A stretch of DNA of 39,794 nt from Proteobacteria bacterium CG1_02_64_396 (lineage in GTDB: Bacteria > Pseudomonadota > MNWR01 > CG1-02-64-396). Where the stretch lies: positions 42,474 to 82,267 of the forward strand of contig MNWR01000105.1 in assembly GCA_001872725.1 (NCBI GenBank). The letters run 5' to 3'. A program made the translations under genes and the position numbers. Positions 1 through 39,794 of the stretch are shown in pieces. Every line of letters begins with the position of its first letter. Position 1 is the first letter of the stretch. The notes under the pieces were generated by a model. That model did not search any database and had not been told where the DNA came from. It worked only from the letters and a program-made list of their open reading frames with translations.

Positions 1-58
1 CCCACTCGGCTCGCTACGGACGCTCAAGCCCGACAGACTCCTAGCCCCAATCAAATTC

Positions 59-95
59 TTGACCCCTTAATGCTTTAGGTTTAAACATTTGATCC
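59..95 (+). promoter_or_regulatory. Candidate promoter/operator of the marR gene
   Basis: TTGACC at 59-64 is followed after 17 bases by TAAACA at 82-87, a plausible sigma70-type pair. The 8-bp palindrome GTTTAAAC (79-86) overlaps the -10 position and could be a self-operator, as is common for MarR proteins. A start at this promoter would fall almost on the ATG at 96, and there is no Shine-Dalgarno sequence before that ATG, so the mRNA may be leaderless. This is inference from spacing only. Confidence 0.35.
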
Positions 96-605
96 ATGGA
101 CAGTATAACTGCAAGACATCACCCCGCCCTCGACTTCGTCCGCGCTCTGGTCCGCGCCCATCGCGCCATGGAGCGGGCCGCCGAGCGAGAAATCCGCAGC
201 TACGGCCTAACCCCGCCCCAGTTCGACGTGCTGGCGGCACTGGGCAATACCGAGGGGCTGCCCCTGTCTGAAATCGGCAAAAAAACCCTGGTCACCGCCG
301 GAAACATCACCGGCATCGTCGACCGCCTGGAGGCAGGGGGATGGGTGGAGCGCAAACGCTGCACCCAGGATCGACGCATCGTCTACGCCGCCCTGACCCC
401 GGCGGGGGATGCGCTGTTTCAGAAGATCTTCCCGATGCAGGTGCAGTGGTCGGACCGGGTGCTCTGCCGTGGGTTAACCCCCGAGGAGCGCGACACCCTC
501 ACCCTTGAACTGCGCCATCTTGCCGCCCTTTTTCAACAAGAGGCGGATCAACCCGAGGGGGATCCCCCCCTCCAACCCCAGGAGCCTCACCATGAGCATG
601 TATGA
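96..605 (+). CDS. MarR family transcriptional regulator
   Basis: A 169-residue protein with the usual MarR plan: an N-terminal dimerisation helix, a winged helix-turn-helix around residues 45-110 (YGLTPPQFDVLAALG, then a recognition helix around VTAGNITGIVDRLEAGGW, and the wing with the DRR signature in RCTQDRRIVYAALT), and a C-terminal dimerisation helix. Such proteins repress nearby genes and release DNA on binding small aromatic ligands or on oxidation; no ligand can be read from this sequence. The last 14 bases overlap the start of the CDGSH gene, so the two are probably translated together. The tail after residue 150 is proline- and histidine-rich and lies over the downstream ribosome site. 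The ATG at 96 is used because starting later would remove the first dimerisation helix. Confidence 0.88.
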   Translation: MDSITARHHPALDFVRALVRAHRAMERAAEREIRSYGLTPPQFDVLAALGNTEGLPLSEIGKKTLVTAGNITGIVDRLEAGGWVERKRCTQDRRIVYAALTPAGDALFQKIFPMQVQWSDRVLCRGLTPEERDTLTLELRHLAALFQQEADQPEGDPPLQPQEPHHEHV

Positions 606-834
606 ACTCGGCCACCCCTACACCGTGAAGGTTCAAAAGGGCGAGACGGTGGCGATTTGCCGCTGCGGCCTGACCTCGACCCCCCCGTTTTGCGACGGCA
701 GCCACCAACAGGCGCCTGGCCAATCGCCCCTGGTTCAAAGTGCTGGCGAAGAGGCGCTGACCCTGTACGTCTGCGGCTGTGGCAAAAGCGCCAACATGCC
801 GCTGTGCGACGGCAAACATAAAGAGGATTTTTAA
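592..834 (+). CDS. Double CDGSH-type iron-sulfur protein
   Basis: A small 80-residue protein with two copies of the CDGSH zinc-finger-like motif, each binding a 2Fe-2S cluster through three cysteines and one histidine. The first set is C23, C25, C34, H38 (CRCG...PFCDGSH) and the second is C61, C63, C72, H76 (CGCG...PLCDGKH). The family (mitoNEET-like) takes part in electron or cluster transfer. The longer reading frame upstream is not used: AGGAG at 580-584 fixes the start at the ATG of 592, inside the marR gene. The protein ends four residues after the last ligand, and its TAA stop lies in the first bases of the fold-back element at 831-1024, so the original C-terminus may have been altered by insertion. 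The role in this operon is unknown. Confidence 0.88.
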   Translation: MSMYELGHPYTVKVQKGETVAICRCGLTSTPPFCDGSHQQAPGQSPLVQSAGEEALTLYVCGCGKSANMPLCDGKHKEDF

Positions 835-1024
835 CCCGGATTTTTCATCAATTTGCCCGATGATCGCGTAGCGTGCTTGTTCGCACTGGGGGTTTTGCAA
901 AAACGGGGCGTCGTCATTCATACAGACTGTTTGTGCAAAAGCCCCAATGCGGACACCAAAAGCAGGCGCCTTGAGGCGAGAAACAAGCCAGGGCGGAACA
1001 GTCTTGATGAAAAACCTGGGTTAA
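831..1024. repeat. 194-bp fold-back element (MITE-like) with 21-bp terminal inverted repeats
   Basis: The left end at 831-851 (begins TTAACCCGGATTTTTCATC) and the right end at 1004-1024 (TTGATGAAAAACC, ending GGGTTAA) are inverted copies with about 18 of 21 positions matching. Sub-terminal sequences also pair: GCACTGGGGGTTTTGC near 885-900 against GCAAAAGCCCCAATGC near 935-950. The interior has no credible gene. This is the structure of a non-autonomous miniature transposable element. The TAA stop of the CDGSH gene (832-834) is inside the left end. No transposase of the parent element is in the window. Confidence 0.6.
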
Positions 1025-1231
1025 ACACAACTCAGGCGCCCCAGGGAGGGGGCGCCACCATTCTAAGAAACGCTGAATCAATCAACGCCGCCCTATTTTG
1101 AATGGCAGGTGAAGCTGACCTGTATTTGCGTCATGATCTACCCGTAGCCCCTGTCCATCCCTACCGCCGGGATCCTCGAACGTTTATTGCTATTCCGCAC
1201 CAGAGCAGCGCCCTCTCCGGGAGGCCCCCCG
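835..1231. other. Gene-free region holding a fold-back element and repeat remnants
   Basis: Beyond the fold-back element, this region has a perfect 8-bp stem GGCGCCCC/GGGGCGCC at 1035-1056 and, at about 1065-1095, a short piece resembling the two ends of the hairpin-rich repeat family joined together (TAAGAAACGCTGAATC followed by AATCAACGCC). From 1100 to 1231 I see no supported feature other than the ribosome site GGGAGG at 1219-1224 for the next gene. Confidence 0.5.
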
Positions 1232-1903
1232 ATGCCGCAACGCGAAGCCCGATTCCTCCGCCCCGTTTGGGACCCCTTGGTGCGCAGCACCCATTGGTAC
1301 AACGCCGTTCTGATCGTGACTTTGCTCTTCTTGGGGCAGCTGCTGTTGCTCACCGAGCAGTGGCATCTGGTCGACAGCACCAAGGATGCGATCCTGGGGC
1401 TGCATGTGGCGTTGGGGTATGCCCTGGCTGCGGGGATTTTGTTGCGGGTGATTTGGCTTTTTGTCGGTCCGTCCGAGGCCTCGTGGCGCGACTGCCTGCC
1501 GCTGACCCGGGAGCAACAAGAGGTGGCGTTGGGCACCTGGCGGTACTACTTCACCCCCGGCCCCAGCGGAGAGTCCCCCTTTTATCGAGCCCATAACCCA
1601 TTGGCAGGACTGGCGTATTTATCGCTCTGGATCATCATGATCGGGCAGATCGTCACCGGGGTGATCCTCGAAAAACACAACTGGGGCGACATCAAAGACC
1701 CCACCCCCTTCCTTAGCGCCGTGTACGAAATCCACGAGTGGGGCTACTACCTGACCATCGGCTACATCCTGCTGCATGTCCCCATGGTGGTGTTCCACGA
1801 ATTTAAAGAAAAACGGGGGCTGGCCTCCTCGATGATTCATGGTTTCAAGTTCTTCACCCGCAAAGAGATCGAGGAGCACAAGATCCCCGACTCCATCGAC
1901 TGA
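1232..1903 (+). CDS. Membrane b-type cytochrome (cytochrome b561 / hydrogenase cytochrome b-like)
   Basis: A 223-residue integral membrane protein with four or five predicted membrane helices (about residues 24-41, 53-75, 120-143 and 160-190). Histidines placed as in the di-haem cytochrome b561 / Ni-Fe hydrogenase b-subunit family are visible: H21 in STHWYN, H58 in LGLHVALGY, one in YEIHEWGYY and one in LLHVPMVVFHEF. Such proteins pass electrons between a periplasmic or membrane partner and quinone. No hydrogenase subunits are nearby. The ATG at 1232 is chosen over an in-frame upstream start because GGGAGG precedes it at 1219-1224. It heads a three-gene run with the four-helix protein and the nitroreductase (gaps of 33 and 1 base), so the partner may be a soluble flavoprotein or a small cytochrome. 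Confidence 0.8.
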   Translation: MPQREARFLRPVWDPLVRSTHWYNAVLIVTLLFLGQLLLLTEQWHLVDSTKDAILGLHVALGYALAAGILLRVIWLFVGPSEASWRDCLPLTREQQEVALGTWRYYFTPGPSGESPFYRAHNPLAGLAYLSLWIIMIGQIVTGVILEKHNWGDIKDPTPFLSAVYEIHEWGYYLTIGYILLHVPMVVFHEFKEKRGLASSMIHGFKFFTRKEIEEHKIPDSID

Positions 1904-1936
1904 CCTTGTTTCGAACGTCCGCACAGGAGGCGCACC

Positions 1937-2350
1937 ATGACCACCCTTGGCAAGAAGAACATGATTTTCGGATTGGCCTACTTCCTCACCACCTTGGCGC
2001 TGGGGATGTTCCTGGCCAGCAAGATGGGCAGCGGCGGCCCCGAATGGGCCAACAGCATGCAACGGGCGGTGCTCAAGGCGGCCCACGCCCACGGCAACCT
2101 GGAGGCGGTACTCAACATCGTGCTCGGCTTTCTGCTCTGCCGCTTCGGCGCCCCCTCGGTCCGTCTGGCCCAGGTCGCCTCGGTGCTGCTGATTGTCGGA
2201 GCGCTCGGCCATTCGGGGATGCTCTACCTGGGCGGCCTGGGGCTCTCAACCGCCTTTAACCTCACCCCCATCGGCGGAATTTCGCTCATCGCCGCCATCG
2301 CCTTGATGATTCCGATCCTTATCAAAGGGGTTCAACCCGAGGAGCGCTGA
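1937..2350 (+). CDS. Four-helix membrane protein of unknown function
   Basis: A 137-residue protein with four predicted membrane segments at about residues 9-27, 55-72, 78-97 and 110-130. I do not recognise the family. Histidines lie just before helix 2 (AHAHGNLEA) and in helix 3 (LGHSGMLY), positions that could ligate haem or metal, which would suit the b-type cytochrome immediately upstream. AGGAGG lies seven bases before the ATG. The stop is one base from the nitroreductase start, so the genes are co-transcribed and probably translationally coupled. A role as a small subunit of a membrane redox complex is inference. Confidence 0.75.
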   Translation: MTTLGKKNMIFGLAYFLTTLALGMFLASKMGSGGPEWANSMQRAVLKAAHAHGNLEAVLNIVLGFLLCRFGAPSVRLAQVASVLLIVGALGHSGMLYLGGLGLSTAFNLTPIGGISLIAAIALMIPILIKGVQPEER

Positions 2351-2351
2351 T

Positions 2352-2936
2352 ATGGTTGAACCCTGCGTCATCCGGGCGATTCAGGCCCGCCGTTCCGGTC
2401 GAGCTTTTAGCGACCGGGTCATCCCCCCCGAAACCCTCACCGCGCTGATTGAGGGGGCCCGCTGGGCGCCATCGTGCTTCAACAATCAGCCCTGGCGTTT
2501 TGTGCTCAGCCGCCAGAACGGCCCGACCCGCGAAGCGATCGAGGCGGCGCTGAGCGAAGGCAACGCCTGGGCAAAAAAGGCCGACACCCTGGTGGTGGTC
2601 AGCTGCGACGACGCCCACGACTGCCATACGGGGGGTCGCCACTACGCCGGATTCGATGCAGGGCTGGCGGTGCAAAACCTGCTGCTGACCGCCTTCGAAC
2701 ACGGCCTGATGGCCCACCCAATGGCCGGATTTCAGGCCGAGCCGCTGAGCGAAATCTTGGGGATGCCCCCGGGGCAGCAAATCCTCTGCTTGATCGCCAT
2801 CGGCTACCCCGGCGATCCCTCAGCTTTAAGCGAAAAAGACCAAGCTGCCGAAACCGCTCCCCGGCTGCGCCGCCCCTGGGACGCCATCGCCGCCTTCGAC
2901 TTTTTCGGCGCGAAAATGGGGCAACACCACCACTGA
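2352..2936 (+). CDS. Nitroreductase family FMN protein
   Basis: A 194-residue protein matching the nitroreductase fold: an N-terminal FMN-phosphate contact motif (RRSGRAFSDR, residues 13-22), the WAPSCFNNQPWRF segment at about 38-50, the dimer-interface helix around YAGFDAGLAVQNLLLTAFEHGL, and the glycine-rich end LCLIAIGYPGDP near 150. The family reduces nitro compounds, quinones or enones with NAD(P)H using FMN. The length is normal. The start is one base after the preceding stop, with GGAG inside that gene as ribosome site. Its pairing with a membrane cytochrome suggests a link to the quinone pool, but the substrate cannot be named. It ends with Gln followed by three His residues, which is unusual but encoded. 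Confidence 0.87.
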   Translation: MVEPCVIRAIQARRSGRAFSDRVIPPETLTALIEGARWAPSCFNNQPWRFVLSRQNGPTREAIEAALSEGNAWAKKADTLVVVSCDDAHDCHTGGRHYAGFDAGLAVQNLLLTAFEHGLMAHPMAGFQAEPLSEILGMPPGQQILCLIAIGYPGDPSALSEKDQAAETAPRLRRPWDAIAAFDFFGAKMGQHHH

Positions 2937-2953
2937 CCCCCTTATCCCCCTTT

Positions 2954-2996
2954 GTGGCCTTCGGCACATTCCAGTCCTTGACGTGCCGAAGGCCAC
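2954..2996. terminator. Inverted repeat, possible terminator after the nitroreductase gene
   Basis: GTGGCCTTCGGCA (2954-2966) and TGCCGAAGGCCAC (2984-2996) are perfect 13-bp inverted copies around a 17-base loop, 18 bases after the nitroreductase stop. No T-run follows, so this may be a weak terminator, an mRNA-stabilising hairpin or a protein-binding site. Confidence 0.45.
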
Positions 2997-3067
2997 GCCG
3001 CTCACGTCGTAGTCCCCGCACCATCCCGGCTCCATCGTCCCTTGCTCCCCCCCCCACGAGGAATGTC

Positions 3068-4585
3068 ATGAATCAGAACATCGGGATCGGCTTGATGATT
3101 GGCTGGCTCGGCCTGTCCTCCACCGCCCTGGCTGCCCCCCCTCAGATCGATCCGGCCGAGCGCGCCCAAGGGGTTGCCCGCTTTTTACTGGATCACGACG
3201 GGGGCAGCGGCCAATCCCGTTTTATCCACGACATGACAAGGGACCCAGGGTTGGCCTGCCTGATGCCCCAAGTGGCCGCGCGGCTCGATGCGCAGGATGT
3301 GCGCTGGTTCGTCAAAAGCCTGAGCAACTTGGACGAGGTTCTTGCCGAGGAGATGGGGCTACTGCCCGCCAAGGCCTTCATGATGGCCCTGACCCAGGGG
3401 GGAGGCTTTGCGGTCGCCAGCCCCGAGGAGGGGGATGAACTGCTCGATGCCCTGCGGCTGATGACGGTCGATTTCGAAGGGAGAACCCTCCCCCTCGATC
3501 AGCAGGCAACCCGCGGCTCCAACACCCAACGCGACCTGGTGAACGGGATGTATTTCGCCGGCCCCCGATTGTCCTCTTCCCTCCAGCGCATCGCCGAAGC
3601 CACCGCGTCGATCACCTCGCAGCAGGTTTGTTCAAGCGCCAAGAGCGACCAGACCGCCATTCGCACCGCCGTCGACCGCATCGTCGAAAGCACCCAGAGC
3701 ATCGCGGCAATCCTGGATTTGCTGCGCAGCTATGCGGACGATCTGCATCCCAACGACGAGGCCATCGCCCAATATTGCCAAGGCCATGCCGGGCAGGCGT
3801 TGTGCTCGGGGGGGGCGCCGCAGCGCGCCGCAAACGTCGCGGCGCTTTTGGAGCGCCGTCGCCCGCTGCTGGAGCAAGGGGGGTTGGGCAGCCGCTGGGA
3901 TCCCTCCATCGCCACCCTACGGGGACTGGCGAACCGGTGGAGCGCCTACCAACCCGGTTTTTATGAAAGCGGCAGCAGCTACAACGCTGCGCCGGTCGTG
4001 ATGAGCACCCCCACCAACACCCAACGGGCGATGCAGGCGGTCTCTGTGTTGCGACTGAGCGATGCGGCCGAGGCCCAGCGGATCGGACCGTACCTTATGT
4101 TCCTGGCCGAGTTCTCCGACGCCTCCTCAGCCGACGAAAGTCAGGAGGTGCTCGCCGCCTATCTGACCCCTCACGTCGGCTCGGTCGCCCAACGGGAGCA
4201 GCCCCAAGCGCAGCTCCTCATCGCCTCCTACGTGGGCATTCAAGGAGGCTGGGGGGTCAAGGGTTCACAGGGGCAATGGGGGTTGTTTGCCCCGGTCGGC
4301 CTGGAATGGCGTTGGGGGATGCCGGGGTACGGCGCCATCGCGTTGACCCTGGCCCCGTTCGACCTGGGCCATCCAATTTCGGCCAACCTCAATGGGGCCA
4401 GCGACAACCTGACCCTCGCCTCGGTGGTTGCCCCATCGGCGATGTTGAGCTGGGGTTTTGCAGGTTCCCCACTGAGTTTGGGGCTTGGGGTGCAGCGTGG
4501 GACCACCTTCGACGGCACCGGTCAGCGCGAAACCCGGGGGTTCGTCATGCTGGGGTGGGATGTGCCGCTGCTGCGGCTGTACTGA
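3068..4585 (+). CDS. Secreted protein of unknown function
   Basis: A 505-residue protein starting with a signal peptide (hydrophobic core GIGLMIGWLGL, likely cleavage after ALA near residue 23). I do not recognise the family. Residues 30-330 are mainly helical, with two cysteine-containing stretches (around QQVCSSAK and QYCQGHAGQALC) that could form disulfides in the periplasm. The last 120 residues alternate glycine and aromatic residues (GIQGGWGVKGSQGQWGLF, LEWRWGMPGYGAI) and end in LLRLY, which looks like beta-strands of an outer-membrane or cell-surface domain. The much longer in-frame ORF upstream overlaps the nitroreductase gene and is not credible: the start at 3068 has AGGAAT just before it and is the one that gives a signal peptide. 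It stands alone between a hairpin and a strong terminator. Confidence 0.72.
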   Translation: MNQNIGIGLMIGWLGLSSTALAAPPQIDPAERAQGVARFLLDHDGGSGQSRFIHDMTRDPGLACLMPQVAARLDAQDVRWFVKSLSNLDEVLAEEMGLLPAKAFMMALTQGGGFAVASPEEGDELLDALRLMTVDFEGRTLPLDQQATRGSNTQRDLVNGMYFAGPRLSSSLQRIAEATASITSQQVCSSAKSDQTAIRTAVDRIVESTQSIAAILDLLRSYADDLHPNDEAIAQYCQGHAGQALCSGGAPQRAANVAALLERRRPLLEQGGLGSRWDPSIATLRGLANRWSAYQPGFYESGSSYNAAPVVMSTPTNTQRAMQAVSVLRLSDAAEAQRIGPYLMFLAEFSDASSADESQEVLAAYLTPHVGSVAQREQPQAQLLIASYVGIQGGWGVKGSQGQWGLFAPVGLEWRWGMPGYGAIALTLAPFDLGHPISANLNGASDNLTLASVVAPSAMLSWGFAGSPLSLGLGVQRGTTFDGTGQRETRGFVMLGWDVPLLRLY

Positions 4586-4596
4586 GGTTAGGGGCT

Positions 4597-4617
4597 CCCC
4601 CCCGCTAAGCGGGGGGG
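4597..4617. terminator. Terminator hairpin between converging genes
   Basis: CCCCCCCGC (4597-4605), loop TAA, GCGGGGGGG (4609-4617) form a perfect 9-bp stem in the 40-base space between two genes that end towards each other. No long T-run on either side, but position and strength fit a shared terminator. Confidence 0.6.
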
Positions 4618-4625
4618 CAGCTCAT

Positions 4626-5825
4626 TCAAGAGGCGTGGACCAGAATCTCTTCCGGCAAGGGGTGACTCAGGAAGGGGGTGGCGCTCATCGACAGGCCGTA
4701 GGCGCCCGCCAACTCGAAGACCGCCAAATCGCCGATTTCAGCGTGCTCCAGATACAGATCAAGGGCCAGCTTGTCGGCGCTGGTGCACAAAGGGCCGCCG
4801 ATGTAGACCTTTTCTTGGTCGACCGCCACCACCCCTTGGGGGCGTTCGATGCCGTCACGGTGCAAGATCGTTACGGGGTGGTTGATTTTCAGCGCCGCCG
4901 GACGACGAAAGTGGTTCGTTCCCCCGGCGCAGACCACCTGCTTCACCCCTCGGCTGGTTTTGATGTCGAGAATCTCGGTGACAAAGAAGCCGCAATCGCC
5001 CACCAAAAAGCGGCCCAGCTCGAAGATCAGCTTGCGGTCGGCCAGCCCCTCGCTGGCCAGCAGGTCGCTCAAACCGCGACCGAAGGCGGCCAGATCGAAA
5101 TGCTGCCCCTGCCCCAGGTAGTCGACCCCGATCCCCCCCCCCAGATCGATCACCGGAAAGCTGCGCTCGAAGCGGGCCTCCAGGCGGCGAACCAGTTCGA
5201 AGACCAACTCGGCATTCTTGAGCAACAACCTATAGTCGAGCACCCCCGAGGCGGCGAAGACGTGGAAGCCGACGACCTCTAGGTGGGGCAGCTGAAGAAT
5301 GGCGGGGAGCAACTGTTCGATCTGTTCTTCGTCGATGCCAAACTTCATCGAGTCGCCCCCCATGCGGGTTTGGGCCTCGTCGATGTGGAAGGCGGGATTG
5401 ATCCGCACCAACACCTTAACGGTGCGTCCCAACGCCCCGGCAATGCGGCTCAGACGCCAAGCCTCCATCAGACTTTCGACGTGGATTTGCTCCATCCCGG
5501 CCTGCAAGGCGGCGTGCAGCTCTTCGGGGCTCTTGCCGGGACCGGTGAAGATGATCTCCGGCCCGCTGAAGGCGGTCAGGGCGCCGCTCATCTCGCCGCT
5601 GGAGGCGATCTCGATCCCCTCGACCCCGAGCCGCTTCATGTGGGCAACAATGCCGACGTGGGGGTTGGCCTTCATGGCGTAGTAGACATGCACCTGCCGG
5701 GGCAGGGTCGCCCTGAGCGCCTCGACCTTGGCGGTGATCGCCGCCAGATCGTAAAGGTAGAAGTTCAACGTGCCGCGCCGCAGCGCCGCAATCTCGCGAA
5801 CGATCCGCTCTTGATCGGGGGTCAT
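4626..5825 (-). CDS. PLP-dependent decarboxylase, alanine-racemase fold (lysA/ODC superfamily)
   Basis: A 399-residue fold-type III enzyme. The PLP lysine is K52 in YYAMKANPH; other family marks are the glycine loop DLGGGIGVDYLG for the PLP phosphate, GFHVFAASG, and ELGRFLVGDCGFF. In the C-terminal barrel the active-site cysteine sits in GPLCTSADKLA. Classical diaminopimelate decarboxylases carry a Cys-Glu-Ser pattern there, so the acidic residue is missing. GPLC plus the ending AYGLSMSATPFLSHP resembles, from memory, the exosortase-associated PLP decarboxylase branch, though no exosortase gene is seen. It overlaps the dapC-like aminotransferase by four bases (ATGA), so a job in the lysine/diaminopimelate route is possible. 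The substrate (DAP, ornithine, or a biosynthetic amino acid) is uncertain. Confidence 0.85.
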   Translation of the reverse strand: MTPDQERIVREIAALRRGTLNFYLYDLAAITAKVEALRATLPRQVHVYYAMKANPHVGIVAHMKRLGVEGIEIASSGEMSGALTAFSGPEIIFTGPGKSPEELHAALQAGMEQIHVESLMEAWRLSRIAGALGRTVKVLVRINPAFHIDEAQTRMGGDSMKFGIDEEQIEQLLPAILQLPHLEVVGFHVFAASGVLDYRLLLKNAELVFELVRRLEARFERSFPVIDLGGGIGVDYLGQGQHFDLAAFGRGLSDLLASEGLADRKLIFELGRFLVGDCGFFVTEILDIKTSRGVKQVVCAGGTNHFRRPAALKINHPVTILHRDGIERPQGVVAVDQEKVYIGGPLCTSADKLALDLYLEHAEIGDLAVFELAGAYGLSMSATPFLSHPLPEEILVHAS

Positions 5826-6985
5826 CGCCCCTCCTTTTCCATTTGATTCAGCCGCCGTCCCGCCTCGGCCAGGGTATCGGGATCGTCGACCAGGGCGATG
5901 CGCACCCGACCCGCGCCGGGGTTGTGCCCCTGCTGACCACGCCCCAGGTAGATCCCCGGCAGCACCTTAACCCCCTGCTCACCCCAGGCGCGCCGGGCGT
6001 AGGCCTCGCCGTCGGCAACCTCAAGCCAGACGAACATCCCCGCTCCGCTCCAGCCGTCGGCGGCGCGAGGGAAGTGGCTGACGAAGGCATCGACCCGCTG
6101 GGCGAGTAATTCCCGGTTGTGGGCGACATGCCCCTCGTCGCACCAGGCCGCCTCGGCCACCGCTGCCAGCGGCAACGGCTGAGCCACCCCGGTGTAGGTG
6201 CGCAGGTTCAAAAACCCGGCGATCAGCTCGGGATCGCCCGCCACAAAACCGGCGCGCAGCCCCGGCAGGCCGGAGCGCTTTGAGAGCGAATTGAAGGTCA
6301 AGATGCCGGTCAAATCGCCGTCGCACCCCTGCAATACCCCGACGGGGGGGGCATCGACGTAGAGCTCGGAATAACACTCGTCGGCCAGCAGCACCACCCC
6401 GTGGCGACGGCAGGCGGCGATCAGTTCGCGCCATTCCTGCTCGTTGAGCACCGCTCCGGTGGGATTGCCGGGGGAGCAGACGTAGAGAGCTTGGAGCTGC
6501 TCCCACTGCTCTTCGCCCAGCGATTGCCAATCCATCTTGCCATCGGCCCCGCAGGGGATGTACCGAGGGCGGGCCCCGGCCATCAGCGCCCCCCCCTCGT
6601 AAATCTGGTAGAACGGATTGGGCAGCCCGATCTCCCCCCCCCATTGCCGGTCGAACACCGCCAGCGCCGCCGACCATAACGCCTCGCGGGTACCGAAGGC
6701 GGGGATGATGTGGCGACCGGGGTCGATCATGCCGCTGGACAGGTTGTAGCGATCGGTCAGCCACTGGGCGATGGCGGCGCGCAGGTTGGGATCGCCTGCG
6801 GTGGAGGGGTAGCGTCCGAATCCCTCAAGCGCCTGATTCAAGACAGGGGCGACAAAGTCGGGCAGGGGGCCGCGCGGCTCTCCCACCGAGCAGTCGATGG
6901 GGCTCGCGGCGGGCTCCAGCCCCTCAAGCAGGCGGCGCAGCCGGGCGAAAGGGTATTCGTAGAGTGCTTGCAGATCGGAATTCAT
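5822..6985 (-). CDS. dapC: Class I aminotransferase, probably succinyldiaminopimelate transaminase
   Basis: A 387-residue fold-type I PLP enzyme. Visible marks: the opening MNSDLQALYEYPFARLRRL typical of proteobacterial DapC, VGEPRGPLP near residue 35, SPGNPTGAVL (substrate and PLP Asn), LLADECYSELY (PLP Asp), the internal aldimine lysine in FNSLSKRSGLPGLRAG, and a C-terminal arginine in RVRIALV. DapC converts N-succinyl-2-amino-6-ketopimelate to succinyl-LL-diaminopimelate in lysine and peptidoglycan precursor synthesis. An in-frame start at 7021 would overlap the upstream gene and add twelve residues not usual for the family, so the ATG at 6985 is taken. Its gene ends inside the start of the PLP decarboxylase; 22 bases separate it from the upstream lipoprotein gene. 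Exact substrate is inferred from resemblance. Confidence 0.82.
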   Translation of the reverse strand: MNSDLQALYEYPFARLRRLLEGLEPAASPIDCSVGEPRGPLPDFVAPVLNQALEGFGRYPSTAGDPNLRAAIAQWLTDRYNLSSGMIDPGRHIIPAFGTREALWSAALAVFDRQWGGEIGLPNPFYQIYEGGALMAGARPRYIPCGADGKMDWQSLGEEQWEQLQALYVCSPGNPTGAVLNEQEWRELIAACRRHGVVLLADECYSELYVDAPPVGVLQGCDGDLTGILTFNSLSKRSGLPGLRAGFVAGDPELIAGFLNLRTYTGVAQPLPLAAVAEAAWCDEGHVAHNRELLAQRVDAFVSHFPRAADGWSGAGMFVWLEVADGEAYARRAWGEQGVKVLPGIYLGRGQQGHNPGAGRVRIALVDDPDTLAEAGRRLNQMEKEGR

Positions 6986-7007
6986 GGCCGCAGACCCACC
7001 ACAGGAA

Positions 7008-7406
7008 TCAAGGGGCAACATCGAGGGGGAAGGTGGCTTGCTGCTCCATCTCCCCTTTGCGCACGCGAATCACCGCCTCCCAGTGGCCGGAGGAGGGAAT
7101 CTCGACCGCACGGCGGTAGATCCCCAGCAGGCCGTCTTGCATCCCCATGCTCCAGGCGACCACCGGATCCTGCGGCCCTTTGCGCACCCCCATCTCGACA
7201 ATGACGTTGTCGACCGGACGCCAATCGCCGCTTTTTTTCAAGGAGACCTTGAATTCGTTGTAGCCGGGGGTGGGAGGGGAGGGGTAGATCTCGACTTGCA
7301 GGTCGATCCCGTCGAGTTTGGCGGAATGGGCGATGTTGTGCCGATCGCCGCACCCCCCCATCAGCACCCCCAGGGCGAGCAGCAGCCCGTTCACGAAGGT
7401 CCGCAT
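7008..7406 (-). CDS. YtkA/FixH-like lipoprotein
   Basis: A 132-residue protein with a lipoprotein signal peptide (LLLALGVLMGGC, lipid cysteine about residue 19) and a single beta-sandwich domain of YtkA/FixH type, recognisable from the alternating pattern in YNEFKVSLKKSGDWRPVDNVIVEMGV and the ending GHWEAVIRVRKGEMEQQATFPLDV. FixH-type proteins help assemble cbb3 oxidase and are often encoded beside FixG, as here; YtkA-type proteins are linked to copper or redox handling. The ATG at 7406 overlaps the stop of the cytochrome gene by one base, so translation is coupled. The longer ORF upstream reads through the cytochrome gene out of frame and is rejected. No oxidase genes are present, so function is left open. 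Confidence 0.72.
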   Translation of the reverse strand: MRTFVNGLLLALGVLMGGCGDRHNIAHSAKLDGIDLQVEIYPSPPTPGYNEFKVSLKKSGDWRPVDNVIVEMGVRKGPQDPVVAWSMGMQDGLLGIYRRAVEIPSSGHWEAVIRVRKGEMEQQATFPLDVAP

Positions 7407-7759
7407 CACCCTTGCCCTCCTTGCTGTCTTGCCTCGGGGGGACGGGCATTGCGGCGCAGGTAATCGAGGATGATCGCCTCGTCCTGAGCGGGAGGCAGCG
7501 GCACCCCCAGGTTGGCCATGTTGCGCTTCATCAAGCCGATGACCTTGGGCCAGGTAGCGGCGTCGAAGGCGGTCGGCTGGGGGCGGAGGTGGCAAATGTT
7601 GCAGCGGCGCACAAAAATCTTGGCCGCGTCGCTATCGGACTCGGGCAGCCCGGCCAAGAGTTTCTGCACCCCGTCGTTGGCAGCGGCGGTGGGGGAACTC
7701 GATTGACCACACCCGGCCAGCAAGAACAGGGTGCAGAACGCAATGGGGATGAGCTTCAT
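7406..7759 (-). CDS. Monohaem cytochrome c lipoprotein
   Basis: A 117-residue protein with a lipoprotein signal (FCTLFLLAGC) and one haem c site CNICH preceded by FVRRC. The methionine ligand is probably in LMKRNMANLGVPLP, followed by a short helix DEAIILDYLRRNA that matches the end of small class I cytochromes c. It should sit on the periplasmic face of a membrane and carry electrons. It is placed between a two-helix membrane protein and the FixH-like lipoprotein, downstream of two polyferredoxin genes, so it may be the terminal carrier of that redox module. The start is uncertain: upstream in-frame ATG codons at 7780 and TTG at 7816 exist, but 7759 gives the cleanest signal peptide. Confidence 0.82.
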   Translation of the reverse strand: MKLIPIAFCTLFLLAGCGQSSSPTAAANDGVQKLLAGLPESDSDAAKIFVRRCNICHLRPQPTAFDAATWPKVIGLMKRNMANLGVPLPPAQDEAIILDYLRRNARPPEARQQGGQG

Positions 7760-7824
7760 GAAGAGCGGATTTCCGTGCATCGAAGGGAGAAAAGGTCCGT
7801 GGCGAATGGAATCCAACCGACCGA

Positions 7825-8181
7825 TCAGGGCAAATGGTCGTCCCGCTGCTCCTCGTCCGGCTTCTTACGGCCATTGTAGTGGACCATGTACCAGATCAAA
7901 GCGCCAAAGAAGGTGACGTAGGCAATCGCCCCCACCTTGCCCCAGGTAAACCAGGAGCGCTGTTCCAGAACCACCCCGGTCGCCCCCTCGGGCACCACGG
8001 TTTTCTGCCCCCAAAAGGGGTAGTCGAGCCCCACCGCCATCACCAACAGCAGCAGAAAAATCGCCACCAGCCACATGGGGAAGCCCCGTCCGCTCGGCTC
8101 TTGGTCCATCGAGGCGAGCAACTCGGCGTCGGTCATCTCCCGCTGCTCTTCCACCTGCTTTTTGGGTTTGCGTGCGCTCAT
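7825..8181 (-). CDS. Two-helix membrane protein of unknown function in the polyferredoxin cluster
   Basis: A 118-residue protein with a charged N-terminal stretch (SARKPKKQVEEQREMTDAELLAS), a membrane helix at about residues 35-53 (MWLVAIFLLLLVMAVGL), a periplasmic loop with YPFWGQKTVVPEGATGVVLEQRSWFTWGK, a second helix at about 85-103 and a short polar tail. I do not recognise the family. Its start overlaps the upstream polyferredoxin stop as ATGA, which indicates coupled translation and a likely physical partnership. The aromatic-rich loop with two WG motifs is the most distinctive part. It could be a small subunit anchoring the cytochrome c; this is inference. Confidence 0.72.
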   Translation of the reverse strand: MSARKPKKQVEEQREMTDAELLASMDQEPSGRGFPMWLVAIFLLLLVMAVGLDYPFWGQKTVVPEGATGVVLEQRSWFTWGKVGAIAYVTFFGALIWYMVHYNGRKKPDEEQRDDHLP

Positions 8182-9410
8182 GGGGTCTCCCGAATGTACA
8201 TCGCGGCGTCGCGGTAGAGGTCGTCCCCGATCCTGGCCTCGGCCATCAGGCGGTGGGATCCGGGGGGGAGGGTTTCGGGGGCAATCCACAGGTCGATGAC
8301 GACCCGCCCGCCGGGGGGCACCTTGGTGGGCAGAGCGCCGATCCGGTACTGGTCGGGCTCCAACCCCTTGATCGCCAAGCTGAAGGGGCGGGGGACCAGC
8401 ATCTTGTTCGATAGGTCGATCACGTAGTGCTCAGGCTGCTTCCATTTGGCGGCCGCCGCCATCGCCAGGTGGCCCGACTCCCACTGACTCAAGCCGTACA
8501 CCAGCATGCTCGCCACCCCCAAAAAGGCGGGGATGAGCCACTGCAAGCGACTGCGCAGCGCCGGACGGCCCATCTCCTCTTCGTGGCCAAAGGCGAACGA
8601 GAGGATCGACCCCCTACCCTGGCGCCCCTGGTACCCGGCGCAGGCCTCGATGCACTGCCCGCAATTCACGCAGTGGGTATAGGTCGCCACATCGCGGGGA
8701 TCGATCCCCAAAAAGCAGGAGCTGGAGCAGGCCTGGCACGAGGGGCATTCGCTCAAGCGGGTTTCGTCAAAGCTGATCCGCACCGTGTGGTCGGTCTTGA
8801 AGATGTGTTGCCACAGGGCGTAGACGCACAGGTACTTGCAGTAGAAGTGCCGCACCATCGCGAAATCGACGAAAAAGGCGAATGCGAACAAAGAGAAGAG
8901 CCAGCCGGTGTAGGGGGGGATATCGACGTTGTCGGCGAAGGTAACAAAGGCCCAAACCGCCTGGGGGGGCAAGAAGTAAAGCAGGGGGATCAAGGCGAAG
9001 AACATCCCGAGCAGCGCCGCCAACCCCAGCACCGGCAGCCAGCGCCACCATCCGCTCAGCCCCTTGCGCTGCGCCAGGGTCTGCTCCGGGTCGACCTGTT
9101 CCATCCCCTGCCGGGTGCGTTTGCCGATCCAGCGGGTGATGGTCTTATCGACCAACTCCGACAGGGTGTTCTGGGGGCAGGCCCAACCGCAGAAGACCAT
9201 TCCCAACACCGAATAGAGCAGCATCAGCCCCAGGGCGATGGTTCCCCACAAGGGGAAGACAACCCCGAAATCGCTCCACCAGATCTGCCGATCAAGGATG
9301 ACGAAGGCCCCTTGAAGAACATCGATGCGCAGCAATCCCGATACGGGAATGGCGACCAGCACCAGAATGAACAACGTCTGAACGAGGCGACGTGTGGTCA
9401 CTAGTTTCAC
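8178..9410 (-). CDS. FixG/CcoG-type membrane polyferredoxin (second copy)
   Basis: About 410 residues with an N-terminal helix, RIDVLQGAFVI, the signature CGWACPQNTLSELVDK, further membrane helices, two 4Fe-4S motifs (CPSCQACSSSC and CVNCGQCIEAC), another helix, and a C-terminal beta-sandwich after residue 310. CcoG proteins reduce copper during cbb3 oxidase maturation and related members carry electrons across the membrane. The ORF could open at 9518, but an intrinsic terminator of the upstream gene lies at 9468-9503, so a GTG at 9410 (or 9401) is more likely; the exact start is not certain. It is a paralogue of the gene just upstream, sharing the unusual CGWACPQNTLSE motif, but its second half differs greatly. 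Confidence 0.83.
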   Translation of the reverse strand: MKLVTTRRLVQTLFILVLVAIPVSGLLRIDVLQGAFVILDRQIWWSDFGVVFPLWGTIALGLMLLYSVLGMVFCGWACPQNTLSELVDKTITRWIGKRTRQGMEQVDPEQTLAQRKGLSGWWRWLPVLGLAALLGMFFALIPLLYFLPPQAVWAFVTFADNVDIPPYTGWLFSLFAFAFFVDFAMVRHFYCKYLCVYALWQHIFKTDHTVRISFDETRLSECPSCQACSSSCFLGIDPRDVATYTHCVNCGQCIEACAGYQGRQGRGSILSFAFGHEEEMGRPALRSRLQWLIPAFLGVASMLVYGLSQWESGHLAMAAAAKWKQPEHYVIDLSNKMLVPRPFSLAIKGLEPDQYRIGALPTKVPPGGRVVIDLWIAPETLPPGSHRLMAEARIGDDLYRDAAMYIRETP

Positions 9411-9467
9411 GAATAACCCGCCGAGAAAAGGGAATCGCCGGGGGCTTGACCGGCCCACGTCGAACCC

Positions 9468-9503
9468 AAAAAAACGGGGCGGCCCCCTCAAAGGACCGCC
9501 CCG
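9468..9503 (-). terminator. Intrinsic terminator between the two polyferredoxin genes
   Basis: Read on the minus strand: CGGGGCGG stem (9503-9496), loop, CCGCCCCG (9482-9475), then TTTTTTT (9474-9468). This is a textbook Rho-independent terminator 28 bases after the stop of the first polyferredoxin gene. It implies that the second copy has its own promoter or depends on read-through. Confidence 0.85.
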
Positions 9504-9530
9504 CATTCCTTGCCACATGGATGCGCGAGG

Positions 9531-10913
9531 TTATTCCTCTTCGCCACCCTCTTCGCCGTCATCCTCTTGCCCCACCGTCGGCATCCCGGCATCGAAGCCC
9601 TGCTCGGGGACGATGGTGTCGGGGGCGGCCACCGCCATCACAACGGTCGCCCGGTCGATCAGGCGGATGTCGGGGCGGTCGGGGGAGGTCAGGACCACAA
9701 CCAGGGTGTTGGATCCCGCCTGAAGCTTGGTCGGATCGAGCCGGACGGTCAGGGGAATACTCAGCTCTTGACCGGGACCGGCCGGAAGATCCTTGTCGAC
9801 GAAGCTTAACACCTCGGGATTGATGCCACGAACCTCAATGTGGTAGTTGCGCGGCGCCAACGCCTTGTTGAGCACCCGAATGCGGTACTGGCTCTCGGCC
9901 ACCCCGTCTGCACCTTGGGCCGACAGGTTCTGCTTCAGCGACAGATTCAGATCGACCGGAACATAGGCCGACCAGCCATAGATCAACATGCCGGTGAAGA
10001 TCGCCATCAGCGCCAGGGGGGCGCCGACCTTGAGCCAATCGATGCCGCCGAACTTCTGACGCACGTTGTTGAACCAGCCGAACCAACCCTCGTAGAACTT
10101 CAGCAGAGGGGCACGGCCCCGCTTTTCGTTGACCACCTCGCAGGCGGTGATGCACTCGCCGCAATCGACGCAAAGATCTTGGGCCTCGGGGGTGCGGGGA
10201 TCGAGGTACATGAAACACGAGACGTTGCACAACTGGCAGGTTTTGCACTCGTCGGAGCGCTTTTCATCGAACACCAGCTTCATCACCCGCTTATTCCAGA
10301 ACACCACCGGCATCAGCTTGTAGGGGCACAAATAGCGGCACCAGGCGTGGCGGATGGTGAAGATGTCGATGAAGACGACGAAGAAGCCGAGCCAGAAGAA
10401 CATCCAGAAGTTGTCGACCTGATGGGTGGCGGTGCCGGTCAGTTGCCGCACCACCTCCATCGGCTCGAAGAAATAGAGCAGCAGGATCACCGCCGCCGCC
10501 GCCGAGGCGGCCGCTAGAATCAGGGTGATCCAGAGGTAGCTGGTCAGTTTGTTGCGCTGACCGGTGGTCTTGGTGGCGAACTTACCGTCGGCGGTGTCGA
10601 CCCCGATGGTCCCCTTACGCCCCAAGAACTTATGCATGATCTTGTCGGTGAACTCCGACAGGGTGTTCTGGGGGCAGGCCCAACCGCAAAAGGCGTTGCC
10701 CCACAGGGTGTAGATCAGGGCAAAGGCGGCGATGAGCAGCGCCCCCGATCCGAAAATCAGCGGGAAATTCCCCCAGAGCACATAGTGATTGAAGACGATG
10801 AAACGTCCGGTGGTGACGTCGATGCGCAAGATTCCGAGGACCGGAATCAACACGATCACCGCCAACACCGCGAATTCCAGCGTACGGCGTTTGGCATTCA
10901 TGCTCATGGCCAT
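9531..10913 (-). CDS. FixG/CcoG-type membrane polyferredoxin (first copy)
   Basis: A 460-residue protein with helix 1 at about 12-30, RIDVTTGRFIVFN, helix 2, the CGWACPQNTLSEFTDK motif near residue 77, two more helices, the arginine-rich RHAWCRYLCPYKLMP turn, two 4Fe-4S motifs (CKTCQLCNVSC and CVDCGECITAC), a last helix, and an Ig-like domain to the end, closing with an acidic tail (EDDGEEGGEEE). Known relatives (CcoG, RdxA, FixG) act as membrane copper reductases or electron conduits. AAAGGAG lies seven bases before the ATG. A divergent cysteine-rich MerR gene lies upstream, so redox- or metal-responsive control is likely. The acidic tail is absent from the second copy. Confidence 0.87.
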   Translation of the reverse strand: MAMSMNAKRRTLEFAVLAVIVLIPVLGILRIDVTTGRFIVFNHYVLWGNFPLIFGSGALLIAAFALIYTLWGNAFCGWACPQNTLSEFTDKIMHKFLGRKGTIGVDTADGKFATKTTGQRNKLTSYLWITLILAAASAAAAVILLLYFFEPMEVVRQLTGTATHQVDNFWMFFWLGFFVVFIDIFTIRHAWCRYLCPYKLMPVVFWNKRVMKLVFDEKRSDECKTCQLCNVSCFMYLDPRTPEAQDLCVDCGECITACEVVNEKRGRAPLLKFYEGWFGWFNNVRQKFGGIDWLKVGAPLALMAIFTGMLIYGWSAYVPVDLNLSLKQNLSAQGADGVAESQYRIRVLNKALAPRNYHIEVRGINPEVLSFVDKDLPAGPGQELSIPLTVRLDPTKLQAGSNTLVVVLTSPDRPDIRLIDRATVVMAVAAPDTIVPEQGFDAGMPTVGQEDDGEEGGEEE

Positions 10914-10952
10914 GGGGGGTCTCCTTTACTCGTCGGGAGAAGAGAACAACAA

Positions 10953-10986
10953 TTGATAGCCAGATATGGCATTATTAGATAATAAT
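10953..10986. promoter_or_regulatory. AT-rich palindromic control region upstream of the polyferredoxin cluster
   Basis: ATTATTA (10971-10977) and TAATAAT (10980-10986) form a perfect 7-bp palindrome with two central bases in a short AT-rich island in otherwise GC-rich DNA. Next to it, GCCA-gata-TGGC (10959-10970) is a second small dyad and TTGAT at 10953-10957 matches one FNR half-site without its partner. The island lies 40-75 bases upstream of the first polyferredoxin ATG and is the likely promoter/operator. Confidence 0.45.
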
Positions 10987-11020
10987 AATATTCATGGTCC
11001 CCGGCTGCAAGAAGAACGTT

Positions 11021-11228
11021 GGGGAAACGCTGATTCAAGGCCTCCTGCCTTGAATCAGCACGCCTGGCAAAAACCAAAAGTAGGTGCCCTGAGGCGGCGA
11101 TGGTTTTTGCTTTGCTTTCAAAATCAGCAGAGCTTCAGCGACTTAGGTCGCCTTCTACATACGTTCCTGATTTTGGCTGCCCATCCGTGGGCCGCTCGGA
11201 AGCGCGAATCAATCAGCGCCTCCTTAGG
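11021..11228 (+). repeat. Hairpin-rich intergenic repeat, copy A
   Basis: About 208 bases made of successive stem-loops. The first is a perfect 12-bp stem CTGATTCAAGGC/GCCTTGAATCAG (11030-11058, loop CTCCT). Then come a weak stem around TGCCCTGAGGCG, GCGAC-TTAG-GTCGC (11138-11151), GCCCA-TCCG-TGGGC (about 11179-11193) and GGAAGCGC/GCGCCTCC (11198-11223). It matches copy B in inverted orientation with roughly nine of ten bases identical. It lies just upstream of the merR gene. Sequences between the stems are conserved too (for example CGTTCCTGATTTTGGC). Confidence 0.85.
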
Positions 11229-11270
11229 GGATCCGCAACCGCCGGCTCGGGCCGCTTCAGGAGGTTCGCC

Positions 11271-11726
11271 ATGAACGACAACCAGCATGACGAAGAACCA
11301 CAACCGGGGTTCTTCAAGATCGGGGTGGTGGCCGAAAGCCTGGGGATTTCGCTGCGCACCATCCATATGTACGAACGCGAGGGGTTGCTGCTCGCCGCCC
11401 GGACCCCCGGCGGCACGCGGCTGTTCACCGAGGACGACATCGCCTGGATCGCCACCATCCGCGACCTGATTCAATCGGGGGTGGGGATCGAGGGAATCCG
11501 CCGTTTGCTGGCGCTCATCCCCTGTTGGGAGCTCAAACCCTGCTCCCCCGAGCAGCGGCTGGCCTGCCCCTTGGTGCGCGAGGGTGTCTACCCCTGCTGG
11601 TCGAACCGCGAGCGGATGTGCACCGAAACGGTGGCCGAATGCCGCAATTGCCGGGTCTACACCGCCCGCTTTGACGCCACCAATCTAAAAGGGCGGTTTC
11701 GCATCAATCTGAATCCGAACGACTGA
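11271..11726 (+). CDS. MerR family regulator with a seven-cysteine C-terminal domain
   Basis: A 151-residue protein. Residues 14-80 form a MerR-type winged helix (FKIGVVAESLGISLRTIHMY, EREGLL, TPGGTRLFTEDDI). After the linker come seven cysteines in 43 residues: C85, C91, C99, C109, C117, C124 and C127, with PCW seen twice. This could bind an iron-sulfur cluster or zinc, making it a redox or metal sensor; family members twist promoters with long spacers to activate genes. CAGGAGG at 11259-11265 supports the ATG at 11271, and the longer ORF reads through repeat A. It is divergent from the two-polyferredoxin cluster, its most likely target. It is bounded on both sides by inverted repeat copies. 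Confidence 0.85.
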   Translation: MNDNQHDEEPQPGFFKIGVVAESLGISLRTIHMYEREGLLLAARTPGGTRLFTEDDIAWIATIRDLIQSGVGIEGIRRLLALIPCWELKPCSPEQRLACPLVREGVYPCWSNRERMCTETVAECRNCRVYTARFDATNLKGRFRINLNPND

Positions 11727-11743
11727 TCCCCAAAAAAGAGGCG

Positions 11744-11763
11744 GGACGGTTCTGCTGCCGTCC
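11744..11763 (+). terminator. Weak hairpin after merR
   Basis: GGACGG (11744-11749) pairs with CCGTCC (11758-11763) eighteen bases after the merR stop. No T-run follows, so termination here is uncertain. Confidence 0.3.
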
Positions 11764-11808
11764 TGTTGACCCCCCCCTATCCCTCGGTTGTTCCTCCGCG
11801 TCGTCACC

Positions 11809-12016
11809 TCAAGGGAAGCGCCGATTGATTCGCGCTTCCGAGCGGCCCACGGATGGGCCGCCAAAATCAGGAACGTAAGTAGGAGGCGACCTAAGTCGCC
11901 GAAGCTCTGCCGATTTTGCAAGCAAAGCAAAAAACACGTCGCCTCAAGGCGCCTACTTCTGGTTTTTGCGAAGCGTGCTGAAAAAAGGCAGGAGGCCTTG
12001 AATCAACGTTTCTTTA
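11809..12016 (-). repeat. Hairpin-rich intergenic repeat, copy B (inverted relative to copy A)
   Basis: Read on the minus strand it runs parallel to copy A: AAACGTTGATTCAAGGCC at its start, CGCCTTGAGGCG, GGCGAC-TTAG-GTCGCC, GGCCCATCCGTGGGCC, and GGAAGCGC...GGCGCTTCC at the end. Stems 2 and 3 are longer than in copy A, while the first stem is partly disrupted. Its left edge TTAA gives the TAA stop codon of comEC (12014-12016). Together, copies A and B form an inverted repeat around merR. Confidence 0.85.
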
Positions 12017-14353
12017 AGGCGAGCTTTCAGATCGCGCCCAAGGCACCGCCCAGCGCCAAAGGGTGAGCGCCTCCGGCGCCGTATCGCGCGCCTGCCGCAC
12101 CCCCCCCTGACTCACCGCGATGGCGCCACCGTCGGCGGTGTTCCACACCCGCCCCCCCAACGCCAGGTAACGCGCCACCACCTCGGGGGCCGGGAACCCG
12201 TAACGGTTGAGGTATCCCGCGCTGACCAGCACCCGACGGGGCGCGACCGCCGCCACCATGGCGGGGGTCGAGGAGGTGCGCGAGCCGTGGTGGGGCATGA
12301 GCATCCCCTCGGCGCGGGGCCAGTCGATCTGCCCCTCTTGCCGCCGCTCCAGGTCGCCCGGCAAAAGCCAGCGCCCCAGGGGGAAATCCACCGCCAGTAC
12401 CAAGCTGTTGCCGTTGCCGCTACCGCCCCCCTCGGCGGGGGGCCAAAGCACCTGCACAGCCAAAACCCCTGCCCGCCGATCCATTCCCCGGTGCAAGGTG
12501 ACGATCTCGACCCCCTGCCGCTGTGCCTGGCGCTGCAAGGCGCGCCAAAACCCAGGGGGATCCTCGCCGAGCGACGGCGGCGCCCAGATCTGCCCCACCG
12601 GCATGGCGCTCAGCACCCCCGCCGCCGCCCCGCCGTGATCCTGTTGCCGGTGGGAGACCACCAGTGCATCGAGCCGAGTCACCCCCAAGGCGCGTAAGGC
12701 GGGGGCAATGGCGTCGAAACCGGGGTCGAACCGGGGCGACGAGCGTCCCCCGGCGTCGATCAACCAAGCGTGGCCGTCCCCCCCCCGGATGACAACCGCC
12801 TGCGCCTGCCCCACATCGAGGGCGACCAGCAGCGGCGCATCGGCCGGTTGGGGGGGCAGGTTGGGCAGCGCCATCGCCAAGGCGGCCAACGCCACCCCCA
12901 AGCCGCCCCCCCGCCACGCTCCGCTACGCCCTCGCAGCGCCAGCCCCACACCGATCAGCCCCAAAAGGCTTGCCCCCAACACCGCCGGAATGGCGGGGTA
13001 CCAAGGGGGAAGCCACGCCAAACCCCAGGCCAGCCCCCGCTCCAGCAGGTCGATGACGTAGTCGAGCCCGGCCAAAATCGCGGCGGCGGGGGTGGTCAGC
13101 CCCAATGCCCACAACACCGCTACCGCCAGCACCCCCGGCACCAAAACGAAGGTGGTTAAGGGGATCGCCACCGCGTTGGCGGGGAGGCTTAAGCTGGGAA
13201 TTTGCCCGAAAAACCAAATGCCCCAAGGGGCGGTGGCCAGCGAGGCGACCCCGGTGGCCAGCACCATGGCGGCGGCGGGGCGTATGAACTGGGGGAGGCG
13301 TTGCAAGGCAGAGGTCATGAGGGGCAGCGCCGCCAGCAGGGCGCCGACTGCCGAAAACGAAAGCCAAAAACCGGGACCGAGCAGATCGGCGGGGTCGGCC
13401 AGCGCCAGCCACGCCGCCGCCCAAGCCAGGGCCAAACCGGGCGAATGGCGACGGTCGAACAGCCAGCCGGCCATGAGGAAGGCGGCCATCACCACCGCCC
13501 GGATGGTGGGGACCGACCACCCGGCCAGCGCCCCGAAGGCGATCCCAGCCAGCAGTCCCGCCCCCGCAGCCCAGGCCTCAATGCGGTGGCGCTGACACCA
13601 CCAAGGGGCAAGTCGCGGCAGCCCCCGCCCCACCACCCAGAAGACTCCACCAATCACCAGCCCCACATGCAGACCCGAAATCGCCAGCAGATGGGCGACC
13701 CCGCTTTGTTGCCACAGCTGCCGCTCGCTGCGCCCCAATCCCCCCCGCTCCCCCAAACCCAGGGCGGTGAGAATGGCGGGGTGGTGGGGGTTTTGGGCCC
13801 AGATCCAGCGTTGCAGGCCGCCCCGAAACGAGGTGGGGGCGGCGCTCCAGTCCACCGCCTTGACGTAACCGGTGGCGCCGATTCCCTCGCGGGTCAAGTA
13901 GTCTTCAAAACTCGACACCCCGAAGTTGCGGCTGCTATGGGGGGGGAAGAGCCGTAGGGTCGCCTGAGCCTGGGTGCCGATCACCCAATCGTCGGGGGTC
14001 CGGGTTAGGCGCAGCAGCCAGGGCTGGCCGTCGATGCTGGCGTGGGCAATCACTCCCCCCCCGCCCCCCTGCTCGACGCTCAAGGTTGCGGTGACGGTCG
14101 CCGGAGCGGGCCACGGGTCGGGGGGCGCACTGCGCACCTGCCCCCACAAGCAGCCCAGCCCGACAGCCAACGCCACCCCCAAAGCGGCCAAACGGTGCGG
14201 TGAAGGGCGCAGCAGGGCGGCGCCGGAGGCCAGTCCCATTGCAGCCGCAGCCCAGCCAACCATCCCCGCCGCTCCAGCAGTCACCCCCATCACCCAGCTC
14301 CACAACATCCAGGGCAACCAGGGTGAGGTACCGCGGACTCGATCCGCCTCCAT
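12014..14353 (-). CDS. comEC: ComEC/Rec2 family DNA-uptake channel protein
   Basis: A 779-residue protein with N-terminal helices, an OB-like periplasmic domain (about 75-200), the competence core with SGVAHLLAISGLHVGLV near residue 220 and many membrane helices to about 490, and a C-terminal metallo-beta-lactamase-like domain (DVGQAQAVVIRGG, LIDAGGRSS, VVSHRQQDHGG, MLMPHHGSRTSST). ComEC forms the inner-membrane channel for single-stranded DNA in transformation. In the metal motif the expected Asp of HxDxDH is Gln (HRQQDH), so nuclease activity of this domain is doubtful. AAGGAG seven bases before the ATG supports the start. The stop codon lies at the edge of repeat copy B. No other competence genes are in the window. 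Confidence 0.9.
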   Translation of the reverse strand: MEADRVRGTSPWLPWMLWSWVMGVTAGAAGMVGWAAAAMGLASGAALLRPSPHRLAALGVALAVGLGCLWGQVRSAPPDPWPAPATVTATLSVEQGGGGGVIAHASIDGQPWLLRLTRTPDDWVIGTQAQATLRLFPPHSSRNFGVSSFEDYLTREGIGATGYVKAVDWSAAPTSFRGGLQRWIWAQNPHHPAILTALGLGERGGLGRSERQLWQQSGVAHLLAISGLHVGLVIGGVFWVVGRGLPRLAPWWCQRHRIEAWAAGAGLLAGIAFGALAGWSVPTIRAVVMAAFLMAGWLFDRRHSPGLALAWAAAWLALADPADLLGPGFWLSFSAVGALLAALPLMTSALQRLPQFIRPAAAMVLATGVASLATAPWGIWFFGQIPSLSLPANAVAIPLTTFVLVPGVLAVAVLWALGLTTPAAAILAGLDYVIDLLERGLAWGLAWLPPWYPAIPAVLGASLLGLIGVGLALRGRSGAWRGGGLGVALAALAMALPNLPPQPADAPLLVALDVGQAQAVVIRGGDGHAWLIDAGGRSSPRFDPGFDAIAPALRALGVTRLDALVVSHRQQDHGGAAAGVLSAMPVGQIWAPPSLGEDPPGFWRALQRQAQRQGVEIVTLHRGMDRRAGVLAVQVLWPPAEGGGSGNGNSLVLAVDFPLGRWLLPGDLERRQEGQIDWPRAEGMLMPHHGSRTSSTPAMVAAVAPRRVLVSAGYLNRYGFPAPEVVARYLALGGRVWNTADGGAIAVSQGGVRQARDTAPEALTLWRWAVPWARSESSP

Positions 14354-14397
14354 GCGGCGCTCCTTGGGGTCTAGAAAGACAGGATCACATGCGGCTC

Positions 14398-14556
14398 ACG
14401 CAAAGCCGCTAAGAAAACGCTGAATAAAGGCCTCCTGCCTTCTTCGGCAGGGCTTCGGCGACTTAGGTCGCCTCCTACGACGGCGCTATTTTGGCGGCCC
14501 CTCCCTGGGGCGCTCGGAAGCGCCATTCAATCAGCGCCTCCTTAGCGGCTTTGCGT
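14398..14556 (+). repeat. Hairpin-rich intergenic repeat, copy C, with long terminal inverted repeats
   Basis: Perfect 16-bp arms ACGCAAAGCCGCTAAG (14398-14413) and CTTAGCGGCTTTGCGT (14541-14556) enclose a shortened copy of the repeat. With a small mismatch the arms extend to 26 bases (from CATGCGG at 14388). The interior keeps AAGGC-CTCCT-GCCTT, GGCGAC-TTAG-GTCGCC, a GCCCC/GGGGC stem in place of GCCCA/TGGGC, and the final CAGCGCCTCC. The segment between the first and third stems of copy A is missing. It lies between the deacetylase and comEC genes, both on the minus strand, and could act as a terminator or RNA-stability element. Confidence 0.85.
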
Positions 14557-14621
14557 CGACCGCATGGATGCGGGAGGTAGAGCCGCAGGGCAATTTCCGA
14601 GAACCGCCTTTGCCGTCGGTC

Positions 14622-15590
14622 TTACCCCTCCAACCCCTCGCGCACCCCGGTCACCCACCCTTCGATCCCCTCCTCGATCCCCCCCATGTCGTACCCCCCC
14701 TCCAAAAAGGTGGCGATCCGCCCCCCCATGCGGGGCTGTGCCCAGGCGGCGAGCCGTTGCCCCATGGCGAAGTAATCCTGCCGATTCAGGCACATCCCCC
14801 CCAGGGGATCGGCGCCGTGCCCGTCGAGCCCCAGGCTGACCAAGACGATCTCGGGATCGAAGCGCTCCAGCGCCACCAAGATCTGCCCGAGCGCCAGCAT
14901 CCAGGCATCGCCGCCACTACCGGGGGGAAGCGGTTTGTTCAGGGTCGCCCCCTTGCCGCGACCGACGCCAACCTCTTGCGGGCTGCCGCTGCCGGGGTAG
15001 AAGGGGGCTTGGTGGATCGAGGCGTAAAAGACAGCGGGGTCGTCCCAGAAGGCGGCTTGGGTGCCGTTGCCGTGATGGACGTCGAGATCGAGGATCGCCA
15101 CCCGGTCGACCCCTTGGCTGCGCAGGGCGGCGGTGGCCAGGGCGATGTTGTTCAGCCAGCAAAACCCCATTGCCCGGTCGGGCTCGGCGTGATGGCCCGG
15201 GGGGCGGACCAGAGCGATGCCGGGCTGGCCGCTCTGCCAAACCTTGAGGGCCAAATCGATGCTCGCCCCGGCGGCGTTCAGGGCAACCTCGAACGATCCC
15301 GCCCCCACCGGAGTGTCGGCGTCGAGCATGGGGAGCCCGAGCTTTTCGGCGCTGCGCAAACGGGCCAAATGGCTGGGGCGGTGAATCGCCAGGATTTCGT
15401 CGTCGCTTGCCGGGCGGGAGGGGATCTCAAGGCTGGGGAGGTCGTGCAGGGCGCGCAGCAGGCCGCGTCGGGCGGCGGCCAGGCGGCCGGGCGATTCGGG
15501 GTGGTGAGGATCGGGATTGTGTCGGGCAAAAAGGGGATCGGCGACCAGCCACCAGGACAGCGCCTCAGCGGGGGTCAGGCCGCCGCCCAC
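14622..15590 (-). CDS. Histone-deacetylase-like amidohydrolase
   Basis: A 322-residue arginase/deacetylase-fold enzyme. Motifs: NPDPHHPESPGRL near the start, RPPGHHAEPDRAMGFCWLNN with the catalytic His pair (near residue 130), ILDLDVHHGNGTQ with zinc ligands Asp and His, SIHQAPFYPGSG, LGLDGHGADPLGG with the third zinc Asp, and FLEGGYDMGGI near the end. Bacterial members remove acetyl groups from proteins, polyamines or acetoin-related substrates; the substrate here is unknown. The GTG at 15590 overlaps the end of lolD by 16 bases and has GGCAGGGAC before it. The usual GFDAH is GLDGH, a mild variation outside the metal ligands. It is the last gene of the lol operon. Confidence 0.85.
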   Translation of the reverse strand: MGGGLTPAEALSWWLVADPLFARHNPDPHHPESPGRLAAARRGLLRALHDLPSLEIPSRPASDDEILAIHRPSHLARLRSAEKLGLPMLDADTPVGAGSFEVALNAAGASIDLALKVWQSGQPGIALVRPPGHHAEPDRAMGFCWLNNIALATAALRSQGVDRVAILDLDVHHGNGTQAAFWDDPAVFYASIHQAPFYPGSGSPQEVGVGRGKGATLNKPLPPGSGGDAWMLALGQILVALERFDPEIVLVSLGLDGHGADPLGGMCLNRQDYFAMGQRLAAWAQPRMGGRIATFLEGGYDMGGIEEGIEGWVTGVREGLEG

Positions 15591-16276
15591 GTCCCTGCCT
15601 CAAGACGGCCCTCGCGCAGGTGCATCAGCCGGTCCATGGTCGCGGCCAGCCCCTCGTTGTGGGTGACCACGATGGCGGTCAACCCCCGTTCCACGTTGAG
15701 GCGGCGCAGCAAGGTGTGGATGGTCTCGGCGGTGTGAGGGTCTAAATTCCCAGTCGGTTCGTCAGCCAGCAGCAAATCGGGCTCGCCAACCAGGGCGCGG
15801 GCCAGCGCCACCCGCTGTTGCTCCCCCCCCGACAGGGCGCCGGGGCGGTGTTCGAGGCGATGGCCGAGACCGACCGTATCGAGCCACTGGGCCGCCTGTT
15901 CCCACGCCTGGGAGCGCTTGTCACCCCGAATCAGCAGCGGCATCGCCACGTTTTCGAGGGCGGTAAACTCGGGCATGAGGTGGTGGAACTGGTAGACGAA
16001 ACCCAGGTGGCGATTGCGCAGCTGGGCCCGTTGCAGCAGCCCCCCAGCGAAGGGGTCGATCCCACTCAAAAGCAATTGCCCCTGGGTCGGGTGGTCGAGC
16101 AGACCGAGGATTTGCAGCAGGGTTGATTTGCCCGAGCCCGAAACCCCGACGATCCCCACCATCTCGCCACGCAGGACCGTCAGGTCGACACCTTCGAGCA
16201 CCGTCAAGGGGGGGTGGCCGGGGAAGTGTTTGCCCAGGCCGGTCACTTCAAGGATGACATCGGATGGTGCGGTCAC
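15575..16276 (-). CDS. lolD: Lipoprotein-releasing ABC transporter ATPase LolD
   Basis: A 233-residue ABC ATPase: Walker A GVSGSGKST (near 44-52), Q-loop in FVYQFHHLMPEFTALENVAMPL, which is characteristic of LolD, signature LSGGEQQRVALARAL, Walker B LLLADEPTGNLD and switch His in VVTHNEGLA. With LolC/E it lifts lipoproteins from the inner membrane and hands them to LolA. Its ATG overlaps the end of the cNMP-binding protein gene by four bases (ATGA). The usual lolC-lolD adjacency is interrupted here by that gene, while the operon order lolC-cNMP protein-lolD-deacetylase stays on one strand. Confidence 0.92.
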   Translation of the reverse strand: MTAPSDVILEVTGLGKHFPGHPPLTVLEGVDLTVLRGEMVGIVGVSGSGKSTLLQILGLLDHPTQGQLLLSGIDPFAGGLLQRAQLRNRHLGFVYQFHHLMPEFTALENVAMPLLIRGDKRSQAWEQAAQWLDTVGLGHRLEHRPGALSGGEQQRVALARALVGEPDLLLADEPTGNLDPHTAETIHTLLRRLNVERGLTAIVVTHNEGLAATMDRLMHLREGRLEAGTWAAA

Positions 16277-17505
16277 AGCAACCCGGCCTGACCCGCTTCG
16301 CTCTTGGACTTGCCGGTGAGGACCTCGATGGTCTCCTTCACCCGCCGCTTTTGGAAGTTCTCGACCACCTGGCGCACCACCGGGTACTCCAGGGCAATCG
16401 AATCGAAGGCATCTTTGGTTAAGACCATCGCCTCAACCGGGGTCAGGGCGGTGACGGTGGCGGTGCGGGGGCGGTTGGTAATCAGGGCGACCTCGCCGAA
16501 GAAGTCACCCACCTCAAGGTCTGAAAGCTTCACCGCCGCACTGCTGCCGGGGGGGTGCATCGTCACCACCACCCGACCCACCCGGATGATGTAGAAGGTG
16601 TCGGCCTTTTTGTCGCCCTCGCGGATGATCGTCTGCCCGGCCTCGTAGTGAGCGCTAGAAAACCGCACCGCGAGCTTCTCGCGCACCTCGTAGGGGACGT
16701 AGCGAAAAATAGGGTTGATCGAGAGGATCCGGGCGAGCACCCGGAGTTTGTAGTACTCCTCCAGCATCGCTTTCATGCGGGGGTGGCGTTCCAGCAGCGC
16801 CATCAGCTTGTCGCGACCGATGGTCACCGCTTGGGTGTCTTCTTCTGCAATCACCGAGGCGTTGCGGGGCACCTGACTTAAGAAGGCGTATTCGCCGAAG
16901 AAGTCGCCCGCTTTAAGGTGACCCAGGGGGGTGGGGCGTCCCAGAGCGTCGACAGTCACCGCTCGGGCCGAACCGGAGGCGATGACAAAGAGGCTATCGC
17001 CCGGATCCCCCTCGTGGCACAGCGCCTCGGCCGCCTTGTAACTCTTGAGTTCGAAGGTACCGCTTAGATCCTTGATTTCGTCGGCGTTCAGGTCTTGAAA
17101 CAGGGGGGTTGTGGCGGGCAAAAGCCCCCCCCCATCGTCGCTGGTGGTTTCGCTGGTCCCCCCGATGGGAGCGCCGCCGCTACGTTCTTGGCTCCATTCG
17201 GTCAGGCGGGCCTCGATCTCTTTTTGATTCGGATCGATGCGCAGCACGATCTTGGCCACCGCAATGGCCTGCACCAAAAACCCCTCGGCGGCGTACCGCT
17301 TGGCCACCTGCTCATAGACCCCAATCGCCTCGGTGGTCTTGCCCAGACGTTGCAGGTTTTCGGCATAACGGGCCTTGGACTTCAAGTCGTTGGGGGTCAG
17401 TTCGAGCAGCTGCTCGAACGCCTTGGCCGCCTTCTTGAAGTCGCCGTCCAGCATCGCCTTGCTGGCCTGGTCGCGCAGTTGTCGAGGATCTTCGCCTGCC
17501 ATCAT
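16273..17505 (-). CDS. TPR protein with two cyclic-nucleotide-binding domains
   Basis: A 410-residue soluble protein. Residues 8-105 hold about two to three TPR-like helices (GDFKKAAKAFEQLLELTPNDL, GKTTEAIGVYEQVAKRYAAEG). After a glycine-rich linker, two cNMP-binding barrels follow at about 130-245 and 260-385, each with the phosphate-binding cassette (GDFFGEYAFLSQVPRNASV and GDFFGEVALITNRPRTATV). The conserved Arg and Glu needed for nucleotide binding are visible in both. No effector domain such as HTH or GGDEF is present, so it may act as a protein-protein sensor. AGGAG lies before tandem ATG codons at 17505. It sits between lolC and lolD, which suggests nucleotide input into lipoprotein export; this is inference. 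Confidence 0.85.
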   Translation of the reverse strand: MMAGEDPRQLRDQASKAMLDGDFKKAAKAFEQLLELTPNDLKSKARYAENLQRLGKTTEAIGVYEQVAKRYAAEGFLVQAIAVAKIVLRIDPNQKEIEARLTEWSQERSGGAPIGGTSETTSDDGGGLLPATTPLFQDLNADEIKDLSGTFELKSYKAAEALCHEGDPGDSLFVIASGSARAVTVDALGRPTPLGHLKAGDFFGEYAFLSQVPRNASVIAEEDTQAVTIGRDKLMALLERHPRMKAMLEEYYKLRVLARILSINPIFRYVPYEVREKLAVRFSSAHYEAGQTIIREGDKKADTFYIIRVGRVVVTMHPPGSSAAVKLSDLEVGDFFGEVALITNRPRTATVTALTPVEAMVLTKDAFDSIALEYPVVRQVVENFQKRRVKETIEVLTGKSKSEAGQAGLL

Positions 17506-17515
17506 TGCTCTCCTA

Positions 17516-17533
17516 GGACGATCCGGATCGTCC
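17516..17533. promoter_or_regulatory. Perfect 18-bp palindrome before the cNMP-binding gene
   Basis: GGACGATCCGGATCGTCC is its own reverse complement and lies directly upstream of the ribosome site of the cNMP-binding protein gene, in the 87-base gap after lolC. It could be an operator or a short RNA hairpin controlling translation. Neighbouring GATCCG/CGGATC motifs (near 17536 and 17560) add further partial dyads. Confidence 0.4.
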
Positions 17534-17592
17534 CCAAGATCCGACCGGCGCCGAACGGCCCGATCCGGGATGTTTTCTTGGTTTTCTGAATG

Positions 17593-18846
17593 TTATTCAT
17601 AACGCAACACCTCCACCGGATCCACCTTGGAGGCGCGCCAAGAGGGGTAGAGGGTCGCCAGAAAACTGATGAGGATCGACCCCCCAAGAATCGTCAACAC
17701 GTCGCTTTGTTCGATCCGACTGGGCAGCTCGTCGACAAAGTAAACCTCGGCCGGGACGAACTGAACCCCCAGTACCGCCGAGGCCCAGTTGACCACCTCT
17801 TGCACATGGGCCGCCAGCCACACCCCCAGCCCCAGGCCGATCAGGCTGCCGCTCACCCCCATGAACAATCCGTTGAGCATGAAGATGCGCAGGATCATGC
17901 CGGGTGTCGCTCCCATGGTCATCAGGATGGCGATGGCCCTGCTCTTTTCGAAGACCACCATAATCAACGTTGAAACGATGTTGAAGGCTGCCACCCAGAC
18001 AATCAAAGCCAAGATGACCGCCATCACCACCTTCTCGGTTGCCAGCGCCTGAAAGAAGGAGCGGTGCATCTTCATCCAGTCGCGTACCCAGTAGGCGAAC
18101 CCGAGCTCCCCCTGAACCTGCTGGGCAATCACACCGGCCCGGTCGATGTCGACCAGGTGGGCCGCCACCCCTGAAACCCCGTCGCCGGTGCGAAAGAGGA
18201 TCTGACTGACCGGCAGCGATAGGTAGGCCAGGTTATGGTCGTATTCGTAAAAACCCGAATCGAAGGTGCCGACCATCTTAAAGGGGCGCGAGCGGGGGAG
18301 TCTGCCCCCCACCGTCGCCACACCCTCGGCCACGGTCAGCGACACGGTATCGCCCACCTCGACCCCAAGCGAAACCGCCAGGGAGTGCCCGAGGAGCACC
18401 CCGAAATGCTCGCTACCCAAATCGGCCAGCTTGCCCTCTTTGATGTACTGACCCAGCCGCGAGACCTTGGCCTCGGCGGCAGGATCGATGCCCCGGATGA
18501 CCACCCCCCGCGAGGTTTCGGGGCCGGTGAGCATCGCCTGCCCGGTGACGAAGGGGGCGGCAGAGACCACGTCGTGGCGGGCCTGCAGGTAGGCGGTCAC
18601 CCGCTTGGGATCTTGAAGCTTCCCCTCCAGGGCGGTCACCACCAAATCGTTGGTAATCCCCAAGATCTTATCGCGCATGCTCTCTTGCAGGCCGTTCATG
18701 ACCGACAGAACCACGATCAGGGCCATCACCCCCACCGCGATCCCCCCCACCGAAATCAGGCCGATGAGCGAGACGAACCGCTCCTTCTGCCGCGCCCGCA
18801 GGTAGCGCAGTGCCATCCACCATTCGAAGTAGCGGCGACGATCCAT
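17593..18846 (-). CDS. lolC: Lipoprotein-releasing ABC transporter permease LolC/LolE
   Basis: A 417-residue permease with the LolC/E layout: a helix near residues 25-48 (FVSLIGLISVGGIAVGVMALIVVLSVMNG), a large periplasmic MacB-like domain (about 50-265), then three C-terminal helices (VVMAVILALIVWVAAFNIVSTL, RIFMLNGLFMGVSGSLIGL and LTILGGSILISFLATLYPSWRAS) and the typical ending DPVEVLRYE. It works with LolD in sorting lipoproteins to the outer membrane. A TTG start at 18858 is possible but the ATG at 18846 gives the usual N-terminus. Only one permease gene is seen, so the transporter may be a homodimer (LolF type), as in many non-enteric bacteria. Confidence 0.9.
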   Translation of the reverse strand: MDRRRYFEWWMALRYLRARQKERFVSLIGLISVGGIAVGVMALIVVLSVMNGLQESMRDKILGITNDLVVTALEGKLQDPKRVTAYLQARHDVVSAAPFVTGQAMLTGPETSRGVVIRGIDPAAEAKVSRLGQYIKEGKLADLGSEHFGVLLGHSLAVSLGVEVGDTVSLTVAEGVATVGGRLPRSRPFKMVGTFDSGFYEYDHNLAYLSLPVSQILFRTGDGVSGVAAHLVDIDRAGVIAQQVQGELGFAYWVRDWMKMHRSFFQALATEKVVMAVILALIVWVAAFNIVSTLIMVVFEKSRAIAILMTMGATPGMILRIFMLNGLFMGVSGSLIGLGLGVWLAAHVQEVVNWASAVLGVQFVPAEVYFVDELPSRIEQSDVLTILGGSILISFLATLYPSWRASKVDPVEVLRYE

Positions 18847-18880
18847 CAAAGGGCCCAATTCAATGGGTAGAACGGGTCAC

Positions 18881-19023
18881 GAGTGCCTCTAAAAACCGCA
18901 GCGGGCGCCCCAGATGCAAGGAGCCCGGAGCACAGGATCCGAAGGCGTACTAAATGTACGTTGCGGCTCTGAGCACCGTGCGCCGCCGCAGATGGGGTGC
19001 GCCGTAGGTTTTCAGGGGTACTC
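18881..19023. repeat. 143-nt fold-back sequence between lysS and lolC
   Basis: The left half (from GAGTGCCTCTAAAAACC) and right half (ending GGTTTTCAGGGGTACTC) pair along nearly their entire length with mismatches, folding at a tip CGTAC-TAAAT-GTACG (18946-18961). Paired blocks include CGCCCCAGATGC with GCAGATGGGGTGCG and GAGCAC with GTGC. It starts right after the lysS stop codon, filling the space before lolC on the same strand. It may be a long terminator, RNA-processing signal or a fold-back mobile repeat. Confidence 0.7.
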
Positions 19024-19024
19024 A

Positions 19025-20530
19025 TCAAGCTTCGGGCCGCATGTGGGGGAAGAGAATTACATCGCGAATCGAGGCCGAGTTGGTGAGCAGCATGACCAGC
19101 CGGTCGATGCCGATCCCCTCCCCCGCCGTGGGGGGCAGGCCGAATTCGAGGGCCCGCAAAAAGTCTTCATCCACATCGCAGGCCTCTTCGTCCCCCGCCG
19201 CCTTGGCGACCGCCTGGGCCTCGAAGCGGCGGCGTTGATCTTCTGCGTCGTTGAGCTCTGAAAACGCATTGCCCAGCTCGCGCCCCACCACAATCAGTTC
19301 GAAGCGGTCGGTGAGGAAGGGATCGCTGTCGTTGCGACGCGCCAGGGGGGAAATCTCGGTGGGGTAGCCGTAGACGAAGGTCGGCTGCATCAGGGTGTGC
19401 TCGGCGTGTTTTTCGAACAGTTCGATCAACATTTTGCCCGCCCCCACCCCTTGGGGCAGGGGGATTTCGTACTTGGCGCACAGGGGGGCAAGGACCGCCG
19501 GATCGCGCAGCACCTCGACACTGGCCCCGGCCAGCTCGGGGGTGGTCTCGCGGACCAGGTCTTCAACCGTCACCCGGCGGAAGGGCTGCCCCAGATCGAG
19601 GTCGGTCCCCTGGTAGTGGATGGCGGTGGTGCCCAACACCGTTTGGGCCACCTGGGCCAACATCGTCTCGGTCAGATCCATCAGATCGAGGAAGTCGGCG
19701 TAGGCCATGTAAAACTCAAGCATGGTGAATTCGGGGTTGTGCCGGGTCGAGAGCCCCTCGTTGCGGAAGTTGCGGTTGATCTCGAAGACCCGATCGAAGC
19801 CCCCCACCACCAGCCGCTTGAGGTAAAGCTCGGGGGCGATGCGCAGAAACATGGTCATGTCGAGGGCGTTGTGGTGGGTGACAAACGGCTTGGCCGCCGC
19901 CCCCCCGGCGAGCGGCTGCATCATGGGGGTCTCGACCTCTAAAAAGCCCCGCTCGCTCAAAAACCCCCGCACCGCGTTGATGATGCGGCTGCGCACCGCG
20001 AAGGTCTGGCGCACCTCGGGGTTGACGATCAGATCGACGTAACGCTGCCGGTAGCGGGCCTCTTGATCGGTCAAACCGTGCCATTTTTCGGGTAGGGGGC
20101 GCAGCGCCTTGGTCAGCAGAACCGCCTGGCTCAAGCGCACCGACAATTCGCCGGTCTTGGTGCGAAACAGCAGACCACTGCCGCCGATCACATCCCCCAA
20201 ATCCCATTTCTTCAGCTCGGCGTAGACCCCCTCGGGCAGCTCGTCCCGGGCGGCGAAGAGCTGAATGCGCCCGGAGCGATCCTGAATCGTCAGGAAGGTC
20301 GCCTTGCCCATCACCCGTTTGGCCAGCAGCCGCCCCGCTACCGCAGCCGGTTTGGCCAGCGCCTCCAACGCCTGCGTATCGTCTTGGGCGTGGGTGGCCA
20401 ACAGATCGGCGGCCTGAGCGTCGGGACGAAAATTATTGGGAAATCCCCACCCCTGCTCGCGCAGGGCCGAGAGTTTTTCCTTACGGATGCGCATCTGTTC
20501 GGGAAGGTCTTGGATCGAGGGCTGATTCAT
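19025..20530 (-). CDS. lysS: Lysyl-tRNA synthetase, class II
   Basis: A 501-residue class II aminoacyl-tRNA synthetase. An N-terminal OB-fold anticodon-binding domain (about 50-140, with [21 protein letters not shown]) is followed by the catalytic core: motif 1 around [13 protein letters not shown], motif 2 in [20 protein letters not shown] and motif 3 in [19 protein letters not shown]. It charges lysine to tRNA-Lys in the cytoplasm. Length and order are normal. An in-frame start at 20575 exists, but the ATG at 20530 gives the conserved opening [20 protein letters not shown]. It faces lpxA divergently. Confidence 0.96.
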
Positions 20531-20860
20531 GGAAACGGTCACCACTTGAAGGCTTTGAAATGATTGACCCGGCATGCGGGTTGGAAACGTAGAAAGGGCG
20601 GGAGGATAACAGAACCGGGGGGGTGAACCCTACGAAGAAAAATGGGGAAACAAGGGGGTGGACACCTGGGGGATGGGGGGGCAAGGAGGTGTGGGACGAC
20701 CCCCTCTGGCCTCTGCGCCGGATTCCCGTGGGGGCCGGTCGATGCACCACATCAGGCGACGCCGATCCCCGACCTCCCGATTCGACAACCCCAGCCCCCT
20801 ACCCCCAGAATTCCCACCGTTCGATCCTCTCCCCAAAAACCCAGCGCCACAGGCCTCCCC

Positions 20861-21637
20861 ATGCCCACCATCCACCCCACCGCCCTCGTCGATCCCGCCG
20901 CCCGACTCGGCGAGGGGGTTGAAATCGGCCCTTACAGCATTGTCGGCCCCCAGGTCGAGATCGGGGCGGGGACCTGGATCGGCCCCCACGTGGTGATCCA
21001 GGGGGCGACCCGCGTCGGCTGCGAAAACCGGATCTACCAGTTTTGCTCGTTGGGGGAGGCGCCGCAGGATCTTCACGACCGGGGGGAGGCGACCCGACTT
21101 GAGATCGGCGACCGCAACCAGATCCGCGAATCGGTCACCGTCCATCGCGGCTCGAAAAAAGGGGGGGGGCTGACGGTGGTGGGGAGCGACTGCTACATCA
21201 TGATCAATACCCACATCGCCCACGACTGCACCATCGGCAACCACACCATCATCGCCAACAACGTCGCCTTGGGGGGGCATTGCCGCATCGGGAATTGGGT
21301 CACCCTGGGGGGGGCCACCCTGGTGCACCAGTTTTGCGCGGTGGGCGATTACGCCTTCACCGGCGCGGGTAGCTATATCGCCCGCGACGTCCCCCCTCAT
21401 TTGATGGTGACCGGCAACCCCAGCGTGCCACGGGGGTTGAATCGGGTGGGACTCAAGCGGCGAGGATTTTCCGATGCGCAAATCCGCCGCCTGACCGAGG
21501 TCTACAAAATCCTCTATCTGCGCAACTACGATTTGGCCGAAGCAACCCGGCAGATCGAGGCGCTCGCCGAGGGACACGAGGAGGTCACCCTCTTTGCCGA
21601 TTTCTTGAAGCAATCCAAGCGAGGCATTATTCGCTAA
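20861..21637 (+). CDS. lpxA: UDP-N-acetylglucosamine (or GlcNAc3N) acyltransferase LpxA
   Basis: A 258-residue left-handed beta-helix acyltransferase, with hexapeptide repeats (IHPTALVDPAARLGEGVEIG onward) to about residue 190, the catalytic His in THIAHDCTIGNH, and a C-terminal helical domain (GFSDAQIRRLTEVYKILY). It adds the first R-3-hydroxyacyl chain to the sugar nucleotide that starts lipid A synthesis. Because gnnA/gnnB-like genes lie just beyond lpxB, this enzyme may prefer the 3-amino sugar and form an amide rather than an ester. The ORF extends 219 bases upstream without conserved sequence; the ATG at 20861 begins the first hexapeptide repeat as in other LpxA proteins, though the ribosome site is weak. 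Confidence 0.93.
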   Translation: MPTIHPTALVDPAARLGEGVEIGPYSIVGPQVEIGAGTWIGPHVVIQGATRVGCENRIYQFCSLGEAPQDLHDRGEATRLEIGDRNQIRESVTVHRGSKKGGGLTVVGSDCYIMINTHIAHDCTIGNHTIIANNVALGGHCRIGNWVTLGGATLVHQFCAVGDYAFTGAGSYIARDVPPHLMVTGNPSVPRGLNRVGLKRRGFSDAQIRRLTEVYKILYLRNYDLAEATRQIEALAEGHEEVTLFADFLKQSKRGIIR

Positions 21638-21662
21638 GAACCCCTTTGCCCAATACCCAAAC

Positions 21663-21689
21663 AAAAAGCCGGTCGTCGACCGGCTTTTT
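21663..21689. terminator. Bidirectional terminator between lpxA and lpxB
   Basis: AAAAAGCCGGTC-GTC-GACCGGCTTTTT forms a 7-bp GC stem flanked by A-run and T-run, so it works on both strands. It lies between the converging ends of lpxA and lpxB. Confidence 0.9.
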
Positions 21690-21710
21690 GTTTGTTGGCC
21701 CCCCGAATCT

Positions 21711-22859
21711 TCAGCGCTTTTCGAGCATCGCCATGGCCAGCTTGGCGACGTTTTGCGCCGCGTCACCCTCCCCCAGCTTGTCGCACAAACCGGCCTCAAT
21801 GTGCCGCATCGCCTCGGCCGCCTCCCGGTCTTGCAACAGTCGCAGAGCCTCCCGTGCGATGTTCTCGGGGCTTGCCTGGTCTTGAATCAGCTCGGTCGCC
21901 ATCCGTTGCCCGGCCACGATGTTGCACAGGCCAATGTGTTCCACCTTGATCAAGCGCTTGAACACCGCCATGGCAAGTGCGGTTGTCCGGTAGATCACCA
22001 CCAGAGGAACCTGCATCAGGGCGGTCTCTAAAGTGGCGGTCCCCGAGGCGCAAACGATGGCGTCGCACCCCCGCATCACATCGTAGGGACGGCCAGTCGC
22101 CACCGTGACCTCGACCTTGGCGGCGGCGAGAAAGGGGGCGAGAAACTCGGGCGAAAGGGTCGCGGCGCGGGGCAGGATGAACTGCACCTCGGGCAAGACC
22201 TGCCGAACCAACGCCGCCCCCTCCAGCATGGTCGGGAGCATGTGTTCGATCTCGCTGCGGCGGCTGCCGGGCAGCAGCCCCAGCACCGGTCGCTCGGGAT
22301 CCAGACCAAACGCCTGCCGGGCCTCGGCTGGGCTCAGGTCGCTGTGGACCTCGCCTCTCAGGGGATGGCCGACAAAGGTCACCGGCACCCCGGCCTGCTC
22401 GTAGAACGGCACCTCAAAGGGGAAGAGCACCGCCATGTGATCGACCCGCTTCTTGATTTCAAAGACCCGCCACCGCCGCCAAGCCCAGACCTGGGGACTG
22501 ACGTAGAAGAGGACCTTAATCCCAAGCCGCTTCGCCTTTTTGGCCAAACGCAGATTGAAGTCGGGGTAGTCGACCAAAATCAGAAGCTCAATGCGACGTT
22601 CCTGGATCTCGCGCAACAGCCGATTCGCGACCGAAAAGAAGAAGGGGAGATTGGCCAACACCCGCAGCAACCCCATCACCGCCATTTCAGAGGCATCGAC
22701 CAGTATCTCGGCCCCGGCGCGGCGCATGTGGTCGCCGCCGATCCCCACGCAATGGACCCCCGGGTCGATTCGTTGGAGCTCCTCGATCAGCCGTCCGGCA
22801 TGGTGATCGCCGGAGGCCTCCCCCGCGACGATCATGATTTGTCGGGTCGCCGGGCTCAC
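21711..22859 (-). CDS. lpxB: Lipid-A-disaccharide synthase
   Basis: A 382-residue GT19 glycosyltransferase. Marks are IVAGEASGDHHAGRLIEEL at the N-terminus, FNLRLAKKAKRLGIKVLFYVSPQVWAWR near residue 100-125, FVGHPL, GLLPGSRRSEIEHMLP (nucleotide-binding turn), and ASGTATLETALMQVPLVVIYR. It joins UDP-2,3-diacylglucosamine and lipid X at the inner membrane to make the lipid A disaccharide. The GTG at 22859 places eight residues before IMIVAGEASGD, as usual. It is the last gene of the minus-strand series and lies 40 bases after the aminotransferase gene. Confidence 0.95.
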   Translation of the reverse strand: MSPATRQIMIVAGEASGDHHAGRLIEELQRIDPGVHCVGIGGDHMRRAGAEILVDASEMAVMGLLRVLANLPFFFSVANRLLREIQERRIELLILVDYPDFNLRLAKKAKRLGIKVLFYVSPQVWAWRRWRVFEIKKRVDHMAVLFPFEVPFYEQAGVPVTFVGHPLRGEVHSDLSPAEARQAFGLDPERPVLGLLPGSRRSEIEHMLPTMLEGAALVRQVLPEVQFILPRAATLSPEFLAPFLAAAKVEVTVATGRPYDVMRGCDAIVCASGTATLETALMQVPLVVIYRTTALAMAVFKRLIKVEHIGLCNIVAGQRMATELIQDQASPENIAREALRLLQDREAAEAMRHIEAGLCDKLGEGDAAQNVAKLAMAMLEKR

Positions 22860-22899
22860 GCGCCCGCCGTGGTCAGGGGGGCAGGCCCCGAAAACGGCC

Positions 22900-24006
22900 T
22901 CATAGCGCCCCCCGAATCGTCTCTAAAATGTGGTCGATCTGATCGTCGCGCAGCTCGGGGTAGATCGGCAGCGACAGACACCGGGCGGCGACCGATTCGG
23001 CCACCGGCAGCGTTTGCCAGGCGCCGCTTGCGGTGAAGAGCTCCTGGCGGTGCAGCGGGATCGGGTAGTAGACGGCGCAGCCGATCTGCCCGGCGCGCAG
23101 GGCCGCCATGATGGCATCGCGGCGCTCGGTCAGCAGGGTGTATTGGTGGTAGACGTGGCGGCCAAGGCCATCTTCAAAGGGGGGGGTGAGACCCATCTCG
23201 GCCAGGGCGGCGCTGTAACGCTGGGCGACCCGGCGGCGGCCCTGGTTGTAGGTCTCAATACGCTTGAGCTTGACCCGCAGCACCACCGCTTGCAGTTCGT
23301 CGAGACGGGAATTGAAGCCGAGCTCGCTGTGGTGGTATTGCTGCCACGACCCATGGTTGCGCAGCACCCGGATGTGGGCGGCAACCTCGTCGCTGTCGGT
23401 CGAGACCATACCGCCGTCGCCATAACAACCCAGATTCTTGCTGGGGAAGAAGCTGAACGCCCCCGCCACCCCCAGCGACCCGGTTTGCCGGCCACTGATG
23501 CTGGCGCCAAACGATTGGGCGCAATCCTCGACGATCTTGAGGTGGTGTTGCGCCGCCAGCCCTTGCAGCGCCCCCATGTCGGCCGGTTGACCGAATAGGT
23601 GCACCGGGATGATCGCTTTGGTCTTGGGGGTGATCGCCGCCTCGACCCGATTAGGGTCGAGGTTGAAGGTGCGCGGGTCGATGTCGACGAAGACCGGGGT
23701 CGCCCCGACGTAAAGGATCGCCTCGGCGGTGGCGATGAAGGTAAACGCGGTGGTGATCACCTCGTCCCCCTCGCCGACCCCAGCGGCGATCAGCGCCAGA
23801 TGCAGGGCGTCGGTCCCCGAGGCGCAGCCGATGGCGTGTTTCACCCCCAGGTAGGCGGCGACCTCCTCTTCAAAGGCGCGCACGTTGGGGCCAAGAATAA
23901 ACTGGGCGCTGTGCAAAACCGCCTGCATCCCCTGCTCGATCTCATCCTTAATGCTGTGGTACTGCCCCTGCAAATCGACCATGGGGATCACGGTGTTGCC
24001 CTTCAT
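22900..24006 (-). CDS. gnnB: DegT/DnrJ/EryC1 sugar aminotransferase, GnnB-like
   Basis: A 368-residue fold-type I PLP enzyme of the sugar nucleotide aminotransferase class: CASGTDALHLAL (phosphate loop), FTFIATAEAILYVGATPVFVD, VEDCAQSFGA (PLP Asp), and the aldimine lysine in FFPSKNLGCYGDGGM; late motif GFNSRLDELQA. Beside a Gfo/Idh dehydrogenase and lpxA/lpxB, it matches the GnnA/GnnB arrangement of Acidithiobacillus ferrooxidans, where GnnB uses glutamate to convert UDP-3-keto-GlcNAc to UDP-GlcNAc3N for lipid A. WlbC/WbpE-type enzymes for O-antigen sugars are close relatives, so the product could differ. ATGA overlap with the dehydrogenase gene links their translation. Confidence 0.85.
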   Translation of the reverse strand: MKGNTVIPMVDLQGQYHSIKDEIEQGMQAVLHSAQFILGPNVRAFEEEVAAYLGVKHAIGCASGTDALHLALIAAGVGEGDEVITTAFTFIATAEAILYVGATPVFVDIDPRTFNLDPNRVEAAITPKTKAIIPVHLFGQPADMGALQGLAAQHHLKIVEDCAQSFGASISGRQTGSLGVAGAFSFFPSKNLGCYGDGGMVSTDSDEVAAHIRVLRNHGSWQQYHHSELGFNSRLDELQAVVLRVKLKRIETYNQGRRRVAQRYSAALAEMGLTPPFEDGLGRHVYHQYTLLTERRDAIMAALRAGQIGCAVYYPIPLHRQELFTASGAWQTLPVAESVAARCLSLPIYPELRDDQIDHILETIRGAL

Positions 24007-24941
24007 AAATGCAGCAGTTCACTGATGCGGATCGCGGTGTGGAGCGCCTGACGCCCATCCTCGCCGCTCACCAACGGCTCACTCCCCTGCTCGACGGCGG
24101 CGATGAAGGCGCGGACCTCGGCCAAGATGGCGTCGCTTTTTTCGAAGATGCTCTCCTCCGAGGTGATCTCGGCGATGCCGGGGAACATCTCTTTGTTTCC
24201 CTTGCGGTGGACGCTGAGGATCTTGTCTTGGAAGTCGATGATGATGTAGGCATCGGGCTGGAACAGCCGCATGCGGCGCTGCGGTCGCACACTCACCCGA
24301 CTGGCGGTGACGTTGGCGACGCAGCCGTTTTCGAAGGTGATCCGGGCGTTGACGATGTCGAAGTCTTGGGTCAGCACCGCCGCGCCGTTGGCGTCGATCT
24401 GCTTGATCGGGGCACGAACCAGATTCTGGATTAGATCGATGTCGTGGATCATCAGATCCAAAACCACACTGACGTCGGCCCCCCGCGGATTGAAGGGGGC
24501 CAACCGGTGGGATTCGATGAAGCGGGGTTGGGTGAGCACCGGATCGAGGGCCAGCACCGCCGCGTTGAACCGTTCGAGGTGGCCGATTTGCAGCACCAAC
24601 CCCTTGGCCCTGGCGATGGCGATCAACTCGTCGGCCTCGGCCACGGTCACCGTCATCGGTTTTTCGAGCAGGACGTGGATCCCCTGCTCCAGGCAATCCT
24701 TGGCCACCTGATGATGCAGCTGGGTGGGGACCACCACACTGACCGCGTCGACCTTGCCGAACAGATCCCGGTAATCGTACAGCGCCGCAGTATCACACTC
24801 GGCGGCGACCCTCTGGGCGCTTTCAGGGTTGATGTCGACCACCGCCACCAGCTCGGCTTCGTCGATGGCCGCATATTTTTGGGCGTGAAAGCGGCCAAGA
24901 TAGCCGACGCCGATGACGGCGGTGCGTAGCGGTGGGGTCAC
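24003..24941 (-). CDS. gnnA: Gfo/Idh/MocA sugar nucleotide dehydrogenase, GnnA-like
   Basis: A 312-residue NAD-dependent oxidoreductase: Rossmann motif AVIGVGYLGRFHA at the N-terminus, VVPTQLHHQVAKDCLEQGIHVLLEKPMTVT (EKP motif), QIGHLERFNAAV, and DLMIHDIDLIQNL with the active-site His/Asp, followed by the C-terminal sheet domain. GnnA oxidises the 3-hydroxyl of UDP-GlcNAc so that GnnB can add an amine. The GTG at 24941 (AGGATC upstream) gives the usual eight residues before the Rossmann strand; an ATG at 24974 would add eleven non-conserved residues. The lpx neighbourhood supports a lipid A role, while O-antigen amino-sugar synthesis is the alternative. Confidence 0.83.
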   Translation of the reverse strand: MTPPLRTAVIGVGYLGRFHAQKYAAIDEAELVAVVDINPESAQRVAAECDTAALYDYRDLFGKVDAVSVVVPTQLHHQVAKDCLEQGIHVLLEKPMTVTVAEADELIAIARAKGLVLQIGHLERFNAAVLALDPVLTQPRFIESHRLAPFNPRGADVSVVLDLMIHDIDLIQNLVRAPIKQIDANGAAVLTQDFDIVNARITFENGCVANVTASRVSVRPQRRMRLFQPDAYIIIDFQDKILSVHRKGNKEMFPGIAEITSEESIFEKSDAILAEVRAFIAAVEQGSEPLVSGEDGRQALHTAIRISELLHL

Positions 24942-25073
24942 GATGGGATCCTGAACAACCTGAAAACATGGCATTGGGGCGGGGTCGTGCCGAGAAAGAT
25001 CATCCGATGGACACCCTAAAGTCGAATGATCGCATGAACATCGACAAATCGGCGGGGAGACCCTCCTCTCCCC

Positions 25074-25844
25074 TCATTCCTGCAACCGCCAGCCGCTGCG
25101 CCACAGCGCCCCCACCGCTACCGCCGTCACCGCCACCCCCACCGCAATCCCTAGTGCCGAGGCGGTGGGATCGCTGTCGCCGACCCCGATGAAGGCGTAG
25201 CGAAAGCCGTCGATCAGGTAGAAGAAGGGGTTGGCCATGTTGAACCAGCGCAGCACATCGGGCAGTTGCCCTATCGAGTAGAAGACCCCCGAAAGAAAGG
25301 TCAGCGGCAGCACCACGAAGTTGGTGTAGAAGGCCAGATCGTCGAATTTGCGCGAGGCGATCCCCGCCGCAACCCCGAGCAGCCCCATCAGCGCCGCCCC
25401 CATGGTGCCAAAGTACAACGCCCACAGCGGATGGGCCAATCCCAACCCGGCGGCGGGGGCCAGCACCAGCAGCAGCGCCAGCCCGGTGAGCCAAGCCCGC
25501 ACCACCGCCGCCAATACCAGCGCCCCCAGAATCTCAGCCGCCGCCAGCGGCACACAGAGCATCTCGTAGAAGGTCCCCATCACCTTGGCGGTGATGAGCG
25601 ACGACGAGGTATTGGCAAAGGCATTTTGCAACATCGTCATCATCGCCAAACCGGGCACCAGAAAGGCGAGAAAGGGGACCTCCAGCCCCGGCACCTGGCG
25701 ATCCCCCATGGCGTAACGAAAAACCACCAAATACAGCCCCGCCGTGAGGATGGGGGCGGCGATGGTCTGCATCTTCACCCGCCAAAAGCGCAGCATCTCT
25801 TTACGCAGCAGGGTGATAAATCCGTGGGTATTGAAGCGGCTCAT
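25074..25844 (-). CDS. ABC-2 type permease
   Basis: A 256-residue membrane protein with six helices and the ABC-2 signature near the end (LPLTFLSGVFYSIGQLPDVLRWFNMANPFFYLIDGFRYAFIG). The N-terminal amphipathic part RKEMLRFWRVKMQTIAAPILTAGLYLVVF is typical of YadH-like exporters. Such permeases with their ATPase move lipids, polysaccharides or drugs outward. The gene overlaps its ATPase gene by four bases. Placement between the Wzi-like gene and gnnA suggests an envelope lipid or glycan substrate, but that is inference. Confidence 0.9.
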   Translation of the reverse strand: MSRFNTHGFITLLRKEMLRFWRVKMQTIAAPILTAGLYLVVFRYAMGDRQVPGLEVPFLAFLVPGLAMMTMLQNAFANTSSSLITAKVMGTFYEMLCVPLAAAEILGALVLAAVVRAWLTGLALLLVLAPAAGLGLAHPLWALYFGTMGAALMGLLGVAAGIASRKFDDLAFYTNFVVLPLTFLSGVFYSIGQLPDVLRWFNMANPFFYLIDGFRYAFIGVGDSDPTASALGIAVGVAVTAVAVGALWRSGWRLQE

Positions 25845-26770
25845 CCCCGATTCCCCACCAGGTTAAGAAAGGCATCCTCCAGCGAACCCGAAACCAGATT
25901 CACCTCGACGGGGGGACCGAACAGATCGCGTGCCTGGGCGTACACGACGTCGAACCCGGGATGGCGCTGAGGAAACCGCAGGGTCAGGGTCAGCCGCCCT
26001 ACCTCCCACTCGGGCAGGTAAGGGGCCAAGGCCTCAAGCCCCGCCGTTAATCCTCCGGGGGGCTGGTCGTAGCGCAGGGTCAGGGTCTGATCGTTGATCT
26101 CTTGAACCAGCGCCTGCATCGCTCCTACCCGTAGCAAGCCCCCCTTGTCGATCACCGCCACCTGATCGCAGAGGGTTTCGGCCTCCTCCAGGTAGTGGGT
26201 GGTCAGCAAGATGGTGGTTCCGGCCCGGTTGATCTCGACGATGAACTCCCACAGTTGATGCCGCAGGTGTACATCAACCCCGGCGGTTGGTTCGTCCAGG
26301 ATCACTACCGGGGGGCGGTGGATCAACGCCTTGGCAACCAACAGGCGGCGCTTCATCCCCCCCGACAGGGTGCGGCTGGGACGGTCGGCCACCTCGCTCA
26401 AACCGAGCCGCCCGAGCAGCTCGTCGCGCCAAACCGGATCGACCTTCAATCCGTGGTAACCCCGGGTGAAATCGAGCGCTTCGCGGCTGGTGAAGAAGGG
26501 GTCAAACGCGATCTCTTGGGGGACTACCCCGAGTTGGCGACGGCTCCACTTGGAATCCTCGGCGATGGAGCGCCCCATCAGAGCGACCTCACCGCCGCTC
26601 TTGCGCACCGTCCCGGCCAGAATATTGATGAGGGTCGATTTGCCGGCGCCATTGGGACCGAGTAGAGCGAAAAAGGAGCCGCGGGGGATGTCGAGATCGA
26701 TCCCGAGCAGCGCCTTTTTGCCGTTGTCGTAGGTTTTGGTCAGGGCCGAAACGGTCAGAGCTGAATTCAT
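25841..26770 (-). CDS. ABC-2 type exporter ATPase
   Basis: A 309-residue ABC ATPase: Walker A LGPNGAGKST, Q-loop in VVPQEIAFDPFFTSREAL, signature LSGGMKRRLLVAKAL, Walker B VVILDEPTAGVDVHLR and switch His in LLTTHYLEEAETL. A C-terminal domain of about 90 residues follows the ATPase core, as in YadG/DrrA-like proteins. The ATG at 26770 is preferred over a TTG at 26791 because the conserved sequence begins at MNSALTVSALTKTYDNG; it lies seven bases after the stop of the Wzi-like gene. The partner permease follows with an ATGA overlap. Confidence 0.92.
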   Translation of the reverse strand: MNSALTVSALTKTYDNGKKALLGIDLDIPRGSFFALLGPNGAGKSTLINILAGTVRKSGGEVALMGRSIAEDSKWSRRQLGVVPQEIAFDPFFTSREALDFTRGYHGLKVDPVWRDELLGRLGLSEVADRPSRTLSGGMKRRLLVAKALIHRPPVVILDEPTAGVDVHLRHQLWEFIVEINRAGTTILLTTHYLEEAETLCDQVAVIDKGGLLRVGAMQALVQEINDQTLTLRYDQPPGGLTAGLEALAPYLPEWEVGRLTLTLRFPQRHPGFDVVYAQARDLFGPPVEVNLVSGSLEDAFLNLVGNRG

Positions 26771-26777
26771 AAAACCA

Positions 26778-28259
26778 TCAAAATTGAACAAGGGCGCTCA
26801 CAGCAGCGCGGTAGAGACGTTCGCTGCCACGAGCATCTTGGACGGGGGTGACATTGGGACGAATCTGCCCCCCCCGGTTGTCGATCCGCTCCATCCCCCC
26901 CATCCATTGCAACGCCAACGCCGGATTCAGGCGCCAAAGCCCCGCGATGCCGGTTTGGGTGCGTCGCTCTGCGGTGGGCAGGGAGCCCATCCTGCGCTCG
27001 GCATCGACGCTAAGCTCGACCCACCCCCCCTGCTCCCCCCAAACGCGGTACGACAAGAAGAGATCCGAACCGTTGGTTCCCACATGATGCCCCAGCAATC
27101 GGCTCTGGAAGGTGTAACCGGTGGTGTAGATGTGGTGGCGATACCAGTTGTTGGAGCCGTCGCTGTCGGTACGCATCCATTCCAGCCGAAAATCGCCCCG
27201 CCCTTCAGGGGCAAGGCCTGGCCGGTAGAACCCAACCAACACGGCGGGGCGGCTGGGCATCAGCTTGGCTTCATCCTCCCCACCCGCCTCTAGATAAAAC
27301 TTCACCCCCCCTACCCGGTAGCTCATGGCAAATCCGGCAATGGAGTTGGAGGTATCGGTCCCTGGGTCGCCCACACCCGAAGCGTTGGGCTGGCCGATGT
27401 TCACCCCGCTGAGAATGCGCAGGAAGCGGTCGAGGGGCCAGGGGCTGGGGCGTCCATCCCCCCCCATCATGATGGCGCGAAAGAGGGCGAATTCGAGCCG
27501 CTCGGTGGGCTGCGCCTCCACATGAATTCCCAGCCACCAGGGGCGGGGAATGGTCCGGTTGGCCTCTAGGCGGGCCAAACCGACCTCGTACCGAAGCGGC
27601 CCCAGCCCCCAAGCCTGATACGGGTTTTGGTTGCCGATGGCGATGCGGTCGAAGGGGCGGTGGCTGTCGCTGAGCACCATGGCGCCGTGCCCGCCGTAGC
27701 CCCAGTAGCTCTTGCCCCGTCCCGCCGCCACCACCTGATTGCCCAGCAGCAGCCGACCCTCTAAATCGGTGACCTGGCCGTGGTTCGTTCCCCCCCCCGA
27801 TTGGGCCTCACCCGCCGCCCGCAGCGCCCAGGAGGGGCCATCCCAACGCAGCGCCATGGCGCCCCGTCCCGACCCCCCGCTGGGATCCCACATCCCCCAG
27901 CGTTGGTCCGAAAGGGGGCTCACTTCGTCGACCGGGGGATCCACCATGGTCATCCCCCGCCCTTTGGAATAAACCACCCCCGCCTCGACCGCGCCGTGCA
28001 ACCCCAGGCTCCAGTCGGGTGCCCGCTGTTCCAAAAGCCCACGAGTAAAGGGATCCAGCGCCAGGTTTTGGCTTAAGGCGATTCCCTGCTCGATGTCTCC
28101 CCCCCGCTCGAAGTGGGGGGGGGCGCTGCCGAGTAGGGTTTCGGCCCGCTCGATCAACGCCCAGTCGGATTCGTCCAAAGGGTGGAGCGACAAGGCGATC
28201 ACCGGCTGGCTCCAGGCCAAACCCAACGCCATGGCGCCCCAGCGCAGGGCCATCTTCAT
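26778..28259 (-). CDS. Capsule assembly Wzi-like outer-membrane protein
   Basis: A 493-residue protein with a signal peptide (GAMALGLAWSQPVIA, cleavage around residue 23) and a beta-barrel pattern of alternating residues over the rest, ending in LVQF with a terminal aromatic residue. GKSYWGYGGHGAMVLSDSHR near residue 185 resembles the W-G-x-G...S motif of Wzi family proteins, which hold capsule polysaccharide at the surface. It starts within the tolB stop (ATGA) and is followed by an ABC exporter. It occupies the place where pal is usually encoded. The family call is from pattern; a general porin-like barrel is the alternative. Confidence 0.7.
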   Translation of the reverse strand: MKMALRWGAMALGLAWSQPVIALSLHPLDESDWALIERAETLLGSAPPHFERGGDIEQGIALSQNLALDPFTRGLLEQRAPDWSLGLHGAVEAGVVYSKGRGMTMVDPPVDEVSPLSDQRWGMWDPSGGSGRGAMALRWDGPSWALRAAGEAQSGGGTNHGQVTDLEGRLLLGNQVVAAGRGKSYWGYGGHGAMVLSDSHRPFDRIAIGNQNPYQAWGLGPLRYEVGLARLEANRTIPRPWWLGIHVEAQPTERLEFALFRAIMMGGDGRPSPWPLDRFLRILSGVNIGQPNASGVGDPGTDTSNSIAGFAMSYRVGGVKFYLEAGGEDEAKLMPSRPAVLVGFYRPGLAPEGRGDFRLEWMRTDSDGSNNWYRHHIYTTGYTFQSRLLGHHVGTNGSDLFLSYRVWGEQGGWVELSVDAERRMGSLPTAERRTQTGIAGLWRLNPALALQWMGGMERIDNRGGQIRPNVTPVQDARGSERLYRAAVSALVQF

Positions 28260-29587
28260 GGTTGTTCTTTCACTTTAATCAAACTCGGCGACCACACCGG
28301 GTCGACCGCCTTTGGGGTGTAGCCGGGGTGAAACATCAGATTGCGCCCGCTCATGTCGATGGTGGCGATGTAGGGCTCCCCCTCTTTGTAGGCGGTGAAA
28401 ATCAGGGTGCGACCGTTGGGGGCCCAGGAGGGGGCGTCGTTGCCTTCGGAGCGGGTCAGCACCCGGCGATTGCTGCCATCGGGCCGGATGGTCGCCAACT
28501 GATATTGGCCGTCGATTCGGGTCACAAAGGCGATGACATCGCCCCGGGGCGACCACGCGGGGGCGGTGTTGTAGTCCCCCTCGAAGGTCAGGCGGTGGGT
28601 GCCGGTGCCGTCCCGATTCATGATGTAGATCTGCGGCGTCCCCCCCCGGTCGGAGTTGAAGACGATCTGCTCCCCGTTGGGCGAGAAACTCGGGGAGATG
28701 TCGATCCCCCATTGTCGGGTCAGCCGCACCATGCGTTTGGTCCCGACCTCTTGCAGGTAGATCTCGGGGTTCCCGTCTTTCGAGAGCGACATCGCCAGCC
28801 ACTTGCCGTCCCGAGAAAACCGAGGGGCGGCGTTCAGACCGGGATAGCGGGTCACCTCGGTCACCTTGCCCGAGGTCAGATCGAGCTCGTAAAGCCCCAT
28901 TACCTTGTCGGGGTAGGCCATGAAGACGATTTTTTTGCCGTCGGGGGCCCACTGGGGGCCGATCACCAGCCCCGAATTCTTGGTCACCTGCACCGGATGG
29001 TCGCCGTCTTGATCCATCACCCAGAGCTCGCGGTGGCCGATGGGACCGGCGGCAAAGGCGACCTTGGAATTGAAATACCCCGCCTCGCCGGTCATGGCGT
29101 GGTAGACCTCGTCGGCGATTTGGTGGGCCAGCACCCGCATCCCGCTTGTGGGGGTCGAAAGCTGCCGCGCCAGCACCTTGGATCCGGCGAAGACGTCGAA
29201 CAGATGGTATTGCACCGTCAGGGTGTCGCCCGCGACCTTCACGGTGCCACTGAGCACCCCCTCGACCCCGAGCAGCCGCCACGAAGAAAAACGCAGCCCC
29301 TCCTCGGCGATCTTGTTGGCCCCCTGCAAAAAGGCGAGCGGGTTGGTCAGATCGAACAGGCCGCTGCGTCCCAAATCGGAGCGCAAAATCGCGGTCATGG
29401 TCGCCGCCTTGGCTTGACTGAGGGTGTCGTCGGCGCCGCCGTAGAGGTCGACGATGGCCAGAGGAACCGGATTAAAATCCCCCTTGGTGATGTCGATGGT
29501 GAGCAGCGCCGAGGCGGGGGGCGCCCCGCTCAAGACCAGTGCCAGCGCCGCCAGGCCGATCATGGCGTAGCGTCGGAGGGTGTTCAT
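28256..29587 (-). CDS. tolB: Tol-Pal system periplasmic beta-propeller protein TolB
   Basis: A 443-residue protein: signal peptide (YAMIGLAALALVLSGAPPASA), N-terminal domain with ITKGDFNPVPLAIVDL (about 25-150), then six propeller blades with repeats such as GPQWAPDGKKIVF, APRFSRDGKWLAM, SPSFSPNGEQIVFNSDRGGTPQIYIMN and APAWSPRGDVIAF. TolB binds Pal and TolA in the periplasm and supports outer-membrane constriction at division. Start at 29587 is the one giving a normal signal peptide. It sits after tolA in the standard order; pal is not found next. Confidence 0.94.
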   Translation of the reverse strand: MNTLRRYAMIGLAALALVLSGAPPASALLTIDITKGDFNPVPLAIVDLYGGADDTLSQAKAATMTAILRSDLGRSGLFDLTNPLAFLQGANKIAEEGLRFSSWRLLGVEGVLSGTVKVAGDTLTVQYHLFDVFAGSKVLARQLSTPTSGMRVLAHQIADEVYHAMTGEAGYFNSKVAFAAGPIGHRELWVMDQDGDHPVQVTKNSGLVIGPQWAPDGKKIVFMAYPDKVMGLYELDLTSGKVTEVTRYPGLNAAPRFSRDGKWLAMSLSKDGNPEIYLQEVGTKRMVRLTRQWGIDISPSFSPNGEQIVFNSDRGGTPQIYIMNRDGTGTHRLTFEGDYNTAPAWSPRGDVIAFVTRIDGQYQLATIRPDGSNRRVLTRSEGNDAPSWAPNGRTLIFTAYKEGEPYIATIDMSGRNLMFHPGYTPKAVDPVWSPSLIKVKEQP

Positions 29588-29628
29588 CGCTAAGCCCTTT
29601 TTGTTGTCGAGGGATAAAAACATGCCGC

Positions 29629-30534
29629 TTACAGCCCCCTGGCTTGATCGGGGGTGAACCTCAGTTCCAATTCTTGAAACGTCTCGAAATCGCCGCTGGG
29701 CAACGGCAGCGGGACCGCCTTGCGGATGGCCCGGGTCACCGAGCGGTCGAAAAAGGGCTGTCCCGATTCCTGGGTAATCATCATCTGCCGGATCGTCCCG
29801 TCTCGGGCCAGACTGAGATGGACGATGGTCTCCAGCCTTTCACCCGCCTTGATTCCGGTCGGCAACACCCACATCGCCCCCACCTTTTCTTGAATCAGCC
29901 GTTGGTACTTGATGAGCTCCTGGTTCTTGGCCGCCGCGCCGATGCGCCGCTGTAGCGCCTCCTCCTCTGCCTTTTTACGGGCCGCCTCCTGGCGGGCCGC
30001 CTCCTCGGCGCGCAACCGCGCCGCCTCGGCATCCTGCACCCTGATTTGCTCCTCCAACAGCTTGGCCGAGGCAAACAGATCGCGGTTGGGATCGACCTGC
30101 CCGACAGACTTCTTCAGCACCACCGTTTGCTGAACCACCGGCACATTCGACTCCGGGGGCTTGGGGGCGGGCTGCCCCTTGGGGGGGATCGTTTTCAGCG
30201 CCACCTCGTCGGGGGCCAGCGGCGGCTCGACCCTCTTAGGGGGCACGACTGGCCTGGGATCCACCTTCGGGGGCGGCGGGAGGACAGGGGGTGTCACCAC
30301 CTTGGACGGCGGCGGGGCGACCACCTTGGGGGGGGCGGGGGTGGCCGGCCCTTTGAGCTCTTTTACATCGCTCACCCAAACCGCCTCACTCAAATCCTGG
30401 GGCAACACCGTCGGCGTGTGGTTCAGGTGGGCGACCCCCAAAAACAGCGCCAGCAGCAGATGCAGCCCCAGGGAAAACCCCCAAGCCTGCCCCCATGGGG
30501 GGGAAATCGGCAGGGCGTGGGTTTTTCCGGACAC
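29629..30534 (-). CDS. tolA: TolA/TonB-like envelope-spanning protein
   Basis: A 301-residue protein: short cytoplasmic N-terminus, one membrane helix (about 17-37, GFSLGLHLLLALFLGVAHL), a proline-rich stretch (65-125), a charged helical segment rich in EEAARQEAARKKAEEEAL (about 165-195), and a C-terminal TonB/TolA domain (from about 205, with IREKV-like QEKVGAMWVLP and FFDRSVTRAIRKAVPLPLP). It transmits force from TolQR to TolB and Pal. The helical region is shorter than in Escherichia coli TolA and the proline-rich region is longer, a mixture of TonB and TolA traits. The GTG start shares a base with the tolR stop. Confidence 0.88.
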   Translation of the reverse strand: MSGKTHALPISPPWGQAWGFSLGLHLLLALFLGVAHLNHTPTVLPQDLSEAVWVSDVKELKGPATPAPPKVVAPPPSKVVTPPVLPPPPKVDPRPVVPPKRVEPPLAPDEVALKTIPPKGQPAPKPPESNVPVVQQTVVLKKSVGQVDPNRDLFASAKLLEEQIRVQDAEAARLRAEEAARQEAARKKAEEEALQRRIGAAAKNQELIKYQRLIQEKVGAMWVLPTGIKAGERLETIVHLSLARDGTIRQMMITQESGQPFFDRSVTRAIRKAVPLPLPSGDFETFQELELRFTPDQARGL

Positions 30535-30974
30535 TATTTCTTGCCGCCTTTGCGGGCCGCATCGGGCTCGGCGGTCACCAGCCCGATGGCGCTCACCCCG
30601 GCGTTTTTGATCAGCGCCATCACCTGGGCGATGCGGCCATAGGGGACGGCGGCGTCGCCGCGCAGGTAGACCTTAAGCTCGGGATTGGTTTTGACGATGG
30701 CGGTCAGCTTGGCGGCCAGTTCGGCTTCGGCGATGGCGTGGTCTTGCAGGTGAACCACCCCCTTGCCATCGACGCTGACCACCATCGGCTCGACCTGACT
30801 GACAATCGCCTGACCGCGCACCTTGGGCAGGTTGACCTGCACCCCTTGGGTCAGCATGGGGGCGGTCACCATGAAGATGATGAGCAGCACCAGCATGACG
30901 TCGACCAGCGGGGTGACGTTGATTTCACTCATCGGCGGACGCTCGAACAGGGTGCGACGCAGGGGGGAGCGCAT
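30534..30974 (-). CDS. tolR: TolR proton-channel subunit
   Basis: A 146-residue ExbD/TolR protein with a single helix (about 21-42) that carries the proton-path Asp in [19 protein letters not shown], and a periplasmic domain ending [25 protein letters not shown]. With TolQ it uses the proton gradient to energise TolA. Genes on both sides are 3 and -1 bases apart, so this is one translational unit. Confidence 0.93.
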
Positions 30975-30977
30975 GTG

Positions 30978-31715
30978 TCAGGCCCCTGCGCTCAAGGTCT
31001 GATCACCCTCACCCCGCGCCACCAAACCCCGTTTTTCGACCAACCCCAAGAAGTCATCGGCGAAGACCTCCATCTGGGCTGCGGTCTGTTTGATGCGGGC
31101 CGAGAGGAGGTTGAAGCCGACCACTGCGGGGATGGCGGCGAACAAACCAAAGGCGGTGGCGACCAGCGCCTCGGCGATGCCGGGGGCAACCATGGCAATC
31201 GTGGTGGTCTGCACCCCGGTCAACCCAATAAAGGCGTTCATGATCCCCCAGACGGTCCCGAACAGCCCCACGAAGGGGGCGGTCGAGGCGACGGAGGCGA
31301 GCCACGACATCCGCTCCTCCAGCTCTTCGAGCATCTCGGTCGCCTTACGGGCCATGACCCGATGCACCAGGTGGGCGAGCAGGGTGTTGTCTCTTTGCCC
31401 GCCGCGCTGCGCCAGGTAGTTCCACTCTTTGTAGGCGCTGCCGAACAGGGCGGCGCAGGGGCTTTTGCCGTGCTCGGCCTCCCAATGGCGGAAGAGCTCG
31501 GCCAGCGAGCCGCTGTTGCGGTAAACCCGCAAGAATTGCTCGTCGGCAGCCCGGATCTTCCGCATCTGCCGCCCCTTGGCGAACATCAGCACCAGCGACA
31601 GCAGCGAGGCCAACACGAGGAGCAAGAGCACCCCCTGCACCACGAATCCGGCATCGAGGACCAGAGCCAGAGGGTTGAGGGAGACGTTCACATCGGAAGC
31701 GGTAATCTCGTTCAT
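30978..31715 (-). CDS. tolQ: TolQ proton-channel subunit
   Basis: A 245-residue MotA/TolQ/ExbB protein with three helices: about 22-45 ([20 protein letters not shown]), about 140-160 ([20 protein letters not shown]) and about 175-198 ([26 protein letters not shown]). The [13 protein letters not shown] and [13 protein letters not shown] motifs are diagnostic. It assembles as a pentamer around TolR. Ten bases separate it from ybgC. Confidence 0.94.
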
Positions 31716-31725
31716 CGGGAAACCG

Positions 31726-32148
31726 TCAGGGGTCTATGGGGGCGCCAGCGCCCAGAATGGCCATGATGTCGGGGGGAATGCGGGTCGGCTTCAGGGTTTG
31801 GGGATCGACGGTCGCCAAGCGGACCTGCGCCCGAATCAACACCTCGTCGCCCCGTTGGATCTCCTGTTCGAAGCGCAGCCGCAACCGCCCTTCGACCCTA
31901 CAGCGACTGCGCACGATCAGATCGTCTTCTAACTTGGCGCTGCGCAGGTAGTCGACCTCGATGCGGTGGACGACGAAGACCAGCCCCCGCCCCTCCAACC
32001 CGTTCAGGGTCAAACCAAGCGCGTGCAGCGCCTCGGTCCGTCCCCGTTCCAAAAACTTCAGGTAATTGGCGTAGTAGACCACCCCGCCGCAGTCGGTGTC
32101 CTCGTAGTAGACCCGCAGCCGATGCTCAAACCATGTGCCTGCGCTCAC
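31726..32148 (-). CDS. ybgC: Tol-Pal associated acyl-CoA thioesterase YbgC
   Basis: A 140-residue hotdog-fold thioesterase with the catalytic Asp in [26 protein letters not shown] near the N-terminus. The family hydrolyses acyl-CoA or acyl-ACP and is nearly always encoded just before tolQ, as here. The GTG start overlaps the ruvB stop (GTGA). Confidence 0.93.
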
Positions 32149-33194
32149 CCCCGCCCCCCCTCGAACAGCCCCGGCTGTTGCGACACCGGTTGCAGGGGGT
32201 TGGTCGCCGGTTCGGAAAGCCCCAGATGCAGGTAGGCCCGCGCCAACGCCACCCGCCCTCGGGGTGTGCGGGCGAGGAACCCCTCTTGAATCAGGAACGG
32301 CTCGACCACCTCATCGAGGGTATCCCGCTCTTCACCCAGGGAGGCGGCCAGGGTGTCGAGACCGACCGGCCCGCCGTTGAAATGCTGCACGATGACCTGA
32401 AGCAGGCGGCGGTCGATGGCATCGAGCCCCACCGCGTCGATCTCCAGCGCCCCCAACGCCCGGTCGGCCAGCGCACGACTGACGACCCCGTCGGCGGTCA
32501 CCTCGGCAAAATCGCGCACCCGGCGCAGCAGCCGGTTGGCGATGCGGGGGGTGCCGCGGGCGCGCCGGGCGATCTCCCGACCCCCTTCCGGCTCGATGGG
32601 GATGCCCAGAATCTTGGCGGCCCGGGCGACGATCCGCTCCAGTTCTTCAAGCTCGTAAAAGAGCAGCCTGCCGACCACCCCGAAGCGGTCGCGCAGCGGG
32701 CCGGTAAGCAGCCCGGTGCGGGTGGTGGCGCCGACCAGGGTGAAGGAGGGCAGGTCGAGCTGCACCGTCCTGGCGGCGGGCCCCTGGCCAATCACCAGGT
32801 CGATGCGCCGGTCCTCCATGGCGGGGTAGAGCACCTCTTCCACGGCGGGTGAGAGGCGATGGATTTCGTCGATGAAGAGCACGTCGCCCGGTTCGAGCGC
32901 CGTGAGGATGGCGGCCAGATCGCCGCCGCGTTCCAACACCGGCCCCGAGGTGGTGCGCAGACTCACCCCCATCTCGGCGGCGATGATCTGGGCCAACGTC
33001 GTCTTGCCCAAACCTGGGGGGCCGCAGAGCAGGGTGTGATCGAGCGATCCCCCCCGGCGCCGGGCCGCCTCGATGAAGACCGAGAGGTTTTCTTTGAGCG
33101 CCCGCTGGCCGATGTACTCGTCCATGCGGCGGGGGCGGACCTCGTTGCCGAAGCCGTCCCCCCCCTGGGGGGCGATGAGTCGATCATCGTGCAT
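32145..33194 (-). CDS. ruvB: Holliday junction branch-migration ATPase RuvB
   Basis: A 349-residue AAA+ ATPase: [25 protein letters not shown] at the start, Walker [13 protein letters not shown], Walker [13 protein letters not shown], sensor 1 in [20 protein letters not shown], sensor 2 arginine in [18 protein letters not shown], and a C-terminal winged helix ([21 protein letters not shown]). It drives branch migration of Holliday junctions with RuvA. Three bases separate it from ruvA. Confidence 0.96.
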
Positions 33195-33197
33195 CGT

Positions 33198-33815
33198 TTA
33201 CCTTCCCCGCTCGCTGGGGGCCAGTTTGCGCAGACTCAGGCGGATCAAAGCCGACAGATCGCCCCCCGCCTCCGCCTGGCTGGCGGCGACCGCCGCCTGG
33301 GCTTGCGATTCTTTAAAGCCAAGGTTGAGCAGGGCGCTGACCGCCTCCCCCTCGGCTCCGAGCAGGGTCCCCCCCAGAGGCGCGGCGCCGCCGGTCGAGG
33401 GGGGGCCGCCCGCCACATGGGCAAACTTGCCCCGCAACTCGACCACCATCCGCTCGGCCCCCTTCTTGCCGATCCCCGGCACCTGGGTGAGCTGGGTGAT
33501 CGCCCCCTCCTCCACCGCTCGGGCCAGCCGCTGTGGGGTCAGGGTCGAGAGGATCGCCAGCGCCAGTTTGGGGCCGATGCCGCTGACCTCAACCAGCCGC
33601 ATGAAGGTCTCGCGTTCTTCCATGTCGCGAAAACCGTAGAGGTGGATGGCATCTTCGCGCACCACGGTGATGGTGTGCAGCGCCGCCTCTTGCCCCTGGG
33701 TCAGGGTGCCGAAGGTGGTCAAGCTGACCGCTACCCGGTAGCCGACCCCCCCAACATCGAGGATCGCCTCGCCGGGACGGGCGTGGATGACTTGACCGCG
33801 CAGATGGGCAATCAC
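33198..33815 (-). CDS. ruvA: Holliday junction DNA-binding protein RuvA
   Basis: A 205-residue protein: OB-fold domain I ([27 protein letters not shown] to about 65), helix-hairpin-helix domain II with VSGIGPKLALAIL and VPGIGKKGAERMV (about 70-130), an acidic/glycine-rich linker, and domain III (AVSALLNLGFKESQAQAAV) that contacts RuvB. The ORF is open far upstream, but the conserved N-terminus begins at the GTG of 33815, which overlaps the ruvC stop (GTGA). Confidence 0.95.
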   Translation of the reverse strand: MIAHLRGQVIHARPGEAILDVGGVGYRVAVSLTTFGTLTQGQEAALHTITVVREDAIHLYGFRDMEERETFMRLVEVSGIGPKLALAILSTLTPQRLARAVEEGAITQLTQVPGIGKKGAERMVVELRGKFAHVAGGPPSTGGAAPLGGTLLGAEGEAVSALLNLGFKESQAQAAVAASQAEAGGDLSALIRLSLRKLAPSERGR

Positions 33816-34366
33816 GGGCGACTCCGGGCGGCAAGAAGCGCCTCCCAGCTTTTGGCGCGGGGGGCGGTGGTGACGGCTTGGGGGAGCAAACGGCTGTGGG
33901 CGTGGCAGATGGCCACCGCCAAAGCGTCGGCGGCATCTTCGGGGATCGCTTGGGTGATCTGAAGGATGTGACGGACCATCAGGGCGACCTGCCCCTTCTC
34001 GGCCCGACCGCTGCCGACCAGCGCCTTCTTCACGGTGGGGGGGGTATATTCGGACGGAGGGAGCCCGGCTTGGCACAGGGCGGCGATGGCCGCCCCCCGC
34101 GCCTGACCCAGCTTGAGGGCCGATTGGATGTTGCGGCCGCCGTAGACATCCTCGACGGCGCTCTCCTGGGGAACAAACCGTGCGGCCAGATCGGCGACCG
34201 TTTGATAGATCTTGCCCAGCCGCGCCGACACCACCTGATCGACGGGAAAGCGGGCGACCCCGAACCCTTCGGCGCTCAGGCGCGCCCCCCGGACTCGGAT
34301 CACCCCCCATCCCATCTTCTGGGAACCGGGATCGATCCCCAGAATGATAAGCTCGTCAGCCGCCAA
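33812..34366 (-). CDS. ruvC: Holliday junction resolvase RuvC
   Basis: A 184-residue RNase H-fold nuclease. Catalytic acids are seen in [15 protein letters not shown] (Asp), [10 protein letters not shown] (Glu) and [15 protein letters not shown] (two Asp). It cleaves Holliday junctions as a dimer. There is no ATG near the conserved N-terminus; TTG at 34366, with GGAG about six bases before it, is the likely start and overlaps the yebC end by 11 bases. A longer ORF upstream is out-of-family sequence from the yebC region. Confidence 0.92.
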
Positions 34367-35102
34367 GACGCTCCATCTCCTCGTCGGAGAGGTCGAAGTT
34401 GGCGTAGACGTTTTGCACGTCGTCGTTTTCTTCGAGCATATCGAGCAGGCGCAGCACCTGATCGGCCTGTTTGCCGCTGATCTCAACGGTGTTGTCGGGG
34501 ACCATCTCGGCCTTGGCCTCTTCGATGGACAACCCCGCCGCCTCAATGGCCTCGCGCACCGTTTCAAGGTCGGCGGGCTCGGTCACGACCCGGAAGGTGC
34601 CATCCTCTTCGAGCACGTCGCTGGCCCCCGCCTCCAGGGCGACCTCCATTAGGGTCTCTTCGTCCACCCCCTCCCCCATGGCGATGATCCCCTTGCGCCC
34701 GAACATCCAGGCCACCGAATTGGATTCGCCCATGTTGCCGCCGCATTTGCTGAAGGCGTGGCGGACCTCGGGGGTGGTGCGGTTGCGGTTGTCGGTCAAC
34801 GCCTCGACGATCACCGCCACCCCACCGGGGCCGTACCCCTCGTAGGTTACCTCTTCGTATTGGGCCCCCTCGATCTCGCCGGTCCCCCGCTTGATCGCTT
34901 TTTCAACCGTATCTTTGGACACGTTGACCGAGCGGGCGTTGGCCAGGGCCGAACGCAGCCGGGGATTGCTGGCCGGGTCGCCCCCACCGGAGCGGGCCGC
35001 CACGGTGATCTCTTTAATCACACGGGTGAAAACCTTGCCCCGCTTGGCGTCTTGCGCCCCTTTGCGGTGCTTGATGTTGGCCCATTTACTGTGACCGGCC
35101 AT
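34356..35102 (-). CDS. yebC: YebC/TACO1 family protein
   Basis: A 248-residue protein with the diagnostic N-terminus [21 protein letters not shown] and the three-domain YebC layout, including [23 protein letters not shown] near residue 90 and the acidic C-terminus. Members are translation factors helping ribosomes through proline runs, and some act as DNA-binding regulators. GAGGAG lies before the ATG. It is the first gene of the long ruv-tol series; a promoter probably lies in the 183-base gap shared with fabI. Confidence 0.95.
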
Positions 35103-35142
35103 GAAGAAATTCTCCTCGACGGGTGAATGCAGGCCAAGCGCC

Positions 35143-35203
35143 TACAATGAAATCGACTGGGGAACCTGGCGCGGTTTGCCCTTTCCCCTTGGGCCGGAAA
35201 GGG
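35143..35203 (+). promoter_or_regulatory. Possible fabI promoter -10 and leader hairpin
   Basis: TACAAT at 35143-35148 is a good -10 box but the -35 position is poor. Downstream, in what would be the leader, CCCTTTCC (35179-35186) and GGAAAGGG (35196-35203) form a perfect 8-bp stem. About 80 bases then separate the hairpin from the start codon. Confidence 0.3.
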
Positions 35204-35285
35204 TAACATCCGCGACGCGGCTGGAAAACTCGCCAGACCGCGCCATCCATTGGGCCATGACCGCCAAGCCATGGGAGAACAAAAC

Positions 35286-36053
35286 GTGGGATTGTTGACC
35301 GGAAAAAGGGCGCTCGTCCTGGGTGTCGCCAACGACAAATCGCTTGCCTGGGGGATCACCGAGGCGCTGCACCGTGAGGGGGCCAAGATCGGCTTGACCT
35401 ACCTCAACGAAGCCATTGAAAAACGGGTTCGTCCCCTGGGCGAACAAATCGGTGCCGAAATCATCGCCCCCTGCGACGTGCAGGTGGCAGGCGATTTGGC
35501 CCGTCTGGCCGATCAAGTCAAGGCGACCTGGGGCGGGGTCGACATCGTCGTGCATGGCATTGGTTTCGCCAACAAAGACGAGCTGCGCGATACCTACATG
35601 ATTACCAGCAAAGAGGGATTCATGCTGGCCCACGACGTCAGCGTCTGGTCTTTCACCGAGCTGGCGCAGGCAATGCGCCCGTTGATGGGTCAGGGGAGCA
35701 GTCTGCTGACGTTGTCGTACTTCGGCGCCGAAAAGGTGATGCCCCACTACAACGTCATGGGGGTCGCCAAGGCGGCGTTGGAGGCCTCGGTGAAATACCT
35801 GGCCGCAGCCCTCGGCCCCGACGGCATCCGGGTCAACGGCATCTCGGCGGGACCAATCCGCACCCTGGCCGCCTCGGGGATCGGCGATTTCCGCAAGATC
35901 CTCAACCACAATGCCGAAAAAGCCCCCCTGCGCCGGGTGGTGACCATCGAAGAGGTCGGCAACACCGCCCTGTTTCTGAGCTCCGATTGGGCCTCGGGAA
36001 TCACCGGCGAAATCACCCACGTCGACGCCGGGTACAACATCATCGGCATGTAA
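35286..36053 (+). CDS. fabI: Enoyl-[acyl-carrier-protein] reductase (NADH) FabI
   Basis: A 255-residue short-chain dehydrogenase-type enzyme: GLLTGKRALVLGVANDKSLAWG (cofactor loop), GGVDIVVHGIGFANK, catalytic Tyr-x6-Lys in HYNVMGVAKAALEASVKYLA, and VNGISAGPIRTLAASGI. It reduces trans-2-enoyl-ACP in the last step of fatty-acid elongation. ATG codons at 35250 and 35271 are in frame, but GTG at 35286 is preceded by GGGAG eight bases earlier and yields the family N-terminus. It is a single-gene unit closed by a strong terminator. Confidence 0.94.
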   Translation: MGLLTGKRALVLGVANDKSLAWGITEALHREGAKIGLTYLNEAIEKRVRPLGEQIGAEIIAPCDVQVAGDLARLADQVKATWGGVDIVVHGIGFANKDELRDTYMITSKEGFMLAHDVSVWSFTELAQAMRPLMGQGSSLLTLSYFGAEKVMPHYNVMGVAKAALEASVKYLAAALGPDGIRVNGISAGPIRTLAASGIGDFRKILNHNAEKAPLRRVVTIEEVGNTALFLSSDWASGITGEITHVDAGYNIIGM

Positions 36054-36069
36054 TACCGGGGGTGGAATG

Positions 36070-36105
36070 AACGAAAAAGGCGGCCAGTGGGCCGCCTTTT
36101 TCGTT
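36070..36105 (+). terminator. Strong intrinsic terminator after fabI
   Basis: Sixteen-base arms AACGAAAAAGGCGGCC (36070-36085) and GGCCGCCTTTTTCGTT (36090-36105) pair perfectly with loop AGTG. The T-run lies in the 3' arm and the structure could serve both strands. Confidence 0.92.
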
Positions 36106-36165
36106 GGGGGGGGGGACGGTCCATTCGCTGGCCGCGAAATCGATCCGGGGCGGTGACGCCCCCCC

Positions 36166-36199
36166 TTAGGGAAGCGCGAATCAATCAGCGCTTCCTTAG
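36166..36199. repeat. Minimal copy E of the hairpin-rich repeat (terminal hairpin only)
   Basis: TTAGGGAAGCGC-GAATCAATCA-GCGCTTCCTTAG is a stand-alone version of the last stem-loop of copies A and B, with the loop GAATCAATCA identical to copy A. The stem is perfect over GGAAGCGC/GCGCTTCC except for one extra G in the left flank. Its right edge contains the TAA stop codon of the porin-like gene (36196-36198). Confidence 0.75.
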
Positions 36200-37359
36200 A
36201 ACAAACTCACCAACCGCATCCCCCCAATCCAATCTTGCCGCCGCGCCGGGCTGTTGGGTTGGGAATCGCCCCCGGGATGACGCAGGTATTGCAGATCGAG
36301 GGTCCACTCACTCTGCGCCCCCGCCTGCACCCGATAGAACCACTCCACATGGTGCTCGGCTGCCCCGGCGTTGACCTGCTCGCCAGCGGGAATGGCCGCT
36401 TGGTGATCAAGAAAACCGCGCGATAACCAACTGCCCGCCCAACCCAGCCCCATCAACCCGGCGCCGCTGGGCATCACCACCCCCAAGCTGGCGAACTTGC
36501 CGATCCGCGACTGCTGTTGGTCGCCCCATCCCAACCGCACGAAATATCCCCCGCCGGTCTCGGGGGTTCCGGTGGCAGCGCTCAGCGACACCCCTCGCGC
36601 CATGTGGGTGCGGTTGCCATCGTTGTAATGGGAGACCCCACTCCCGGCGGCGTAGTGGCCGTTGTCCTGCCAGTAGGTGATGCGGGTGCCGACCGGGGAG
36701 GTGCTGCCCAGCGACAGCGCAAAGAAGTTGCCCACTTTTCCGGCGGCATCCCACACCGCGTTGGGGTCGCCGTTGGCGTCGATCAACCCCATCGAGGAGG
36801 CGCCCAACAGGGTGACGGCCCAACCAATATCGGTGGTTTGGATGACCCCACCGGGGGCGTAATCGGGGTGGGGGATGGTGGGGTCCAGGCGAAACGGTTG
36901 CCCCATAAAAAGACGGTTTTCGTCTCCTGCTAGGGGGTTGATGTCGATCCAGCGGGTGGAGTCGATCATCCCAATCTCAAGGATGCTGGCCCCCTGGAGG
37001 AACGACCAGTAGATCTCGGAGACCTGAAACCCCTGGGTGGTGGTGCGCAGATCGGCGTTGGTGCACGAGCCGTTGTAAAGCCCGCAGATGCCGTTGCCCG
37101 CCGCCCATTCCAGATGGGCCGCCACCTTTTCGCTCGTTGTGCCCCACCCCAGGAAGAGATCCCCCGAGATGCTGCCCCCCTCCCCCCCGGCGGTGGTTTG
37201 GTTGAAATGGGGCCGTTGCCAACTCATATTGAGGAGGCCGCTGGCACTCAGCCCCGCCGCCTGCGGCTGCACCCCCCACTGCTGCGCGCCCCAAGCGGGC
37301 GCCGCCAGCGCCCCCAAAACCGCCATCACCCCAAGGGCGCGAAGCCCCCAAACGTTCAT
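36196..37359 (-). CDS. Outer-membrane porin-like protein (OprB-like)
   Basis: A 387-residue protein: signal peptide (LRALGVMAVLGALAAPAWGA) and an amphipathic beta-strand pattern throughout, with an aromatic C-terminal residue (RLVSLF) that fits outer-membrane assembly by BamA. Segments such as WRIDINPLAGDENRLFMGQPFRLDP-type loops (near residue 130-160), YFVRLGWGDQQQSRIG and EWFYRVQAGAQSEWTLDLQYLRHPGG resemble carbohydrate-selective OprB porins, but the assignment is by general pattern. The ATG at 37359 is used because earlier in-frame codons add 64 residues of non-conserved sequence before the signal peptide. The stop codon is inside repeat E. Confidence 0.72.
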   Translation of the reverse strand: MNVWGLRALGVMAVLGALAAPAWGAQQWGVQPQAAGLSASGLLNMSWQRPHFNQTTAGGEGGSISGDLFLGWGTTSEKVAAHLEWAAGNGICGLYNGSCTNADLRTTTQGFQVSEIYWSFLQGASILEIGMIDSTRWIDINPLAGDENRLFMGQPFRLDPTIPHPDYAPGGVIQTTDIGWAVTLLGASSMGLIDANGDPNAVWDAAGKVGNFFALSLGSTSPVGTRITYWQDNGHYAAGSGVSHYNDGNRTHMARGVSLSAATGTPETGGGYFVRLGWGDQQQSRIGKFASLGVVMPSGAGLMGLGWAGSWLSRGFLDHQAAIPAGEQVNAGAAEHHVEWFYRVQAGAQSEWTLDLQYLRHPGGDSQPNSPARRQDWIGGMRLVSLF

Positions 37360-37673
37360 GTTCAAACCCACCCCCGTATGCACGCGATGAAAACCCAGCG
37401 GCAGGATCTTGGTGGGGGTCGGGTGTGGTGACAACCTCGAAGCCGCCAAAAACGAAACCCCGCCCGGTTGCCCGGGCGGGGCTGAGATCGAACCGTCATC
37501 CCAGATACTGGGTATTGATCTATCGCCCATTACTCCACGGGCCTGGCCCAACCCAAAAAGGACTTCGACTCGGCGGTAACGCCAAGATCGAGTGGGGTCG
37601 CCCCATCAGTCGGGCCTCCCAACAGAAAACCTTTTTTTGTTGAAACCGCGTTTTCACACAATCTAGCAACCCT
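37360..37673. other. Gene-free region between the porin and ice-binding genes
   Basis: Apart from the terminator at 37446-37481, the part at 37482-37640 shows several short stems read on the minus strand: GGGGCGACCCC, a stem around CTCGATCTTGGCGTTACCGCCGAG, GGGCCAGGCCC and CCCAGTATCTGGG. No known riboswitch consensus was recognised. No coding sequence is supported. Confidence 0.4.
37446..37481 (-). terminator. Intrinsic terminator on the minus strand
   Basis: On the minus strand CCCCGCCCGG (37481-37472), loop GCAA and CCGGGCGGGG (37467-37458) are followed by TTTCGTTTTT (to 37448). It lies about 190 bases past the stop of the ice-binding-like gene and before the porin gene. Confidence 0.85.
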
Positions 37674-39128
37674 CTACGAGGCGGGTTGGGTCACCGTGTT
37701 CGAGTCCAGCGTAACCGCAGTCTGCGCCAACAGCCTGCCATTAACAGTTGCGCCCGTATTGACGGTAATACCTTTTTCAGCAAGCACTATGCCCTCCAGG
37801 TGGGCCGTCGTACCAATGGCGACACCGGTGCCGCCACCGACCTGCCAGAAGATGTTCTTGGGAACTGCACCACCGGTTAAGAAGACACTCGTGCCGTTGG
37901 CCTGGGTAAGATCGCCTGCTATCTGGAATACCCAGACATCATTTGGACCACCCGAGAGGGTGACATTTGTATTGATCGAAACGCCCGTACCCCATTTGTA
38001 AAGACCGGGGGCCAGTGTTCGGCCGCTGATGTCGCCCGCGTAGAGTTCAGTGAAATCGGGCGTTGTTCTGCCCGCTGCATCGGTATAGGCGGTTCCCATA
38101 TCGAGCACCGCATTGGCGACCAGCGTATTGTCCGCTGAAGCACCAGCAAAGCAGGTAACAGCGCCGCTGCCGGTATAGCCAGCATCCGCGCCGAAGATGG
38201 TGCCTGTTATTTCTGAGCAGAAAACATTATCCATCGCCGCAGCGGTAATTGGGCTGGAGCCAATGTTGCCGGTGATGGCCGAGGTATGAACATTGGTGAT
38301 GCCCGTTTTTGTCAGGACGACAAAATCTCCCGCTGTCCTAAGGTTGACTACGGCAGGTCCGGCAGCAACGGAGGTTCCGGTCGTAAAGGTCCACACCTTG
38401 TCGACCGCAAGTGGATTTGCAGCAAGATCGGTTATTCCCGTGGTCAGCGTGGCGGTATAGAGGGTGTTGGCAGCAAAATTACTGGTTGGGTTAAAGGCCA
38501 CTGCCTTGCCGCTGTAGCTGACGGTGCCTGAAACTGGGGGGCCGCCAGCGCTCACCGTGAACGCCGATGTGTTCACGGTCGCGGGGTCGAGTGCTTCGCT
38601 AAAGTTGGCCATTACGTTGCGATTAAGTGCAAAGCCGGTGGCCACGTTAGCAGGGTAGGTAGAGCTTACTGTTGGAGCAACGGTGTCTGCTGTCGTGCCG
38701 GTGGTAAAGCTCCAGGTCGAGCTGGCCGCCAGTTCGGTGCCTGCTGAGCTTTTCACCAAACGAGCAAGCAAGACGGTGTAGAGGGTGCCGGCTGTGAGGT
38801 TGCTGCTAGGGGTAAAACTTGCGGCGTTGGATGCGGCATCATAGCTCACGGTGCCGCTGAGCACGGACCCGGCCGGGTTGCTCACCCCAAAGCTCGCAGT
38901 GTCAAAGGTTGTGGCATCCATCGCTTCACTGAAGATGGCCACTACCTTGCTATTGAGCGCCACAGCCGTGTCGTTGCTCGCCGGCATGGTCTCGATCACG
39001 GTGGGTGCAGCGCCACTGCCACTGCCGCCACTGCCGCCGCCACAACCTGCCACAACGGTGGCAAGCAGGAATGCGGCGAGCCAAAAACTTAGGCCCGTGT
39101 GTTTGTTCATCGTCTTCATCGTCTTCAT
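37674..39128 (-). CDS. Lipoprotein with two Ig-like domains and an ice-binding-like (DUF3494) domain
   Basis: A 484-residue protein. A lipoprotein signal (SFWLAAFLLATVVAGC) leads to a Gly/Ser linker, then two Big_5-type Ig-like domains (about 40-145 and 147-250), each starting near APTV..T.PA and containing a N-x-x-V-x-A-x-FSEA-MD or -LD motif and ending TWSFTTGT / VWTFTTGT. The rest (about 255-484) matches DUF3494: VNLRTAGDFVVLTKTGITN, ITGNIGSSP, LAPGLYKWGTGVSINTNVTL, VWVFQIAGDLTQANG, KNIFWQVGGG and LEGIVLAEKGITVNTGATVNGRLLAQTAVTLDS. Such domains serve ice binding or surface adhesion. TTAGGAG fixes the start at 39128, the first of three ATG in a repeated ATGAAGACG unit. The gene is visibly less GC-rich than its neighbours, which suggests recent transfer. 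Confidence 0.87.
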   Translation of the reverse strand: MKTMKTMNKHTGLSFWLAAFLLATVVAGCGGGSGGSGSGAAPTVIETMPASNDTAVALNSKVVAIFSEAMDATTFDTASFGVSNPAGSVLSGTVSYDAASNAASFTPSSNLTAGTLYTVLLARLVKSSAGTELAASSTWSFTTGTTADTVAPTVSSTYPANVATGFALNRNVMANFSEALDPATVNTSAFTVSAGGPPVSGTVSYSGKAVAFNPTSNFAANTLYTATLTTGITDLAANPLAVDKVWTFTTGTSVAAGPAVVNLRTAGDFVVLTKTGITNVHTSAITGNIGSSPITAAAMDNVFCSEITGTIFGADAGYTGSGAVTCFAGASADNTLVANAVLDMGTAYTDAAGRTTPDFTELYAGDISGRTLAPGLYKWGTGVSINTNVTLSGGPNDVWVFQIAGDLTQANGTSVFLTGGAVPKNIFWQVGGGTGVAIGTTAHLEGIVLAEKGITVNTGATVNGRLLAQTAVTLDSNTVTQPAS

Positions 39129-39338
39129 CGTGTCACTCCTAACGAAATTATGGATAACACTGGTTCCTGATGAGTACCTGCATCTCAACACCAAGCCTTT
39201 TGGGTTTTGGCAAGATCCGTATGGGGGCAACAGGGATAAAACCACAGCGAATCCTGCCGCCATGAACGTGGCAGGATTTTCAGTCTTGATAGAGTGGCAT
39301 AATTGTTGAATGGGGATACATACTGAGGGGGATGAATG
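39129..39338. other. Leader region of the ice-binding-like gene
   Basis: No gene seen. AATCCTGCC (39250-39258) and GGCAGGATT (39270-39278) form a perfect 9-bp stem about 120 bases upstream of the start codon, possibly an operator or leader hairpin. The region is AT-richer than most of the window. Confidence 0.35.
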
Positions 39339-39545
39339 CTAAAGGTTCCAAATAATCTGTTTTTTAAAGGGCTCACTTGGATTGATCTGCCTGGGGTGCC
39401 GTTTCGGCGCCCTTCTCGGTCCTGGTGATCGGAGGCCTCTTGCCTCACCTGCCGGTCTTGGTCGCTGCGTCCTCGGCCTGAGCGGTGGCGCCCCCCCCCA
39501 GGAGAAGATCGCCAATCCCAACGACATCCTTGGCATGCGTTTCAT
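39339..39545 (-). pseudogene. Short ORF with signal peptide interrupted at a nine-G run
   Basis: The ATG at 39545 has an excellent ribosome site (GGGAGGAAGG just upstream) and begins MKRMPRMSLGLAIFSWGG, like a signal peptide. At 39491-39499 (nine C on the plus strand) the frame reads into a Pro/Arg-rich stretch of 68 residues in total that looks like out-of-frame translation. With ten G the frame would read GGGATAQAEDAATKTGR and stop, which restores a proper cleavage site (AQA). This may be a decayed or phase-variable gene, or a sequencing error in the run. The function is unknown. Confidence 0.4.
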
Positions 39546-39640
39546 GGCCCTTCCTCCCTATCGAGCGAAAAAAGAATCCCGCTCATTCCCACCCGAAAAC
39601 CGTGGTCCCGGTTCCCTTCTTTACGTATAAACGAACATTA

Positions 39641-39676
39641 ATACAGCCCGCCCGGATCGCTCCGGGCGGGCTGTAT
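39641..39676 (-). terminator. Terminator after the outer-membrane gene at the right edge
   Basis: ATACAGCCCGCCCGGA (39641-39656) and TCCGGGCGGGCTGTAT (39661-39676) are perfect 16-bp arms with loop TCGC. On the minus strand a T-rich stretch (TTAATGTTCGTTTAT) follows. It lies 20 bases after the partial gene. Confidence 0.85.
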
Positions 39677-39695
39677 ACCGCGTCCAACGAATCCC

Positions 39696-39794
39696 TCAGA
39701 ACGCGGTATCGATCCCGAAGAGCAGATACCCCTCCTTGGCCTGATGACCGATCCCGTTTTTGGCCTGCATGTCGAGACTACCCTCGATGACCCC
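39696..39794 (-). CDS. C-terminal end of an outer-membrane protein (partial)
   Basis: Only the last 32 residues are in the window. They read GVIEGSLDMQAKNG, then IGHQAKEGYLLFGIDTAF before the TGA at 39698-39696. The alternating pattern and final Phe are typical of the last beta-strand of outer-membrane barrels. The gene begins beyond the window. It is not the same protein as the porin at 36196-37359, whose end reads RLVSLF. Confidence 0.6.
   Translation of the reverse strand, partial: GVIEGSLDMQAKNGIGHQAKEGYLLFGIDTAF

Follow-up and report, generated by a model that had tools for sequence, protein, structure and literature searches.

Results

The window, a stretch of 39,794 nucleotides from Proteobacteria bacterium CG1_02_64_396, contains several copies of a hairpin-rich intergenic repeat. 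Copy A, together with its 4-bp target duplications (TTGG / TTAG), spans 11019 to 11227 on the plus strand; the element proper (11023 to 11223, 201 bp) is full-length and consists of a core plus two REPs. Its left terminal hairpin, H1 (11029 to 11059, plus strand), has the bottom-strand loop C-AGGAG-G at 11042 to 11046. H2 (GCAAAAACC/GGTTTTTGC; 11067 to 11110, plus strand) contains a GTAG-type palindrome in its loop, at about 11080 to 11096, and the loop of H3 (AAAATCAG/CTGATTTT; 11120 to 11174, plus strand) contains a GTAG-type REP on the minus strand (11137 to 11158) with the stem (A/G)GCGAC-TTAG-GTCGCC and the bottom-strand tag GTAGAAG. H4 follows at 11176 to 11195 on the minus strand, with a bottom-strand hexaloop C-ACGGAT-G (11183 to 11188) that fits the Csr/Rsm consensus ANGGAX, and the right terminal hairpin, H5 (11198 to 11223, plus strand), holds the right inverted repeat.

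Copy B, about 90% alike to copy A, lies inverted at 11810 to 12017 on the minus strand including its flanks (CAAG / TTAA); the element covers 11814 to 12013 (200 bp). Its loops read on the plus strand of the window (H4, ACGGAT at 11849 to 11854; H1, AGGAG at 11990 to 11994), as does its nested GTAG-REP GTAGGAGGCGACCTAAGTCGCCGAA (11879 to 11903). Copy C (14409 to 14545 on the plus strand with its flanks, CTAA / TTAG; element 14413 to 14541, 129 bp) is internally deleted, having lost H2 and retained a nested REP (with its tag at 14478) as well as H4, and its insertion has split an older palindrome down the middle, leaving arms at 14388 to 14428 and 14526 to 14566. Copy E is H5 alone (GGAAGCGCGAATCAATCAGCGCTTCC), at 36166 to 36199 on the plus strand, with the element at 36170 to 36195 (26 bp) between perfect TTAG/TTAG duplications. 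The original prediction had located all of these copies correctly, and exact bounds can now be given; the inverted orientation of copy B had gone unmentioned. All of the stems that it named are present, including a fourth stem altered on both sides between copies A/B and copy C (GCCCA/TGGGC to GCCCC/GGGGC), and one of them, GGCGAC-TTAG-GTCGCC, belongs to the nested GTAG-type REP and lies outside the ancestral element.

The repeat family is real, with a copy number far above chance. A BLAST search of the 2.94-Mb genome with copy A returned at least 47 matches, with scoring applied to 40 of the 188 candidates. Exact copies of the terminal motif GGRARCGCTGATT numbered 140, versus 0 for the reversed control, and the consensus folding z score was -8.1.

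The repeats are non-autonomous IS5-type transposable elements (MITEs). In the window genome, terminal inverted repeats GGAARCGCTGATT bound the elements and pair at fixed size classes, and the target duplication is 4 bp of the form YTAR. Flanks were identical in 39 of 76 resolved copies, compared with a shuffled mean of 11.9 (maximum of 23 in 10,000), and these included off-consensus yet identical pairs (CTTT/CTTT, CAAA/CAAA, TTCA/TTCA, and TTAT/TTAT). At 26 to 202 bp, the elements are noncoding and shorter than any transposase needs. To these marks of a MITE is added an autonomous partner with the same ends: a Mariprofundus MAG carries an intact IS (L191) between TTAG and TTAA, with matching ends GGAGATGCTGATT and GATCAGCGCTTTC, encoding a 316-aa transposase (NCBIfam IS5 NF033581, E = 1e-96; also PF01609 and PF05598). 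A transposase 76% identical to it was found in G091, where the end reads GATCAGCGGTTCC followed by CTAG, and further IS5 relatives (L222, L224, L225, L241, and L242) have the same YTAR 4-bp duplication and GGA...CTG ends. The inverted repeats of the Mariprofundus elements are GGAGATGCTGATT/GGAAGCGCTGATT. The L191-type transposase is absent from the window genome, and the IS5 fragments of that genome were rejected as the driver because their ends (AGTCTGTCGGACTTG) differ. The shared ends suggest that the repeats are transposed in trans by an IS5-type transposase. A match in Oceanicaulis (L155) was a chance hit with no element around it, the H5 pattern had 0 matches in viral contigs, and the full H3-H4 pattern, which was too strict, had 0 matches in genome contigs.

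In its ancestral form the unit measures about 150 bp (149 bp) and consists of five successive hairpins, H1 to H5. Copies A and B (199 to 201 bp) have in addition two GTAG-tagged REP palindromes, one inside the H2 loop and one inside the H3 loop, and in this respect their inner hairpins resemble GTAG-tagged REPs or REPINs with RAYT. The original prediction had recognized no named REP family; two of its hairpins are in fact nested members of the described GTAG-tagged REP superfamily (PMC3733652). Free-standing GTAG-type REPs are abundant in the window genome, and REPs flank two of its four Y1_Tnp genes, as would be expected if the whole unit were a BIME-like repeat spread by Y1 (HUH) transposases in a REP/RAYT system. 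That identity holds only for the nested hairpins and is refuted for the core: the REPs are missing from the 149-bp core copies, relatives have the core without these REPs, and the core has inverted repeats and 4-bp duplications, which RAYT elements do not make. We therefore give this explanation next to no credence; the REPs are guests nested in a distinct element.

The consensus that RNAalifold gave for A1 was long-range and contained few covarying pairs, and the local-hairpin structure was used instead. Across 39 cores, 92.7% of cells were paired in this structure, versus 83.0% in shuffles and 33 to 49% when the structure was slid. Double changes affected 20 of 47 pairs (172 double-changed cells versus 64 in shuffles), bearing out the earlier claim that stem changes preserve pairing. 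A covariance-model search of relatives, the check proposed with that claim, detected the core among Zetaproteobacteria (41 of 78 genomes) and, scattered, in other Pseudomonadota (families f2, f19, f44, f45, and f50), with stems rewritten across lineages through compensatory changes. Few copies, or substitutions that break pairs, had been named as outcomes that would count against the prediction; neither occurred. The training sequences carried CsrA-like loops, and divergent matches are therefore biased towards keeping them; genomes of f19 were nevertheless recovered despite partial loss of the loop motif.

On the bottom strand, the loops of both H1 and H4 follow C-A(N)GGAX-G (C-ANGGAX-G in H4), the Csr/Rsm binding consensus. 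Among 70 8-nt H4 loops, the conserved positions were C64 A67 N G63 G62 A64 X G66, and GGA lay within the bottom-strand loop in 55 of 71 cases for H1 and 56 of 71 for H4, compared with at most 2 for H2, H3, and H5. The A, G, G, and A positions of the two loops are fixed while the stems are rewritten, and variation is seen at N and X. The core thus has the two or more A(N)GGAX loops on C-G-closed stems that characterize Csr/Rsm RNAs. A high-affinity ANGGAX hexaloop and a pentaloop form of it lacking N have both been published (PMC4005645), and the H1/H4 loops take these forms. No credible match to CsrB, RsmX, RsmY, RsmZ, or any other family was found in Rfam, and no promoter-like or terminator-like sites were found around the one core examined.

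The csrA gene is encoded in 45 of 47 element-bearing genomes versus 174 of 352 genomes without the element, a comparison among related and hence not independent genomes; the two element-bearing genomes without csrA are 69 to 74% complete. Among genera of Zetaproteobacteria, the element is carried by 12 of 14 with csrA and 0 of 4 without it; the csrA-less lineages may simply be streamlined.

Across lineages, the constraint on the core looks RNA-like and specific to the bottom strand. Over 43 genomes, A.C outnumbered G.U on the top strand (118 versus 72, P = 0.001), and for 34 of the 43 genomes the more stable fold was that of the bottom strand (P = 3e-5), a bias that persisted with the loops masked (P = 1.5e-4). 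GNRA tetraloops numbered 28 on the bottom strand and 0 on the top, a count that takes in 10 GGGA loops belonging to the H4 motif itself. The polarity emerged only at 43 genomes, the first 39-core set having shown none (36 A.C, 29 G.U). The original prediction of selection for a fold holds with respect to compensatory stem change, with the RNA signal on the strand opposite to the one it had read.

Discussion

Our results identify the repeats as mobile elements of IS5 type, and we consider it probable that, beyond this, the core is a bottom-strand structured RNA with two putative CsrA sites. The main competing explanation is that of an ordinary IS5-derived MITE whose palindromes act as DNA only, in transposase binding, as cruciforms, or through the restoration of palindromes by template-switch correction; its GGA loops would be inherited and without function as RNA. 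The MITE anatomy is firm, the inverted repeats lie in H1 and H5, copy orientation is unbiased relative to genes, and mismatches within the window genome favor neither strand (roughly 54 G.U and 46 A.C), all of which fit this explanation. The lack of bias within the genome implies that single copies decay near-neutrally and that the RNA signal is one of between-lineage comparison. DNA-level processes are blind to strand, so the preference for the bottom strand across lineages in G.U pairs, stability, and GNRA loops counts against a DNA-only element, as do the loop positions fixed amid rewritten stems and the retention of H2 to H4, which lie outside the transposase ends, across families with differing inverted repeats. 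On balance, we regard a DNA-only MITE as rather unlikely.

A cis-acting RNA module selected beside genes, such as a terminator, an mRNA stabilizer, or an RNase III site (compare BOX, ERIC, and Nemis), would likewise be intergenic, strongly folded, and present in many copies. We judge this quite improbable, since the copies favor neither orientation with respect to the genes beside them over the two data sets (31 of 58; the bottom strand is in gene sense in 23 of 36 cases in the window genome and, reversed, in 8 of 22 in Mariprofundus), neighbor-gene arrangement is near background, and no U-tract terminator was found at the one core examined.

In the reading that we favor, a mobile element with a structured RNA core, a DDE transposase acting in trans would recognize the inverted repeats at the element ends (GGAARCGCTGATT in the window genome, GGAGATGCTGATT/GGAAGCGCTGATT in Mariprofundus) and insert the element at YTAR with duplication of 4 bp. 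The bottom strand of the core would be maintained as a folded RNA bearing two Csr/Rsm-type stem-loops, H4 and H1; transcription, if any, would most likely occur by read-through, and the RNA, once transcribed, may bind a CsrA dimer. In the window genome, the H2 and H3 loops have in addition received insertions of two GTAG-type REPs. Modular spread had been predicted, and spreading with loss and gain of modules is borne out; its IS5-type MITE mode, the inverted repeats, and the 4-bp duplications had been missed.

As in IS5-group MITEs, the elements are short, lack an open frame, have inverted repeats starting with GGA, duplicate YTAR, and have an autonomous IS in a relative. They differ in that the core is no deleted IS, the match to the IS being limited to about the terminal 17 bp, and in that the five-hairpin chain is conserved class-wide whereas the inverted repeats vary by lineage. 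With CsrB and RsmX/Y/Z they share hairpins with C-A(N)GGAX-G loops, the occurrence of these in pairs, and hosts that encode CsrA; unlike those RNAs, the element is mobile, is present in tens of copies, has only two such loops, and lacks an Rfam match and, at the core examined, a promoter or terminator. BOX, ERIC/IRU, Correia/Nemis, and RUP are also intergenic, modular, hairpin-forming, non-autonomous repeats. To our knowledge, they are unrelated in sequence to the element, and we know of no paired CsrA-type loops in any of them. The combination of a MITE with a folded RNA carrying CsrA-like loops was not found described.

More tentatively, we suggest that the element could act as a mobile CsrA-sequestering RNA, with tens of copies titrating CsrA or tying the success of the element to the Csr system of the host, and with the core re-equipped with different IS ends by lineage. 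Bacterial MITEs are usually regarded as transient remnants of local insertion sequences. Unlike such remnants, the five-hairpin fold outlasts sequence rewriting across the Zetaproteobacteria and several other Pseudomonadota. If our interpretation is correct, a transposable element would interface with a global RNA-binding regulator, and other hairpin repeats would be worth rereading strand by strand. The old question of structure conservation in some bacterial palindromic repeats also becomes testable.

Results and Discussion

The four hairpin-rich intergenic repeats first spotted in the window from sequence alone are real, and exact element bounds were set for all of them: copy A at 11023-11223 and copy C at 14413-14541, both on the strand first read for them (here the top strand), copy B at 11814-12013, inverted, and copy E at 36170-36195. 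With copy A as the only query, >40 relatives (77-92% identical) were retrieved from the 2.94-Mb draft genome, which contains 140 occurrences of the terminal motif GGRARCGCTGATT, versus 0 for a reversed control. The copies are intergenic without orientation preference (31/58). Inspection of the surroundings of one core revealed neither a promoter-like nor a terminator-like site, and the element has no match in Rfam. Copy C sits at the center of an older 41-bp palindrome (window 14388-14428 and 14526-14566, arms 80% complementary); palindrome centers with CTAA or CTAG may thus be favored targets. The window also encodes, at 37674-39263 on the minus strand, a predicted ice-binding-like protein with Big_5 Ig-like domains.

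Copies aligned with their flanks are bounded by inverted repeats GGAARCGCTGATT and surrounded by a 4-bp duplication that is CTAA, TTAG, TTAA, or CTAG in most (consensus YTAR). The flanking 4-mers are identical in 39 of 76 resolved copies (flank shuffling: mean, 11.9; maximum, 23), and identical pairs that depart from the consensus, CTTT/CTTT and CAAA/CAAA among them, rule out merely conserved flanking sequence. Such repeats and duplication are a hallmark of the IS5 group and recur in more distant IS5 relatives; an intact IS of ~1.16 kb in a Mariprofundus MAG encodes a 316-aa IS5 transposase, and its ends match. It is nearly certain that the element is an IS5-type MITE, a nonautonomous transposable element. 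No matching IS5-type transposase was found in the window genome; its copies may be orphans, or the transposase gene may have been lost or missed in assembly. A second MITE family of 118-120 bp (genome G000, C60:8296-8413, C10:16611-16729, and C40:1679-1798) has the same inverted repeats around a different interior (GGCAAAACTCC..CATTGAAGCGCC ... CTCACGGG..GCGTTCGGG) and likewise adjoins YTAR sites. Another IS5-type element of the window genome, with ends AGTCTGTCGGACTTG, is broken at contig ends (L031:1-800 on C102; L032:1200-1621 on C23), and its short relatives resembling MITEs (CTAGGAGTCTGTCGGACTTG...) lie in the flanks of loci L016 and L019.

Copies group into size classes of ~199, 172, 149, 128, 43, and 26-27 bp, the 149-bp form being the element core, with hairpins H1 to H5 from left to right. 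In the longer forms, a GTAG-tagged palindrome has been added to the H2 loop, the H3 loop, or both. Since free-standing GTAG-REPs are common in the window genome, and two of its four Y1 transposase genes lie among REPs of nearly identical design, two hairpins of the original prediction are nested REPs absent from the core; the hairpin set is otherwise present as described. At L244:770-3063, a Y1 (RAYT) transposase gene is flanked by a long regular BIME array in which GTAGGAGGCCACCCCGTGGCCGAAC and GTAGGAGCGGACCCCGTCCGCGAAC alternate about every 100 bp. Mariprofundus erugo copies carry other hairpins in the H2 loop or at the H3/H4 junction; at L105, L109, L119, L121, and L128, unrelated hairpins of ~67-69 bp occupy these two fixed sites (H2 apically). 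H1-only palindromes of 42-43 bp (G000, C43:23388-23430 and C16:10544-10585), with a complete inverted repeat at each end between CTAA/CTAA or TTAG/TTAG, resemble single-hairpin elements that have transposed or been completed.

A consensus search and pattern scan of named genomes found the core in M. erugo, two Mariprofundus MAGs, Zetaproteobacteria CG1_02_53_45, and the methane-oxidizing endosymbiont of Gigantopelta aegis. The single copy in this endosymbiont (L148:271-420), a gammaproteobacterium with some 150 matches to the transposase family PF01609, is near-identical to the form in Zetaproteobacterium G004 and probably reflects recent horizontal transfer. An alignment of 39 cores, drawn from these genomes and relatives, was straightforward to build. 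With the hairpin structure fixed in advance, 92.7% of cells were paired, versus 83.0% after shuffling and 33-49% with partners slid; the covariation score was 0.255 versus 0.088, and 20 of 47 pairs had changed on both sides, bearing out the proposal that substitutions preserve pairing across further copies. When searched with the covariance model built from this alignment, loops included, 41 of the 78 Zetaproteobacteria proved to carry the element, the richest genome having at least 39 copies among those scored. Across the phylum, 47 of 399 genomes had it, some of them in families outside Zetaproteobacteria. The most distant families share almost no stem sequence and retain the H1-to-H5 order, and there is strong support for deep conservation of the hairpin core. 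The inverted repeats vary from lineage to lineage, as if the core had been joined to different transposases.

An RNA fold on one strand should tolerate G.U there, seen as A.C on the opposite strand. With each pair type counted once per genome, the top strand showed 118 A.C versus 72 G.U cells (P = 0.001; 26 versus 11 genomes). The fold was more stable on the bottom strand in 34 of 43 genomes, unchanged with loops masked (P = 1.5e-4), and GNRA tetraloops numbered 28 on the bottom strand and 0 on the top (10 were GGGA loops of H4; most others were GTAA, GCAA, or GTGA in H3 and H5). The hairpin core is therefore probably constrained as RNA, one of the two options originally proposed (RNA or single-stranded DNA), and on the strand opposite to that read for copies A and C. 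The A.C/G.U bias is absent within the window genome alone, which would fit a scenario in which single copies decay near-neutrally once inserted and selection bears on which elements continue to spread.

The bottom-strand loops of H1 and H4 resemble CsrA sites. The high-affinity Csr/Rsm site is an ANGGAX hexaloop directly on a C-G-closed stem, the variant lacking N being weaker (Duss et al. 2014, PMC4005645). The H4 cap is C-ANGGAX-G, with A, G, G, and A retained in 67, 63, 62, and 64 of 70 8-nt loops and N and X variable; in copies A and B it is identical, letter for letter, to the hcnA site ACGGAU (PMC4005645). H1 carries the same hexaloop or a shorter AGGAX. GGA occurs in 55/71 H1 and 56/71 H4 bottom-strand loops and at most twice in any other hairpin on either strand. 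In the window genome, 24 of 31 near-full-length copies retain both putative sites, and GGA positions are off-consensus less often than other internal positions (6.5% versus 12.6%; P = 0.012). Ascertainment is the main weakness, as the covariance model includes loops; this worry is eased by the first alignment, which was gathered via the right end only and whose H1 loops were thus unselected, and by the recovery of some divergent families (f19) despite partial GGA loss.

The csrA gene is present in 219 of the 399 sampled genomes, namely 45 of 47 element carriers versus 174 of 352 noncarriers, and the two carriers lacking it are 69-74% complete and have csrA-bearing congeners. Among Zetaproteobacteria genera, the element occurs in 12 of 14 with csrA versus 0 of 4 without (P = 0.005). 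Some of this link may be due to streamlining, given that csrA and mobile elements can be lost jointly from small genomes. In the literature collection searched, no paper linked CsrA to such repeats. Transcription of the element and an effect on its host are predicted here from sequence, as is CsrA binding, and on balance RNA from the element core would more likely than not bind CsrA.
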